64,000 bases of DNA, taken from NCBI GenBank assembly GCA_004764695.1, contig SMSO01000032.1, forward strand, positions 3,002,501 through 3,066,500, written 5' to 3'. Source of the stretch: Schizochytrium sp. TIO01 (lineage: Eukaryota; Sar; Bigyra; Thraustochytrida; Thraustochytriidae). The position numbers and the translations under genes are program-made. Below, one piece after another: positions 1 to 64,000 of this stretch (position 1 is its first letter; the number at the start of each line of letters is the position of its first letter). The notes under the pieces were generated by a model that worked only from the letters and a program-made list of their open reading frames with translations, searched no databases and was not told the DNA's origin.

Positions 1-271
1 CGTTGGGGCTCAGAGGCCCGTGAAGAGGTCAGTCTGCAGCTTCGGAAGCTCTCTATCTCCTTCGGCCTTCGCGCCATCTCTCGCTCAGCGCATAAACCCA
101 AAGGCCGCTCCGTTTGAGCCATGTCAGTTCGAGAACTGGCCCGGGAGCGCCGTTCCCCTGCTGTACTCGTAGGTTCCTGCTCTTCTTTCTTTCACTGAGG
201 CAATCAATGCTGCCATCTTTGTGGCCTCCAAGCTCTTCAAGAGGGTCGTCAAGATCCGTTCGTACCAGTGA
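1..271 (+). CDS. 3' end of an unidentified gene (partial, two-exon model)
   Basis: This is a tentative model. Bases 1-27 read RWGSEAREE in frame 1 and run into a possible donor (gag|gtcagt). A pyrimidine-rich acceptor ending ctcgtag at 172 leads in phase 0 into 173-271, which reads VPALLSFTEAINAAI..., then VASKLFKRVVKIRSYQ and a TGA stop. Base composition here is more GC-rich than the flanking DNA. The pattern LS-x3-AI-x2-AI-x-VA-x2-L weakly recalls helix 2 of Alba-type nucleic-acid-binding domains, but the protein stops before the strands that normally follow. The name is therefore not assigned. The gene begins outside the window. Confidence 0.35.
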
Positions 272-479
272 TGACGATCCTTCGTCCAAGGGCAAATGGA
301 TGAACGCCTCGACGGCCAAAACGACTGGACTCTGCCTTGGTCGCCTTCTCTGCCCATTGAGGGACCCGTACCAATTGGGACTCTCTTTGCGCCGTTTGTC
401 GTGGAATGCCTCTGATTGATCTAGCGAGCAGTAGTAGCGCTAGTGGTAGCACTTGTGCTAGGATTGCTGTCTAGCTCGT

Positions 480-528
480 ATGTATCTATGTATCTATGTA
501 TCTATGTATGTCTGTATGTATGTATCTC
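480..528. repeat. TGTATCTA microsatellite
   Basis: Imperfect tandem repeat of TGTATCTA/TGTATGTA units, read directly in the sequence. No coding potential. Confidence 0.85.
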
Positions 529-804
529 CACTGTTCGCGTAGAGCAGCGCCACTGCAGACTCGAGCTGCCTGTTGCTAGAACTCGAGATGCTCGAGAAGC
601 TCGAGGCTGGCTGGCTGGCTGGCTGGCTGAATGGCAGGCCCGTGGGAAACCAGCCTGGGCCAGATCTTGAACGCGATTCCGTCGCGACCGTCCCGAGCGG
701 TCTTGGCGACCTCGCTTCTGCGCGGAGTTCTGAGCGAGTCTTCGCTGTGTCGCTCTGCGGCGCAAACCATCCGCCCCGTCTTCTCGCCATTAAACAGGAG
801 CAAT

Positions 805-895
805 TAATTAATTTATTTATTTATTTGTTTGTTTGTTTATTTGTTTGTTTGTTTGTTTATTTGTTGATTTGTTGATTTTATTTTCGATTTATTTG
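805..895. repeat. TTTATTTG/TTTG microsatellite
   Basis: T-rich tetranucleotide tract alternating ATTT and GTTT units. A longer tract of the same kind lies at 17236-17445 upstream of NDUFS8. Confidence 0.85.
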
Positions 896-2013
896 TAACG
901 CCAACGGGTCTCGTAGTACCTATACATGTACAATATAATATAGAATCTCAATTTAAAAGGAGAAATACTCAAGAGTCACCTTTTTTCTTTTCCTATTTTA
1001 CTGACTAAATACTAGGTTTTATTTTTTCATATAAGAATAACTAAGAAGTGAATTAGGTTTGTTTTTAGCTTCAAGGCAATTTAATTTAAAATTTTTAAAA
1101 ATAGATAAAATGAATATGATCCTTTTGAAAAAAACCAGAAAACATGGTCGCTGGTCCTCTAATTTATTTATTATTCACTAGCGCGGACCTGCCAGCGTTC
1201 TGAGCGTTCTGGGACAATCATTTCCACTCGTCGGACTAACACTGTCTGTCTAGAATCGACCTAGAAACTTAGGTACACCCTTGTTGTATAGTATTTGTTT
1301 TTCTTTTAAGTACTCCCTACAAACAAGGTCATGCATGCAATCTCGAAGAGCTGCGATGGAGATTGACGTGGAAACAAACTTCTCGGAGAGACGGAGCATA
1401 TTGGCAGACAGGGGAGAGAGCACCTAGATAGGTACACAGACAGACAGGCAATAGACAAGTAGACAGGCAGTTAAACAGATAGAAATTGTGGATCGATGAT
1501 ACCATGGTGGTCTAGTCACCGCAGTTTAATGTACTGAGCTTGAGAATTTTGCCACGGCATCCTGGCATGATGTACCGAGAGCATATCTTCGGCTGCCTAA
1601 AACCATTTTTAAAGTAAAGCTAAAACAACAATAAAAACTTATGCAGGTTGATCCGACTAACGAATGAATGCAGGTTAGTATCACCTATTCATTTGAACAT
1701 AGTTTGAAAGCGGTCACTTTTTATGAGGCAAATGATTGGAAAACACAGGTCAGGAAGGTAGATACTAGGTACTACATAGTTGCTCGCGACTTGTCAGCAT
1801 TCTATTCCATAAAATTGTTGATGTTCATCGTAATTGATGTTTGTATAAGTGTTTCTTTCTTTCTTTCTTTTTTCTTTCTTTCTTTTTTCAATATTTTATA
1901 AAATTAATTTGAAATTGAAGATAAAATTTAAAATAATAATAATAATTAATAATTTAAAAAATGAATCGGGACTCTCGCTCTAAAGAAATGAACATGAATC
2001 ATTAGGCAGCATC

Positions 2014-2110
2014 AGAAGAAGAAAAAGAAAAAACGCAACCTGAACGAACGAAAAGAAAGGAAAAGAAAAGGCAGAGAAGAGAAAGAAAAGAGAAGAGAAA
2101 GAAGGCGGGA
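2014..2110. repeat. Polypurine (A/G) tract
   Basis: About 95 bases almost entirely of A and G (gaagaaaaagaa, aaaagaaaagg and similar), interrupted once by gcaacctgaacg. It is simple-sequence DNA. Similar purine runs occur at 20518-20575. Confidence 0.75.
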
Positions 2111-5100
2111 TGGATGCATGCGCAGACGAGCGTATGCATGCTCGCGCCTTCAAAACCTGGATTGCTCACGGCACTCTGGCAATTAATGGCAATAGTAGGG
2201 AGGCAGTAGGCGGACTAAGCAGTGAGCAGGCGTAGGAAAAGCTTAGCCACCACTTCGGAGCCTGGGAATGATAGCGACGATGGTTAGTTACAGAAAAGCA
2301 GGTCTGTGATTTTGGAGAAAGGATAACCAGGAGTCGCAACAGTGGAGAAGGGGAAGCCGAGAGTCGGCCCCATTTAATTGGCTAATTGACCGAATAAATG
2401 GCTGACTGTGTCGTCTACGTTGATCACCTCAATCTCTTCATGTAAAAGTACTAGTATCTCATCCATCTCCTGGACTTGGAGCTGAGTATTCATGACTCAT
2501 CCTCCAAGTAGAGGTAAGAACCTCGGATAGATATATATATAAGGTATCATTCGTAACATCAATTACTAGCTAGAGGTAGATGGATACCTAGTTAGGTACA
2601 TACAACTACGAGCTGCATTGTAATACCAATTAGGCCTCCAGAGTACAGCGCGATGTTGCAACCTAGCTACCTATTTTCTGTGGAACCTGGCTGTGAATAT
2701 AACCATGCAAATTATTTCTTTTTCTGCAATGCTTGGGTCTCTCTCTACATTACCCAGCTAGTGAGCAATTAGTCAGTTAGCCACTTGGTGAAGATGACGA
2801 GGAAATAGATAGCTCGCCAGCTACCGCATTGTCCAGATGGTTGACTGATGTGAAACCTCTTCCATAAGGATTACGTATACATAAAAATGCTCAAGCAGTG
2901 TTTGGGGGATAAATCTCAATGACGCGTAGCCACGTTTCGATTTATCAATGATTTGGTCAGCTAGAGGTCGATTAGGAAGATAAAGGCAAAAGGCGTGAAG
3001 GAGTCTAAAGCCAGCCAGACAACCATCACAATCAATATATCGCAATCGATGAGCCGGGAAAAGTGATGAAATTTAAGCGGACTAGCTGATCATATCACAA
3101 ATCAAAATATTGCAAGTCAAGAGTTTGCACAAGTGCAATCATTTTTCACAATGTGTGGATAGACCATCATTCTATTACTGTGCTGCAGAAGCAGAAGAGA
3201 ATATCGGAACTTACCATTGGAATACATCTGATGGCGGCGAAAATGAATAGGTGTGAAACCAAGCAGCGAGCACCAGCATATCCTTTAATATTAAGTGCGT
3301 TTCTACACCATGTGAGAAATACCGAACCGCACCGAATGGCCAACACAGAACAATTGGTCTCAGACAAAATCAGAGTGCGCGTTTTTAAAAAGATGTCAAA
3401 GAGTTGAAAGTGATGAAGATTTGGGCGGTAGCATTGTGACATCTTCGCAGAGGTTCATCTTCGCTCTATTGTCCTTCAAATCGCAGATCTACAGAGTGCT
3501 AACTGAGAATGCGCAGATTTTATTTGGGTGTTCGCTGGTACTAGCTTACAGCTCAAAAGTATTTATATCATTTATATATGCTCAGATGCTCAGATGCTAG
3601 ACTGCAACTCATTCGGGTGCGTCTAAAACTACGGCGGATGCCTGAAGCCAAGAAAGCCAAGTGATATCATTGGGATTTATTTTGACGGGTTCTCTTCAAA
3701 TGTCACTGGTGAACCAATTGCTAATAGTGATTAAGGCTAGTACATCGATTGTGATAGATAGATAAGTGGAAGAACTCTCTAACAGGCTAGAATGAACAGT
3801 CTCGTATCAATGTACCAGAGTGGAATGTAACGAAGCTTGTTTTTGGCTTTCCGTAGACCTTCTCTTGCACTATTTGATATTAGGAACGCTGGAAAAGGCC
3901 TCCTCACATAGGTATCTTTAGTCAAAAAAACAAAAGGCATCCTTGCGCTGCTAAGGCCGATTGTCTAGTACTAATGTTATTTCACAGCCAAGCTGTAGAT
4001 TGTGCATCTGTGACCCTTCCTATCATTAAGTCAAACGAAAGCTTCTAAATGTGCGTGGCCATGCACAGCATGGACCAGGCTCCAGATTTTTAGCTTCATA
4101 GAACAGCCACCAGCCTGAGGGACAGAAGGCTGTCAACCTTGAGTCACCCTGTTTTGACCTTTATCGAAACTAGTACTAGAGTGCTTGTGATTCTTGGTGT
4201 TGCCACTAGGCCACTACACTAGGCTACTATATGTGTACCCTACAAAGCTCAACGACTTGAACAGCTGTAGCTATAGCTAGCTATTTTCTTTGCGAAGCTG
4301 GTACATAAAAATATGATTCAAGCTCGCTAGTGGAATACCAGTCTCTTTCTTTGTCACAGCAACGATTCTGCTCACTCCGCAGACTTTGAAATGGTAAAGT
4401 ACACTGTTCGAAACTGACAGCCATAAATTTGTTTAATACTTCTTTTAGAACTTTGCGGATCAAAGATGAGAGTGTGTCAATTGAGACTCAAGGTACCAAG
4501 AAGAGTATGAAGAGAGAAAGTAGAAGAAAAAAAATTTAAACATTTACCTTTTTCATTTTTTTTAATAAAATGATTTCTTTATATTTAATTAAAATTGTAT
4601 TTTTAGAAACATTAAAGAAATTTGTTTCATTTAAAACAAGTCCTTGAAGGGGAGAAGAAGAAAAAAAAGTTTGTCTGTTTCTTCCTTTGCGTCGAGAGTC
4701 TTTTATTTTTGTTCTTCTTGAAATTCCTCTCATGTTAACTATTATTTTATTGATTCTTAGGTAGCACATAGATAGCCGCAGAAGGCCTCTGCAGTTTTTC
4801 ATTTCATTGAATTACTCATCATTCCTTTCATTTTAATAAATAAAATTTAACCTTTTTTTAAAAATCGCAAGTCGGGCTCTTGGTATTTTTTTAGGGAGTA
4901 ACCGGGGGGTAACGGCGGCTTCTCATCTACCATCAACTTGAACCTAATGACACGTCATGAAGATCGTCATGATGCCTGCCTCCTCTGGCTAGAGAGAACA
5001 AGAGTGATCCTTCCTTACCAGAGACGAAGACCGTGAAGTTGATCTCGATCTATCCTCGCGAGCCTCAGAGACACACGACGCTAATGGTTAGTAGGTATCC

Positions 5101-7645
5101 CCAATGTTCAAGAGATAACCCTGGTGGATCTCTGTAAACCTGGACTTCGACACCCTCTCTGGGGTCGCACGAACTTGAATTTCGTTGCATTCATATATTT
5201 AAGGCTTTTATCTTTCTGCCACCATCACATCGGTAATGATGAAGCTTTTATGAAGGTGCAGTAAGTAGCCAGTAGGTATCTAGCAAGTAGTTTCAAGGAG
5301 GCTTTATGGCTAACAATCTGGAACGAAGAGTAGCTTTTCGGAAACATCATGGTGTGCAAAGCTAATTACTATTTTTGTTCAGGGTACCCTCGCACAAGTT
5401 CTTGAGACTAAGTTCGATACTAAGTATTACCCTACAGGTAGGGCAGACAGCCTTTCATTCATCAGTGCTGCCGATTCCTTCTGATGCAACACATCGGACG
5501 CATCATTTCGATGATGGAAGCAACGACAGCACCACTGCAATTACGATTGCTCCTCATCTTAAGAGCCCGCTACGGACACGCAAATAGACGCAATCAAAAC
5601 AGGAAAAGGCCCACCTGTTATCAGCTAGCAGGAGCCCGATATCTATTTCTAATACTACCCTGAGCCTAGTACTACGTGTCTCTCCTTTCTAAGCTCCACC
5701 TAAACCACCCAATGGTAGACTTTACCCTTTTCATCATGATTACCTAATTTTTTAGAACAGTAGGTTAGGTACGTACTAAGTATATGTGCCATCACATAAA
5801 CTAAGATTCTGCAAAGCGGCGTATTACGCAATCAAATCAATTACTTGAACTCTAACTATCTACTTTTATTTTAGTTTTATTTTACCAGGCTGCACTTTGT
5901 TTCAAGTGCAATAGATTTCAATTCAGTATGTACCACCTCCATAAGATGAAATAATTTATACTATGTGGTAATAGTGCACACTTCTACCTTTTCAAATTTG
6001 CCAATCTATTTTGCAAGTTACACAACTCCAAGCAAAGTTAAGAATGAAATACAAGAATGTCATTGATTCTTCAACCTTAAGCTGCCCTTGGTATTCTATT
6101 CATCACAACACTACAACTAGGAATCAGTCGCACCTAGCAGGTATACCACTTTGGCACGATTCGGTAATTATCCGACACAGAGAAGAACCACCAACGTGGG
6201 TTACAACAGCTTCAACCTGACAGGGTAAGTAGGTACCTACTACCTATGTTTTCGTTCTTTTATGAGAGTCAAATCTATTGCTTGCAAATTGCACGGAACT
6301 GACTACCTCCCACCTAAAAGCACCTATTATTTTACCAAACAAGCATTAAGGTTGCCTTCTTATAAATCTCCTCTCAAAGGCTGTCATCATTGGCACCACG
6401 TGCAACATATAACCTAAACTGAATTCTTCTTCATTCCCCTTGCCAGGCCCTTTTTTGTGCAGACTCCTGCAGCAACGCTTTTTGGAAACCGATGTTTTTA
6501 GCACGAGTGGGTATTTACTATTTACTACCTGTATGTTCTTTGCAATAGCTCAAATTGAGCTGAGCTGAGCTGAGGTTCGTAGTAGGTAGTAGTACCTTTT
6601 TGACCAATTGATAGCGGGATAGTTGAGTTTTTACCCAAGCTAAAAGATTCTAGGGCCTTGGTCTAGTGAGAATAACTTGGTTCGCAAAGGGTGGGCATCA
6701 ATTATCAATTACTGCATCTACAGGCAGCTAACACCGTACAAGGCCAGTTTGCAAAGATTATAAAATACCAGCCTTCAGAATCCTGCAACTTATTTTAAGA
6801 CCGGCATGGTTCGCATAACCAACACGCACAAAACTACCCTCGGTTTCTCGACATACGTACCTGCACCTATCTAGGTACCTCGCCATAAACTTGAAGAGCA
6901 CCCACTAGCTAGCCAAAGGCTAACTCGGAGTCTTTCAACTCTTTTTTAGCTTGGCAAAACCTCGAGCCTAAACAATCACTCAACTTGAAGATCCATCAAA
7001 GAAAGCAGGTTCATAGCACTAGAACATAGCTAATATATAGTACATAGCATCGAACCTACGTGGGACATTGAAATGTTGTCCCTAGAATAGAAAGGATCCG
7101 TTACATGTAGCAGCGTAAATTTTTGTAGTTTCCTGACTAAAACACTGCAAAACTTTAAAGACTCTCGTTACGGCGTGCACATGAGAAAGCAAGTATGAGA
7201 AACTCATAATGACAGCAGACGGTGTGTGTGTGTACGTTTTACATATGAGAACTGCGCGTGCAATCACATTGTACAGCCCATGGTCATGATTTTGACTCAA
7301 TTTTAGCACGGGTTTGGATAGAAAAATCGAAAAGCTCTCTCGGCGCGCCTTGGGAGGGCGAGAGCGTGCCTGAGAGTTCGGATCCACTTCATTCTTTTGG
7401 AACCCTCTTCGACAATATCAGCGTGAACCATCGAGGGAAAGAAGCGATTCCAACTACAGCTGCCGCACCCTTTTTTTGTATAGATATAATCTTTAGCTCA
7501 ATTACATAAACCTTACTCGCGGGCAAGACGTCGCGCGGGCTTCAATTTTACGCTGTGAGTTGTTAACTACTGGGCATGTTCGCATAGGAAGCATATCTTC
7601 TGATTAAAACCAAACGAAAGTAAATACCTAAACTTGTGGAGTTCC

Positions 7646-10600
7646 ATGGCTAGCTATGATCGGCGTTCACGAAACCAGCCCCGGGAAGGCTTAAGCAGTC
7701 CTGGGCGCTGGAAAGGTCAGCCAAACAAACGAAGAAGTATGCACCTTCCGACGCATCTGAAGCAAGTGGTCACTGCAGCAGGTGCAAGCATTCATCCAAC
7801 ATGCAAAACCCTCGAAGAGGTCGTCCTGATTCGCAAATGTGATACTCGTGAACCACGAAGACTACCAGCGCTCGAACTTGATTTTGCAGAGAATCTCAAC
7901 AATCATCCGCACTGGCAAGCTAATACGCTAAAAGTCCTTCGGGGACGCAGAGAACTGCCACGAAGTATTCCAGTTTTCGAGCAAACAGAGAGCAGAGAAG
8001 AATTACAAGCTTGTCAAGAAATGGTTGGACATTCTATAGGTAAAGGTCTCACTATGCACCCCGAGACTCAGCAGGACCATCATGGGAGTTCTATTCTGGC
8101 CCATGACTTTACTATGAGCCAAGCTACAGGATCGTCGCGATCTGGAAGTTTACACAGCAGCGCACTACATGATCTCCGTTCACAATTACATAGTGTACTC
8201 ACTAGATTGAACCATCTCGAGTGGAAACAAATGGAGAATGCAAGAATAGTGCACATGCAGCGCGTTGAGATGCAGTCAAACCAAACTTCAGAATGTGCAA
8301 CAACGCATGATGTCACTTCCATTCCTGCTGGAACACCAAAACCCCTTTCAACGGGATTCTCTCTCGGTGCAGCAGGCAACAATTTGAATATTAGCGAGCC
8401 AGGCACAGAGGAAAAAGAAGAAATGATTATGGTAATGGATGGCATTCAAGACACCATCAAACGGCTTGAACGTGCACTTAGTACTACAGAGCAAGAGGCA
8501 ATACTCCGGCAAGAGCAAATCCAGGCTGCGGCTACTCGTTTGGCAGCAGCGGCACGAGGCCATCTTCAACGACAGCGGTTTACAAAAGCCCTTCAAGCTT
8601 TGCGCCGGTGGAGAAAGCGGAATGGGTCAGAACTTGTTCGAGATCATGTGAACACTTTTATGCGCCGTCGACGCAAAATCCTGGATCAAGTCCAAGAAAT
8701 TGAGGTTCGCAGAGATGAGCAGACCAAAGAGGATGTCTTGCGTGCTTGGTGTTCTCATGTGATTTCAACAAGGGGAGAAAGGGCTCGAATATTACGAGAA
8801 GCGGAAGTACTTCGCCACTCCCTTGAACTTGATCTTTTACGTACATGTATGCTGGTATGGCATGAAATATCATCGGGACCTCGCTCGCGCAAAGCTGTGG
8901 AAAATGCCTACAAGCAACGATATGCCAAAGTTGTTGCTCGAATCGAGGCTGGAGGCGAGGATGCCATCGTCAAACATAAAGATGTGATTCGTCAAATGAA
9001 TGAAGAAGCAAGCGAATACATAATCAATAGACGCGCTTTTCACATGAAACGTACATGTTTCAATGCATGGGCGCAAGACTTTCTGTTCGACCTTATACAA
9101 TTGAAAAAGCGAGCTGATCGCTTCTTCAAATTGCAGAGGTTTCCTAAATTTCTTCAAGCTTGGAAAGATTTTGTCAAAATCCGACAAAGTGAAGCCAAAA
9201 TTGCCTACACATGGGATCCTTCTCGCTTTGATCAAGACCATAATTCCCGCGTTGTCAAGAATTTTACTCGAAGGCTACTTCTGCGCAAATTCACAAAAGC
9301 CTGGCACAATCTTGCAAGACAGAATTGCGAAGTCCGAGATCGTCAACGAGCAGTTCTTAGAAAAGAGGTTGCCGCAGTTTTCAAAGCCTGGCATACACGA
9401 ATACGTTTTCAGTTACAAATAAAGCGAATCTGTATCGAGGAATGGAAAGAGCTAGGATACCGTCGTCGGCAGCTGCCTTTTCGAGCCTGGTACATATACA
9501 CCAAAAAAGCACGGAAAATGCGTGAGGCCCAAGCAGTGTTGCTTTCGGCATTCCAACGTCGGAAGCGTCGACTTCTTGAGGCTCGGTTCTTCCGAGTCTG
9601 GAAACACAAAGCGATTTATGGGAAAATAGGAGGATTGCATACACGTGCTGATCTATTTAAAGCTCTTGATACTCAAAAAAAAATGTTGCTTGCCATGGAG
9701 GTGAGTAGCGATCAACAAAAGGAAGCCATTGCTGAGTTAGAAGGAGCTCTCCAAGCAGAAAAGAATCGTTCTGAGACTTTTCAGCTTCAACTTGCGGACA
9801 AAAAAGAGGAGACTATTCAAATCAAATTTGCGCAGCAGCAACTCGAAGAAGAACTTGTGAGACTCCAGGCACTTTTTGATGCTATGAGCCTCATTCACCC
9901 TGGAACTGCAAAGCGTCTTTTGGCCATGCGAGCTGATAATGACCAAGCTCATCACCTCCAGGGTGAAGGTGTAAGTACTGTTGCAAGGCGCGCTGGAGAA
10001 AAGACCAAAATGATGAGTGCAGGTGCTTCGCCTCCTTCCAATGAGGGTGGTTTACTATCTAATGGTTCAAGGCCTTCTGGCCCATGCGTAAAGTGCGGAT
10101 ACGACCCATCTACAATGGTGGCGCAACCCCACTCAGCACGTGCTCGTCTTGAGTCATATGCAACCAATCGTACGCTAGCGGGTCAAATTAACTCAGACAA
10201 AGATGAAGAGGATGGTGCAGAAGCAACTTCCGCTGTAACTCCAGCTATCGATGACAACTCTACCTCAGTTCCTCATGCTGCGCACGATGAGGATGATGAA
10301 GATGAGTTCCCACTACCACTCCCTCTTCCACGACCAACACTGGATGCTTCAGCGGTAGTGTGGGTAACCTCGCAAGATGCCAGTGTAATCAATCGAACGT
10401 TATGGGCCCAGAAAAAACTTAAGGAATTGGCCACAAGAAAGCACATGCAGCAAGGTCAAGAAGATGGTTCCGGGGCGAGTTCTGCGGAGATGGAGGTTTG
10501 CAATTTGCAATCGATTCTTGCTTTTGTCCTTTCTGGGAATTTGCACGACTTGGAGCTTTTCGAGGCTGATTCTGAAGCCCTACAAGAATATGAGCAAAAG

Positions 10601-10882
10601 CAGGCTGCGCTCGCCTTAATGAATGCTGATACAAATTCCGCTTCGGAAATGCTAGGCAATCTTCGCAAAGCGCGTATCCACTCTCTCGGAAACTGGAATG
10701 ACTTTTTGCAAGGTCTCGGGAAGCAGTTCCCACTGATGCATCCCGCAAATGACAATGCTCGTCTTGGTGTAGAGCGTCGCATTGTTTCAAGTAAGGAAAA
10801 GGCGGAGAAAGCGCGTCTTAGCCTTCGACCAAAAGGAATCAATATGTACTCGTCGACATCACGGCAGGACGATAGCGAGTAA
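7646..10882 (+). CDS. Sfi1/IQ-like centrin-binding-type coiled-coil protein
   Basis: Single-exon protein of 1078 aa; the first ATG in frame is at 7646. Residues about 285-305 form an IQ-like stretch (AAATRLAAAARGHLQRQRF). Residues about 310-655 carry at least ten spaced tryptophan repeats of the Sfi1 type, including ALRRWRK, LRAWCSH, FNAWAQDF, LQAWKDF, FTKAWHN, VFKAWHT, FRAWYIY and FFRVWKH. Sfi1 repeats form a long helix that binds centrin at centrosomes and basal bodies, so a centriole, basal-body or striated-fibre role is inferred. A charged coiled coil follows (about 678-755), then one CVKC pair near 813, an acidic run near 881 and an undomained C-terminus. The family is inferred from repeat pattern only; a generic IQ/calmodulin-binding protein is the alternative. 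Confidence 0.65.
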   Translation: MASYDRRSRNQPREGLSSPGRWKGQPNKRRSMHLPTHLKQVVTAAGASIHPTCKTLEEVVLIRKCDTREPRRLPALELDFAENLNNHPHWQANTLKVLRGRRELPRSIPVFEQTESREELQACQEMVGHSIGKGLTMHPETQQDHHGSSILAHDFTMSQATGSSRSGSLHSSALHDLRSQLHSVLTRLNHLEWKQMENARIVHMQRVEMQSNQTSECATTHDVTSIPAGTPKPLSTGFSLGAAGNNLNISEPGTEEKEEMIMVMDGIQDTIKRLERALSTTEQEAILRQEQIQAAATRLAAAARGHLQRQRFTKALQALRRWRKRNGSELVRDHVNTFMRRRRKILDQVQEIEVRRDEQTKEDVLRAWCSHVISTRGERARILREAEVLRHSLELDLLRTCMLVWHEISSGPRSRKAVENAYKQRYAKVVARIEAGGEDAIVKHKDVIRQMNEEASEYIINRRAFHMKRTCFNAWAQDFLFDLIQLKKRADRFFKLQRFPKFLQAWKDFVKIRQSEAKIAYTWDPSRFDQDHNSRVVKNFTRRLLLRKFTKAWHNLARQNCEVRDRQRAVLRKEVAAVFKAWHTRIRFQLQIKRICIEEWKELGYRRRQLPFRAWYIYTKKARKMREAQAVLLSAFQRRKRRLLEARFFRVWKHKAIYGKIGGLHTRADLFKALDTQKKMLLAMEVSSDQQKEAIAELEGALQAEKNRSETFQLQLADKKEETIQIKFAQQQLEEELVRLQALFDAMSLIHPGTAKRLLAMRADNDQAHHLQGEGVSTVARRAGEKTKMMSAGASPPSNEGGLLSNGSRPSGPCVKCGYDPSTMVAQPHSARARLESYATNRTLAGQINSDKDEEDGAEATSAVTPAIDDNSTSVPHAAHDEDDEDEFPLPLPLPRPTLDASAVVWVTSQDASVINRTLWAQKKLKELATRKHMQQGQEDGSGASSAEMEVCNLQSILAFVLSGNLHDLELFEADSEALQEYEQKQAALALMNADTNSASEMLGNLRKARIHSLGNWNDFLQGLGKQFPLMHPANDNARLGVERRIVSSKEKAEKARLSLRPKGINMYSSTSRQDDSE

Positions 10883-11677
10883 AGTAACACGATCTTGAGG
10901 TTAGCGAGCTAGTCTAGAGACCTTAGTTAGATACCCTCAAAGTCCTACTCATAGCCAGATCAGAAAAGGACATTGATTGATGGACTAACTCTTCCCACAT
11001 GTAACTAAATAGCAAGGCATCAGTGGTATGTTAGTTAAGATTCGTATCATAACTGCAACTTCTTTCTTTGTTGTCTGAATACGCGTGAAAAGCTCTATCC
11101 TTGATGTGATTTTCCATAAAAGGGTCTACGATATTATCATATTTGCAAGCAACTTGAAACTTCAAGAACCTCGTGCACGGACCTCCGAAACAAATTTATC
11201 GGCACGGTTTTTTATATTTTAAAGAAGGAAAGCAAGAAAAGGCGACTTTTAAAATCTTTACCACGGATACATTACATTCAAAGATTAATTTTTTTTTAAT
11301 AATTGTAATATTCAAATTGATGAGCCTTTAAGTTGAACTCATAAATACTCAAAAACTTAACTATTCGAACAGAATTCAAAAATTCAAATTTAAAATTTCA
11401 AATACTCTAACATATTCAAAAAGAAGATACAGGAAACCTTCTGTTGTTGCTTGTCGATTGCAAACACTGAACGTGCTCGCAGGGTTTGCGATACCTCTGA
11501 GGATCGCCAAGTCTGTGCAAGGGACCACACGTTGTATAGGTTGGCAAGTGACAAAGCCAATTCGTGTGCGCTAAGAACCAGGAGGTATCCCAATCGTGCA
11601 TAGTGCAAGATCGATTGCCGCTCCCGTCTTGATTCTGCTCGCGAAGCGTCTTGATTTTCAAATTTGCATATTTGCAA
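10883..11677. other. Intergenic region, AT-rich
   Basis: About 800 bases between the Sfi1-like gene and DMC1. It becomes strongly A/T-rich from about 11200 to 11440. I see no gene; the 3' part must hold the DMC1 promoter and 5' UTR, but no defined motif stands out. Confidence 0.6.
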
Positions 11678-13079
11678 ATGGCGAGTTTGAACGCCGAGGT
11701 CTCTGCCGAAGCAAGCGACGCTGCACTTGTGAACGATGAAAACTGCAGTCGCGCAGCCAACAGGATCGGTACGTTAGCAAGCATTACAACATAAGTTTTG
11801 CCTAAATCTAAACTTTGTTGGTCATCGTTTGAATTATTGTGGTCAAGTTAAATTCACTGCATACTTACTAATTTCTCACGTTTCGGCACACAGATGAGCT
11901 ACAAAATCATGGAATCAATGCCTCAGATCTTTCGAAGCTCAAGGCCGCAGGAATTTGCACAGTTGAGGGCTTTCAGATGGCTACCAAGAAAGACATTTTA
12001 AACATTCGTGGTATCACAGATGCCCGATACGCAAATTTAGTGCAAGCCGCCAGTGCAGTTTCTTGTCGTGCAAGCGGCCAGTTCTTATCTGCTGCAGAAG
12101 TGCAGAGCAATCAGGCAAGGCGATTTCATATTTCCACGGGATCAAAAGAGCTCGACGCTATTCTTGGCGGAGGAGTTGAATCTAGTAGTACAACTGAAAT
12201 TTATGGGGAATTTCGCACGGGCAAGTCGCAGTTAATGATGACTCTAGCTGTTTTAGCTCAGCTCGGAGCCCATGCAGGAAAGGTGGTGTATGTGGACACA
12301 GAAGGTGAGTGCAAAACCAAAGTGTTGAAAATGCTTTAAATAAAATTACCCATCAAAGGTTTTGGCCATTAACAATAGACCTTTAGGGGCTTTGCGATTG
12401 ATATCAAATACGTGTACGTGTGGATCTATTTAATTATACCGCAACAGGTGCTTTTCGTCCAAATCGTTTGGAGCCCATTTGCAAGCGATATGATGTTGAT
12501 TTTGAAACTGTTTTGGACAATATTCTTTATGCTCGTATTTTCACTACGGATCAACAAGAAGAAGTACCTGTGCAGATTGAGGCCAAAATTGACCAGGACG
12601 ATACTGCATTCTCCCTCATCATTATTGATTCATTGATGAATTTGTGGCGCACAGACTATAGTGGACGTGGAGAGCTGTCCGAACGCCAACAACGTGTTGG
12701 AAGGCACCTCAATTTACTAAAGAAGCTTGCAGAGCGTCACAATTTGGCTGTAATCTATTCAAATCAGTAAGTGTTCCATACATTTGAAGCATCAAAACGT
12801 TACTTATCAATTGACACGAACTCTAACAATTTAATTTTAATCAAAAAACATCATTCTGATACTAGAGTCATGTCCGATCCGGCTGGGGGCATGACGTATG
12901 TTTCAGATCCCAAGAAACATGTCGGAGGCCACGTTGTAGCTCACGCCTCCAACACACGAGTGATGTTTCGCAAAGGACGTGACAATGAGCGTATTGCTAA
13001 GCTTATTGATTCTCCCAGTATGCCTGAAGCGGAAGCTCGATTTCTCATAACCGAGGGTGGCGTGAATGACTCAGACTAA
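11678..13079 (+). CDS. DMC1: DMC1 meiotic recombinase (RecA/RAD51 family)
   Basis: Four-exon model: 11678-11768, 11894-12304, 12448-12766, 12866-13079. All introns are GT-AG and phases match (1035 nt, 344 aa). The N-terminus has the RAD51/DMC1 helix-hairpin-helix region (ILNIRGITDARYANLV). The ATPase core follows: Walker A GEFRTGKS near residue 135, DTEGAFRPNRL across the exon 2/3 junction, Walker B LIIIDSL near 223, and the SGRGELSERQQ loop. The segment MSDPAGGMTYVSDPKKHVGGH matches DMC1 better than RAD51. DMC1 forms filaments on single-stranded DNA and drives strand exchange between homologues in meiosis, so the organism probably has a sexual cycle. Walker A has Ser where human DMC1 has Thr after the lysine, a conservative change. 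The start is the first ATG of exon 1. Confidence 0.9.
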
Positions 13080-14357
13080 TGTTAATCGCATCAGGCCCAT
13101 CCTCCAGGGCTGAGTGCCTTAGTCATTAAGAGACACTTTTCCCTTGAAGGAAATGGCATGAATATTAGGCAAGTCCTCTGTAGGTTTCGCTATATTCCTT
13201 GCTCTAATATATATGAAGAATGATAAGTTTTTTAAAATCATCTGCTCCACATTTTAACCCGCTTTTTTCAGTGATAAGCCTTTGACTCTTTGCACACCTA
13301 GGAAGGTGGATACCTAGAGGAGCTAATTTCTAAGATTCCGTTTCCAAATCGAAATAAATGCATTCTCGACTCTTCAAGAGAATCCGCTTGCTTCACGAAT
13401 TGGCAGTCTTCTATTGGTGGGTTCAACAGCTCTTGAATTAGCTGTGAGTGAGGGCATCTGAAACTAAAAAGCATTCAGACCTGAAGCAAATCATCGTTGA
13501 AGAAGTGTTGCATCTTAGTCTGGTGTATCGAGTGGTTTCGTGCATTTCCTACACGCGAGTTTGCTAAAGCGTTGAGTGAGCATTTTACATCAAAAAAACT
13601 TAGGCAGATATTTAGCCACGCATTATACTTACTATTCACCATGGGTCTGAGGTAAGTTTCAATGGCCTACTTCAAAGGACACAGAAGAGTTTGCAATTCT
13701 AGTCTCTTTAACTGGAGGTTGGCACTGTTCAGTTTTACACCAGTACCGCAAACACTAGTAGCTACAGACCCCTACAACCTGCTGGATTATTAGGCCATTT
13801 AAGTATAGCAACACTTTCAAAAGGAACATGAACCTCAGGCTGCTTTTTTTTAATAGAGAAGAAATAGAACCACTCCCAGCGTAGGGGTTCAAGTATGGTA
13901 AATCCAAGGTGCGCTTAATCTACTTAGGCGGACGTTTCTGCAACCCTTCATATTAGCTTACCTTTCTGAATAAATTAGGTCCTATACTGCGACTAAAACT
14001 TACCAAAGTGTGAACAAATGTATGTCATAAATTTCTGAATTTTTAGCGTCAATCTTGCTAGTTACCCGCTCTCTTGTATAAATTTATGTTGAAATTTGGA
14101 GCTTTCAAATCTTGTTGCTAAATTGTAATTTTCGTTTTCGTTTTCGTTTTATCTTTGAACGCATCTAATCGGCCAAAACTTCGTTTAAAAGAGTCCAATT
14201 TTGGTTACATAAAACGCAGATGTAAACACCATATTATTTATTGTTATTTTTCAACCGTGTTTTGAGACATGGTCACATTGGGGAAATTAGCTATTTGACT
14301 TTTGGGAGCGGCCTTTCCAATTCATTTACAAATGAAAAGTGTACATCGGAAAGAGAC
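13080..14357. other. Intergenic region after DMC1
   Basis: About 1.3 kb with no supported gene. The only visible pattern is a short TTTTCG repeat at 14128-14150. Confidence 0.6.
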
Positions 14358-15761
14358 TCAGCCCCTAGTTTGTGAAATGTATCGAAGCAGCCTTTTACAG
14401 AATGCAGCAAACTGACCTGGAGAGATTTTACAGCCTTTGCACTCTTTTGTAGTAGATTTCCTACGTCGAGTGGTGTGAGCCTGGCTTTTCTCGCATCTGA
14501 CACAGCAGACAATACATGTCCTCCGACAAGGAGGAGTGCCATAAGGTTGATTGCGCGATAAAGTGTGCTCCTTCTGTGAACTCTTTTTCAAACCTTGAAG
14601 CAGGTCCAAAATGATTGTTTTCACGTATTTTGTTTGTTCTTCAGAATCTTCGTTCTGGGGTGATGATGTGATGGAAGATTCGGGATTCACAGCATTTACG
14701 TTAGAGCTCACGGAGAGCGGGGATTGATTATGCCCATGAAATCGATAACGCATTCCTTTATGCAGCTCTTCTAAGAACACTTCAAATGATGTCGTGTTCT
14801 TTCTAGCCCTCTGCCAAGACTCAAAAGAGATTGCGTTAGGAGTGAAAGTTTCGAGGCACGCAAGTTGGTATATACGAAATGCATTATAGAGAGTGTTACC
14901 TAGAAACGAGACGTTTAAATCCTGTAGAATTTGGATGATGTTGGTTCGTTTGCTTTTATCTTGATGTTTGGCAAGTGCCAGGTATCCGCGATCGATGAAA
15001 ACAGTAAGATCTTGATTGCGGCTTTCTCTACCTAGCTCATCATCAGGTTGTTGTATCATCAAATTTACTGCCTTCCTGACAATATCACAAACTTTGGTGC
15101 GAATCAACTCCATCCAGCCTTGAATGATCAAACCAGTTCCAACAGAAGCTACAACATGGACAACAGGGTTTCTTACTTCTGAGTGTTTGTCGGAATCAGT
15201 CGAATACCCGCTGATTCAAAGCTAGATGAAGAGTGTGGGAGTGCGTCCTTATCAAGGTCAACCCACGTGACACCTTTAATGAAGAACAACCTATTCCAGT
15301 GCTTACTTGCAAGGTCCTGCATTTGGTGAAGATGTCTTTCTGCAGTGTATTTAGGATTTCGTGATTTCTTTGTACGATTAGCCTTTTCACGGCTATTTTC
15401 GCTTGCTTTATGCATCGATCTACGTACGCGGTTTGTATGAATTTGACACATTGTCGGGTACATCTTTAGGAATTGTACGATTCGATGCTCGACAAAGTAT
15501 TTCGGCCTCGAGAAACAAATGAATATCGCAACGGGAGAATGAGCAACCACTTTCAGTATTTAACCACTGTAACAATGTATCAACGAAGAGAGGTGGGATA
15601 CAAACTTGCACTGGCAGAAAAGGAGTCGAATTCCCAGGTACCTTGGCCCTCATCAATGGCAGCTTGCAGCAAAGAGTCTATTGACATGGATTGCCCATTC
15701 ATGTCAAAATCCATGTAGCCTTCGCTTTCGACAGTTGACACTGAGGAATCATCAGAAGTTC
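14358..15761 (-). pseudogene. Decayed gene of an unknown family (copy 1)
   Basis: Minus-strand coding remnants lie in shifting frames. About 15761-15588 reads SEGYMDFDM and WEFDSF. About 15640-15550 reads QVCIPPLFVDTLLQWLNTESG then CSF. 15550-15173 contains RPKYFVEHRIV and HWNRLFFIKGVTWVDLDKDA then LPHSS. The last part, to a stop at 14358, is a 257-codon frame opening near 15219 without a clear start. The order FDSF, C-[IL]-PP, WLN-x4-CSF, F-V-E, HW-x2-[LM]FF, TW-x-[LD] and D-x-LP-x-SS is shared with the locus at 61485-62385, so these fragments once formed one gene. At least three frame changes are needed to join them. The final frame ends in a Cys/Arg-rich segment (CIVCCVRC, RRRKST, CKGC) that weakly recalls the zinc-binding tail of piggyBac transposases. 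The function is unknown. Introns rather than frameshifts could explain some breaks. Confidence 0.5.
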
Positions 15762-17552
15762 GTCACTCGAGCAGACCAAGTCCTTAAACTGACCAGGTAT
15801 AGGCATGTTCACCTATTCATAGATGATGTTTGTCTACTCAAAGCCAAGACTACAAGCACAGCGTTGAAGTATGGAAAGCCGTCGCGCCGGGGATACTACC
15901 AGCGCACGCACAGGACTCCAGGCGGGATATGCAAATTGCAAGCAGAAGAGCACCTAGCGAGCATTATCCGTAACCAAATGAACCTAACTACCAGCGTAAC
16001 TCTAGTCTAGAACCAGAACCACCACTATCTCTCGGGGTTAGGCCTATTATGAATTCCTACGCTTGCTTGCAGCTCACAGAGAATCGTAATAGAGAGATCA
16101 GGGTCATTTTGAGAGTGAGTAAGGAAGGAAGTCCGAGGTATAGTGGTATTTCTCTCCAAAACTTGTAGTATACTAGCATTGACATTCTTCTTGGATACTT
16201 CCAATGATGATTTGGGTTTTTTACACAAAAGCCAAAAGATTATAAACTATTTCCTCTCGACATTCTAATTAGTTGCCTTCAAGTTTCAAGTTAGATTGTA
16301 TGGATGTAGTAGGAGACACAAATAGTAGTAGGTAGGTAGAGCCTACGTACCTGTTATTCTCAGATGGCATAGGCCATACAAGTACTACTACCTCCCTCCC
16401 TCTAGAGTTAGTTAGGACAGTTTTCATTGCTTTCTTCTTCTCTGCACGCTCTACCTTGGTCCACGTTCTCGTTCTTTTCCAACTTGACTCTAGCTACCCG
16501 GCTGTTTCTCTTTTAACCCTGTTTTCCCAACCTCGGTAGGCATTCCTTCCTACCTGCTATCGTTTGAATCCTGAGGACTGATTGGCATCATTGTCATCTT
16601 CGATTCCTTCTCGTTTCGTTCTCTTGCAATTCTTCCGCGCCCTTCTACACGAGATCCATCCTCCTAATGCGCCATAGCTAGTCCTACGGCAGTCTTCCTA
16701 TACCTGGTGCCTAGCTAGCAGTGCTAGTAGGCAGCCTTCGCGGGTCTGTATTCTATCTGCTATCTAAAACTGTACCAGTGGCGTTTATCCCAGACAGACC
16801 TCTGTCCGTAGTAGCACTCGGCAGCCTCCTACGTACGTAGATCCCTAGGACCGTCTTAGCCGGCTAGTTCCTCTACCCCCTGGCTATCCACTCCTACCCT
16901 GCCCTCCCACTAGGCATAACCCTAGCACCTCTGCTGCTGCCGCTGCTGCCGCTGCTGCTCTGCCTATGCCTCCTTCGTACTGCTGCCCTCTGAGGGCGCC
17001 CTTGGAGTTGCTTACTTACTGGCTCAGTGGGGAGGCAGGCAGCCTGTCTGGTGCTAGTGCTGCTGTCTACTGCTGCTGGGTAGGAGTGCTTAGTCGAGCA
17101 AGCAGGCCAAGGGTCGCTATGCCTGTGCTAGATATCCAGCTAGCTAGCTTCTTACTGCCACTTGTGCATCTGTAGCTGGAGCCTATAGTTCTTGCCTGCT
17201 GGCGTGCTAGGGCTGCTGCTATGCTGCTCCTCCCTTTCTCTTTCTCTCTCTCTTTGTTTGTTTGTGTGTTTGTATGTATGTTTATTTATTTGTTTATTTA
17301 TTTGTTTGTTTATTTACTTGTTTATTGGTTTATTTGTTTGTATGTTTGTAGTATGTTTGTAGTATGTTTGTATGTTTGCTTGTTTATTTGTTTATATGTT
17401 TATTTGTTTATTTATTTGTTTGCTTGTTTGTTTATTTGTTTGTTGACTCCTCCATCTTCGCCTGCTTCTGCTTCGCCTCCTGAGCCGAGTCGGCATAGCC
17501 CACTGCCGCGCGAGACGAGAGAGAGTGCGCGAGACCGCCGCAGAGGGACAGG
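15762..17552. other. Gene-poor region upstream of NDUFS8
   Basis: No supported gene. 16380-16960 is rich in C/T and in CTAG/TAGG words, 16920-16960 has CTG/CCG triplets, and 17236-17445 is a T-rich tetranucleotide tract. A short minus-strand frame at 16025-16228 has no recognisable domain. Confidence 0.55.
17236..17445. repeat. TTTATTTG/TTTG microsatellite upstream of NDUFS8
   Basis: About 200 bases of GTTT, ATTT and GTAT units ending roughly 110 bases before the NDUFS8 start codon. It can be translated in a frame as a hydrophobic protein, but that is an artefact of the repeat. Confidence 0.85.
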
Positions 17553-18973
17553 ATGTTGTCACAGAGCGCCCGCGTATGCGGCCGTGTGGCTGCCCGCAGC
17601 ACCAGCGGCGCGCTGAAGGCGCCGTGCATGCGTGCCGGCACCGCTCGCGGCTTTGCCACAGAAGAGCGCCTTCGCAAGGATGTCGCCGTCGCCGACGAGG
17701 ACACCTCGCTCTGGAAGGCACTCGACCGCGCCGCCGGAACGCTCTTCATGACTGAGCTCTACCGTGGATGGCTTATCTGTAAGTGAGGGTCGCGCGAGAA
17801 GCGACGAGGCAGCCTCATCGTCTGATCATCATCATCATCATCATCATCATCATCGGACAAGATCTCCTCCATCTTTTTACCCTTTTCGTTTGCGTAGTGA
17901 AGGCCCAGGCGAATAAGTCGGTTCGAGGCGAGCCAAAGTGACCGAGTTATTTGTATCGCACCCGCTCGTCTACGTGGGACGATAGGGAGGGACAGCATTG
18001 CGGCGCAAGTGTTGCTGCTGTTGGTCTTCTTCTTCGCCTTCGCGTTGTTCTTCCTTTCGATCATGTACTTTAGGAGGCTTAGAAGGTTGAAGAGCTGCAA
18101 GAATCTTGTGGAGTAGAGTCTGAATTTAGATGGAGGATATTGGGGAGGCCTTGATGAAGATTTTAACGTGGAATTATTGACTAACTTAGGATTTCGTGAT
18201 TGTGGACTCATGTTTTGTGTGATTTAATACCATACAATCCAATGCACCAATAAATGCTCGGATTGCGTTCGAAAATATTGATTGACCAAACCAAATTCAT
18301 TTCCAAAATTGCGGCGGGAATGTGATGCAACAGGCACTGAGAACTACTTCAAGCCGAAGGTAACCATCAACTACCCTTTTGAGAAGGGTCCCATTTCCCC
18401 CCGTTTCCGTGGAGAGTAAGTTTGCTATTTTAAAATTCATTTGTGGGAGGGGAGCTGGAGATTTCGGTATTCGATGCCTTTATGGGGGCTTGCATCATGC
18501 ATCTGTTCTTGAGCGTACCGCGTATCGAGACGGATGTCTGTGAGACCATGTGACCTGGGAAAGTAGACAAAGTGAAGACTAACATGAGAGATTGATTGAT
18601 CACTTTACATCTTTGAACTTGAACTGTTAATAGACACGCGCTCCGCCGCTACCCTTCCGGTGAGGAGCGTTGCATTGCTTGCAAGCTCTGCGAAGCCATT
18701 TGCCCCGCCCAGGCTATCACCATTGATGCCGAGATGCGACCGGATGGCTCGCGCCGCACCACGCGCTATGATATCGATATGACCAAGTGCATTTACTGCG
18801 GTTTTTGCCAGGAAGCGTGCCCTGTAGATGCCATCGTGGAAGGCCCCAACTTTGAATTTGCCACAGAGACCCACGAGGAGCTCTTGTACGACAAGGAGAA
18901 GCTCCTTGCCAACGGCGACCGCTGGGAACCAGCGATTGCTGTCAACATCGAGGCGGAGGCACCCTACCGCTAA
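17553..18973 (+). CDS. NDUFS8: Complex I 23 kDa (TYKY) iron-sulfur subunit
   Basis: Three-exon model: 17553-17778, 18334-18415, 18634-18973; GT-AG introns with matching phases (648 nt, 215 aa). The N-terminus ([19 protein letters not shown]...) is Arg/Ser/Ala-rich with no acidic residues, a typical mitochondrial presequence. The core has [23 protein letters not shown] and two ferredoxin cysteine clusters, [12 protein letters not shown] near residue 116 and [12 protein letters not shown] near 155. These bind the two [4Fe-4S] centres N6a and N6b. The protein passes electrons between the peripheral arm and the quinone site of mitochondrial NADH:ubiquinone oxidoreductase. Length is normal for the family. 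Intron 1 (555 nt) is the longest intron in the window and contains an ATC repeat. Confidence 0.93.
17824..17854. repeat. ATC trinucleotide repeat inside NDUFS8 intron 1
   Basis: About ten ATC units. On the opposite strand it gives a poly-Asp run inside a 150-codon open frame, which is not a gene. Confidence 0.85.
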
Positions 18974-19210
18974 ATACCCTTTTTACTCTGCTTGTCCTGC
19001 TTAGCCGCCTTCTACATCAATCATCCAAATAAAATGATTTTCGTCAGGCTCTCTTTTTTTCTTTTTTTTTTTATAGCCTTCGTTACCCTTGTCCTTGTGC
19101 TCTAACTTATTCTGAAACATGCGCCGTTGCAATGCCAAGTCATGGCTGTAATATTCATGTTTGAACTCAATGCAATTTTTCATGAGACCCTGACACAAAC
19201 AACCGATCCT

Positions 19211-19360
19211 GGACTGCCGCGTTCACATTCCGAATTGTTTCGTTTCGTTTCGATTTAGGCACAATGAGGACAAAACTAAACTAATTCAGGGCTGCCGCTT
19301 TCACTTTCCAGATTGTTTTTCGTTTCGTTTCGGTTTAGAAACAACGAGGACAAAATAAAA
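19211..19360. repeat. Diverged tandem duplication, unit about 78 bp
   Basis: Copy 1 (about 19211-19281) and copy 2 (about 19289-19360) share gctgccgc/actgccgc, ttcac, attg, tttcgtttcgtttcg, tttag, aca and gaggacaaaa in the same order and spacing. They differ at several positions, so the duplication is not recent. No open frame spans it. Confidence 0.75.
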
Positions 19361-21220
19361 CCGAGCCAAGCTTTCATACACATGGTTTTTCCTGAGATGC
19401 GCTCAAAGTTAAGATATAAACTATCGCCCTTGGAAGTGTGCTCGAACGTAGTTTAGTGTTTGTATTGGTGCTGTGATGAGCAACAAACATAAAGCAATGA
19501 CAGAAACGAAATCGTCCGCTAACTTCTACATTAGGTCGGGGCAACGGGATCGTGCTTCAAAGTTTCTGTACCACTTGCTTACTTATTTTTGGAAAGAGTT
19601 ACAAGTAGCGGTAGTACCCATACCCATGCAAAAGCTATCTGATAATTATTTCCCATATGAAATTTATTCATTTAATATTTGTACGAGTTAGGTAACAATG
19701 CTGCTGGTTTGGCGCACTTAAAGGCAAATAGAAGGTCAGTATGGGCGAACAAGTCTAGGGACGTTGTAGCAGATTAAGGCGTGCCTTTGCTGCAAAGTAT
19801 CTTTGAAAGTTTCCACGAAAGCCAACAAGATGGCCTTTCCATATGATATCTTGAGTTTCATCCGTGAAGTGTCTAACTGAATGCGCAGAATAGACATTTT
19901 GTGTATAATTCAGATCCAGACGAAGGGGGCTTTTTATAGCTGATGTTTCGAAACTCAAGCTGCAGACTTTGAGATAAAACATATGCAGGGTTCTCCAGGT
20001 GCAACTACGATAGGCTGCTTGGCAAGCTTATTAAAAGAGCTGGGAAACAAGAATGTCTCAGGTCACGGTTGATCGAATGAGCATGGCAAAGGACACCATA
20101 ATTTGGGGAACACCATATACCTTTCTGCAGCCATGTGACAAGCCAAGATTCCTTGTAGTGCCTAAATTTGAAGCTGCTCGGTTCTAGCCTCATGTCAAGT
20201 TCTCTTAAGAACCTAGGCCGTTTGGCCACTCTTATTTATCAGATATTTGCCTTGAGTTTCTACCAAAGTGAAATCCTGTGACTGCCAGAAAAGAATCAAG
20301 TCAGAGTATGCAATTCCCCGTACTTTAGTAGGTTAGCAGACGGTTCTTTGGGATGAGCAAAGAACCAAGTACTAAGTAGGCTCCTGCTGCCTGTCTATCG
20401 CCATGTTTGGGTGTATCAAGCGTCCCAGTATTACCGCCTAAGCTGATCCTAGTCAATTTCCTCCGAGCCCTCACAGCCAACAATATGCAGGCAGAGACTC
20501 AGAGGAATCAAATGCGAAAAAGAGAAAAAAAAAAGAAAGAAAGGAAGAAAGAAAGAAAGGAAAGAAGAGAGCACCTTTCTGCTATGAAATGTCCACAGAA
20601 AGAAGAACAACTTGAACTTGAAGCGTGCAAGATGTTGAAGGAGAACTAAGAAACTAGCCTGAAAGAGCTTCATACCCAATAAGCGATAGTTTTGGCTTCG
20701 ACTTGGGCTTCTGCCCAAGTTCATAGATTTCAAAACCAAGCTGATGTATTTATTTGTAGGCCTAGCCAAATTTGCTGACTCGGGAGGTAGAGTGAGGTAG
20801 GGAGCATATCCAACAGCACGCAGTATTAATGGTGGTAAATAACATCAAGAAGATAGTGGGAGCCTAGGTAGTATAGCTTCTACCTAGCTAGGCAAGCACC
20901 TAATATCTAAGAAGAAGACGAGGAAGTGAGAGTGGCTGAGTGGTTCATGTCACTATTCATTCATTTCTTGAAGCTTTTGAAAGAAAAACAGTCTTAAACA
21001 TGTTTTTCATTTAGTCTTCCCTGTGTATTACTAATAAGTGGCTTTCAATTAAAAAACCCAAAACTAGCAAATAAATAAATAAATAAATAAATAGATAAAT
21101 AAATAAATGAAAAAATGAGAATTGAACAAAGGCCTAGCACCTGTTACCTGGGTTCTAGGCGTACCTCAGATAGATAGCAACTACTAGGTGTAGGTGCCTA
21201 GGTAATATATATATATGTAA

Positions 21221-21292
21221 TCTATCTCTATCCCTCTATCTCTCTATCTCTCTATCTCTCTATCTCTCTATCCCTCTATCTCTCTCTCTAGG
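21221..21292. repeat. CTCTATCT minisatellite
   Basis: Octamer-like pyrimidine repeat (CTCTATCT with occasional CCCTATCT) read directly from the sequence. Confidence 0.85.
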
Positions 21293-21613
21293 CTACTGTT
21301 AGTAGCCACTAGCTGACTGATAGATTGATTTGAGAAGAAGAGAGAGAGAGTGAGGGAGGAAAGCAAAGCAAAGGGAAGGAAAGGCTGTGCGATCGCTCCA
21401 TCGATCACTCACTCACTCACTCACTCAATCAATCACTCACTCAATCACTCAGTCGATCCATCGAGGGATCGAAGCAAACGCTGGAGGAGCGACTGACAGA
21501 CAAAGCCAGTGCTTGCCTGGGCTTGCTTTGGAGCGAACACGAGCACGCGGCAGACGGGCAGGCGCTTTTGCGAGTCCGCCAGAGCGGAGTAGCAGAAGAC
21601 AGGACACGACAAG

Positions 21614-24600
21614 ATGGCGGATGACCCTGCCGCAGCAGCGGCGGCCTTCTTAGCCGGTCTGGGCGCTCCTGCTGCCGGTGGCGGTGGAGGCAACAAGAAG
21701 AAGAACAAGAAGAAGGGCAAGAAGGCAGCCAATGACAGCGCTGCGCAAGAAGAGCAAGAGCAAGAGCAAGATGCGGGAAAGCAAGAGCAAGACGAGCAGC
21801 AAGAAGTTGCGGAAGAGCAGCAGGGCGGAGCCGTGGACGACGAGCAGGCTCGCATCATGGCGCAGCTTGGTCTGAGCGCGGACGCTGGCGAGGGTGGCAA
21901 CAAAAAGAACAACAAGAAGAAAAAGAAGAAGAAGGGAGGTGCCGCCGAAGAGACAGCTGCTGCTCCTGCAGCCAAAAGCACAGGCGCTGGAGGCCCACCG
22001 CTCTCCGCCGCCGCTCGCAGGGCTAGAGAGCACCTAGAGCGAGAGCGCGCAGAGGCTGAGAGACGCGCTGCAGAAGAGGCTGAGAGGAAGCAGAAGGAGG
22101 AAGAGGAAGAGGCCAAAAGAATCAAGGAGGAGCAGGAAGAGGCCGAGAAGCGCGAGCAGAAGAAGCAGAGGGAGAAGGAGAAGAAGGAGAGACTCCGCGC
22201 GGAAGGAAAAGCAGTCACCAAGGCAGAAAAGGCAAGAGAGGCCAAGGCTGCAGCAGCAAGACAGCGTCTCATCGCATCAGGACTTGTAAAGGTCGATGAT
22301 GATGGAAACATCATTGAACCTGCCGCAAAGCAGAAGCCCGTCTACGGCAAACGCAAGAACAACAAGGCCAAAGAGCAGCAGCAGCAGCTGGAGGAGCAGA
22401 ACGAGCAGGAGGACAGCGACAACAAGGAAGAGGCTCCCGAGCCAGAGAAGGCACCCGCAGATGTACCCTCAGCGGCGCCGACGGACACAGCAGCAGCAGC
22501 AGCAGCAGCAAACACAGAAATGGAGGCCACAGAGGAAGCAGACACAGCCGCAGAGGCACCCGCAGCGGCTGATGAATGGGATGCCGAAGAAGGCGACGAA
22601 GATAAAGAAGTTGCGGAACCCGAGGCGGCCCTTGACGACTGGGATGCAAGCGACGACGACTGGGAAAATGTGCTGGATGAACAGGTGACAACCAAGCTGC
22701 AGATCGACGACGAGGAGGTCGTTGAGGATGAGGCTGAGGAAATTCGACGCGCTGCAGCAGCAGCACCATCGGAGCCAGCGCGAGCAGCAGAGCCCAAGAA
22801 GAAGGGAGGCAAGAAAAAGAAGAAGGGTGGCAAGAAGAAACAGACCAGTAGCAACAACTACAACAAGGGCGGTGATGACAGCGATGATGACGACTACAGT
22901 GATAGTGACGATGACGAAGGTCACGGAGGCAAGATGTCGGGCGCAGTTCGCGTGCGCATGAAGGAGATCGAAAAAGAGCGCGAGATTGAGGCCGCCCGTG
23001 AACGTCGCGAAGAACGCATGCGCGAGGCGCTCAAGAACCGTGACCCGAACGACCTGCGGTCGCCCGTGTGTGTGGTGATGGGACACGTAGATACTGGCAA
23101 GACCAAGCTCCTGGATAAGATCCGGCGTACCAACGTCCAGGAGGGCGAGGCTGGTGGTATTACGCAGCAGATTGGTGCTACATACTTTCCCATGGACAAC
23201 TTGCGCAACATTACTGAGCGCCTTAACAAAGATCTCAGCATCGACGTCAAGCTTCCGGGACTGCTCGTGATTGACACACCAGGTCACGAGTCCTTCGCTA
23301 ATTTGCGCAACCGTGGTAGTTCCAGCGCTAACGTCGCTGTTCTCGTGGTTGATATTATGCACGGCCTCGAGCAGCAGACCCTGGAGTCCATCAAAATGCT
23401 TCGTGCCAAACGTGTCCCTTTCGTGGTGGCTCTCAACAAGATTGATCGTTGCTACGGATGGAAACCCATTCTTGGCGCGCCCATCCGCGAGTCCCTCGCC
23501 CAGCAGGACGAGAATGTCTTCTCTGAGTTTGAGCGCCGCACGCAGCAAGTTATCACGCAGCTCATGGAACAGGGTCTCAACTCCAAGCTCTACTATGAAA
23601 ACAAAAAGTTCAAGCAGGTTGTCTCCCTTGTGCCCACCTCAGCGCACACCGGAGAGGGTATTCCCGATCTCTTGCTCGTTCTTCTCACGCTCACGCAGCG
23701 CCTCATGGTGGACCAGCTTATGTTCTCACCCATCTGTGAGGCTACAGTCCTTGACGTAAAGAAGATTGAAGGTGTTGGTACCACTATCGACGTCTTGCTC
23801 TTGAACGGTAAACTTCGTCGCGGTGACACTATTGTTGTGGCTGGTATGAATGGTCCTATCGAAACGCAGATCAGAGCTCTGCTTACGCCCCAGCCTGCTA
23901 AGGAAATGCGAGTGAAGGGCGAGTTTGTACACCACGAGGAGCTCCGTGCTGCAATGGGTGTCAAGATTGCTGGTCAGAATCTTGAGGATGCCATTGCAGG
24001 TACTAGTTTATACCTCGTCACTGATGATGATGATGTGGATGAACTTAAGGAGACTGTCATGGAGGATGTTGAGCAGATTATGGGCAACGTCTCTGTCACT
24101 GGTCGTGGTGTTTCTGTCCAGGCCTCAACAATTGGTTCTCTTGAGGCCCTCATGGAGTTCCTGCGCACCAGCGATATTCCCGTCGCGTCGGTTCAGATTG
24201 GCCCTGTCCACAAGAGAGACGTTAGCCGCGCATCTATTATGCTTGAACATGAGAAGGAGTATGCATGTATCCTTGCTTTTGATGTCAAGGTTTCCCGTGA
24301 AGCCCAGGAAATGGCTGAAGACCTTGGCGTAAAAATCTTTACGGCTGACATCATCTACCATCTCTTCGACCACTTTACCAAGTACCTCGAGGAGGTTCGT
24401 AACGAGCGCAAGTCTGAGGTCGAAGCTGAGGCTGTCTTTCCCTGCGTGCTCAAGATCATCCCTGAGCATGTTTTTATGAAGCGCAACCCCCTTGTTTTTG
24501 GTGTCGAGGTTGAAAGCGGCATTGTTAAGGTTGGAACACCTCTCGTAGTCCCCGACAAAATGGTACCCGATGATGCAAACCCTGGACAAAATAAGATGCT

Positions 24601-24865
24601 TTCTCTCGGAAAGATTATTTCTATCGAGAAGGATGGTGCTCCTGTGAACACGTCTGGCCGTGGTACCAAGGTAGCCGTCAAAATCCAGGGCAACAGCTCT
24701 CAGTCTTACGTCACATATGGTCGTCACTTTGACCACACGAACTCCCTCGTTTCCCAACTTTCTCGTAAGTCAATTGATCTTCTCAAGGCAAACTTCAAGA
24801 ATGACCTCCAGAGGCCCGACTGGGAGCTTGTTATCAAACTCAAGAAGGTATTTGACATTGCGTAA
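21614..24865 (+). CDS. EIF5B: Translation initiation factor eIF5B (GTPase)
   Basis: Single-exon protein of 1083 aa. It catalyses GTP-dependent joining of the 60S subunit to the 48S complex in the cytoplasm. Residues 1-480 are a low-complexity Lys/Glu/Ala/Gln region, as in eukaryotic eIF5B. The GTPase domain starts near 480 with G1 GHVDTGKT, the switch segment GGITQQIGA, G3 DTPGHESF and G4 NKID. Domains II-IV follow to the C-terminus, including HVFMKRNPLVFGVEV and SYGRHFD-like VTYGRHFD. Length is slightly below human eIF5B (about 1220 aa). The ATG at 21614 opens MADDPAAAAAAF. Poly-Gln codons and acidic runs make many spurious long frames on the other strand. AATAAA occurs about 110 bases downstream. 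Confidence 0.95.
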   Translation: MADDPAAAAAAFLAGLGAPAAGGGGGNKKKNKKKGKKAANDSAAQEEQEQEQDAGKQEQDEQQEVAEEQQGGAVDDEQARIMAQLGLSADAGEGGNKKNNKKKKKKKGGAAEETAAAPAAKSTGAGGPPLSAAARRAREHLERERAEAERRAAEEAERKQKEEEEEAKRIKEEQEEAEKREQKKQREKEKKERLRAEGKAVTKAEKAREAKAAAARQRLIASGLVKVDDDGNIIEPAAKQKPVYGKRKNNKAKEQQQQLEEQNEQEDSDNKEEAPEPEKAPADVPSAAPTDTAAAAAAANTEMEATEEADTAAEAPAAADEWDAEEGDEDKEVAEPEAALDDWDASDDDWENVLDEQVTTKLQIDDEEVVEDEAEEIRRAAAAAPSEPARAAEPKKKGGKKKKKGGKKKQTSSNNYNKGGDDSDDDDYSDSDDDEGHGGKMSGAVRVRMKEIEKEREIEAARERREERMREALKNRDPNDLRSPVCVVMGHVDTGKTKLLDKIRRTNVQEGEAGGITQQIGATYFPMDNLRNITERLNKDLSIDVKLPGLLVIDTPGHESFANLRNRGSSSANVAVLVVDIMHGLEQQTLESIKMLRAKRVPFVVALNKIDRCYGWKPILGAPIRESLAQQDENVFSEFERRTQQVITQLMEQGLNSKLYYENKKFKQVVSLVPTSAHTGEGIPDLLLVLLTLTQRLMVDQLMFSPICEATVLDVKKIEGVGTTIDVLLLNGKLRRGDTIVVAGMNGPIETQIRALLTPQPAKEMRVKGEFVHHEELRAAMGVKIAGQNLEDAIAGTSLYLVTDDDDVDELKETVMEDVEQIMGNVSVTGRGVSVQASTIGSLEALMEFLRTSDIPVASVQIGPVHKRDVSRASIMLEHEKEYACILAFDVKVSREAQEMAEDLGVKIFTADIIYHLFDHFTKYLEEVRNERKSEVEAEAVFPCVLKIIPEHVFMKRNPLVFGVEVESGIVKVGTPLVVPDKMVPDDANPGQNKMLSLGKIISIEKDGAPVNTSGRGTKVAVKIQGNSSQSYVTYGRHFDHTNSLVSQLSRKSIDLLKANFKNDLQRPDWELVIKLKKVFDIA

Positions 24866-26336
24866 GGGGAAAAGAGAAGAAAGCCAAGAGCGAAATGCGA
24901 TGATAGAAATTGTTACAACCTAAATCCTTTATATCTCCCACCAAATCTATCGCCTTCTTTCTAAAATACATCAACAAAAATAAAAGAAAAGCAAAACATG
25001 AGATATTAGCACTTCTACCTTTCCGAGTCTGGTATTTATTATTTTCGGTAGAGGTACCTTCAAGGTGCTAATGGCATAACATTTGTGAAGCCAAACCAAA
25101 CATTGTGGTTTCTTGAAATGCTTGTTTGCTTGCTTGATCGATAGTTTGACTAATTATTACCTTACGCAACTTATGAGGCACACCAAACGTACACGGTATT
25201 ATTATTCTATTTTTCAACTTGAAGTAAAAGGATTGACAAGATTAACCTCTGACTACTAAAAGTAATTTGCAGGGCCCCTTCTCTTTTAATTAAACTTATT
25301 CAGGCCTATATAATAACTTGAATATTTTTATCTGATTTTAAAAACAAACTTTAAATTAGAAAAAAAAAATTAAAAATATATATATATATAGAGAGAGAGA
25401 GGGGATATATTCCATTACTCACTGGGAAAACATATAAAACTTGTAGAGCTTGGCACCTAAGAATAGAAATTCACATTACACAAGCTTGTATTTTGTTGTT
25501 GTGGTTGTTGTGGTTGTTGTTTTGTTATTTTGTTTCCGAAAGGTGGAGTTTCGTAGAAGACCTACTTCAGCTTCTCTAATTTTGCAATGTATAGAGATAT
25601 GAGCAGCAACTGGTACCTAATACTAAGTATTTAGTGTAAAACTTGAAAACCTAGATACCTCTAGAGGATGGTAACCTAGGCTTACTTGATGTGGTATGCA
25701 AGGTACCAAGGTGCATAATGCTAGGCATAGCTGCTGCTGGTGATGTTGGTGAATGGCTGAAAAATTAAATGTATTTCCTACTATGAATGATAACCCTGTC
25801 GGTTCTTGCTAAAACAATCATAATGAATGAGAGTGGTGGGTGGGTGGGGAAAGGAATAGTGTACGACTACTACCTAGGTGCCTACATAATGAATAGACTT
25901 AGTTAAAAATTGACAGCGAAAGAGGTGAGAACTCCTGCGTCATCGATGGGCGACATGGAGAATTCTATTTGGCACGAACGGATTACGCCTGCTACACTAG
26001 GTGCGTGGTTGTAGCGTCAAGGAGGAGCACATCGATAGTTTCATTGGCATTAACTCACCATTCGCATAGCAAGACTGCCACGCTCTCGTCGAAAGTAAAC
26101 TAAGACATATCGGTGCCCAAGGAAGTTCAAGCTCAGGCATGTTGGTTTCAAGTGTCTGGCTGGTAAACTCGTGTGCTTAAATACAACATTGACTGTCGCA
26201 TAGTACCTGAAAAGTTGCCTTTTAGAGCACAGCGCAGTAGTGCTGCAGCTCACATACATTAAGAGTTAGTTGTTTGGGGAAAAGCAAAAGCAACACAAGC
26301 AAAACTAGGAGCAACGAAAACAGTATAACAAATAGA
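24866..26336. other. Intergenic region between eIF5B and the RCC1-like gene
   Basis: About 1.5 kb without a supported gene. It is very AT-rich at 25290-25400, with TA and GA dinucleotide runs (25378-25405) and a GTTGTTGTG repeat (25494-25530). TAGGTA/TACCTA words are frequent around 25610-25720. Confidence 0.6.
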
Positions 26337-28082
26337 ATGGCGCCAAAATTCCAAGACCTTGTCGTGCGTTTTGATGGCGAGAATGGAAATTTGTCAATAT
26401 TCGATTTTGTGGACTCGTTGGGGCTTGTAAACTTCGCGCAGACGTCTCGGTCATCATACTTCTGTGCTAATGCAGTAGCACGACGCCGACTTGGCTTTAA
26501 CGGGCGAGAGGGAAACCCAAGTGACCAATGTTCTGGAGGTTTCATTCGAAGGCTCAGGCGACATGAAATACTCCATGAAACAGCAAGCCCAGCTGGTATG
26601 CGCTACGTGGCTGCCGGAGCTTACCACTCAGTTTACATTGTTCCAAGTCTCTCTTCTGCTCCAGATATGATTTTAGGTATGGGTGATGGTGTTTTAGGTC
26701 GCCTCGGTGAAGCCAATTCTGAGAAATCAAGATGGTCCCCTCTGTGGTATCCTACCATGGTTTTTCCTGGAGTTCAGGCCAAATTGATCAAACAGGTTAC
26801 GTGTGGGTACCATCATACAGCCTTCCTTATGTCCGATGGAAGTCTTTACATTTATGGAGTTGTAGGAAGACAAGCATTTATAACACAAGCACTAGACTCA
26901 ACTGCTCACGGAGAGTCCTTATATTCGCCCAGTCGTGTTCAATATATCCCGCCTGAGCATAAAGCAAGTAGGCCTCTTCAAATTAGTTCTGGTAGTTCTA
27001 CACTTGCGTGGGTAACGGCTTCAGGTGAAGTCATAATTCATACTACATCCGGCTTCAGACCTTTCCGTGTTCGGGCATTTGGGGACCATAAAGAGCTGCA
27101 ATTTGGGAAAGCTACTCAGGTTTCATGCGGCGCACGGCATATTGCTGTTGTGAACTCTTTCGGGCAACTGTTCACTTGGGGATGGAATCAGCACGGCCAG
27201 CTCGGCCACGGCAATACAATAAATGAGTTAGGACCCCGTCAGGTTATATTCCCTGACAAGATCTCAGAGAACGTTCGCATTGTCGCTTGCGCGACCGGAA
27301 CCAAGCATACAGCGGCATTGAGTGATAGAGGCCATCTTTATCTTTTTGGTGATGGCTCATCGGGCCAGCTGGGTCAAAATGACCTATCCCCACGCACCCG
27401 TCCAACGCGCTGCACTGCAGGAGTACTCTCGGAACGAACTGTATCTCAAGTAGTTTGTGGAGAAACATTCACCGCGGTGCTCACGAACAAAGGGGAAGTA
27501 GTTGTTTTAGGAAAGTTTGAAGGCGTTCATGATCACGAACATCCAGACAGCCACTCTCAGTATACAGCTGAAGAATCAGTACATGCCTCAAATTTGAGGT
27601 CGATGCAGGTACAAATTCCAGCCCAACATTACAGACTATATTTCTATGAAGGTGGATGTGAAGCAGCTCAACTTGCTGCAGGAAAGTCGCATCTTCTTGT
27701 TCGGCTCGACAACAACCACACTGTTACATATGGTGTTGGGAAAACTGGACAATTGGGGCATGGTACTCTTACAAAACAACTTGACAGTTTTAAGAACTTG
27801 TCTGCGACTCCTCCTGCTACTCTTTTTCAAACAATTTTGTGCAAGCTATGTAAATGGTTCAAGGTTTATCAAAGAAGGTGGCAGCAAACTCAAAATCCTA
27901 AACTTGATGGAGAGCAACGCCTTAAAGTTGCAGGACAGCTTTTTAAATATCACCGATTCTTCAGGAAAGTATTTATCCGTCAATGGATGGTCGCACTACC
28001 TTTAGGGTTACTGCTTGGTCTGCGAACCTTGAAAACGATTATTTTAATCGTCAAATGGTTTGCTTTCTATCCAATCTTTTGA
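26337..28082 (+). CDS. F-box-like / RCC1-repeat protein with hydrophobic C-terminus
   Basis: Protein of 581 aa from the first in-frame ATG at 26337. Residues about 15-55 (LSIFDFVDSLGLVNFAQTSR...) look like a divergent F-box. Residues about 85-465 are RCC1 blades with VTCGYHHTAFLMSDGSLYIYG near 154, WGWNQHGQLGHG near 285, TKHTAALSDRGHLYLFGDG near 320 and GVGKTGQLGHG near 460. RCC1 blades form a seven-bladed propeller that binds proteins or acts as an exchange factor. F-box/RCC1 combinations usually recruit substrates to SCF ubiquitin ligases, so that role is inferred. The tail (about 550-581) is hydrophobic (WMVALPLGLLLGLRTLK...) and could be a membrane anchor. A missed 3' splice site is the alternative explanation for the tail. 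Specific partners are unknown. Confidence 0.75.
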   Translation: MAPKFQDLVVRFDGENGNLSIFDFVDSLGLVNFAQTSRSSYFCANAVARRRLGFNGREGNPSDQCSGGFIRRLRRHEILHETASPAGMRYVAAGAYHSVYIVPSLSSAPDMILGMGDGVLGRLGEANSEKSRWSPLWYPTMVFPGVQAKLIKQVTCGYHHTAFLMSDGSLYIYGVVGRQAFITQALDSTAHGESLYSPSRVQYIPPEHKASRPLQISSGSSTLAWVTASGEVIIHTTSGFRPFRVRAFGDHKELQFGKATQVSCGARHIAVVNSFGQLFTWGWNQHGQLGHGNTINELGPRQVIFPDKISENVRIVACATGTKHTAALSDRGHLYLFGDGSSGQLGQNDLSPRTRPTRCTAGVLSERTVSQVVCGETFTAVLTNKGEVVVLGKFEGVHDHEHPDSHSQYTAEESVHASNLRSMQVQIPAQHYRLYFYEGGCEAAQLAAGKSHLLVRLDNNHTVTYGVGKTGQLGHGTLTKQLDSFKNLSATPPATLFQTILCKLCKWFKVYQRRWQQTQNPKLDGEQRLKVAGQLFKYHRFFRKVFIRQWMVALPLGLLLGLRTLKTIILIVKWFAFYPIF

Positions 28083-28482
28083 CTCTGTGCAGTAGCACCT
28101 TGACTGATGTGCCCGATTTTATATGCACTCTAATGTGGATGAAGATTTTCAATACCCGGAATGTAGAAAAATATTAAAAACCATAATTTCCTTTATTTTT
28201 TCCGCAAACAAAGCTTTGAATATCAGGTGAGGACCAAACAGCACCATACCCAAGGGTCCTTACAAGTATGCTGATTGCTTTTCAAGATTAACTCCCTGAT
28301 CCAAGAAAAACACTAACACTCAAAACAGAAAAACTTTGTTATTTCTAATTTTTTAGTTGCCTTACTGAAGACATCCATAAGAGGGGTGAGCTACATAGGC
28401 CAATATGCTCAACTGGATAAGTGTGTTATAATTTCATGCATCCAACTCTCGCTTTCTTTACTGGCAGAAGAGCAAAAAGGGT
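28083..28482. other. Convergent intergenic region
   Basis: 400 bases between the 3' ends of the RCC1-like gene and the NuSAP-like gene. No gene is seen; it should contain both terminator/polyadenylation regions. Confidence 0.6.
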
Positions 28483-29934
28483 TTAACGAAGAGGGCCAGT
28501 CTTCATTTTCCATGTAATTGGTCTCTTAAGGCTCTCTTGAAGATTAAACTTTGGGCGAGCCTTGACATCAGATTTCTGAGCAGACGATGCCGAGACACTT
28601 TTAGTAGCTGAAGGTGGCACCCTTGGCTGAACATTGGGTTTGCGTGCAGTCTTAGCCGTGGTTTTTGACACAGCTGGCCCGATCTTCTTATTTGCGATAG
28701 GGGTATTGGCTACATTGGCCCCACCAGATGAGCTGAGCGGCACACGAAGCTTTCTTGCAGACATCACTTCAGGATCCTCACCTCTCATTGAAGACGAAGT
28801 AGTCCCTGCATTGACACAAGTACCTAGATCATTTTCAGGACCTCTCTTGATCTTCACAGCTGATCGAGCCCCACGTTTATCCACGATTGATTTTTGAGAG
28901 TTGAAGAGCTTTGCATGAGCACGATCGAATCGTCCAGGGGTTTTACCGCGCTGAGGTCCCGAAACAGTGCTTCCAGCTTTGTGCACCATTTTCTTAGTCT
29001 TTGTATCTTGCATGTCAAGGTCGTGCGCGTCTGCTTTATCGTTACTGAGACGGCGACGCTTCGTGGTTTGTTCCTTTTCCTTTGAGATGGTCGCTGGCTG
29101 ATTGCCCTCAATGTTACGTGTGGATAGAGCAGAGGCTGGACGCTTAGTATCCCCACGCTTTGACATCTGTGCCTGCGTTTGGGTGGTTATATTAGTTACC
29201 TTGTTGGTTTTGGAAACTTGGGTCTTTGTAGGGACAGTGAGAGATTTTGATGGCTTTACAGCAGATCTGTTGGGCTTAACAGCAGCAAGGGTAGCACAGG
29301 ACTTAGTAGCTGGTTTCTTGCTCGATTTAATGATGGTAGATGTCGTCAGAGTGCTCGTTTGCTTCAAAGATTTGTTCTTTGGGCTAGCCAACGACTTTTC
29401 AGTTGGTAGAGACTTGTTCTTAGATAAACGCCCAGACCTCCGTCGAGACTGCGTGGTCTCTGGGTCATGCTCAGACTTTTCTGCAGATGCTTTTATAAGG
29501 TCGTTCACTAGTTTCGCTGCATTTCCACAAGTCTCAACAGACCTTTCATCCACGTCTGCATTTGTATCTACTATATCATCTTCATCCAGTAGTTCATCAC
29601 TTCCGTCAGCTTGGAGAGGCTCAGACCGAGGTTCATTTACAGATTCATTACTGTTGCCCGCGGGGTTCGCTCTTGTTATCGAAACATCTTGTCTTTCTTC
29701 AGTACGCCGTTCTAAGGATTTCTGGCAGCTTGGTTGCTCCAAAATGTTTTGATCGGTTGCTTGCATCTCCTCGTCTTCTTTAACGAGATCTTCATCATGC
29801 TTCACGTTTGCAGAATATATCTCTAAAAGTTGTTCAATGATGACAGCAGACTTTGCGTTTGCTTTTAAGCTATTTTCCTTCGCTAGAGCCTGGAGCTCCC
29901 GACGACCAAGAGATTCCAGCTCTTCACGCTTCAT
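28483..29934 (-). CDS. NuSAP-like microtubule/DNA-associated protein
   Basis: Single-exon protein of 483 aa starting at the ATG complementary to 29932-29934. Residues 1-44 (MKREELESLGRRELQALAK then ENSLKANAKSAVIIEQLLE) match the N-terminal SAP-like helix pair of NuSAP. The middle is long, basic and Ser/Thr/Lys-rich with few hydrophobic residues, so probably disordered. It contains RFDRAHAKLFNSQKSI, a motif placed as in NuSAP. The C-terminus FNLQESLKRPITWKMKTGPL resembles the conserved FDLQASL-x-RPL-x5-GKL end of NuSAP. NuSAP proteins bind microtubules and chromatin and stabilise the mitotic spindle. The call rests on the two terminal motifs; a different SAP-domain chromatin protein is possible. 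It is transcribed divergently from the four-TM gene 0.9 kb away. Confidence 0.65.
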   Translation of the reverse strand: MKREELESLGRRELQALAKENSLKANAKSAVIIEQLLEIYSANVKHDEDLVKEDEEMQATDQNILEQPSCQKSLERRTEERQDVSITRANPAGNSNESVNEPRSEPLQADGSDELLDEDDIVDTNADVDERSVETCGNAAKLVNDLIKASAEKSEHDPETTQSRRRSGRLSKNKSLPTEKSLASPKNKSLKQTSTLTTSTIIKSSKKPATKSCATLAAVKPNRSAVKPSKSLTVPTKTQVSKTNKVTNITTQTQAQMSKRGDTKRPASALSTRNIEGNQPATISKEKEQTTKRRRLSNDKADAHDLDMQDTKTKKMVHKAGSTVSGPQRGKTPGRFDRAHAKLFNSQKSIVDKRGARSAVKIKRGPENDLGTCVNAGTTSSSMRGEDPEVMSARKLRVPLSSSGGANVANTPIANKKIGPAVSKTTAKTARKPNVQPRVPPSATKSVSASSAQKSDVKARPKFNLQESLKRPITWKMKTGPLR

Positions 29935-30830
29935 GGTAGGATAGCTTGATTAGAAGCGCCAAGGCGATTGTCTGGGGCTGGGCCCACGGCTTTGACGTTG
30001 TAGTTGGCAGGGCGAGAAAGTGTAGTTCACGTAAGAAATCGTCGATCTGCTAGCTCAAAAGTACGGACGCTACCCCCACAATTTCGAAGCGCGGCCCTCC
30101 GATTGCCACTCCCTTGAAAAGGGATCGTGCAGGTTCTGTTGCGATTCTGCTTTGCTCTTGCTAGAGGCTTTATTCACGAAATGACCTTGGACAAGCCCGT
30201 CAAATCAATGCTATTTGCTAAGCCGTTACACCATCGGAGAAACCAGCAATACTTAATCCGATGTATAGTTGATAGATGGAAGCAGGGCACTCGTTCCACT
30301 GGAGTGAAAATTATGGCTACCTAGTACTACCATCCCAGCCAGAGCAGATCTGCGTTTTTTAAAACAAGATTGTCCGCATCGAAGCAGAGCAGCTCGTCAC
30401 AAGCTCTTTGGTCGACTCGGCTGCTGATCAGTTGTCGTTGACTGTTTGTTTTGGTATATCTTTCTTTATCGCGATGGATAGCTCTCATTTCGAATGTAAA
30501 AATAAGAGATATTTATGTTTTGGCCGCCTCCATCACTCATCGGTGATCCTACTTTATTTGGGTATGAAAACTCCAATCGTTGTAGCGCCTCTTTCATGTA
30601 GAGGTAAATACTGCGTAGTATCTACTAGCAAATATCAACGTTTCTCCTAAGACCCATGGTGGTATAGAACCTCTTAATGAGCACTAAGCAAGGAGGCCTT
30701 TTCGCTGCTTACCAACTTCAAAAAACTTTGCGCGCCTGACCAAAAGCAGTGCAAAACAAGGTCTAGGAACTTAAGAGCTCTCACGACCCAGCAAAGAAAA
30801 AAGGCCGCGACTCAAGCTGGGTTCGTGAAG
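29935..30830. other. Divergent intergenic region
   Basis: 0.9 kb between the starts of the NuSAP-like gene (minus) and the four-TM gene (plus). It must contain both promoters. Two short plus-strand frames (30127-30324, 30408-30650) have no recognisable domain and I do not call them. Confidence 0.6.
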
Positions 30831-31346
30831 ATGGTGAAGTTGAGATGGCCAGGCCTGAGCAAACAAGGCGTGATTCAGTTTTGTGCAGCGATTCACTTGA
30901 CTGTGTCTAGCTCAATCATCATCTTTGGTATTGGTGTACCACCTATCTGGCAAGGCTTGTTGGGCGTTGTAGCTGCTATGGAGGGTCACTTCGGTATTAT
31001 TCAGGGTCAAATGCGACGTGTATTTATTTTCCTCATCGCCCTGGTACTTAATGTCGCTCTGGGATTCCTCCTTGGTATGCTTGCTCTCGAGAAACAGACA
31101 TATTCTGAATGTGAGACGCAGTTTCAAGGCCAAGCTGTTCGCAAGGAGCAAAATTTTACTTTTACATTCACAGGTGTCGTGCAAAATTGTGCTTTTTCGT
31201 ATAAAATGTATGCGTTTGTACAATTTGGCACAGGAGTCATTAGTTTTGCTTGCTTGCTATTGTCTACTATTGCCTATGTTTCTCTTCTTCGCAAGCGTAG
31301 CTCTCGCGCTATAAATGCGGAGACATTCCTGTTCTCTGCCGAATAG
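30831..31346 (+). CDS. Small four-transmembrane protein
   Basis: Protein of 171 aa from the first ATG at 30831 (MVKLRWPGLSKQGVIQF). Four hydrophobic segments are visible: about residues 16-36 (FCAAIHLTVSSSIIIFG), 40-60, 63-87 (FIFLIALVLNVALGFLLGML) and 123-148 (FGTGVISFACLLLSTIAYVSL). The loop between TM3 and TM4 has two cysteines (YSECET, QNCAFS) and a possible N-glycosylation site (NFT), which suggests that it faces the lumen or outside. The topology resembles MARVEL or CD20-like tetraspan proteins, but no signature motif supports a family. The function is unknown. Confidence 0.7.
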   Translation: MVKLRWPGLSKQGVIQFCAAIHLTVSSSIIIFGIGVPPIWQGLLGVVAAMEGHFGIIQGQMRRVFIFLIALVLNVALGFLLGMLALEKQTYSECETQFQGQAVRKEQNFTFTFTGVVQNCAFSYKMYAFVQFGTGVISFACLLLSTIAYVSLLRKRSSRAINAETFLFSAE

Positions 31347-31944
31347 AGCCACGTTTACCTTCTTTATAAATTTTACATCCAGGTATTACTTGCATCTATT
31401 ACTTCGGGAGACGTAGATAGGCTCTCCGAGTGGTCTTTTACTTTCATTGTATGGAGAGAAGGGGGGGGGGGATCATCTTTAAACCATAGGGAAGGGGTTA
31501 TCCCCAAAGAACACGTAATGGGCATTATGCGAGAAAGGCCACTTTGAAAAATTGTGTAGTATATTAATCTTTGATTTTTAAAACAATCTCTGCTCTTAGT
31601 TCTCTTAGTTATTTTGTATTAATTCTAAATCGACGTTAACTCCAATATTGATTCTAAATTCAACTCGACTTTGCTTTGCTGTTAGCAGAAAAAACCAACA
31701 CGGGAGATCACACTTGCTCAAATCGTGGTGGTATCAATCGCCGGGAATCTTCCTGCATAGATGTGATAGCTGTAAATGCTACGCATCAGGACTCCACCAA
31801 ATGCCACCATAAGATAAAAGTTCCAGGTTCTGTTTGTTGGTGACGCGTACGCTATCTCCTAATTAAAAGGGGCTAGTCCTACGCCTTTCCCATACGCTTA
31901 GCATGATTTCTCTTGAATGTAGTGCATCTACGAGCTATGATGCA
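31347..31944. other. Convergent intergenic region
   Basis: 600 bases between the four-TM gene and the rhomboid gene. It contains an 11-base G homopolymer at 31461-31471 and otherwise nothing I can identify. Confidence 0.6.
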
Positions 31945-33092
31945 CTAGAGCTTTTCCCTCTTGTGAAGCAGGCGCATTAAGAGAAAGGCACCGACACCGA
32001 AGCCAAGCCCTAGAAGGTGACCTGAAGATGATTAAGTTTATGAGGAAGATATTGAGATGTAAAAAAATGTTAGTCCCTCCCTTCAACCTTATGCCACGTT
32101 AGTGGCAAACAAGCAAGCAAGTAAGCAAGCAAAGTAACATCTTGGGCAGGCATACACATTATAGAAACGTACCAGCATGATCTAAGCCATCTGCTCCACC
32201 TTCATAGAAGAGGCGAATTTCTTGTGCAATCATGTTCAGTGAAAAATAAGTTGAAATGATATGAGAAGACATCTGAAGAGCCACTTCGTCAGTCGGCCGC
32301 TCGTACTTGGGACGGCGGAACATGTTCAAAACTGCCTCAGCGGATAGACAAAGATCAACGCCCAAAAGTGCACAACAACCGGTGCTACATCCGACGTAGT
32401 CTGTGAGATATGACATAATTGGTGAAAGAATGTCGGTGCTAAGTTCCACACCCTTTTTAATTGCTGAAGAGAATAAGTTGCTCTCATTACCAGCTGCCCA
32501 TGATTGAAGACCTGGGAGAATAGACGAAGAGAGTGCGTTTCTCTGTTGTGTACTCTTGGCTAGAGAAAGGATAGTGTGTTGTGTATTAAAAGGCCAAAAG
32601 AGAGTAAATTTAAACTCAGCCGAGTTGTGATGTTGGGCATTTACATTAAAGAGTTAGTTCACAGTGGATAACGCAGAAGCATAATTTCCTCATTGATGGC
32701 TCAAATGAGCATGCTCTCGTTTCCAGATGAGACGAGGGCCTTGACATGATAAATGCTTACTTACTTTTGGCAATGTCCAAGGAGCCCACCACACAACCTC
32801 CAAAGAAAGTAAACCAGAGTCCAAGGTTACCAAATGCACGCTGCACAGAGATGCTGCTAGGAATAAGCATCTGGAGGTTGTTCATAAGGTGCGTTTCGTT
32901 GAGATGAATAAAGGCATAAGTAAATCTTGTCCACCAGCGCCCTGCATTTAAATTTCGAGTCGAGTAAATCATGTTGCGCTGGACCCACTCAATGTCTACT
33001 GCTAAAGTCCAAGGTTTGCGAGGGTCGAGGCCCTGGAGCTCCGTCACCGTTGGCATGGTGAGCAGTGGCACCACAATGGGCGCTAAACCCAT
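31945..33092 (-). CDS. Rhomboid-family intramembrane protease (three exons)
   Basis: Model on the minus strand: exons 33092-32765, 32559-32173, 32021-31945; GT-AG introns of 205 and 151 nt with matching phases (792 nt, 263 aa). Rhomboid landmarks are in the right order: GRWWTRFTYAFIHL near residues 51-64, H68-LMNN near the L1/TM2 region (family pattern H-x3-N), the serine loop GCSTG with Ser168, and DHAGHLLGLGFG with His237/His240 in the last TM. Rhomboids cleave transmembrane substrates using a Ser-His dyad. The serine motif is G-C-S-T-G, with an extra residue compared with the usual G-x-S-G. A long loop with a 40-residue soluble insertion lies between TM2/3 and the serine helix. The third exon encodes only 25 residues but includes the catalytic His region. 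The start is the first ATG in the exon; an upstream exon cannot be excluded. Confidence 0.8.
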
Positions 33093-33943
33093 AACCTGTT
33101 GAAGTGACAACAATGCGCATGCCGTCTTTCAAGGTCAGAATCGAAGCTACTCTTTTAAAATAGTAAGTAAACATTTGCAACAGGTCAACTCACCAGAGAC
33201 ATGCTTGCTTGTAGAGCTTATCCTACAAGCTACAAGAGTGTTGGTGAATGTGTTGTATGGTTTTCCAAACCAGCCTATAGTATATTTTGCAATTTCGATG
33301 TTGTCTGAGCAGTTAACTTTAAAAAATAAAGAGGAGCGACTTTATATAACCATTTATCCAGGCTAGTAGAAAGTACTAGTCCAACATTATAGGGCTAGCA
33401 GCTGCACACTATCAATCCTAGCACTGCCAGGTTCTAATTTAGACATCCTTCGTTTGTATCTAAATTCAAATAGGTCGAGCTAGCTAAAGTACTTTCTTCA
33501 AGAGTATCATCTACCTACCTACCTACCTACCTACCTACCTAGTACTGGAGGTTTCTGAGAAAATAAATAAAATTTTAAATACGCGTAGACCTATTTAAAT
33601 ACCTACCTAGTATTAGAGAATATCTATTAAAATACGTATTGTCGATAAAACCAGCTAGTACTCTCACTAGCCAGAAACTAAAAAACTACAGTCCTATGGT
33701 TACTATAGTACTCACGAAGCGATGCAAAATAGCGCAAAGCAGAACCCAAAAGCTACAAGTAAATGGTTGAAAGGGGACGCGGGCTTGAACTGGACATGGA
33801 CCTTGTTGCAAACAAATTTTATAACCTCGTGTCTAGAGCTACCCTAGTTACCAAAACCTCACAAAGAAGCTTGTGTGCGAACCGTTGCAGGTTTTGCCAA
33901 GTAGTTCCACTGCTATAAAGCACATGGTTGAGTGTTTGCAAAA
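33093..33943. other. Intergenic region with CTAC repeat
   Basis: About 850 bases without a supported gene. A CTAC repeat lies at 33511-33541 and TAGGTA/CTAG words are dense between 33360 and 33660. Confidence 0.6.
33511..33541. repeat. CTAC microsatellite
   Basis: Seven to eight perfect CTAC units followed by CTAG. It is the longest run of the TACC/TAGG word type that is scattered through the intergenic DNA. Confidence 0.85.
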
Positions 33944-34404
33944 ATGGAAAACAACAAAATTGGAGATGGACCAACATCACAGCACCTGGATGCTTCATAT
34001 TGCACAGCAGGGGTGGGCAGCCACTACAACAGTGTCATAGAACCTGAAGACGACTAATTTGCTCCACATCCCCGTCCCATTCGCACATTCGAAATCGCTC
34101 TAAGCTTTAACGGTCTTAAGAATGAACAGAATTCGTGCGCATCCTACGTATCTCCAAAGATACGAGATTTAGAGACAATGACACAAGGTGGACGCACCTT
34201 CTTGCAATTCGATTGTTCCACTGCCTTGCAGCTGTTGGCGCAGCTGAACGCATACAGAAAATGTTTGCTGTGTGCTGCCCAGCAGTAAGGGAGGCCTTTG
34301 TATCAGGTGAAAAGCTTCATTGTACGCTTGTGGTTACTTGTGCTGAGAGGGATGAAAGTTTGGCGCGATTAACTGAGACAGTCCAGAACCTAGGCCTACC
34401 TTAA
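33944..34404 (+). CDS. Tentative small two-exon gene, unknown function
   Basis: Proposed exons 33944-34031 and 34130-34404 (363 nt, 120 aa). Exon 1 starts MENNKIGDGPTSQHLD; exon 2 reads FVRILRISKDTRFRDN and later VGAAERIQKMFAVCCPAV and KLHCTLVVTCAERDESLARL, ending NLGLP. Phases fit, the acceptor is gaacag, but the donor (A|gtgtca) is weak. Exon 2 has a regular alternation of hydrophobic and charged residues that looks like real protein. I do not recognise the family; a resemblance of the last 55 residues to small Pcc1-like alpha/beta proteins is too weak to use. It could also be a chance frame. Confidence 0.35.
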
Positions 34405-35747
34405 TTTTTAGACAAAGCTCTCTTCTCGAATAAGCTATCATTTTTCGCCTCTGGGAAAGTTATTTTTCTCCAAACTGACCTTCAAAGGGACTCTCTCATG
34501 CGCCTTACTAAGTCTCAGAACGAACAACTTTATATCACAGTCTTCAATTTGTCAAAATATTGTTTCAACCTCGTGTGGTTTTATCCAAGATGAGTAAAGT
34601 ACCTCGCCGGACGGAGGAAAGAAAAATTGCTTGCCTCTTCTTTGAAGCTTTGACTGGTGGAATTTAATCTATCTAACAACTCACTTTAATCGAGATCGAA
34701 CGGCTGGTACAAACTATTTGTTTGAGGCTAACGTCACTCTTTAAGTAGAACAATTGCATCGTGGGTTAATTGGTCAACATGACAACCTTGGCTGGAAGCC
34801 GGAACACCCAACATCTATTCGGTCAATAGAATTGTGTTCGATTATGGGTCGACCCAGAACAGATGGGTTTTACAGAGTGTACAGCTCTAAATCGATCCCT
34901 TTGATATTAAAATCCTCGACTTGAGATTACTTATCAGTGCTATTGTAATGCTGGCTTGTATGTCTCGTTATTACCAAGTAAGGTATATAAAACTTCATTT
35001 GGCCTTACATGCATTTCCACGCTTAGTCTCATTAAGTCTCTGATGTCTGGCTAGCCAAACTTTGAATTCACCTCTCTGCTAATAGTGGGGGGAAGAGATG
35101 GTTCTGTTTAAATTGTAAAATTGGCTTCTAAAAGTTTGAAGTGCATCAAGGGCATTTATACAACGTGCGAATAGTTAGATGCCCAAGGTTAATACCTACC
35201 TCAACCTTGTCACACAAAACTTAAACGTACCATCGCTTTCCTGATTGAGGCAATAGAGAAACCTCTTGAAGTCAACACTGCTTACACTATCATTGCATTT
35301 CAGTAGACTAGACAGTTCTCCATGTTCGTGTATGTGTTCTTCAAAGATTTCGATATCTCTTGTTTAACCTGGTCTTCACTCTCGCATTTTCTTAATTCAA
35401 TTTCTTGTGAACAAGCCATCGTATGTTTTTTTATGAAGAATGAGATAGTCATGACAAGCACGAAGATTCGAACAGCATTTCATCATATTCTATGCAAAGA
35501 ACGCATTTATAACCTCAGTTCCTTTCTTGGGCCACCTACATCTGTGTTTTTGTTTTTTCTACTTTTTTCTTTTCTTTTTTTTCAAAATAAATAAATAAGA
35601 ATAATATAATAAAATAGGTGTTTTCCTTTGGCTTTTTGCAAGTTAACCATCGCTCAGACATCTTGTAATAATCCAGTTTAGCGTGCCCTCGCAAAAATCA
35701 TATGCAATCTGATACGGAAAGGATACGCACGCAAGTTGCCTGCGCCA
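34405..35747. other. Intergenic region upstream of the ZRANB3-like gene
   Basis: 1.3 kb with no supported gene. A short frame at 35322-35594 runs into T-rich simple sequence and is not called. An AATAAATAAATAAG run follows at about 35586. Confidence 0.6.
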
Positions 35748-38700
35748 ATGGCCCATTGTAAAGATACAGAAGACGAATCATGGCTTGATACCTTTGACTG
35801 GGCTGAGCTTGAGCGGAAAGCACTAGAAAAGAGGGAATCGCGAACTGCTGCTGCTGCTTCTTCGCCTATCTCCTCTGCTGTGGAACATGGACTTGCAAAG
35901 GGTTACGACAGCTATCGACAACACGGTGAAGGAAAAAGATTTTCTGATAAGGGACACAAACAATGCTTTGAGTCATCTCAAACCAGTCACGAGAGCCTGC
36001 TGAAAGAGGACTCATCCCAGTCTACCTTGAGTGAGACTGGCTTACAAGATGAGCGTCATTATAACCATGACTTCATAAACAGGGACGGTTCTAATGCAAA
36101 GCTTGACTTTCAAAATGCTTGCGTTGTACACCCTTTTAGTAAAAGAGTCCAAGGCTCCCGTCGAAAGGGAGAACGCGAAATCGGTCCAAGAGGAAGGACT
36201 TCATCACCAATTCCTTTCTCTCTGGAAGTTCTCTCTGGGAGCTCTGGCCAATCAGCAACATATCAGATCGACGATACTTTGCATAGAACCAGCAATGAGA
36301 CGTTTCAAGGAATAACTAATCTTGTCGAGAGCAAACAATATACTTCCGGAGCGAGCAAAAGTGCGGCATCGTCTGGTGCGAAGTTACATGATGGGACCGT
36401 CGTCAGCAGAGTCGAAGATGATTCATTTCAAACTGCTACTAAGTTACCACACTGCGAACACGAGCAACAAAAAGAACCATGTCGTTCAATCACTTGTTGT
36501 AACTCAATTTCTTTTCAGAGCGATGATTTGGAGCGATACAAAGGAGTAGACATTAGCAATCGTGTAGACCCTAAATGTGGAGTTGCGCCACCTTATAATG
36601 GAGAGCCAAACCGTACAGGATTGAGTCGTCAGGATGCACTGCCAAAAAGGATACAAGTGACAAACCCCAAGGAAAAAACTAACACAAACCAAGTGGATAA
36701 GAATACCACAAATATAAACCCAGATAAAAAAGCAGGCACCGCCCAGTTAGACCCTGGCACGTCCAAAAGCTTCTACAAACCCGTCGAAAACTCAAGTATG
36801 GGTGTTCACAATAATTTGCCACATCAATCTGCGGTTTCAAATTTTACATCAATGCTTGAAGAGCATAAGCCCCATGCATTTTATCCCAACCGAACTTCTC
36901 CAACGAAAAAGCGCCTTGAGCAAGTAAGGGATTCCCTTTTCAATTGGTTGGCCTTGAACCAGTCCCAAGAAAATAAAGAAAATAACTCACCACAAACGAA
37001 TAGCCATGCCTATGACAATGGTGTGATCAAGTCCACTCAGCACATGACAGCGCATGTCGAAGGCCCTTCTTACTACGGACCGGGTGTTCCAAATGACAGA
37101 GGCAGTGCTGTGAATACAAACCCTCCAGCCCCTGCCCAACGCATCTTGGGCTTACCTGCAGTATCCTCAAAACCCGGGTTGTTGGCTTCTAAAGCTGTTA
37201 TGAGTGGTGGTGGTGATGGTGGCCAAGGAAAGATTGATCCAAAGACTATTCATCTCCCATCGCGAGCGCCACCCTGGGGCTGCTCGCTTTCGCAGTTACA
37301 TAATCTTGAAAGTTTTCGCCAAGAGTCTTCGACCCCGCGTAATACATCTCTAAACAAAACTGCAAAGCCAAACTTTAAGGCCGTTGCCTTATCATCGCTG
37401 GTCTCGGATACTTGTGTTGAGGGAGATGCATTTGAGTTATTTTGCACATCTTGTTTGAGTTGTATAGATGATAAAACCTCCCGAAACTACGGAGAGCTCA
37501 AACAGTTGCTCTTAATGGGCCGACGCCACCTTAAGCCGTTTCAGAAGGCAGGTATTCTTCGTATGCTAAATGGTCCTAAGCGAGCGCTTTTGTATGATGA
37601 AATGGGCCTTGGTAAAACCCTGCAGTCACTTTTTTGTCTTGCTGTAACCTGCCTTCGCGATGCATGCTGGCCCGCTCTAATTGTATGCCCTGCTGCTCTA
37701 CGCCTTAATTGGATCGAGGAGATCGAGCGGTGGTTGCCTTTTTTTGACATTGAGGATATTGCTGTAGTAAAGAATGGTCGTTCCAGTCTTTCAGAAAATG
37801 CGCGAATTATTGTTGTTAGCTATAGAATGCTAGAAGATGTAAGCAAAGAGCTTCTTCGCAGGAAAGTTCATTTCATGATTGCGGATGAGGTCCACAAAAC
37901 GCGTTCGTTTGATTCAATTCAGGCTCGCACGCTTGCTCTAGTATCACGTAATGTTAGCCGTTCAATTCTTGCTACTGGTACCCCAATGCTTGTCCGGCCA
38001 TTCGAACTCTACACCCAACTTGCGATTGTTCTCAGCGAGAAAGATAAGAATCATCTTATGGCTCGATGGGGATGGCGTGCATGTATGCGTTCCTCTGATG
38101 AAGCTTATTTGCAAGAATCTCATCTTGCCCAGATATTTGCAAAGCCTATGCGTCATTTACGTGATATAACATTTTTTATGCGCACAAGAGAAGCGGCTTG
38201 GATGCAGCCCTGTACTGTAGCGTTCATGAATGGCGCTTCGAACCCTTCAGCGCGCTTGTATTGGGATGAGCTTACAACAAACAACCAGCGTGCTGAAATT
38301 CTTCGCGTTCTTCATGAGTTCCTGTCAGATTTGCAAACTATGATCTACAGTGCATTCGCAGACTCTGGTGGTGCATCTAAAAAACAAGTTCGCGCAGTCG
38401 TTAGTAAACTCAGCCAAATCGTCAATAATTGTTCTACTCATGATAGAGTGGGTCGAATGACCAACCCTGCTCCTTTTTCAGAAATGTTAGCTCTTCTTCA
38501 ATCCTTCAACAGGTTCTGGTATACGATTCGTTCTGCGTTTCAAGATAACGATTTTTTGCAGGCAATTGTACATATGTGGGATGCTCACTGTTTCGGAATA
38601 ATGTATTGTTCAGGGCAACGCCAGCCTCAGCGGCATCAACAATGGACTCGTCGCATGTGGCGTTATCCAAGTGCAAATGCAAATACCATGGCCAACCTTC

Positions 38701-41318
38701 GCGCATTAATGGAACCTTACGTAACGCGCCGCCGTAAGCAACACGTCTTGCATGATCTCCCTGCAAAACACCGACAACTTGTGTATGTCTCATCCTCGTT
38801 TTCTTCACTCAAACACGTTGTTCCAGACAATACTGAGAAGAAAAATCGGGGTGTTAATGCTGCTATGGAGGAACGCGAACAAGGCGATGCACATATGCCT
38901 CGTTCACAGCAGTTCCGTGAAAGTCTCGCTGCTTGTTCTTTAGCTCGTCATGGCCGACAAGAACAAATTACGTGGGAACTGCAGTGTCTAGGTATCGCTA
39001 AGGCGCCTTTTGTAGCAGACTATGCCCTGGAGTTGTTGCAAGAGCTAGATCCCAGTGATCGTATTTTAATTTTCGGACGGCATATTAAAGTTTTGAACTG
39101 TATACAGTCTCGACTTCTTATTGCCCGTGGAAACGATCCCTCGCACCAGCGATTTCAGCAGTATCATAGCGAGGTTCTTAGTGGCTGTGTTCCTGTGATC
39201 GAAAGAGATAGGATAATTAGAAGCTTCCAAACTGATGAAAAGAATGGTCCTCGCGTCTTACTCTTGTCTATTGAAGCGATGGGTGTTGGTGTAACACTAA
39301 CGCGGGCGTCAATCGTGCTAATGGCTGAGCTCCATTGGTCTCCTCAACTTTTACTGCAAGCTGAAGACCGTGCACATCGGATCGGTTGTAGGGATTCTGT
39401 TTCGGTACAATATATTCTCGCAGAGAAGACTCTCGACGAGAACCTTTGGCCGATGTTAGCAGCAAGACTTTCTGTTATAGAGAGTACATTAAAGGATAAT
39501 GAAACTGGTCACCAGAGTAAAAGCAAGCGGTCACGAAAAGGTCGTGCGATAAATCCAGCCTTGCGCCGCAAAGTTTTTGCTGTAGAGTCGCGTAGAGGTC
39601 GTTCAGTGGCTGTTGCAAAATTGGTAGAGGACCGGCGCAAGGAATTGGAGGCTCATAAGGAGGGCACAATACAATTGACAACAAATCAGAAGTCGGCATC
39701 ATCTCCAGAGAGGATGAAAAAAAAATATTGTTCGCAAGCCAGGGATATGTCTCAAGAAAGTAGTTCTTCAGACACTGTATCTTTAAACGACGAAAAGGTT
39801 ATCCTTGGATTTCGAATCTCTTGTACAGGAAGGGTACATTTATACTGGGGAACACCAAGCGCGGGTTCAGAGCCACCGAAGTTTGTACCTGCTGGATCAA
39901 ACCTCTCTGTTGCGGACTTGCGACTTGTAGGCGAAGCGTGGCTGAAACAAGTAGATGGCCAACTTAACCATACACGAACAGAATTAAAGCTTTTGATTCA
40001 GCGCCTTCCTATCGTTATGCGTGACCCTTCATCTCCTGTCTTTTTGCAAGCACAAGCTTTTGTTGAGGAGTGGCACAGCCTTAGTATTACATTGCAAAAC
40101 AGTTTGCAATCTCTAGAAAGGCCCTTGATGGTACCCCTTTCTGAGGAGCTGCGGCACCGAAGCGCGACCGCTCGCCGCAATGCAGATCAAGACATTATAT
40201 CTTTCGATCGGGACTCATCTCCAACTTTTCAGCTACATCGCGCTGCATTGAGGACTCTCGGCCCTGACCGTTATGGAGTCGGAATTGTTTCGTTTAAGAA
40301 GCATTGTGTTCATAACCAGCAAGGGTTCACCACTGAACAGCGTGCCCTACCGCAGGCCTTTGAAATAACCTCAGGTTCCCCATTATGTTTATACTGCGGC
40401 TGTATTTACCAAGCAAATCATCGGTTTGAGCCTATAATCTCAAGTGTTGGATCTTGCCGAGAGGATGCACTAGAAAAAGCCGCAGCTGAAGATATGTATG
40501 ATAGGTATGATCGAGATGGTGAAGATAGTGATAGCGATGCCCAAGACACCGTGAATGATGACGCATTAAGCCAAGTAAACTCAAACACCCTGACCTCAGA
40601 AGGCAAGCGTAGGTCGTCACAGTGCGTCACCTTAGATGACAGTGTTCAGGCACTATTTTGTGGCGGAAATGCACCATGTTATCGATCATGGCAGATGAAA
40701 TGCTACCGCTCACAAGCCCGGATTCAGCTCTCGGAAATGGACGCGGGCATATGTCGCAAGTGCAAGGTCGATACAAAATCAATGTTCTATCGAGCGCGAG
40801 TCCATCCTCCAGGCTCAAAAGAACGCGAGCAAGCTCTATTCTGCAATAGTGACGATCTGTTATGTCGCCACAAAGTTGCTCGGCACCAAAGTTCCAATGC
40901 AGAGGCAAGAATACATTGGAGTAATCTACAGCGCCAGCTACTTGGTAAAACTGTGGAGGAAAAGCTTTTAACACAGCCTCTCTCGGAGGGGTTGTTTTGG
41001 GAGGCCGATCATATTCTTGCTGTGCGACTTGGTGGAGGTAGCGCTTCTCTATCAAATTTTCAAACTCTATGCAAGCCGTGCCATCTTGCCAAAACCCAAA
41101 ATGATTGTTCAGCTATCCGGAAACTTAAACGTGAACAAGCTAAACACATGCAACGTGCTACTGAAATCATGCGCGAACAGTTTACTTTTCTTGGTAATGC
41201 AAGGACGCATACAGGACTTATTTGTGAATGGTGTGGATTTAAATGTGGGTCAGTTGAGAACCGGATTATGCATGATATCATCTGTCCCTTAAAACCAGAT
41301 TCGACACTTGCAAATTGA
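35748..41318 (+). CDS. ZRANB3: ZRANB3-type SNF2 annealing helicase with C-terminal HNH nuclease
   Basis: Single-exon protein of 1856 aa; first in-frame ATG at 35748. Residues 1-595 are Ser/Asn/Lys-rich and probably disordered. The SNF2 ATPase has LKPFQKAGI, Walker A YDEMGLGKT near 616, DEVH near 711 and TGTP near 743. An enlarged linker contains YVTRRRKQHVLHDLPAKHRQ. The helicase-C lobe has RILIFGRHIKVL near 1104, GVGVTLTRA and QAEDRAHRIG near 1204. Then come Cys clusters: CLYCGC near 1548, FCGGNAPCYRSWQ near 1638 and GVC-x-LC-like GICRKCK near 1667. The HNH nuclease has WEADHILAVRLGGG near 1751 and LCKPCH near 1774. ZRANB3 remodels stalled replication forks and cuts D-loops or fork substrates. 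An extra C-terminal Cys/His finger (CEWCGFKC, HDIIC) closes the protein. I find no W-x-C-x2-C NZF ubiquitin-binding finger, which human ZRANB3 has. Confidence 0.85.
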   Translation: MAHCKDTEDESWLDTFDWAELERKALEKRESRTAAAASSPISSAVEHGLAKGYDSYRQHGEGKRFSDKGHKQCFESSQTSHESLLKEDSSQSTLSETGLQDERHYNHDFINRDGSNAKLDFQNACVVHPFSKRVQGSRRKGEREIGPRGRTSSPIPFSLEVLSGSSGQSATYQIDDTLHRTSNETFQGITNLVESKQYTSGASKSAASSGAKLHDGTVVSRVEDDSFQTATKLPHCEHEQQKEPCRSITCCNSISFQSDDLERYKGVDISNRVDPKCGVAPPYNGEPNRTGLSRQDALPKRIQVTNPKEKTNTNQVDKNTTNINPDKKAGTAQLDPGTSKSFYKPVENSSMGVHNNLPHQSAVSNFTSMLEEHKPHAFYPNRTSPTKKRLEQVRDSLFNWLALNQSQENKENNSPQTNSHAYDNGVIKSTQHMTAHVEGPSYYGPGVPNDRGSAVNTNPPAPAQRILGLPAVSSKPGLLASKAVMSGGGDGGQGKIDPKTIHLPSRAPPWGCSLSQLHNLESFRQESSTPRNTSLNKTAKPNFKAVALSSLVSDTCVEGDAFELFCTSCLSCIDDKTSRNYGELKQLLLMGRRHLKPFQKAGILRMLNGPKRALLYDEMGLGKTLQSLFCLAVTCLRDACWPALIVCPAALRLNWIEEIERWLPFFDIEDIAVVKNGRSSLSENARIIVVSYRMLEDVSKELLRRKVHFMIADEVHKTRSFDSIQARTLALVSRNVSRSILATGTPMLVRPFELYTQLAIVLSEKDKNHLMARWGWRACMRSSDEAYLQESHLAQIFAKPMRHLRDITFFMRTREAAWMQPCTVAFMNGASNPSARLYWDELTTNNQRAEILRVLHEFLSDLQTMIYSAFADSGGASKKQVRAVVSKLSQIVNNCSTHDRVGRMTNPAPFSEMLALLQSFNRFWYTIRSAFQDNDFLQAIVHMWDAHCFGIMYCSGQRQPQRHQQWTRRMWRYPSANANTMANLRALMEPYVTRRRKQHVLHDLPAKHRQLVYVSSSFSSLKHVVPDNTEKKNRGVNAAMEEREQGDAHMPRSQQFRESLAACSLARHGRQEQITWELQCLGIAKAPFVADYALELLQELDPSDRILIFGRHIKVLNCIQSRLLIARGNDPSHQRFQQYHSEVLSGCVPVIERDRIIRSFQTDEKNGPRVLLLSIEAMGVGVTLTRASIVLMAELHWSPQLLLQAEDRAHRIGCRDSVSVQYILAEKTLDENLWPMLAARLSVIESTLKDNETGHQSKSKRSRKGRAINPALRRKVFAVESRRGRSVAVAKLVEDRRKELEAHKEGTIQLTTNQKSASSPERMKKKYCSQARDMSQESSSSDTVSLNDEKVILGFRISCTGRVHLYWGTPSAGSEPPKFVPAGSNLSVADLRLVGEAWLKQVDGQLNHTRTELKLLIQRLPIVMRDPSSPVFLQAQAFVEEWHSLSITLQNSLQSLERPLMVPLSEELRHRSATARRNADQDIISFDRDSSPTFQLHRAALRTLGPDRYGVGIVSFKKHCVHNQQGFTTEQRALPQAFEITSGSPLCLYCGCIYQANHRFEPIISSVGSCREDALEKAAAEDMYDRYDRDGEDSDSDAQDTVNDDALSQVNSNTLTSEGKRRSSQCVTLDDSVQALFCGGNAPCYRSWQMKCYRSQARIQLSEMDAGICRKCKVDTKSMFYRARVHPPGSKEREQALFCNSDDLLCRHKVARHQSSNAEARIHWSNLQRQLLGKTVEEKLLTQPLSEGLFWEADHILAVRLGGGSASLSNFQTLCKPCHLAKTQNDCSAIRKLKREQAKHMQRATEIMREQFTFLGNARTHTGLICEWCGFKCGSVENRIMHDIICPLKPDSTLAN

Positions 41319-42471
41319 CCCATAATCAAAGCACGGACGAAAAACTAGGTAATCTCCCAGAAGAAGAATTGTTACTTCTGCTTTCCAAACTGAAATATAA
41401 AAATGTTACAAGAATCTGTCGTTGCCCATCAATGACTGAATTTGCAGAAACTTTATTATCTAATGTAGCGTTATTTCATTGATGCTTATTCGAATTTCGC
41501 TGCAAAGTTGTCTAGTCTCTCAGGATTGCTGGGTGTAAAAGGTTCTGACATGCATGTATATTACACAGAGTTTGGAATCCCGGCAATCTTGGTAGTATCG
41601 TCTCTTTTTATACCAGACCCCATTCACCCTAATTCCAGAGATTGCCCAATATAGAGAGACTTAAGAAAGAGGCAATAAAGATCGATTTTTTTCTCAAAGA
41701 TACATTTTATTCTCTTGGTACCTACGTACCATCTAAGTAAGAAAAGTAACTAAATCAATCATACGTTTAAAGTGACCCAAAATCATGACACTTTCAAGAA
41801 CTGACTTACATTGCTCTAGTAGTCATAAACTAATTTAACGTTCTGCTACCATCTTATACCTGAAGGACACATGAAAGATAGACGAGTGACTGCTGAATTT
41901 GAAATGTTGATTTTATTTAGGCCAGTACAGATATATATATTTATTTCTAATTTTATTCGTTTTAAAATATTTAAATTTTTGTTTATAAAAAAAAGAAAAA
42001 AAAGACTAATTGATATGTATATATATATTTATATTTTAAATTTAAATTAATTTTTAATATATATAAATTACAATAAAAGTACAAAATACATATAAACATA
42101 TGTAGGCCTTATCGTAATAATCTAATTTAAATGATGACTACCCTACTTGTATTGTAAATATATCCGTTGTAAAATGGGTTGCGCATACTACCGTTGAAAT
42201 ATTAGTATCTAAGAATGTTTTCCCTGAAACAATCAGGAGTATGCCTCATTCATCTTTTTTGAAAGGAGCCAAATATAGGCTATATAGCACGCTTTCGTGC
42301 TGTCTTTAAAAAAGCTGTCTCTTACTGACAACACTAACTTACATTACGAGGCTTCGTCTCAGGGCACAACAGTGTAGAAGCATTCCCAACTCCTGAGCAA
42401 GGGAAACAAGTAGAAGCAAACTGGGTCGCGAGATTTAGTCTGGGAGGGTGGCTTGCGAAACCTCTGCAAAC
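41319..42471. other. Intergenic region, extreme AT block
   Basis: 1.15 kb with no supported gene. 41930-42110 is almost pure A/T with TATATA runs. The end holds the presumed promoter of the MYCBPAP-like gene. Confidence 0.65.
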
Positions 42472-45400
42472 ATGGCAGAGTTGCCTAGCGCAACAGAGTC
42501 TAAAAGTTTCTGTGCGACAACAGCTCCGCCTGATGTAGCTCGCAATTTGCATGCCTTTCATAGTGCTGATGGGAAGGCCAAACAAGGCAGGCTCGAGGAG
42601 TCAAATGACAATATGACGTTTCCTATGCGTCCTGGTAAGAAGCGCATTCTTGTTCGGGTCAGTGGTGATGCTCGTGGAGAATCATCAGCTAGCCCAATCC
42701 ACACGCATAATTTGTCAACGGAGCCTGGACCAGGACGAGGGGCTCAAAACCCTAGGGAAGGGCTCAATAAGAAGAAGCTTTTTGTAGCAAAAACGGTTGA
42801 CATGCAGCAGGTTGTGGTAAATAACCAGAGCGTATCTCCGCAAGGAAAAGCAGATCTCAAAACTGTCTATGAGACACCTTTAGGAAAATGCACTACATCT
42901 CCGACCTTTTCACAAAGCGCAGAACTTGATGCACACCAGACCATACAACATTTTAGTTCGTTTGATCCTGTTTGTAGCTCTGGACCGCGCTATGATTCTC
43001 GAGGAAAGGTAATCGCATACTCTATTCTTGGAGATGTCGAAGATTTCATGCGACTTACACGCTCCAAAAGTGGAAACTCTTCCGGTGCGCTAAGCAGGTC
43101 TCCATCGCGAATATCGCGGCGTAGCTCACGTCGTGCCAGTGCAAGATTTGAGCAGATGCGTACCAATCGTAGCCAGAGTTTTTCCCCAAGTACACACAAC
43201 TCAGATGTCATGGCGATGGAATCTCTTACTGGGTCCATTGAACTTGGGTATGGTCCCGGAACTGCACAAACTCCACTTCATCCAACCTCCCCTGCTGGGC
43301 GTCAGGCATACTTAGAACAGGTCCGTCAACTTGCCGCGGAAGAGACTCGTATCAGAGCTCAGGCAAGTCGCACTCGCGAGGAAGTTGAGCGTAAACGAAA
43401 GGAAGCTGGCATGCTAACCCATGAGCGACTGCTGTCGCAGAGGCAAGAGAGAGCGCTTGCTGCACATGGAGAGTGGCAGCGAGAGTGGGGACGTTTTAAA
43501 GAAGCAATGTGCCAACTATCCGGAAAAGACATTGATGATCTTGTGATCTCAAGAGCAGATGCTTACAGAGAGCGGATGGAAGAGTATAATTACATCAGCG
43601 AGGCGACACCCCATCATGAGAAACATGGTTCGGAATATTGGAAGATGAGTCTTCGAGGTATGGGCACACGCTATGTTGCCGTTGGCAATATCTTCAGTGG
43701 ACTATTCTGTCCTGTGAATGAAACGTCTAAAAACGAACTTCAAATGATTAGAATACCACGACTTGCTTACCAAAGTCACGAAAGCCACGACCACTCAGTG
43801 AAACCATCATGGCGTGACTCACCAGTTCTTCAACGCACGCAACGAAGCCTTGCAGCGAACTTAAGACGTCTTCGACCGCATCGAGTTTCGCACAATAATG
43901 CTGACGCTCTTGTCATTCGCGGAGAGCCTCTACTCGAATGGGCGTACGTTAGTATGGAAACCGAGGCTTTGGATGAGGCAGCTCAAATCGCAAACCCCAA
44001 CGCAAACTTAGGATCTAGTGACGAGGGCCTGATGCTTGAGCATAATTCATTAGCAACTTTTCAAACAAATTCAAGAATTCAAGATGGTACAGGTTCCACT
44101 CATGGCCCAGACTGCAGTCTTCTTCATGCATCGGCTGTTCAGAAACCGGAGAGTATTGTTGGCTCAACGCCAAGTCACCAAGCAAACTGGGCATTATCAT
44201 TTTCCACGGAGCAGAATAAAATTTCTACAATTTCTGTCAGCATCCAGAACTCGGGCTCAACAGTTCTATTTTTTAACTGGCATCAGCTTGATACAATCCC
44301 AGGACTTCCGGACGACGTATCAGCTGTATTCTACTGCTCTCATCCCGACGGCGTTGTTTTACCCCGACAGCAACTTAGTATTGTCTTTAGTTTCAAAAGC
44401 GCACTTCCAGGTGCATGGAAGCAAATCTGGGTGCTTAGGACAACCCCCAAGACCTGCAAGGCAGAGAGTCTTGTGTTAGAACTTCGTGCTGTATGCAATC
44501 ACGTTGATCAAAGTCGTACTCAGCGACTTCTTGCCCTTGCTGATTTGGAGGTCAAAGGTCGAAAATTGGAACATGAAGTCCAAGAAAGGCTTGCTAACAA
44601 GCTCGCAATGGAAAATCAAGAACTCGCTCAACAAGATGCAGAGTATGGGCTCAGTCAAGAAGAACTTGTGATTTTGCGCCGCTTACGCTTTGAGAGAGCA
44701 AACCGTGCCCTGGGTCTATACTATCATCCAGAACTTGAGGAAGATATCATGAAGCTTGCCTTTAAGGTATTTTCTCAACTATATGCCTTCGATATGGTAT
44801 CTTCCTCTTCGGATAGAACCAGTGAAATTGGCAACAAGGTGCTTAGTGCATTGAAGTCATGGAAGCAAGAACCGTCACTAGTAACGCTTCGGGCAGCAGT
44901 GGCCCGAATCGAAGCTGGAGAACCTCTTCGTCCCAAATGTAGAGCTGCAACTATTACCAGTGACGACGAGGAAAATATTGAAAACTCGAGTGGAATAAAA
45001 GAAATTAAAATGGACACCTCAAAGATGATTGAGACTTTAGTTAACAATGACAACACCAACCGTACTGTAGCAACTGAGAGTCATGATGAAGACCAAGAGC
45101 GTACAAAGAGTACTCAGCCAAGTCCAGAAGATTTAATTAATGAGAGCTGTAGTTCTGAACTGGGTGACCCCACAGCACCAGCTCCTGAACCTGAAAGCGG
45201 TGTGAGTGTCTCATTTGAATCAACTACTATTGAACCTTTGCCGCTGAATGGCACAGAGCAAATGGAGAATTGTGGCGGTGATGATGAAGCTACAGAGACT
45301 ATTGACTATATTCTCCTCGAACACGAACGCCTTGCTAGAACTGCAGAACGACTAGCCTCAGAGATACAAACCATTGGAGATTGTATGATTATGCCACCCT

Positions 45401-47766
45401 TGAGGGACACACCCGCTTGGGAGCGGGGAAGGGAGACAATTTTTGCAATGGCAGATGCAATTGTTGACCAAGTAGATACATGGCGAGAGTCTCATCCGGA
45501 TCCTGACGATGTCGGGCCAATCCTAGGCACGGAAGATGACAAGATTGATCCTGGTGAAACATTGTACGGCCGTTCTACCCAAGCACTTTTGAAGGTTGTC
45601 GACGACTTCATTAATAATGTTGAAGAAGATGCGAATTCACTACGTCAAGAGGCAGTACATAAAATCATGAGAAGTATGGATATAGAATCTATTAGGTTAC
45701 TGAGTAAAATTGACCCGCAAGGCCTGGGCCTTGCGGGTTGCCGTATACTAATAACCTGTGATCTTTTCATTCGCGCTAGTGAAGGGGATACAAATGTTCC
45801 AGATGAAATAGATGCAGACATCAAGCTTCGAAGTTTGTGCAAAACTATTGAATGTCTCATCCAGACAGGTTGTTCTTGTATTTTACTTTCCGACGCCAAC
45901 GAACCTGGGTCAGAGGAGCAGAGAGCATCGCTTGCGAGTATTTCGGAAGAGCTTTCAACTCGCTTAGGGCGCGAAGTAAATTTCATTGCTGACGTTTGCG
46001 ATGAAGAAAGCCGCGTACTTCTTGGTATTGGAAAGGGTCAAGCTGAAAGCATAGATGGTGAAAATGATGAAAATGATGACGATGAAGAAAGTGATAGTGA
46101 TTCAAAGAGTGACGAAGGAAAGAATGACGAAAATCAAGATCAGCATAGTGAAACGACTGATAGAAAGCGATTGGACCCAGACGATATCACAGTGGTGCTT
46201 TTACAGTCCCATCCAAACCAGAAACCCTCAGCTAACTCTGGAGAAATTATCGAGCAGTATGTTGACGTAGTTGTTCATGATTGCATTTCTGGTATGGAAA
46301 ACTCTATAGCAATGCTACCTTTTCTGAAAAACGTCCCTGAACACTATGCCGGTTTTGGTCTCGAGAACGAGGTCAGTATCGTTCGTTGCACTCTAGAAAA
46401 ACAGTTAATAGTTATTATTGGAGGCGAACCAAATGAGTACCCAAAGCAAACAAAGATTAATTGTTCGACTTCAGACACTGAGAGTAGGTTAAGTGGGCGA
46501 AGTACTGGTGAAAAAGATGAAGGTGAAGATGAAGAGGAAGATGAAGAGGAAGATGAAGATGAAGATGAAGATGAAGATGAGAGCGAGGACAAGAGTGCAC
46601 GCGAAGGAAAGCAAGGAACCGGACAAAACGAAAAGGTCTCAACACAGGATATAGTTGAAGGCAAAGAAATAAATGCCGAAAACGACCCATCCACCCAGTC
46701 AGGTAGCGGCAATGAATCGATTGATTCTAACGACAAGGCTGACAAAGATCACGACGACGAAGATCTCAAAAGCATATCTTCAGAAGGGTCAGCGTCAATC
46801 TCTTCTTCTTCTTCTTCTTCTTCGTCTTCGGGCTCCTCCGATTTCTCATCCGTTAGCGAGGATAGTCTCAAAATTAACCCTTTGAATGCAGGGTTTTTGC
46901 CACAACTTCGGATGCTGAAAGGTATGGTAAAAAGTCAAATTGTGTCTGCCCTTCTCATTGTAGGTGAGCTTGGAAATTTGTTCCGCACTGCTCTTGCGGA
47001 TCTAGGACAAGTAGCAGAGATTCGACTTTTACGGAATTTGGAAGGTGTATACGAACCACTCATCATTCCCTCAAATCAAGATCTGGCGCGAATACTCGAA
47101 GAAAACGTTACAAGTGAAACGTTGATTAATATTTCCCAGCGTGAACTTGAACTGGCACGCCAGATCCTCGAAGAAGCTCGTAGACGTCATATTATGGTCA
47201 AGTTATTCACATCAAAAGAACCTCGTGAGGCGAAAATCCAGCTTTCAGAGTTTGTGAAGCGTTCAGATACGAGTTGTAACCTTGTTGTGCTTGCAGAGGC
47301 TCCCCATGAGTATGCCACACGACATCTTTTACGTCAATTCGGAGAATCAGGTACATCCGTTTTTCTTGGTATTCCAGGTGCTTGGACGCAACTTGAAATT
47401 TTAAAGTCTGGATCCCATGACGACGAGACTCTCGAAGAAGAGATGGACGAAGAGGACCGTGCGGACGTCGAGGATGTGGATGACAATTCGCAGGGTCACG
47501 ATGTAGACGGAGCAGAAGAACAAGATGAGACAGAGGACCCTCCAGCAAGTTCTGGTGAGATCAAAAGCCCTAGAGATGGGGTCGACTATCAGGGCGAAGA
47601 AACGGATGACCCTTTCCACCTTCAATTAATGAAGATTGTACCTTGGACTCGATTTATGCAAGGAATCTTTGCGCTGGAGCCACTTAATCCACCAGTGGGA
47701 CTGCTGCTACCGAGTACAGCTGAAGATAAATTGGCTCCTAATGACACAGCAGCAACAACAACTTAA
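42472..47766 (+). CDS. MYCBPAP: MYCBPAP-like central-apparatus protein fused to a degenerate PGK-like region
   Basis: Single-exon protein of 1764 aa; first in-frame ATG at 42472 (MAELPSATESK). Residues about 1-280 are Ser/Arg-rich; 280-345 form a charged coiled coil (EETRIRAQASRTREEVERK). Residues about 443-700 match the MYCBPAP family: a beta-sandwich with ISVSIQNSGSTVLFFNW, YCSHPDGVVLPRQQLSIVFS and LELRAVCNHVDQSRTQRLLA. MYCBPAP (AMAP-1) binds MYCBP/AMY-1 and is a component of the ciliary central apparatus. Residues about 1076-1592 follow phosphoglycerate kinase in order: GLAGCRILITCD, LCKTIECLIQTGCSCILLSD, VVVHDCISGMENSIAM, YAGFGLENEVSIVR, QLIVIIGGEP, ALLIVGELGNLFRTAL and ELELARQILEEARRRHIMVK. 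The catalytic PGK motifs (RVDFN, LSHLGRP, NDAFGTAH) are lost. Two Asp/Glu/Ser-rich inserts (about 1190-1225, 1343-1466) interrupt it. A structural pseudo-enzyme is inferred. Confidence 0.75.
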   Translation: MAELPSATESKSFCATTAPPDVARNLHAFHSADGKAKQGRLEESNDNMTFPMRPGKKRILVRVSGDARGESSASPIHTHNLSTEPGPGRGAQNPREGLNKKKLFVAKTVDMQQVVVNNQSVSPQGKADLKTVYETPLGKCTTSPTFSQSAELDAHQTIQHFSSFDPVCSSGPRYDSRGKVIAYSILGDVEDFMRLTRSKSGNSSGALSRSPSRISRRSSRRASARFEQMRTNRSQSFSPSTHNSDVMAMESLTGSIELGYGPGTAQTPLHPTSPAGRQAYLEQVRQLAAEETRIRAQASRTREEVERKRKEAGMLTHERLLSQRQERALAAHGEWQREWGRFKEAMCQLSGKDIDDLVISRADAYRERMEEYNYISEATPHHEKHGSEYWKMSLRGMGTRYVAVGNIFSGLFCPVNETSKNELQMIRIPRLAYQSHESHDHSVKPSWRDSPVLQRTQRSLAANLRRLRPHRVSHNNADALVIRGEPLLEWAYVSMETEALDEAAQIANPNANLGSSDEGLMLEHNSLATFQTNSRIQDGTGSTHGPDCSLLHASAVQKPESIVGSTPSHQANWALSFSTEQNKISTISVSIQNSGSTVLFFNWHQLDTIPGLPDDVSAVFYCSHPDGVVLPRQQLSIVFSFKSALPGAWKQIWVLRTTPKTCKAESLVLELRAVCNHVDQSRTQRLLALADLEVKGRKLEHEVQERLANKLAMENQELAQQDAEYGLSQEELVILRRLRFERANRALGLYYHPELEEDIMKLAFKVFSQLYAFDMVSSSSDRTSEIGNKVLSALKSWKQEPSLVTLRAAVARIEAGEPLRPKCRAATITSDDEENIENSSGIKEIKMDTSKMIETLVNNDNTNRTVATESHDEDQERTKSTQPSPEDLINESCSSELGDPTAPAPEPESGVSVSFESTTIEPLPLNGTEQMENCGGDDEATETIDYILLEHERLARTAERLASEIQTIGDCMIMPPLRDTPAWERGRETIFAMADAIVDQVDTWRESHPDPDDVGPILGTEDDKIDPGETLYGRSTQALLKVVDDFINNVEEDANSLRQEAVHKIMRSMDIESIRLLSKIDPQGLGLAGCRILITCDLFIRASEGDTNVPDEIDADIKLRSLCKTIECLIQTGCSCILLSDANEPGSEEQRASLASISEELSTRLGREVNFIADVCDEESRVLLGIGKGQAESIDGENDENDDDEESDSDSKSDEGKNDENQDQHSETTDRKRLDPDDITVVLLQSHPNQKPSANSGEIIEQYVDVVVHDCISGMENSIAMLPFLKNVPEHYAGFGLENEVSIVRCTLEKQLIVIIGGEPNEYPKQTKINCSTSDTESRLSGRSTGEKDEGEDEEEDEEEDEDEDEDEDESEDKSAREGKQGTGQNEKVSTQDIVEGKEINAENDPSTQSGSGNESIDSNDKADKDHDDEDLKSISSEGSASISSSSSSSSSSGSSDFSSVSEDSLKINPLNAGFLPQLRMLKGMVKSQIVSALLIVGELGNLFRTALADLGQVAEIRLLRNLEGVYEPLIIPSNQDLARILEENVTSETLINISQRELELARQILEEARRRHIMVKLFTSKEPREAKIQLSEFVKRSDTSCNLVVLAEAPHEYATRHLLRQFGESGTSVFLGIPGAWTQLEILKSGSHDDETLEEEMDEEDRADVEDVDDNSQGHDVDGAEEQDETEDPPASSGEIKSPRDGVDYQGEETDDPFHLQLMKIVPWTRFMQGIFALEPLNPPVGLLLPSTAEDKLAPNDTAATTT
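45713..45738. repeat. Perfect 12-bp inverted repeat inside the MYCBPAP-like CDS
   Basis: ACCCGCAAGGCC at 45713-45724 and its exact reverse complement at 45727-45738 are separated by two bases. It lies in coding sequence (DPQGLGLAG) at the start of the PGK-like part. It could form a strong RNA hairpin; no function is known. Confidence 0.8.
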
Positions 47767-49317
47767 GACTAGTTAATACTCCATAGTACATTGTATCTCA
47801 AACAAGGAAAATGCCATCATTCCCGTCAAAACCAAATAAAAAAATGAATAAACATATGTATGGTTGATGTCCTTTCTTGAAGACAGTAAAATAGGATTGC
47901 TTTATAATTCTTAGATGCGTAGTACTTGTTATTGTGACCACATTGACATGAAAAAGACACATTGTGAATCTATGACGGTAGCTCTGTAAGCGCTCATCGC
48001 TTTGGACAGTCCCTATATGATGATGGCTTCGTATTCTGCTGTTGTTCCAGTATTTCGAGTTAACCCGTTGAAGCTATGTGTCCGCAACATTCTATATTCG
48101 AATTTGTATTGCTTATATTCTTATTTTATACTGTTTCTAATTCAAATTGAACAACTCATATCCAAGGTGCCAATTGTTTTTGACATTTTCAATAAATAAA
48201 TACTAGGCATTGCGTGATTACTTTAGCTTAAAGTTTAACCCAAGCTAAAAAATTAAACTTATTACCTCTAACTCTAGCTAGCGACAGTGAATTATAGGCC
48301 TCATATAATAGTAGGTATCGGGTACAACATAAATAGGATTTAAATGCTGTTTCAGAATAAAGACTCTAAGGGTTTTCAAAAGTACCTATCTTCCTCGCCA
48401 CTCCGCTCTAGTACTTCCCACCATGCTACTTCAATTTAAAACATAGGGTACCCTACTTACCCTTGTAGTATTGAAATTAACGTTTTCCTAATTCCACTCT
48501 CCCGGCTACCCCTTCTCTTATTATAACTTTGAAAATTGACAAGTCAAAGCAATTATGCCGTGCTACCCCAGCACCGAACCTACCAACATTATGAAATGAG
48601 TAAAAAGCTAGAATTTATTTTCGGATCCAGGCCAGGAGCGATACAAATAGCACACACTCAGTTTAAATTAAGTTGAGTGTACACCTACTAAAAGTGCAAG
48701 CAGCACACACAAATCTCCAATTGAATGTGAGAACACCATGATCAATGATTACCAACACGTATGGATTGGAAGATAGTCATCATCTGATACTACATGGTAG
48801 TACTACTTAGCGACTGTTATGTCGTACGAGGTGGAGCGAACAGGATTCTCCCAAGTACACACCATTTAGAACAGATATCCGTTGTTACAATGCACTTCTG
48901 CTTTCATTTTAAACATCACATCTCAGAGCCTTTTATTTTTTAGTATACCTGTCTCTTTCTTTAGTAGGTATCTCATCTTTTGCACCTGCATGAGAACCGT
49001 GCTAAGTAATAAGGGGGAACTTTAGGTTCCAAAGCCAGGTAAGGTGAGAATCAAGAAGTGGAGTACATATGACTCTCAATAAGAAACGTGGGGAGGAGCT
49101 AGTAAGTAAGTGGGTGAGTAAGTGAGCAAGAAGCAAGTAAGGTAATGAAAGTGGGAACCTTTTAACCTGATTTGTTGAGATCAAGCTGGGTTTGCACAAG
49201 AGTTGAAATAGTGAGCGAACAAGAACTCGATTAGCGAGCACGGCCGGCGAAGGTTCGCCTGCCTGTGTGCGCAAGTCGTAGGCACAACAGTGCACAGGGG
49301 TTGCAAAGTGTTGCACG
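47767..49317. other. Intergenic region between MYCBPAP-like and adenylyl cyclase genes
   Basis: 1.55 kb with no supported gene. AATAAA-type signals occur just after the MYCBPAP-like stop (about 47835-47850). 48230-48560 is AT-rich with TAGGTA words. Confidence 0.6.
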
Positions 49318-52300
49318 ATGTCTGAGATTGCAAACTCTAGTGAAGAGAACCAAGAGGAAATTTCAACAAGGCCTCTGGGAGAAACTTCAGTGACTAAGAC
49401 ATCTACTTCTTTGTCAAATGTTCATGTCACAAGCGAAAACCTCAGTCTGCTTGCAAGTCTTGTTCCAGCTAGTGTGATTCGTTATCATCTTGAAAAGAAA
49501 GGCGAAAATCGACTTGCATCATTTTCAGAAGAATATGAAGGTGCAGTGCTCTTTGCAGATATTTCAGGTTTTTCAAGTCTAGCTGAGAAGCTTGCTAAGG
49601 ATCTCAATTGTGCAGCAAATGCTGCAGAGAGTCTCTCTTCTTATATTGGGCAATCTTTGGAAAAGATGGTGCTAGAGGTCTGCTCTAAAGGAGGCGATGT
49701 TATCAAGTTTGCTGGTGATGCAATCCTCACTGTTTTTCCTGCTTCTAAGTTTGCAAATCTTAATGAAGCCACTCTATGTTGTGTGCAGGTAGGCCTTAAT
49801 TTACTGAAGCTTGACTTAAAAGCTGGTGGTGTGCAGCTTTCTGTTCATTGCGGTGTTGGAGCTGGAAAGGTCATTAGTTATCATGTCGGTGGACGCTTTG
49901 ATCGCTGGGAGTATGTAATCACTGGAGATCCAATTGAACAAATCGGATCTGCAGAACCAGAAGCCTCGGCGGGCGAGGTGGTGATTGCCAAAGCAGCATA
50001 CCACCCAATCGCTGGACAATGCAAGGGCGCTGCTCTTCCAAGTGGTAACTTCCGTGTTGATAAGCTTTTGGATTGTCCAGAACTCATCACATTTCCACTT
50101 ATTTCAACCGAACTACAACCCTTGGCGCAAGAGCCAAATGAGATGCTTCGCATGCAAACATGTCTTCGGAGCTATGTACCAAGACCAGTTTTGCAAGCTC
50201 TTGATGCAGGACAGAGCCTTTGGTTTTCAGAGCTGCGTTTGTGTTCTACGCTTTTCTGCCGACTGAAAGGTCTACAATTCAAATCAACACAAAATCTCGA
50301 CCTCATCCATCGGGCTGTTTGCACAGTACAGAAACACGTTTATGCATATGAAGGAACCTTGTGTCGTTTCATTGTCGATGATAAAGGTGCTGGTTTGCTA
50401 CTCGCCTTTGGCTTACCTCCTTTTATGCATGAAAATGATCCTATCCGAGCAACCAAATCAGCAATGGACATCTGCACTGGAGTTTCGGACCTAATAAATG
50501 ATGATGGTGAGCCCTTAAGCGCATCTATTGGTGTGACGAGCGGCAGAGTGTTCTGTGGTACAACAGGTGGACGAGTGAGGTGCGAATATACCATGCACGG
50601 TACTCTTGTAAATTTAGCCGCAAGATATATGGTAGCCGCCAAAACAGGAGTCCTATGCGGTCAGACAACCTATCGGGAGGCTTGTCAACAAATTGAATTT
50701 GGGGAACCTGAAAAGTTGAAAGTAAAAGGCAAAGAAGAAGAAGTTCTTGTTTATCGACCCTTAGGCTCAAAGATGCAGATGGGATTCGATATGACCAAAA
50801 CCGACACACCACTACTTGGACGTAAACTAGAAATTGATGCAATGGTGGAAGCTATTCGTCGCTTAACAATACAAGCTGATCTGAGTGAAGTAATTATTTT
50901 CACTGGCGACGCTGGAATTGGCAAGTCAAGACTCATGGAGAAAGGCTACAGTTTAGCCAAAAAACACAAATGCAGTGTACTCTACGGCAAAGGCTTAGAT
51001 ACAGAAAGCGCTACAGTATTTTACTTATTTCGAGGAATATTCTCACAGCTGATTGATTTGTACTTCACTAAGGTCATCCAATACAAGTATAAGATATGGG
51101 TGCAAATATCAAATCAAGGAGCTTTTGAAGGCATTGCTTCAACTTTCTCACACTCTTTTAGCGAACATCTTTTCACAAAGTATCTCACCAAAGCGTTTTT
51201 TGAAAAACTCGACAATATTTGTCGACCGGATCCTGATGATGAATCGGATGATGTTGACAACGGCGAAGCGACTGCTTCTGCAGATTTCCTCAAGTACATG
51301 GGGCTCACAGAAAACCCATCGGCTACAACTGCCTTGCCTTCTCGCAATGTCGAAGTAACCGTTCCGCCTTTGGAATCACTTCCAGAATCAATTCGTCTTT
51401 GTGTTGTTCGAGACATGATCCCAGTTGGCAAGGACAACCTTGAGGAAATGTACCCCTTGCTGAACATATTTATCCCCAAGATTGTTCAGAGCTCTGATAC
51501 AGAAGCAACAGCAAAAATGAGGAAAGAAGTAAGGGCTGAAAACCGAGTTCGACTTATCAAAGAAATCTTTTCTAAGGTTACAGAAGAACTTGAGGCCATA
51601 CAGGTCCTCCACGAAGACGTTGCCCAGCAACTAGGACGTCAAGACAAGGCTATGATTAGACTAGGTGTTCAGATTACAGAACCAGCGCGTTCAAGGAGTT
51701 CCCAATCGTCTGTTGGCTCAAATCTTGCACGTGGACTTTCCGCAACAAAGCCAGAGAAAGAGATATCCTCGCGTAAACGCCGCGGAAGGAACTTAAAACA
51801 GTCTCGTTCCGACGATGGGGAGGATTCAACTTCATCCCTTGGTATTGTCAAGGAGGGGCTAGTGCCAAAAAGTCCTGAACCACAATCACCTGAGACACCA
51901 ATAAGCAATGCATCGTCGCACCAAATGCATAGTAGCTATAAGATGCGTATAGGTGGAAACCAAAGATTGACACAACGTCATGATCGTCTTGTACTTTTAG
52001 TAGAGGACTGCCAGTTTGTGGATCCATTGTCGCTTCGCTTATTACAAGATATTGCAATGAGTGTTAAACCAATGCTGATCATGCTTTCACTTCGATCACT
52101 CATATTCATAGAAGATGACCTCATTTTGGAAAGTTTTCGACATGTAGAGGTGGGAAATCTTAGTCGAGAAGAAATTCGCGAGGGTATGTGCAAATGGTTG
52201 CAGGTGAAAGAAGTTCCAGATAAGGCTCTGAGTGCTGTGATGGAGAAATCATATGGACATCCACTATTCTCGGAAGAGCTCACAAAGTTGATGGTTGCTG

Positions 52301-54579
52301 AGGGGATGATATTGGTCGATGGTTCAACAGCAAAATTGTCAAATAAGGCTCAAAACGGTACCTTCGGATTGCCTGACACGGTCTCTGCTCTTATGACAAG
52401 TAAACTTGATCGTCTTAAACCATCACAGCAGTTGACGCTAAAAGTTGCTGCTGTGATCGGCGCAGAATTTCAGAGAAATGAATTAGCTGCACTGATGCCA
52501 ATTACAGTAGGAGACCGTTCTGAATCCGGGCATTTGAGCGAGGATGCTGATCAATTATCTGATGACATAAGTGCCTTGGTGGCACAGGGTTTGTTAAGTC
52601 GAGATCCATTAATGATGTACCATTATAGATTTACGAATGCAATGCTCCGAGAAAGTGCATATAATCTACTACTGTATCAGAACCGGAAGGATCTGCATCA
52701 GAAACTTGCTGAATATCAAGAAGCTCGTAACAAGGACTACCTAGAACCTGTATACTTTCTTTTAGCTACGCATTATTATCTTGCAGAAGAATACGCAAAA
52801 GCTATTGAATACTCAGAACTGGCAGGGAAAACTGCTTTGGAAGCTCATGCAATGCAGCAAGTGCTAGTCTGCTTCTCTCGCCTTATTGAGATGGACCTGC
52901 ATGTGCCAGAGGTTACTGTAGAAATTCCACTAGTTCGCAAGATTGGTTGGAAACGCCGTGTTGGTGAAGCTCTTCTTTCACTAGGCAAAGTCAACGATGC
53001 GGAGGAGTATTTTTTTGCCGCACTGGAGGACGCTAATCTCTACTCTGGACTCGGACCTGGATTGGACGATGGTTCTTGCTTTGACTTCTTCAGACGAAAT
53101 CCTAAGCTGCAACTCGTGAAAAATACTCTAGCTTTCCAAGAGCTTATCAAGAACCGGGATATAACTTTGTTATTAGAGGCATCTACAACATATGAGCTTC
53201 TATCACAAATTAACCACGATCGCACAACAAACTCCGCTCTAGAATATCGCCTTAACGCTCTTGATCTTGCACGTGCAGCAGAAAATTTCATTCGAGAATC
53301 TGAGAATATCGATACAGAACTCCTGGAAAGCGCAACAGCGCGACTTGCACGAACATACGCTTACGTTGCCGTTTTCTATGTTTGTGTAGGTTCACCCGCA
53401 ATGCTCGATTTAGCACGTGATCACATTCAAACTGCTACTCTGCTGATCGATACGACTGGCAAAGTAGAAGATTCTGTAACACAGACCTTAGTCAGGTATA
53501 AATCTGCAAAATTTGCACTTATGGTGGGAGAACTAAAGCAAGCAAGTGACAGGGTGCGGAAAGCTTTATGGATGTGCAAGTTCTTGAATTTTGAACGAAT
53601 GATGTTGGATTGTCATACTTTGTCACTCGCAATCCAACTCTTCATGGGTCGGTTAGCTAACGCGAAGCGACTTTTAGAATCAACTGTAGCCGACATGTCG
53701 CAGGCTGCACCGAACTATGTAATTCTTGCCATTGCAGCTCGTACTGCATGCCTTGCAGGAGACTTTAAATTAGCTGAGTCTTGCCTTGAGCGTATTGGAC
53801 GAATGAACTTAGGGCAGTTCAGCTCCGGGCCTGTTGCAGCTAGCAAGAAGTTGATGATGTATGCTAATCCAGAAATTCACATTGCATTGGCTCTCCTTCT
53901 ATCCAGGAAATATGGAAAGCAGGATATTGCGGCTACAGCTGCAATAAGGGGGATAGAGGCCTTGCAGAGCGAAGATCTAACAGACCTGAGTATTACTAAG
54001 TTCCACACAGCCGCCTTTCTACTTACAGCGCTTGCTGAAGGATTGAGTGGAATTCCTCTTTTGAAGACACGAGCACGGGCGCGAAAGTATCATGAATCAC
54101 AACGTATGAGCTTGTCTCAAATTATCCCTTTTGAAGACTTGGAAATCAAAGACTCAGTCAGACATATCCGTAGACAGGCGAAGCTTCACCTGAAGCGAGT
54201 CATGTCACTTTTGCGAAAGTATGTCTCAGCATACTCGGTGTGCCAGCCTCATGTGACGTATTGCAGTGGCTTATACCAGAAAATTTTGCGCGGCTCATCA
54301 AGAAACAAAACTATGAAGACCTTTTTGCAGGCTGCAGATGAGGCTTCAGCGATGGATTGTTTCTTTATCAAGGGTCTGGCCTTGTTCGAGGCTGGCCTCA
54401 TTGACCCACAGCACTGGGTTGGTGCACGCGCAGCTCTCTTGGCTTGTGGAGATGTCAAAACGGCCGCTTCCACATTATCTTCAAAGGAAGAGTTCTCGAA
54501 TATAAAGGATCTGAGCCGAGAAAATCTTATGGACGCACCTTACGAGCTAAACCTAATTGAACTTCCCGCAACAGAATGA
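49318..54579 (+). CDS. ADCY10: Soluble adenylyl cyclase (ADCY10-type)
   Basis: Single-exon protein of 1753 aa from the ATG at 49318. It makes cAMP from ATP and, in animals, is activated by bicarbonate and calcium and acts in flagella. The first class III cyclase domain (about 70-225) has FADISGF with the metal-binding Asp and GGDVIKFAGDAIL with the second Asp. The second domain (about 305-460) has RFIVDDKGAGLLLAFG and YTMHGTLVNLAARYM. A NACHT/AAA-like ATPase follows with Walker A GDAGIGKS near 531 and Walker B LVLLVEDCQF near 892. A TPR-like helical C-terminus runs to residue 1753. A basic/Ser-rich insert of about 150 residues (about 727-880) separates Walker A and B, explaining part of the extra length over human ADCY10 (about 1610 aa). 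AATAAA lies about 10 bases after the stop. Both cyclase domains keep their key residues, so activity is likely. Confidence 0.9.
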   Translation: MSEIANSSEENQEEISTRPLGETSVTKTSTSLSNVHVTSENLSLLASLVPASVIRYHLEKKGENRLASFSEEYEGAVLFADISGFSSLAEKLAKDLNCAANAAESLSSYIGQSLEKMVLEVCSKGGDVIKFAGDAILTVFPASKFANLNEATLCCVQVGLNLLKLDLKAGGVQLSVHCGVGAGKVISYHVGGRFDRWEYVITGDPIEQIGSAEPEASAGEVVIAKAAYHPIAGQCKGAALPSGNFRVDKLLDCPELITFPLISTELQPLAQEPNEMLRMQTCLRSYVPRPVLQALDAGQSLWFSELRLCSTLFCRLKGLQFKSTQNLDLIHRAVCTVQKHVYAYEGTLCRFIVDDKGAGLLLAFGLPPFMHENDPIRATKSAMDICTGVSDLINDDGEPLSASIGVTSGRVFCGTTGGRVRCEYTMHGTLVNLAARYMVAAKTGVLCGQTTYREACQQIEFGEPEKLKVKGKEEEVLVYRPLGSKMQMGFDMTKTDTPLLGRKLEIDAMVEAIRRLTIQADLSEVIIFTGDAGIGKSRLMEKGYSLAKKHKCSVLYGKGLDTESATVFYLFRGIFSQLIDLYFTKVIQYKYKIWVQISNQGAFEGIASTFSHSFSEHLFTKYLTKAFFEKLDNICRPDPDDESDDVDNGEATASADFLKYMGLTENPSATTALPSRNVEVTVPPLESLPESIRLCVVRDMIPVGKDNLEEMYPLLNIFIPKIVQSSDTEATAKMRKEVRAENRVRLIKEIFSKVTEELEAIQVLHEDVAQQLGRQDKAMIRLGVQITEPARSRSSQSSVGSNLARGLSATKPEKEISSRKRRGRNLKQSRSDDGEDSTSSLGIVKEGLVPKSPEPQSPETPISNASSHQMHSSYKMRIGGNQRLTQRHDRLVLLVEDCQFVDPLSLRLLQDIAMSVKPMLIMLSLRSLIFIEDDLILESFRHVEVGNLSREEIREGMCKWLQVKEVPDKALSAVMEKSYGHPLFSEELTKLMVAEGMILVDGSTAKLSNKAQNGTFGLPDTVSALMTSKLDRLKPSQQLTLKVAAVIGAEFQRNELAALMPITVGDRSESGHLSEDADQLSDDISALVAQGLLSRDPLMMYHYRFTNAMLRESAYNLLLYQNRKDLHQKLAEYQEARNKDYLEPVYFLLATHYYLAEEYAKAIEYSELAGKTALEAHAMQQVLVCFSRLIEMDLHVPEVTVEIPLVRKIGWKRRVGEALLSLGKVNDAEEYFFAALEDANLYSGLGPGLDDGSCFDFFRRNPKLQLVKNTLAFQELIKNRDITLLLEASTTYELLSQINHDRTTNSALEYRLNALDLARAAENFIRESENIDTELLESATARLARTYAYVAVFYVCVGSPAMLDLARDHIQTATLLIDTTGKVEDSVTQTLVRYKSAKFALMVGELKQASDRVRKALWMCKFLNFERMMLDCHTLSLAIQLFMGRLANAKRLLESTVADMSQAAPNYVILAIAARTACLAGDFKLAESCLERIGRMNLGQFSSGPVAASKKLMMYANPEIHIALALLLSRKYGKQDIAATAAIRGIEALQSEDLTDLSITKFHTAAFLLTALAEGLSGIPLLKTRARARKYHESQRMSLSQIIPFEDLEIKDSVRHIRRQAKLHLKRVMSLLRKYVSAYSVCQPHVTYCSGLYQKILRGSSRNKTMKTFLQAADEASAMDCFFIKGLALFEAGLIDPQHWVGARAALLACGDVKTAASTLSSKEEFSNIKDLSRENLMDAPYELNLIELPATE

Positions 54580-55806
54580 TAAAATAAACTACACTATAGT
54601 TATTTCCTTCAAGGTTGCAAGATTTATTTTATTCAAGCTATACCTTAAGATTGGAGACGTCGTCAATTTTTTAACGTAATTATTTTGTTGTTTTCTCCCG
54701 GCATAATTTGATTTCGCTATGCCAGACAATGCTTCAAATTGAGTAAATCATATATACATTCTAAGATCTCCAATCGAATGAACTTGTGAGCAAGGCAATG
54801 CTAGAGCTTTTGGCGTCTCATGTAAGTATAAAAGAATCTAGGATTTACATAGGACCAAAGCTAGGTAAACAGATACGTAGTTGTTCACTCGAAATAGCTA
54901 AACACTGAAAGTAGACACAAGCATTGATAGAATTTAGTATGATGAAATCTGAATCGATGTTGAAGAGATAAGTCATCGAACCTTTTAAATTGCGAATGGG
55001 ACAAATCTGTCTTGATCTCCTGATTGTAACATGGACTAGTCTGTTCTGAAATTTAGTTCCAAAAATAGCAGATAGCTAACTTTCAAAATCAGTCTATCGA
55101 GCCTTTCTCAAGCAATTAAACTTCATCTTCCTAAAGTCAATCTCTAGCTCTCCAGGTTCTCTTTCCACAAATTCAGACAGAAAAGCATTATGATTACAAG
55201 ATGTGCAGGCGTTATACGTGTTAAGAGAAAAGCTACAATTTAAAAATACTGTTTGGAGTGCAACTTAGTGTGACTTGCATTATTTATGTAGTACTGAAGT
55301 ATGAAAGCCCATGCTTCAATCCACTGTTAGTGGCAAGACTTCATACGATTCAAGTGTAATACTTTCAGCATTTTAAAATGTTCAAGCTAAGCAAATAAAA
55401 ATGATGAGGAGCATAAACAACTTATTCTTGAATAAGAGAAAAATAAACTCTTTACTTTTTCTGCTAGGTCATCATTTTAAATGAACATTCTGTTTGTTTT
55501 CTCTAATGAGGTGAAGTAATGCACAAATGCCCAAAACCAGAATTTGTGTAGTGGCTGATCGAGATTCAAAGAATTCGGGTCAGAATAATACACACGTTGG
55601 TAATAGCGGTTTCGAATATAAAAACGGAAGTCAAATTGACTCAGTTTTACTAAATGCATATCGCAAAACTTTAGACTACTTTAAAGATGCAGTTGAGAGG
55701 GTAGAAAGTAAAATCTCTGTATTAGAAAGGAAAAGACACTCTAACAGAACATTGTGCACATGTACAAACAGTCGGTACGCATGCTCTGGTACAGTTTGCT
55801 TAGGGT
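54580..55806. other. Intergenic region, convergent
   Basis: 1.2 kb between the 3' ends of the cyclase and amidase genes. A plus-strand frame at 55527-55889 has a plausible first half but runs antisense into the amidase gene and has no recognisable domain, so it is not called. Confidence 0.55.
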
Positions 55807-57035
55807 TCAAAGGCGCACGCGTGCAGTTACAATACCTTCATCCATGGTTCCCATATGGCAGAAGAGCTCTGGTTCATTCATGTCAATGATACAACTTGAG
55901 CCACAGAATGTAACATCGCCTTCACTATCTGGTCTGAAATAACTCATTGGCTCGACCCCTACTCGGTCGGCTGCAACAAATATAGTCTTTTGGTGAATAA
56001 GTGGCGACAAACGCGCAAACCAATAATTGATAGTTTCGGCCCCATTTACAGGACTTGCTGTAGGGTCGTCCGGGTGTCGGTTGCACCAAGCTGACGAGAA
56101 TGCTATAATTCTACTCTTTTGAGAACTGTGGAATTTAGCAAATTCAAACTCGCTCCATGCAGATTTGAACTCCCATGGGTTTATATCCATGCAGATTCCA
56201 AGCCCAACTTTAGTACCATTCGGTCCAAGCCAATCGCAATGGGTGCTAAGGAAGCCATTTCCTTCGGATGCCCAAGACTTATCGGAAATACTGTTGAGAT
56301 GTAAACTTGTCAGTTAGTAAATCAACGTGTAAAATTTTGCTAAGCCAACCATGATACTGGGTAGCTTGACAGTGCGTTGGGGTATGTATGCGAATACGAG
56401 ACGGCAGACACCAAAAGATAACAAACTTACTACAAGAAATGCTTGTCATACGTTGTATGAAGTTGCCCAGACGGGTTGACGAGCATGATTGAGTTATAAA
56501 GCTTGCCAGTTTCAGGTTCAAGACGAGGGAAACCGACAGATACACTGCAGCCGTAAGTCGAAGCAACGCGTTGGCACCAATCAAAAGTCGGTCCCTTGCC
56601 TGCGACCTCGGCAAGATGCTCAATATCCTTTCGAGTGCGGAATTGATAACCTGTAAAAGCCATTTCCGGAAGGACGAGAAGGTCTAATTTAAGATTTTCA
56701 TCGTTTTGAGACTGAGACCATTTCTGTAAAATCAAGTCTGCTTTGGCTATGCTAGCATCTATGTCACCATAGACAGGAGACATTTGCAGAGTACCTAGAA
56801 CAACAAATATATCTTCAGTGTCCTTACCCGCTTTATCCTTTTCAGTTTCGGCATCTGGCTTGATGCCGGGTTCCTTTCTTTCTGAAGCACCTTTGAATTC
56901 GTAGTCGTCATTCTGTTGCTCATGTTGGTGCTGACGCAACGTGGAGGTCTCCTGACTCCCGGTGGACTCATCGTCTACTGTATGCTGCTGCTTTGTTATC
57001 GAAAGGACACCTTCTTCCTCCTCTGACCCCACCAT
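55807..57035 (-). CDS. NTA1: N-terminal asparagine/glutamine amidase (NTA1-type nitrilase)
   Basis: Two exons on the minus strand: 57035-56431 and 56290-55807; GT-AG intron of 140 nt, phase 2 (1089 nt, 362 aa). The nitrilase core starts near residue 76 (IFVVLGTLQMSPVYGDID). The catalytic triad is visible: Glu124 in LLVLPEMAFTGYQF, Lys198 in YDKHF and Cys235 in GLGICMDINPWEF. The wording of LPE-x-A-x-TGY and GICMD-x-x-P-x-x-F with FEFAKFH nearby resembles yeast NTA1, which deamidates N-terminal Asn and Gln in the N-end rule degradation pathway. Residues 1-75 are an acidic, Gln/His/Ser/Thr-rich extension. The start is the ATG complementary to 57033-57035. A different nitrilase branch is possible, but the active-site context favours NTA1. 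Confidence 0.8.
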
Positions 57036-57353
57036 TTCTTTCAGTACAGCCGTTCAAAGGCCCAGGTGGTCGCAGGAAAACAGCCCTTTAAAAGCCAACG
57101 AAGACTGGAACAGAAGGCGAAAAGGTTTGGTGTTGTTTGCTGACTGAGTCTTCTTTGGGTTCAAACACTCTTTTTTCAATTCCCTGTTTTTTGCTTTTGT
57201 TTCTTGTGTCTTGTGTCTTGTTTATTATTATCATTATTTTAATTTAGAAATGTTTTAAAGCATTTTATAAAGCTCTTCAAAAGCGAAAAGGAAAATGCTA
57301 TGCACTTAGAGAAATAAATTTACTTATAATATAAAAGTTTGATGCATTTCCTA
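57036..57353. other. Intergenic region between amidase and Fanzor relic
   Basis: About 320 bases upstream of the amidase gene and downstream of the Fanzor relic. It is T-rich (57170-57260) and contains no gene. If the relic carried a guide RNA at its 3' end it would lie here, but no structure is evident. Confidence 0.55.
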
Positions 57354-57863
57354 TCATGATGGTGACAAACTGGACACAAGGCCCAATCGCGGTTTAAAAA
57401 CAAACCCTTGACTCAAAGACAGTTCTTGAATCATGTCCTTGTATAGGTAGCTCAAAAGAATGCCTCTGGCGGCGTGGATATCACGACCGACATGTTTGCA
57501 TTTTGGGGAGGCGTTGGAAAACCTTGGATGCTCCGAGCTTGTTGTGGATGACACCACACATTCATTGCATGGTTTCCAAGTGCAATCCTCTCGGCAAATA
57601 ACCAGTATACACCACTGGCAGGGGAGAAGCTCTGTTTTATGAATGAGCGCTTGGACTTAGCCAACGAACGACACATCATTCAAGCTCTCTTGATTTTGAT
57701 CTGTCTTGGTAATTGAATTTGTTGAGGTTTCAAATTTAGGCAAAAGAACAACACTGTAGTTTTCACTGAGCCAAAGCGCAAGCTTCTGGTTAATGCCGGG
57801 AGTCCAATAGGGCGGCTTGTTGAAGTTGACCCCTGCCGATGTCTTTGTAGACGACGGAGGCAT
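57354..57863 (-). pseudogene. Relic of a Fanzor/TnpB RNA-guided nuclease
   Basis: Minus-strand remnants follow the C-terminal half of TnpB/Fanzor in order. From 57863: NQKLALWLSENYSVVLLPKF then ETS, the conserved block before RuvC-II. An in-frame TAA (57657-57659) follows SFVG. The same frame goes on with VQALIHKTELLPC and ICREDCTWKPCNEC, matching the RuvC-II Glu and first zinc pair (x-EDYTSKTC-x-x-C). A frame change gives CGVIHNKLGASKVFQ, matching the CG-x-IH-x-KLGGSKVF linker. A second change returns to PKCKHVGRDIHAARGILLSYL, matching the second zinc pair, the RuvC-III Asp and the NAARNILL helix. The gene therefore has one stop, two frameshifts and no recognisable N-terminal half or RuvC-I Asp. 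Established knowledge: Fanzors are eukaryotic TnpB relatives carried by transposons, and active ones cut DNA guided by omega-RNA. This copy cannot be functional. Confidence 0.75.
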
Positions 57864-58965
57864 CTGCTAGGCATGCTGGAGGTCACCAATCCGACATTTG
57901 AAGTTCTCTTCTTGCTTGGCGAAGGACACTATGGCGTAGATAATGAATGGTACTGACAGTGCTGCTGCGTTGCTCGCGGCCGCCGGAACAACGGGCCATA
58001 GGTGCGCTCAGCGTCGTCACTTGCATATATATGATTGTCTCAGTTGAAGCACCCGAACGGTGCTGAGACGCCAACCTTCTGGTTGAAGTACTTTGATACT
58101 TCGAATTGAAAGTTTGCTTCACATGTAGTGTTTGGAGCTTGGTGGTTCCTTGGTCATTTCATTTTCTTACATACCCTCCGCTGCTTCAGTAAGACCTGAA
58201 TAATTTAATATATATCATTTATATGCAATAGCCACTCCCATTTGGAGGTATATAGGCTTTAACGTTTTCGTAGGTACTCATGCTTGCGTGAAAGCTCAGG
58301 CCAAAGTAGAGGGAGCCCTCTATGGCCGGTTTGAAAACGCTACGTAGGTAGGTAGCATCCCACTGCACTCTCACTAGTCGCGGTATTAGTCCCAAAAATT
58401 AAAGTCAAAGTACATTACTCATTATGTCCAGGATCAATCTCTTCCGTAGTACGGGGGAATTGGTTTGCTGTCATCTCATTCCTGTTAAAGTGATCTAGAA
58501 ATTGAATTAGTCTCCATCAGAGATGAATTATAGTGTACTTTATCCTAGGTTGTTTCTTCAAACAAAAAAAACTAACTGTAATATAGAATAATTGCAAAAA
58601 GAAGCAGGACCAGCACTATTATGATGCCCCCCAACTCATACCCAAAACAGAGTGAAGTTCTTACATTAGACGAGATCTATTGGCCACTATTGTTAACTTG
58701 AATGGTCTAGAAAGAACTATTTACGATTGCTTCAAGTAATTTTGAGATCGGTCAAGTTTGGTTCACTGTAGTGTCAATCATAAGAACTAGCTAAGTAGGT
58801 AGGGTATCTATCTACCAAGGTGTACTAGTATTCCAGTACCCGCACAACGCTGCAAGAATTGTCCACTCTCACTAGTTAGAGGCAACTCCTTAGTATTTTC
58901 TCAGTCACGATTTGTATACAAGATGTTATTATTTATTATTATTTTAATTAATAGTAGTAGTAGTA

Positions 58966-59007
<42 letters not shown>

Positions 59008-59207
59008 GTAATAATAATAATAATAAATTAAAAAGCCGTTGTATATTGTAGCGAAAGCACTTAGCTGTGCTTAGTATGTATATTTTTAAATGCTTTGCTT
59101 TGTTTGCTCTGGCAGTAGTATGACTTTCAGGAAGAGGTAGGCATACTCCAACGAAACTACAGTGATAACGTTGCGCCATCCACAAGCAGAGCCATAACGC
59201 AGCGACC
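57864..59207. other. Region between Fanzor relic and BBIP1
   Basis: 1.3 kb. The first 260 bases may hold the decayed N-terminal part of the Fanzor relic, but no motif could be read. 58952-59026 is an AAT/AGT repeat. No gene is supported. Confidence 0.55.
58952..59026. repeat. AAT/AGT trinucleotide repeat
   Basis: AGT units followed by about 20 AAT units with one AGT interruption. It encodes poly-Leu on the minus strand, which is an artefact. Confidence 0.9.
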
Positions 59208-59411
59208 ATGAGTCATACTACAGGCACAAACGCAGGAATTCCAGCCTCACTCGAAGAGGCTTTACCAAAAACAGGTTTGGTATTTTCGGAGCGCGGAAAT
59301 CTTACTGAGATTTTGTGCAAACCAAAAATTCTTCCCTTGAAATCTGCAACTCTGCTTCGAATGGAAGACCTTGAGAGACGCGCTAGGGAAAATGCTCTTT
59401 CGCCTCAATAG
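59208..59411 (+). CDS. BBIP1: BBSome-interacting protein BBIP1 (BBS18)
   Basis: Tiny single-exon protein of 67 aa from ATG 59208 to TAG 59409-59411. Residues 17-52 (EEALPKTGLVFSE then EILCKPKILPLKSATLLRME) match the conserved core of human BBIP1/BBIP10 (VLPKQGPLF, LCKPKLLPLKSLTLEKLE). BBIP1 is the smallest BBSome subunit and is needed for BBSome assembly and ciliary membrane-protein traffic. The length is near the human 92 aa with shorter ends. The motif LCKPK-[IL]-LPLKS is distinctive, so the call is firm despite the size. The gene converges on the membrane-protein gene ending at 59810. Confidence 0.88.
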   Translation: MSHTTGTNAGIPASLEEALPKTGLVFSERGNLTEILCKPKILPLKSATLLRMEDLERRARENALSPQ

Positions 59412-59809
59412 TAGGTACACGTAGTGGAAGTAGAAATCTACGCAGCAGCTAGGGACAACTATGCAATAGTTTTTTCTCAATATCTGTACTTTGCGTGTGG
59501 TGTCCTAATTATTAGATTTCTAGTTACACAAGAGCCTCCAAAAGACTGCGACTGCGTCAACAACGAAAGGCAACCTAAGGCTTTCAAGATTAAAACTATA
59601 ACCTGCGCTCATCTAAGGCCAAATTGATTTCAAACATAGTGAATGGCAACTAATTATCGAGGAAAGTCAAGAGCTTCGGATGTCCAGTGTTCAAACCATG
59701 ACGACTCATCTGATATATTTGGTGGGAGATTTACTATGAAGTGGCAAGGTAAGATATAATTTATTACGAATAAAGAGCTTGGGTCTCTACCATATCGTTG
59801 TGTTCTTTA
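59412..59809. other. Convergent intergenic region
   Basis: 400 bases between BBIP1 and the membrane-protein gene. A short plus frame at 59424-59627 has no recognisable domain and is not called. Confidence 0.55.
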
Positions 59810-60832
59810 TCAGATTGACTTCAGGGCAGGGCTGGCGGATAGCATGACTCGAGTAATCGCCGTGCCATCCTCACGAGCATACAGACGAATCGGAAAAGGC
59901 TCTGATGTGGACGCTACCTTGATCTCCCGAGGGAGCATGTTCCAGTGTGGATTGGCATCTACTTCAAGGTCAAGGATGCAACCAAGGTCTTTTCCATATG
60001 GACCAATCGACGAAATGCAGCACTCACAGTAGAACGCCCCTTGTCCCTTTTTAGCGTTACTTGCAAGATATTTCGGACAACAAAGCCATTTTTTTGATTT
60101 CACATGTTTATGCGGAACCAGCGCACCTGCCTTGACATCGGGGCAGTTTGTAAAGGTTGAACTGTCCATCATTGGGGCACCCACCCACAGGCTGTTGTCA
60201 TTAATGTTGGGCCCCAAAGTCTCAACATACAAATAGTATACGCCAGGTTTGGTAACATCAAAGAGATATTCTGCATAGGCCTGACTACAGATTTTGTTTT
60301 GCTTGCCGCCGCCCTTATCTGGACAGATGACAGAACTGCCTTTCGTTTCCATCGGACGTAGCATAACGTTATAGCTTGTGGCTTCCGCAGGCAACTCGAT
60401 TGCTAACTTGCGGTGAGTTGCTTTGCCGAGGTCTTCCTCAATTTGTTCAGGAGTGAGGGCTGGGGTACTTTCCTTTCGCCGCTTTGGCTTGGGTTTCTCC
60501 ACAGGTTCGTCAAAATCATTATCAGAATCCCCACCATAGCCGCTCTCAGCAACCACTAGTGTTCCCTTAAGCCCGGGATCTGCAGCGCTTGCTGTGGTAT
60601 GCGACATCGTAATGAACAAAAAAAGCAGGAGAAGAGTGATGCCCAGAGCTATAAGACGCTTCCTGTCCTCCTCAAACCACGATTTGGCTTTTTGGAAATG
60701 TCTTTCAGCTTCTGATACAAGATTCCCTGCAGCAGAACTGCCTCCGCTTTTTGAGCGAGACGATCCTGACTTCGAAGAGCGCTTGCTACTTCCATCCTTA
60801 ATGCTCTTGGATTTCTTCACTGATTTTGCCAT
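59810..60832 (-). CDS. Single-pass membrane protein with extracellular galactose-binding-like domain
   Basis: Protein of 340 aa from the first in-frame ATG (complement of 60830-60832): MAKSVKKSKSIKDGSS. Residues 1-60 are basic and Ser-rich (cytoplasmic by the positive-inside rule). One TM lies at about 62-82 (LIALGITLLLLFLFITM), with no cleavable signal peptide, so a type II topology is inferred. An acidic/KPKPKRRK linker follows, then a domain of about 200 residues with AEYLFDVTKPGVYYLYVETL, DNSLWVGAPM and a final REDGT-like segment (YAREDGTAITRVMLS). That pattern (V-x-PG-x-Y-x-L..., DNS-x-WV, REDGT-x-[ILV]) is typical of carbohydrate-binding beta-sandwich modules of the galactose-binding-like fold. 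A cysteine-rich insert (CCPKYL, CECC) interrupts it. A sugar or glycoprotein ligand at the cell surface is a guess. Confidence 0.7.
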   Translation of the reverse strand: MAKSVKKSKSIKDGSSKRSSKSGSSRSKSGGSSAAGNLVSEAERHFQKAKSWFEEDRKRLIALGITLLLLFLFITMSHTTASAADPGLKGTLVVAESGYGGDSDNDFDEPVEKPKPKRRKESTPALTPEQIEEDLGKATHRKLAIELPAEATSYNVMLRPMETKGSSVICPDKGGGKQNKICSQAYAEYLFDVTKPGVYYLYVETLGPNINDNSLWVGAPMMDSSTFTNCPDVKAGALVPHKHVKSKKWLCCPKYLASNAKKGQGAFYCECCISSIGPYGKDLGCILDLEVDANPHWNMLPREIKVASTSEPFPIRLYAREDGTAITRVMLSASPALKSI

Positions 60833-61484
60833 TGGCTTAGTCAGAAGGTTTCTTTCTTGTAACAACCAGCAGTTTGGTTTCCACCCAGAAAGGCTGTTGC
60901 TGGCAAGTCTGGAGGTTAGAATGAGTCTCGCCAGCCTAATGCTTAGAAATCTGTCACTTGTGAGACAGTGCTGTACTATCAGCAGCAAACCAGCAGCCAA
61001 TTTTACGTTTCCTCGCTTTGAAGCAATAAATACCCCAGCTTGGTCGGCTCTGCCCTAATCTTCTACGAAGCGAAGAAACTAAGATATCGTAAGCCACACA
61101 GAGAGAGCTCTTATCGTTAGAATAGCTGCCCGCAGCCTGTAGTTAGATTTGAGGATGTACGGTGTGTTAGAGTGTGTATCACTTTCGTCTCTCCTCCACG
61201 GGTGAGACCTTTCCCAGTGGAGTTGTCCCCCGTCTCCATGCGACTTTGTTGAAGTGATCTTGCCTTGCTTGATAGTAACTGGAACTAGGTACTAGTATTT
61301 TAATTAATAAGAATAATTTATATACAAATAAGTAACTTTGAACCAATGTTCTTTATTTTTTTTAATTTTAAAATCTCAAGTGTTTATCAATATTATTATT
61401 ATTATTATATTTTATTTTTAATTTAAGGGCTTATTTATCTTCAATGTAAACAAATTGTTGTTTACTATTACAGTTCTAATATTA
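60833..61484. other. Intergenic region
   Basis: 650 bases with no supported gene. 61290-61440 is AT-rich with a TTA repeat near 61390. Confidence 0.6.
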
Positions 61485-62385
61485 TTATGGTTCAATCATG
61501 GTATCATGGCCAGACGACAAGTATCCTGGATTAAAGCTTTGATTAAAACCGTTAGAAGAGCTGCGCAAAGATTTGAAGATGAAGTTTAATTGTTCTTTCG
61601 TATACCAATGACGAGAACTATACGGAAGCTTGTCCTCGCTGAGACCAATCCAAGTGGTTCCAGGGACAAAGAACATCTTCTTCCAATGGTGCTGGGTAGC
61701 ATTTGCCATTTCATGGAGAATCGGACGTGGGGAATGGACTCTAATTTGGATGGCCCTTTCGCTGCCCTATTGGACTTGTCCAAGCTGATTGCCTTTTGCA
61801 CTTTTAAGTAAGACCCCGCATGACCTGGAATCCACATATCTGGTGGGTTCTGAAGACAGTCTGAGAACGATAGGCCTGTATGTCGAAGAACCATTTCAAC
61901 GAAAAGGTAAACACGGAAATCTTTATCAGTGATAACAATCCACGGAAACGAGCACTCACCGAGCCGATTCAGCCATCCCTTTACTGCACACACCCAGCCC
62001 GGCGGCAGGCAAATCTTAAAACTGTCAAACTTGGTTAATTTGTAGCTTTGACCAACACCAAGAAGCTTTCGAGTTGTTTGAGTAATCTCGAAACTTTCTT
62101 GTCGTACTTTCGGGAGCAATAAATCGCTGGAACAATTGTGCTTGAGTTGGACTGCGCTCATGCTAAGTTGGGATCCGGGTAGGTTGCCGTGGTATTTGGC
62201 GCCTTCATTAGAATAAGATTAAAAGAACCATGTTTCACGGACAGGAATATTGTCAATGAATCCTCATATAGCTCGATATCATCTTCATCAGAAGATGATT
62301 TTTCAGAAGATATCTTCTCAGAGTGAGCAATTAACACTCTCGTCTTCTGAAATGGTTTACAGCCGACGTCAAAGTCGAGCGGCAA
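61485..62385 (-). CDS. Unknown-family gene, copy 2 (gene model uncertain)
   Basis: Three minus-strand blocks form one probable gene. 62385-62158 starts MPLDFDVGCKPFQKTRVLI and has an acidic SDEDDIELYED run. 62161-61700 contains KFDSFKICLPPGWVCAVK, GWLNRLGECSF, VYLFVEMVLRHTGL and MWIPGHAGSYLKVQKAI. 61760-61485, in another frame, contains HHWKKMFFVPGTTWIGL, DKLPYSS and ends MIEP. Blocks 1 and 2 could be joined by an intron of about 75 nt ending cttag; blocks 2 and 3 need an intron or a frameshift near 61740. The order of motifs matches the decayed locus at 14358-15761. It lacks the Cys/Arg-rich tail of that copy. The family is not recognised. It may be a functional gene or a decayed one. Confidence 0.5.
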
Positions 62386-63137
62386 AGGACTTCTTTGGTT
62401 TAGAGTTAGTAGGGAATGGTGTCGCTAGTTCCCAAGTAAACTAGGAACCGCAGAACGAAGCAAGGAATCAGATACTTGTGATGGTGGTGCTGGCACTACT
62501 TGTTGGTGTAAGACTTGGAGAGGAAGAATTCGAAAGGGGCTGCGCAACGAAGTAAGGAATGAGATACTTGTGGCGCCTCTAGCACTACTTGCATGCGCAA
62601 GACTCGCAAAGCAAAAAACCTAACCACCGTGTGTTAAGTTTTACCGAAGTTAGCTTAAAACAAGCTGGTCGGCAAAACTAATACAAGGAAAGGCACCTCG
62701 TGGTACTAATTAAACCTTCTTATATACCATGAGTGGTAGTAAGGCACTTAATAGTATGCCTATGATTACCTCGAAGTAGTCAGAGGCCAAGGCTCCTCCT
62801 AATATAAATCCTTCAGCTTTGGTAAAAACTCGTCAGAGGGGGGACCAATAGAAGATCTACCTGTGCTGTTCTGATGTACTACTACCTGAAAAAGTTAAAC
62901 AACAGGCTTTTCAGTATTTTTCCTTACCCAGTCCAACGATTATCCAGGCACAAGTCTGACTTTTTGACTATAGGCAATCTCGGCGAGCAAAGATCTTTTG
63001 TTCGAGGAGATCAATCTGTAACGACGTCTGGTTGGTTGAAGTAGGTGTTTCCATGGTTGTTGAACTTTAACGGAGATAAGTGGTTCGATTCTATCTTCAT
63101 CGCTAACAAACAAAACGAAGGAAAGCTTGCTGAGCCC
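62386..63137. other. Intergenic region with a diverged direct repeat
   Basis: 750 bases upstream of ARV1. No gene is supported. It contains the direct repeat at 62449-62610. Confidence 0.6.
62449..62610. repeat. Diverged direct repeat, two copies about 92 bp apart
   Basis: Copy 1 (about 62449-62518) and copy 2 (about 62542-62610) share acgaag, aaggaat, agatacttgtg, gcactacttg and aagact in the same order. Copies differ by small substitutions and short indels. Confidence 0.75.
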
Positions 63138-63821
63138 ATGGCCGCTTCAAGGCAAGAAACCGAGCCTCCGGTTTGCGTCGTGTGTGTGGAGTGTGGAGCT
63201 TCGAGGCCCGGGGCAGCATATATTGAATATAGTCCTGGAAATATAAAGCTCAGACGCTGTGCCAAGTGCGGTACAGTCGTTGACAAGTATGTAGAGTATG
63301 GGGACCTCCTCATCGCGGTCGATGTCTTTCTCCATAAAACTGCTGCGCACCGGCATATAATACTAAATAGGGGAGCTTCTGTATGGTCAGTTGCTTGGGC
63401 TTTTTGTTTCAACAGTATGATTGAGTTTTATATTCGAATGCACTATTTGAGACAAGTTGGGGGCGTTCAAGAAATCTCTGGAGCAGTACTAAGCGCAGCA
63501 ACAGCGAACTTTTTATCGATTATTATATGCCTTATAGGAGGGTACTTTCTTCTTCGTCATTCTCCTGATCATTTCAAGGCCAGCACTATTGTTCAAGCAG
63601 TATCCCTTGGAAGTGGTCCAAAGGTGTTGTTTGTAATTATGAGTATCTGGACTTACCCACTCGGGTTTGTATTAGTTCTTCGAGCTTTGACAGTGTCGTG
63701 TACGATAGTGGCACTACATGCCTCCCTGGCAGATGTGAGTCCTACATTGGTTGCCATTCTTGGATTGGTATCATGTAGCGTACAAGGATTATGGGGCGGG
63801 ATATACTTAGAGCTAGATTGA
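63138..63821 (+). CDS. ARV1: ARV1 sterol/lipid homeostasis membrane protein
   Basis: Protein of 227 aa from the first in-frame ATG at 63138 (MAASRQETEPP). The N-terminal ARV1 homology domain has a zinc ribbon, CVECGA (Cys16, Cys19) and RRCAKCG (Cys41, Cys44), followed by VDKYVEYGDLLIAVDVFLHK and AHRHIILN, the family signature. Four hydrophobic segments follow, for example LSIIICLIGGYFLL and LVAILGLVSCSVQGLWGG. ARV1 is an ER membrane protein needed for sterol and GPI-anchor intermediate distribution. The stop codon overlaps the stop of the minus-strand gene by nine bases. No intron is needed. Confidence 0.9.
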   Translation: MAASRQETEPPVCVVCVECGASRPGAAYIEYSPGNIKLRRCAKCGTVVDKYVEYGDLLIAVDVFLHKTAAHRHIILNRGASVWSVAWAFCFNSMIEFYIRMHYLRQVGGVQEISGAVLSAATANFLSIIICLIGGYFLLRHSPDHFKASTIVQAVSLGSGPKVLFVIMSIWTYPLGFVLVLRALTVSCTIVALHASLADVSPTLVAILGLVSCSVQGLWGGIYLELD

Positions 63822-64000
63822 AGAAATTCCAGCTGGCTGGAAGCTAGGCAGTGCACTAATATCGATATTGTTTTCAGCAATAAAGTCATTGATTGCCTGG
63901 ATTAAATGAGAGCCTTTAGTGGATGCTTTGTTCGGCCCGATGCCTGGAATCTGTCCAAGCTCGTAGAGGTTCAAAGGTAAGGCGCAGGCAATGGCACACA
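63813..64000 (-). CDS. 3' end of a gene with an HRDC/helix-hairpin-helix-like C-terminus (partial)
   Basis: The minus frame is open from the window edge to a TAG complementary to 63813-63815, giving 61 residues. It reads LNLYELGQIPGIGPNKAST, KGSHLIQAINDFIAENN and ends FQPAGISSI. The pattern L-x2-[IL]-x-GIG-x-NK-x5-G-x2-[IL]-x2-AI is that of HRDC or HhH domains found at the C-terminus of RecQ helicases and exosome RRP6 nucleases, which bind nucleic acid. Which protein it is cannot be told from the fragment. Its 3' end overlaps ARV1 by nine bases, tail to tail. Confidence 0.6.
   Translation of the reverse strand, partial: CAIACALPLNLYELGQIPGIGPNKASTKGSHLIQAINDFIAENNIDISALPSFQPAGISSI

Follow-up and report, generated by a model that had tools for sequence, protein, structure and literature searches.

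A degenerate phosphoglycerate kinase-like domain fused to a MYCBPAP-family protein in the thraustochytrid Schizochytrium sp. TIO01

A MYCBPAP domain and phosphoglycerate kinase (PGK) have been found in one protein before. The ciliate Tetrahymena thermophila possesses a canonical PGK and, alongside it, a multidomain PGK with MYCBPAP sequence, TTHERM_00856750, for which nuclear or metabolic roles, rather than one in the C2a arm of the central apparatus, have been put forward (Rojas-Pirela et al. 2020, PMC7729029). A second precedent is T. brucei PGKL (Tb927.11.2380), a PGK-derived, probably inactive protein bound to the axoneme (Brown et al. 2014, PMC4106842; PMC7729029). In PGKL the PGK domain comes first, at the N-terminus; after it stand a cyclic-nucleotide-binding-like domain, an HTH-like region and, by prediction, membrane helices, and the passages on this protein mention no MYCBPAP domain.

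Chlamydomonas FAP147, the MYCBPAP counterpart, has been placed on C2 (PMC7999657) and forms the rachis of the C2a arm, passing through the C2 wall; the arm also contains FAP65, FAP70 and one unassigned protein (PMC9113940). In the mouse C2a arm, MYCBPAP, CCDC108/CFAP65 and CFAP70 are mutually dependent (PMC13345628). A protein list that includes MYCBPAP assigns the Chlamydomonas and Tetrahymena homologs to central-apparatus projections, and its accessible part does not mention PGK (PMC12979858). The Chlamydomonas central apparatus further contains enolase and nucleotide kinase domains. Like the arrangement proposed here, its C1b arm (enolase, FAP42, CPC1) brings domains of metabolic enzymes to a projection of the central pair, but these belong to C1b rather than C2a and involve no MYCBPAP fusion (PMC9113940). 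Similarly, passages on the Tetrahymena C1b describe enolase, pyruvate kinase and Cfap174 (MYCBP) without a MYCBPAP-PGK (PMC8175508). As enolase resides on C1b and FAP147/MYCBPAP on C2a, the two occupy different projections. The sequence-only reading of the present locus, which had mentioned enolase, was right about the central-apparatus context, but the enzyme it named is not on the C2a projection.

The gene lies in a 64,000-nucleotide stretch of Schizochytrium sp. TIO01 DNA (the window). A single plus-strand frame of 1772 codons is open from 42448 to 47766, with a stop four codons upstream; its first in-frame ATG is at 42472 and its stop codon at 47764–47766, giving a product of 1764 residues. 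Residues are numbered from 42448, which makes the ATG residue 9 and all numbers eight higher than those of the sequence-only reading. The layout is as follows.

42472–47766, + strand: MYCBPAP-PGK-like fusion gene, a single open frame from ATG to stop, 1764 residues
42472–43440, + strand: N-terminal basic region, residues 9–331, computed pI 9.89
43441–44757, + strand: MYCBPAP domain (PF14646), residues 332–770, from Pfam and the FAP147/MYCBPAP chains of solved central-apparatus structures
44758–45684, + strand: acidic linker between the MYCBPAP domain and the PGK-like half, residues 771–1079
45685–46431, + strand: PGK N-lobe-like domain with a degenerate substrate site, residues 1080–1328, from Pfam, profile scores and alignments
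46057–46167, + strand: acidic spacer 1 within the N-lobe, residues 1204–1240, 46% D+E
46432–46872, + strand: spacer 2, acidic and rich in Ser, joining the N-lobe to the C-half, residues 1329–1475, 32% D+E and 23% S
46873–47412, + strand: alpha/beta C-half, a candidate PGK C-lobe, residues 1476–1655, with predicted helices and strands
47413–47604, + strand: acidic spacer 3, residues 1656–1719, 44% D+E
47605–47763, + strand: C-terminal tail that may correspond to the terminal helix of PGK, in a low-confidence part of the model

On the whole protein, Pfam at E up to 1 reports MYCBPAP and PGK, a CFAP65 Ig match below threshold, and nothing else. PF14646 and PF00162 both exceed their cut-offs, which bears out the proposal that a MYCBPAP and a PGK-derived domain are joined in one frame; as in the Tetrahymena protein, both reside in a single polypeptide. 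The architecture of trypanosome PGKL is not matched, the cyclic-nucleotide-binding-like domain being absent from this Pfam list. About 340 residues separate the MYCBPAP domain from the PGK match, and the acidic linker (query 44758–45702) matches no PDB sequence at E up to 10. Pfam also characterised two other plus-strand frames. The one at 35736–41318 of the window encodes an SNF2 helicase with an HNH nuclease motif at its C-terminal end, resembling ZRANB3. The other, at 49318–54579, adjoins the fusion gene and has 1753 residues, with two nucleotide-cyclase stretches; its AAA, NACHT and TPR matches stay below threshold.

The MYCBPAP half is recognised by PF14646 over residues 332–770 (E 1.8e-34; 119.9 bits, cut-off 24.5), and the match is nearly complete (profile positions 2–435 of 439), placing this half in the MYCBPAP family. 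The profile is not entirely specific: CFAP65 of the same genome scores 24.6 bits with it, no single stretch being significant. In a search of PDB sequences at E up to 1, the protein matches Chlamydomonas FAP147 (7n61/7som, E 2.7e-9) and MYCBP-associated protein (9ijj, E 9.9e-7), as well as eight PGK sequences. The FAP147/MYCBPAP chains of these structures, from Chlamydomonas and a second species, share the MYCBPAP domain and in FAP147 represent the C2a rachis, but they measure 976 and 932 residues compared to 1764 for the fusion product, and the PGK-like half matches neither at E up to 10. Across the genome (64.06 Mb in 37 contigs), PF14646 finds one place, the fusion gene, and MYCBPAP is thus single-copy.

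The PGK-derived domain is detected by PF00162 on residues 1114–1327 (E 2.3e-11; 43.8 bits, cut-off 27), a partial match that spans profile positions 16–191 of 379, the N-terminal lobe only. A whole-genome search with PF00162 recovers the fusion gene above cut-off as well (E 1.5e-8), as one of three places, the other two being full-length canonical PGKs (E 7.9e-150 and 3.4e-147). With the acidic spacer removed, the profile score of the N-lobe stands at z=11.8 relative to 300 shuffled sequences, none of which scores as high, and residues 1080–1328 can be aligned with PGKs end to end when PGKs with short loops serve as reference. Of 53 columns in which 20 bacterial PGKs show at least 95% constancy, the lobe retains 17; it is identical to the organism's own canonical PGK on contig C31 at 44 of 209 aligned positions, a count in which the spacer region is partly misaligned. 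All seven motifs that had been quoted in support of PGK ancestry are present in the protein. In the printed alignments, GLAGCRILITCD, CSCILLSD, VVVHDCISGM and YAGFGLENEV fall at the PGK positions claimed for them, and QLIVIIGGEP does so up to its GG only. These comparisons confirm a PGK-type N-terminal lobe in the fusion protein at the level of sequence.

A genome search with residues 1080–1655 returns 11 matches at E≤1, including the query itself: the canonical PGK on contig C24 (28% over query positions 5–122, E 6.2e-4) and nine weak matches (E 6.6e-4 to 0.33) that, by position, lie mostly on the acidic spacer. Viral contigs scanned with the whole protein give 33 pattern matches and no confirmed relative, and none of the 60 listed of the 62 PDB sequences matched by the PGK profile bears a ciliary name.

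The alpha/beta C-half was treated as a candidate PGK C-lobe. Its score as such is matched or exceeded by 12 of 500 shuffled sequences, by 19 of 327 fragments of real proteins and, when the GGEP strand is left out, by 24 of 500 and 38 of 331, respectively, so that LLIVGELGNLF and ELARQILEEARR are not supported as C-lobe motifs clearly above chance. The suggestion that the C-terminal half follows PGK throughout is borne out for the N-lobe but not clearly for the C-lobe. Folded alone, the C-half yields a poor model (pLDDT 40.3), and in each of two structure searches with it PGK is absent from the 50 matches listed. The model of the whole PGK-like region has a mean pLDDT of 50.9 and a pTM of 0.46; as 20 PGK N-lobe rows were part of its input, its match to PGK cannot be counted as evidence separate from the sequence match.

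It is conceivable that only the N-lobe of PGK was captured or has survived and that the alpha/beta domain of the C-half has no kinship with PGK, the nucleotide lobe having been lost or never present. Pfam and HMM matches do finish at the GG strand (191/379 and 204/405, respectively), the C-half score lies within the range of the controls, and the nucleotide-site motifs GGGD and WNGP, which both canonical PGKs of the genome possess, are absent from residues 1080–1772. Against this, helices and strands are predicted for the C-half in an order that, by eye, suits a PGK C-lobe, and in the full model, itself of low confidence, some VIA rows span the two lobes (as many as 288 residues, rmsd 6.3). 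We regard an N-lobe-only origin as unlikely, though it is the strongest competitor, and a complete, if decayed, PGK fold as plausible.

The genome encodes CFAP65, the one C2a partner that was sought: its best PDB match is FAP65 (E 2.1e-143), and its product also carries several CFAP65-specific Pfam domains. Ig domains of the CFAP65/HYDIN type occur in further frames, one 4851 aa long, and CH_2 domains are present too, so that the organism looks equipped for motile cilia. A nuclear MYCBPAP-PGK involved in gene regulation, following the Myc link proposed for Tetrahymena (PMC7729029), is improbable here, as MYCBPAP/FAP147 is a C2a component in both Chlamydomonas and mouse and its partner CFAP65 is encoded in the same genome; MYCBPAP could nevertheless act elsewhere too.

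Several observations concern the wider metabolism of the organism. By eye, the canonical PGK at C31:6273399–6274598 has a downstream Ser/Thr-rich extension with a hydrophobic stretch followed by KRKN, resembling a tail anchor, and the one at C24:2071202–2072392 has a leader resembling a mitochondrial presequence. The latter is in line with the mitochondrial late glycolysis on record for stramenopiles (PMC7729029). Triosephosphate isomerase is encoded by two frames (281 and 267 aa), at C30:1756457–1757185 and C31:3434053–3434781, and neither contains a fused GAPDH unless an intron hides one. A TIM-GAPDH fusion is a stramenopile trait. A PfaA-type PUFA synthase, a mark of thraustochytrids, is found at C4:608161–617209, with repeated mid-region matches; it reads as two open frames, 1031 and 2172 aa long. 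The synthase and the mitochondrial-type PGK leader both suggest a thraustochytrid stramenopile, whereas the unfused triosephosphate isomerase frames lend this no help.

The substrate site of PGK consists of a basic patch (His62, Arg65, Arg122, Arg170) and Asp23/Asn25 (PMC7729029); for the T. brucei protein, Arg39 is also named (PMC4106842). In an alignment with the organism's own PGK, Asp23 is the only residue retained among those given in the first of these sources, and Asn25 is replaced by Phe, Arg38 by Lys, His62 by Asp, Arg65 by Glu and Arg170 by Asn. Arg122 corresponds to Glu in one alignment and to a gap in another, and the GGAK motif reads GGEP. T. brucei Arg39 is Arg38 in the numbering used here. 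An alternative HMM pairing, in which TNVP, nine residues past the first strand, is placed on PGK FNVP, keeps Asn25, but His62, Arg65 and Arg170 are lost in it too. The basic patch is hence lost or charge-reversed in the alignments, and the expectation that catalytic residues had disappeared holds for most of those that bind substrate. With 17 of 53 near-constant residues kept and the basic patch lost, catalysis of the PGK reaction by the fusion protein is, judging from its residues, very unlikely.

An active PGK, or an enzyme with another substrate, supplying ATP locally to the axoneme would be in keeping with the enolase and nucleotide kinase domains of the Chlamydomonas central apparatus and with the discussion of the Tetrahymena fusion as a PGK with added functions (PMC7729029). 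The lost or reversed basic patch, the change of GGAK to GGEP and the absence of GGGD and WNGP make this highly improbable.

The long acidic inserts anticipated in the PGK-like half are real features of the frame: spacers 1–3 contain 32–46% D+E, all three are open in frame, and they are most simply read as disordered acidic loops. A scan for intron donors, confined to the GT(A/G)AG form in stretches around the spacers, found none near spacers 1 and 2 and one near spacer 3. That site would fit an unspliced intron, but inserts of this origin, or two adjacent genes fused by an assembly error, are the remotest alternative given 1772 codons without a stop, the donor-free stretches around spacers 1 and 2 and the same pair of domains on record for Tetrahymena.

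Combining these findings, we propose that the gene encodes a MYCBPAP/FAP147 ortholog, the C2a rachis, extended by a C-terminal PGK-derived inactive module that decayed after the fusion; we assign this reading a probability of roughly two in three. Like its counterparts in Chlamydomonas and mouse, the MYCBPAP half would dock the protein on C2, a location suggested by homology. The PGK-derived half would no longer make ATP; as a module of the C2a arm it might instead bind proteins or ligands or add mass, and the acidic spacers would lend it a strong negative charge (computed at about −93 for residues 1080–1772 at pH 7.2). Historically, an active PGK would have been tethered to C2a through the fusion and would have decayed afterwards.

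Neither the fusion nor a dead axonemal PGK is new, as TTHERM_00856750 (PMC7729029) and PGKL (PMC4106842) have been published. The fusion, of which the sequence-only reading knew no description, was reported in 2020 (PMC7729029), and a dead PGK tethered in a cilium, which that reading called unexpected, has its precedent in T. brucei (PMC4106842). Among the matches listed in the open-licence literature, no report of a MYCBPAP-PGK fusion outside Tetrahymena and no statement tying one to the C2a arm was found. The assignment of MYCBPAP homologs to central-apparatus projections in PMC12979858 nevertheless counts against the novelty of such a tie. The present gene differs from the Tetrahymena one in its genome, its lost substrate patch and its acidic spacers. 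What is new is another genome with the fusion, evidently of a second lineage, the lost substrate patch, and a proposed link of the fusion to the C2a arm that was not found in the open-licence papers searched.

As a ciliate also has a MYCBPAP-PGK on record, the fusion may be older than the divergence between stramenopiles and alveolates. Tentatively, and at clearly less than even odds, MYCBPAP-PGK could be an ancient C2a feature common to at least ciliates and thraustochytrid-type protists. An ancestral central apparatus would then have borne PGK on C2 alongside the late-glycolysis enzymes on its C1b arm, and this PGK would have decayed at least here, in parallel to trypanosome PGKL. If the domain does reside on C2a, it would be the second case, after PGKL, of a glycolytic enzyme built into the axoneme losing its activity, and the Tetrahymena protein, hitherto discussed as nuclear or metabolic, would be tied to a known central-pair arm. 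A second, degenerate genome case turns a brief notice on Tetrahymena into a testable question about a C2a PGK, and local glycolysis in cilia could be tested by comparing the Tetrahymena version of the fusion with the present one.
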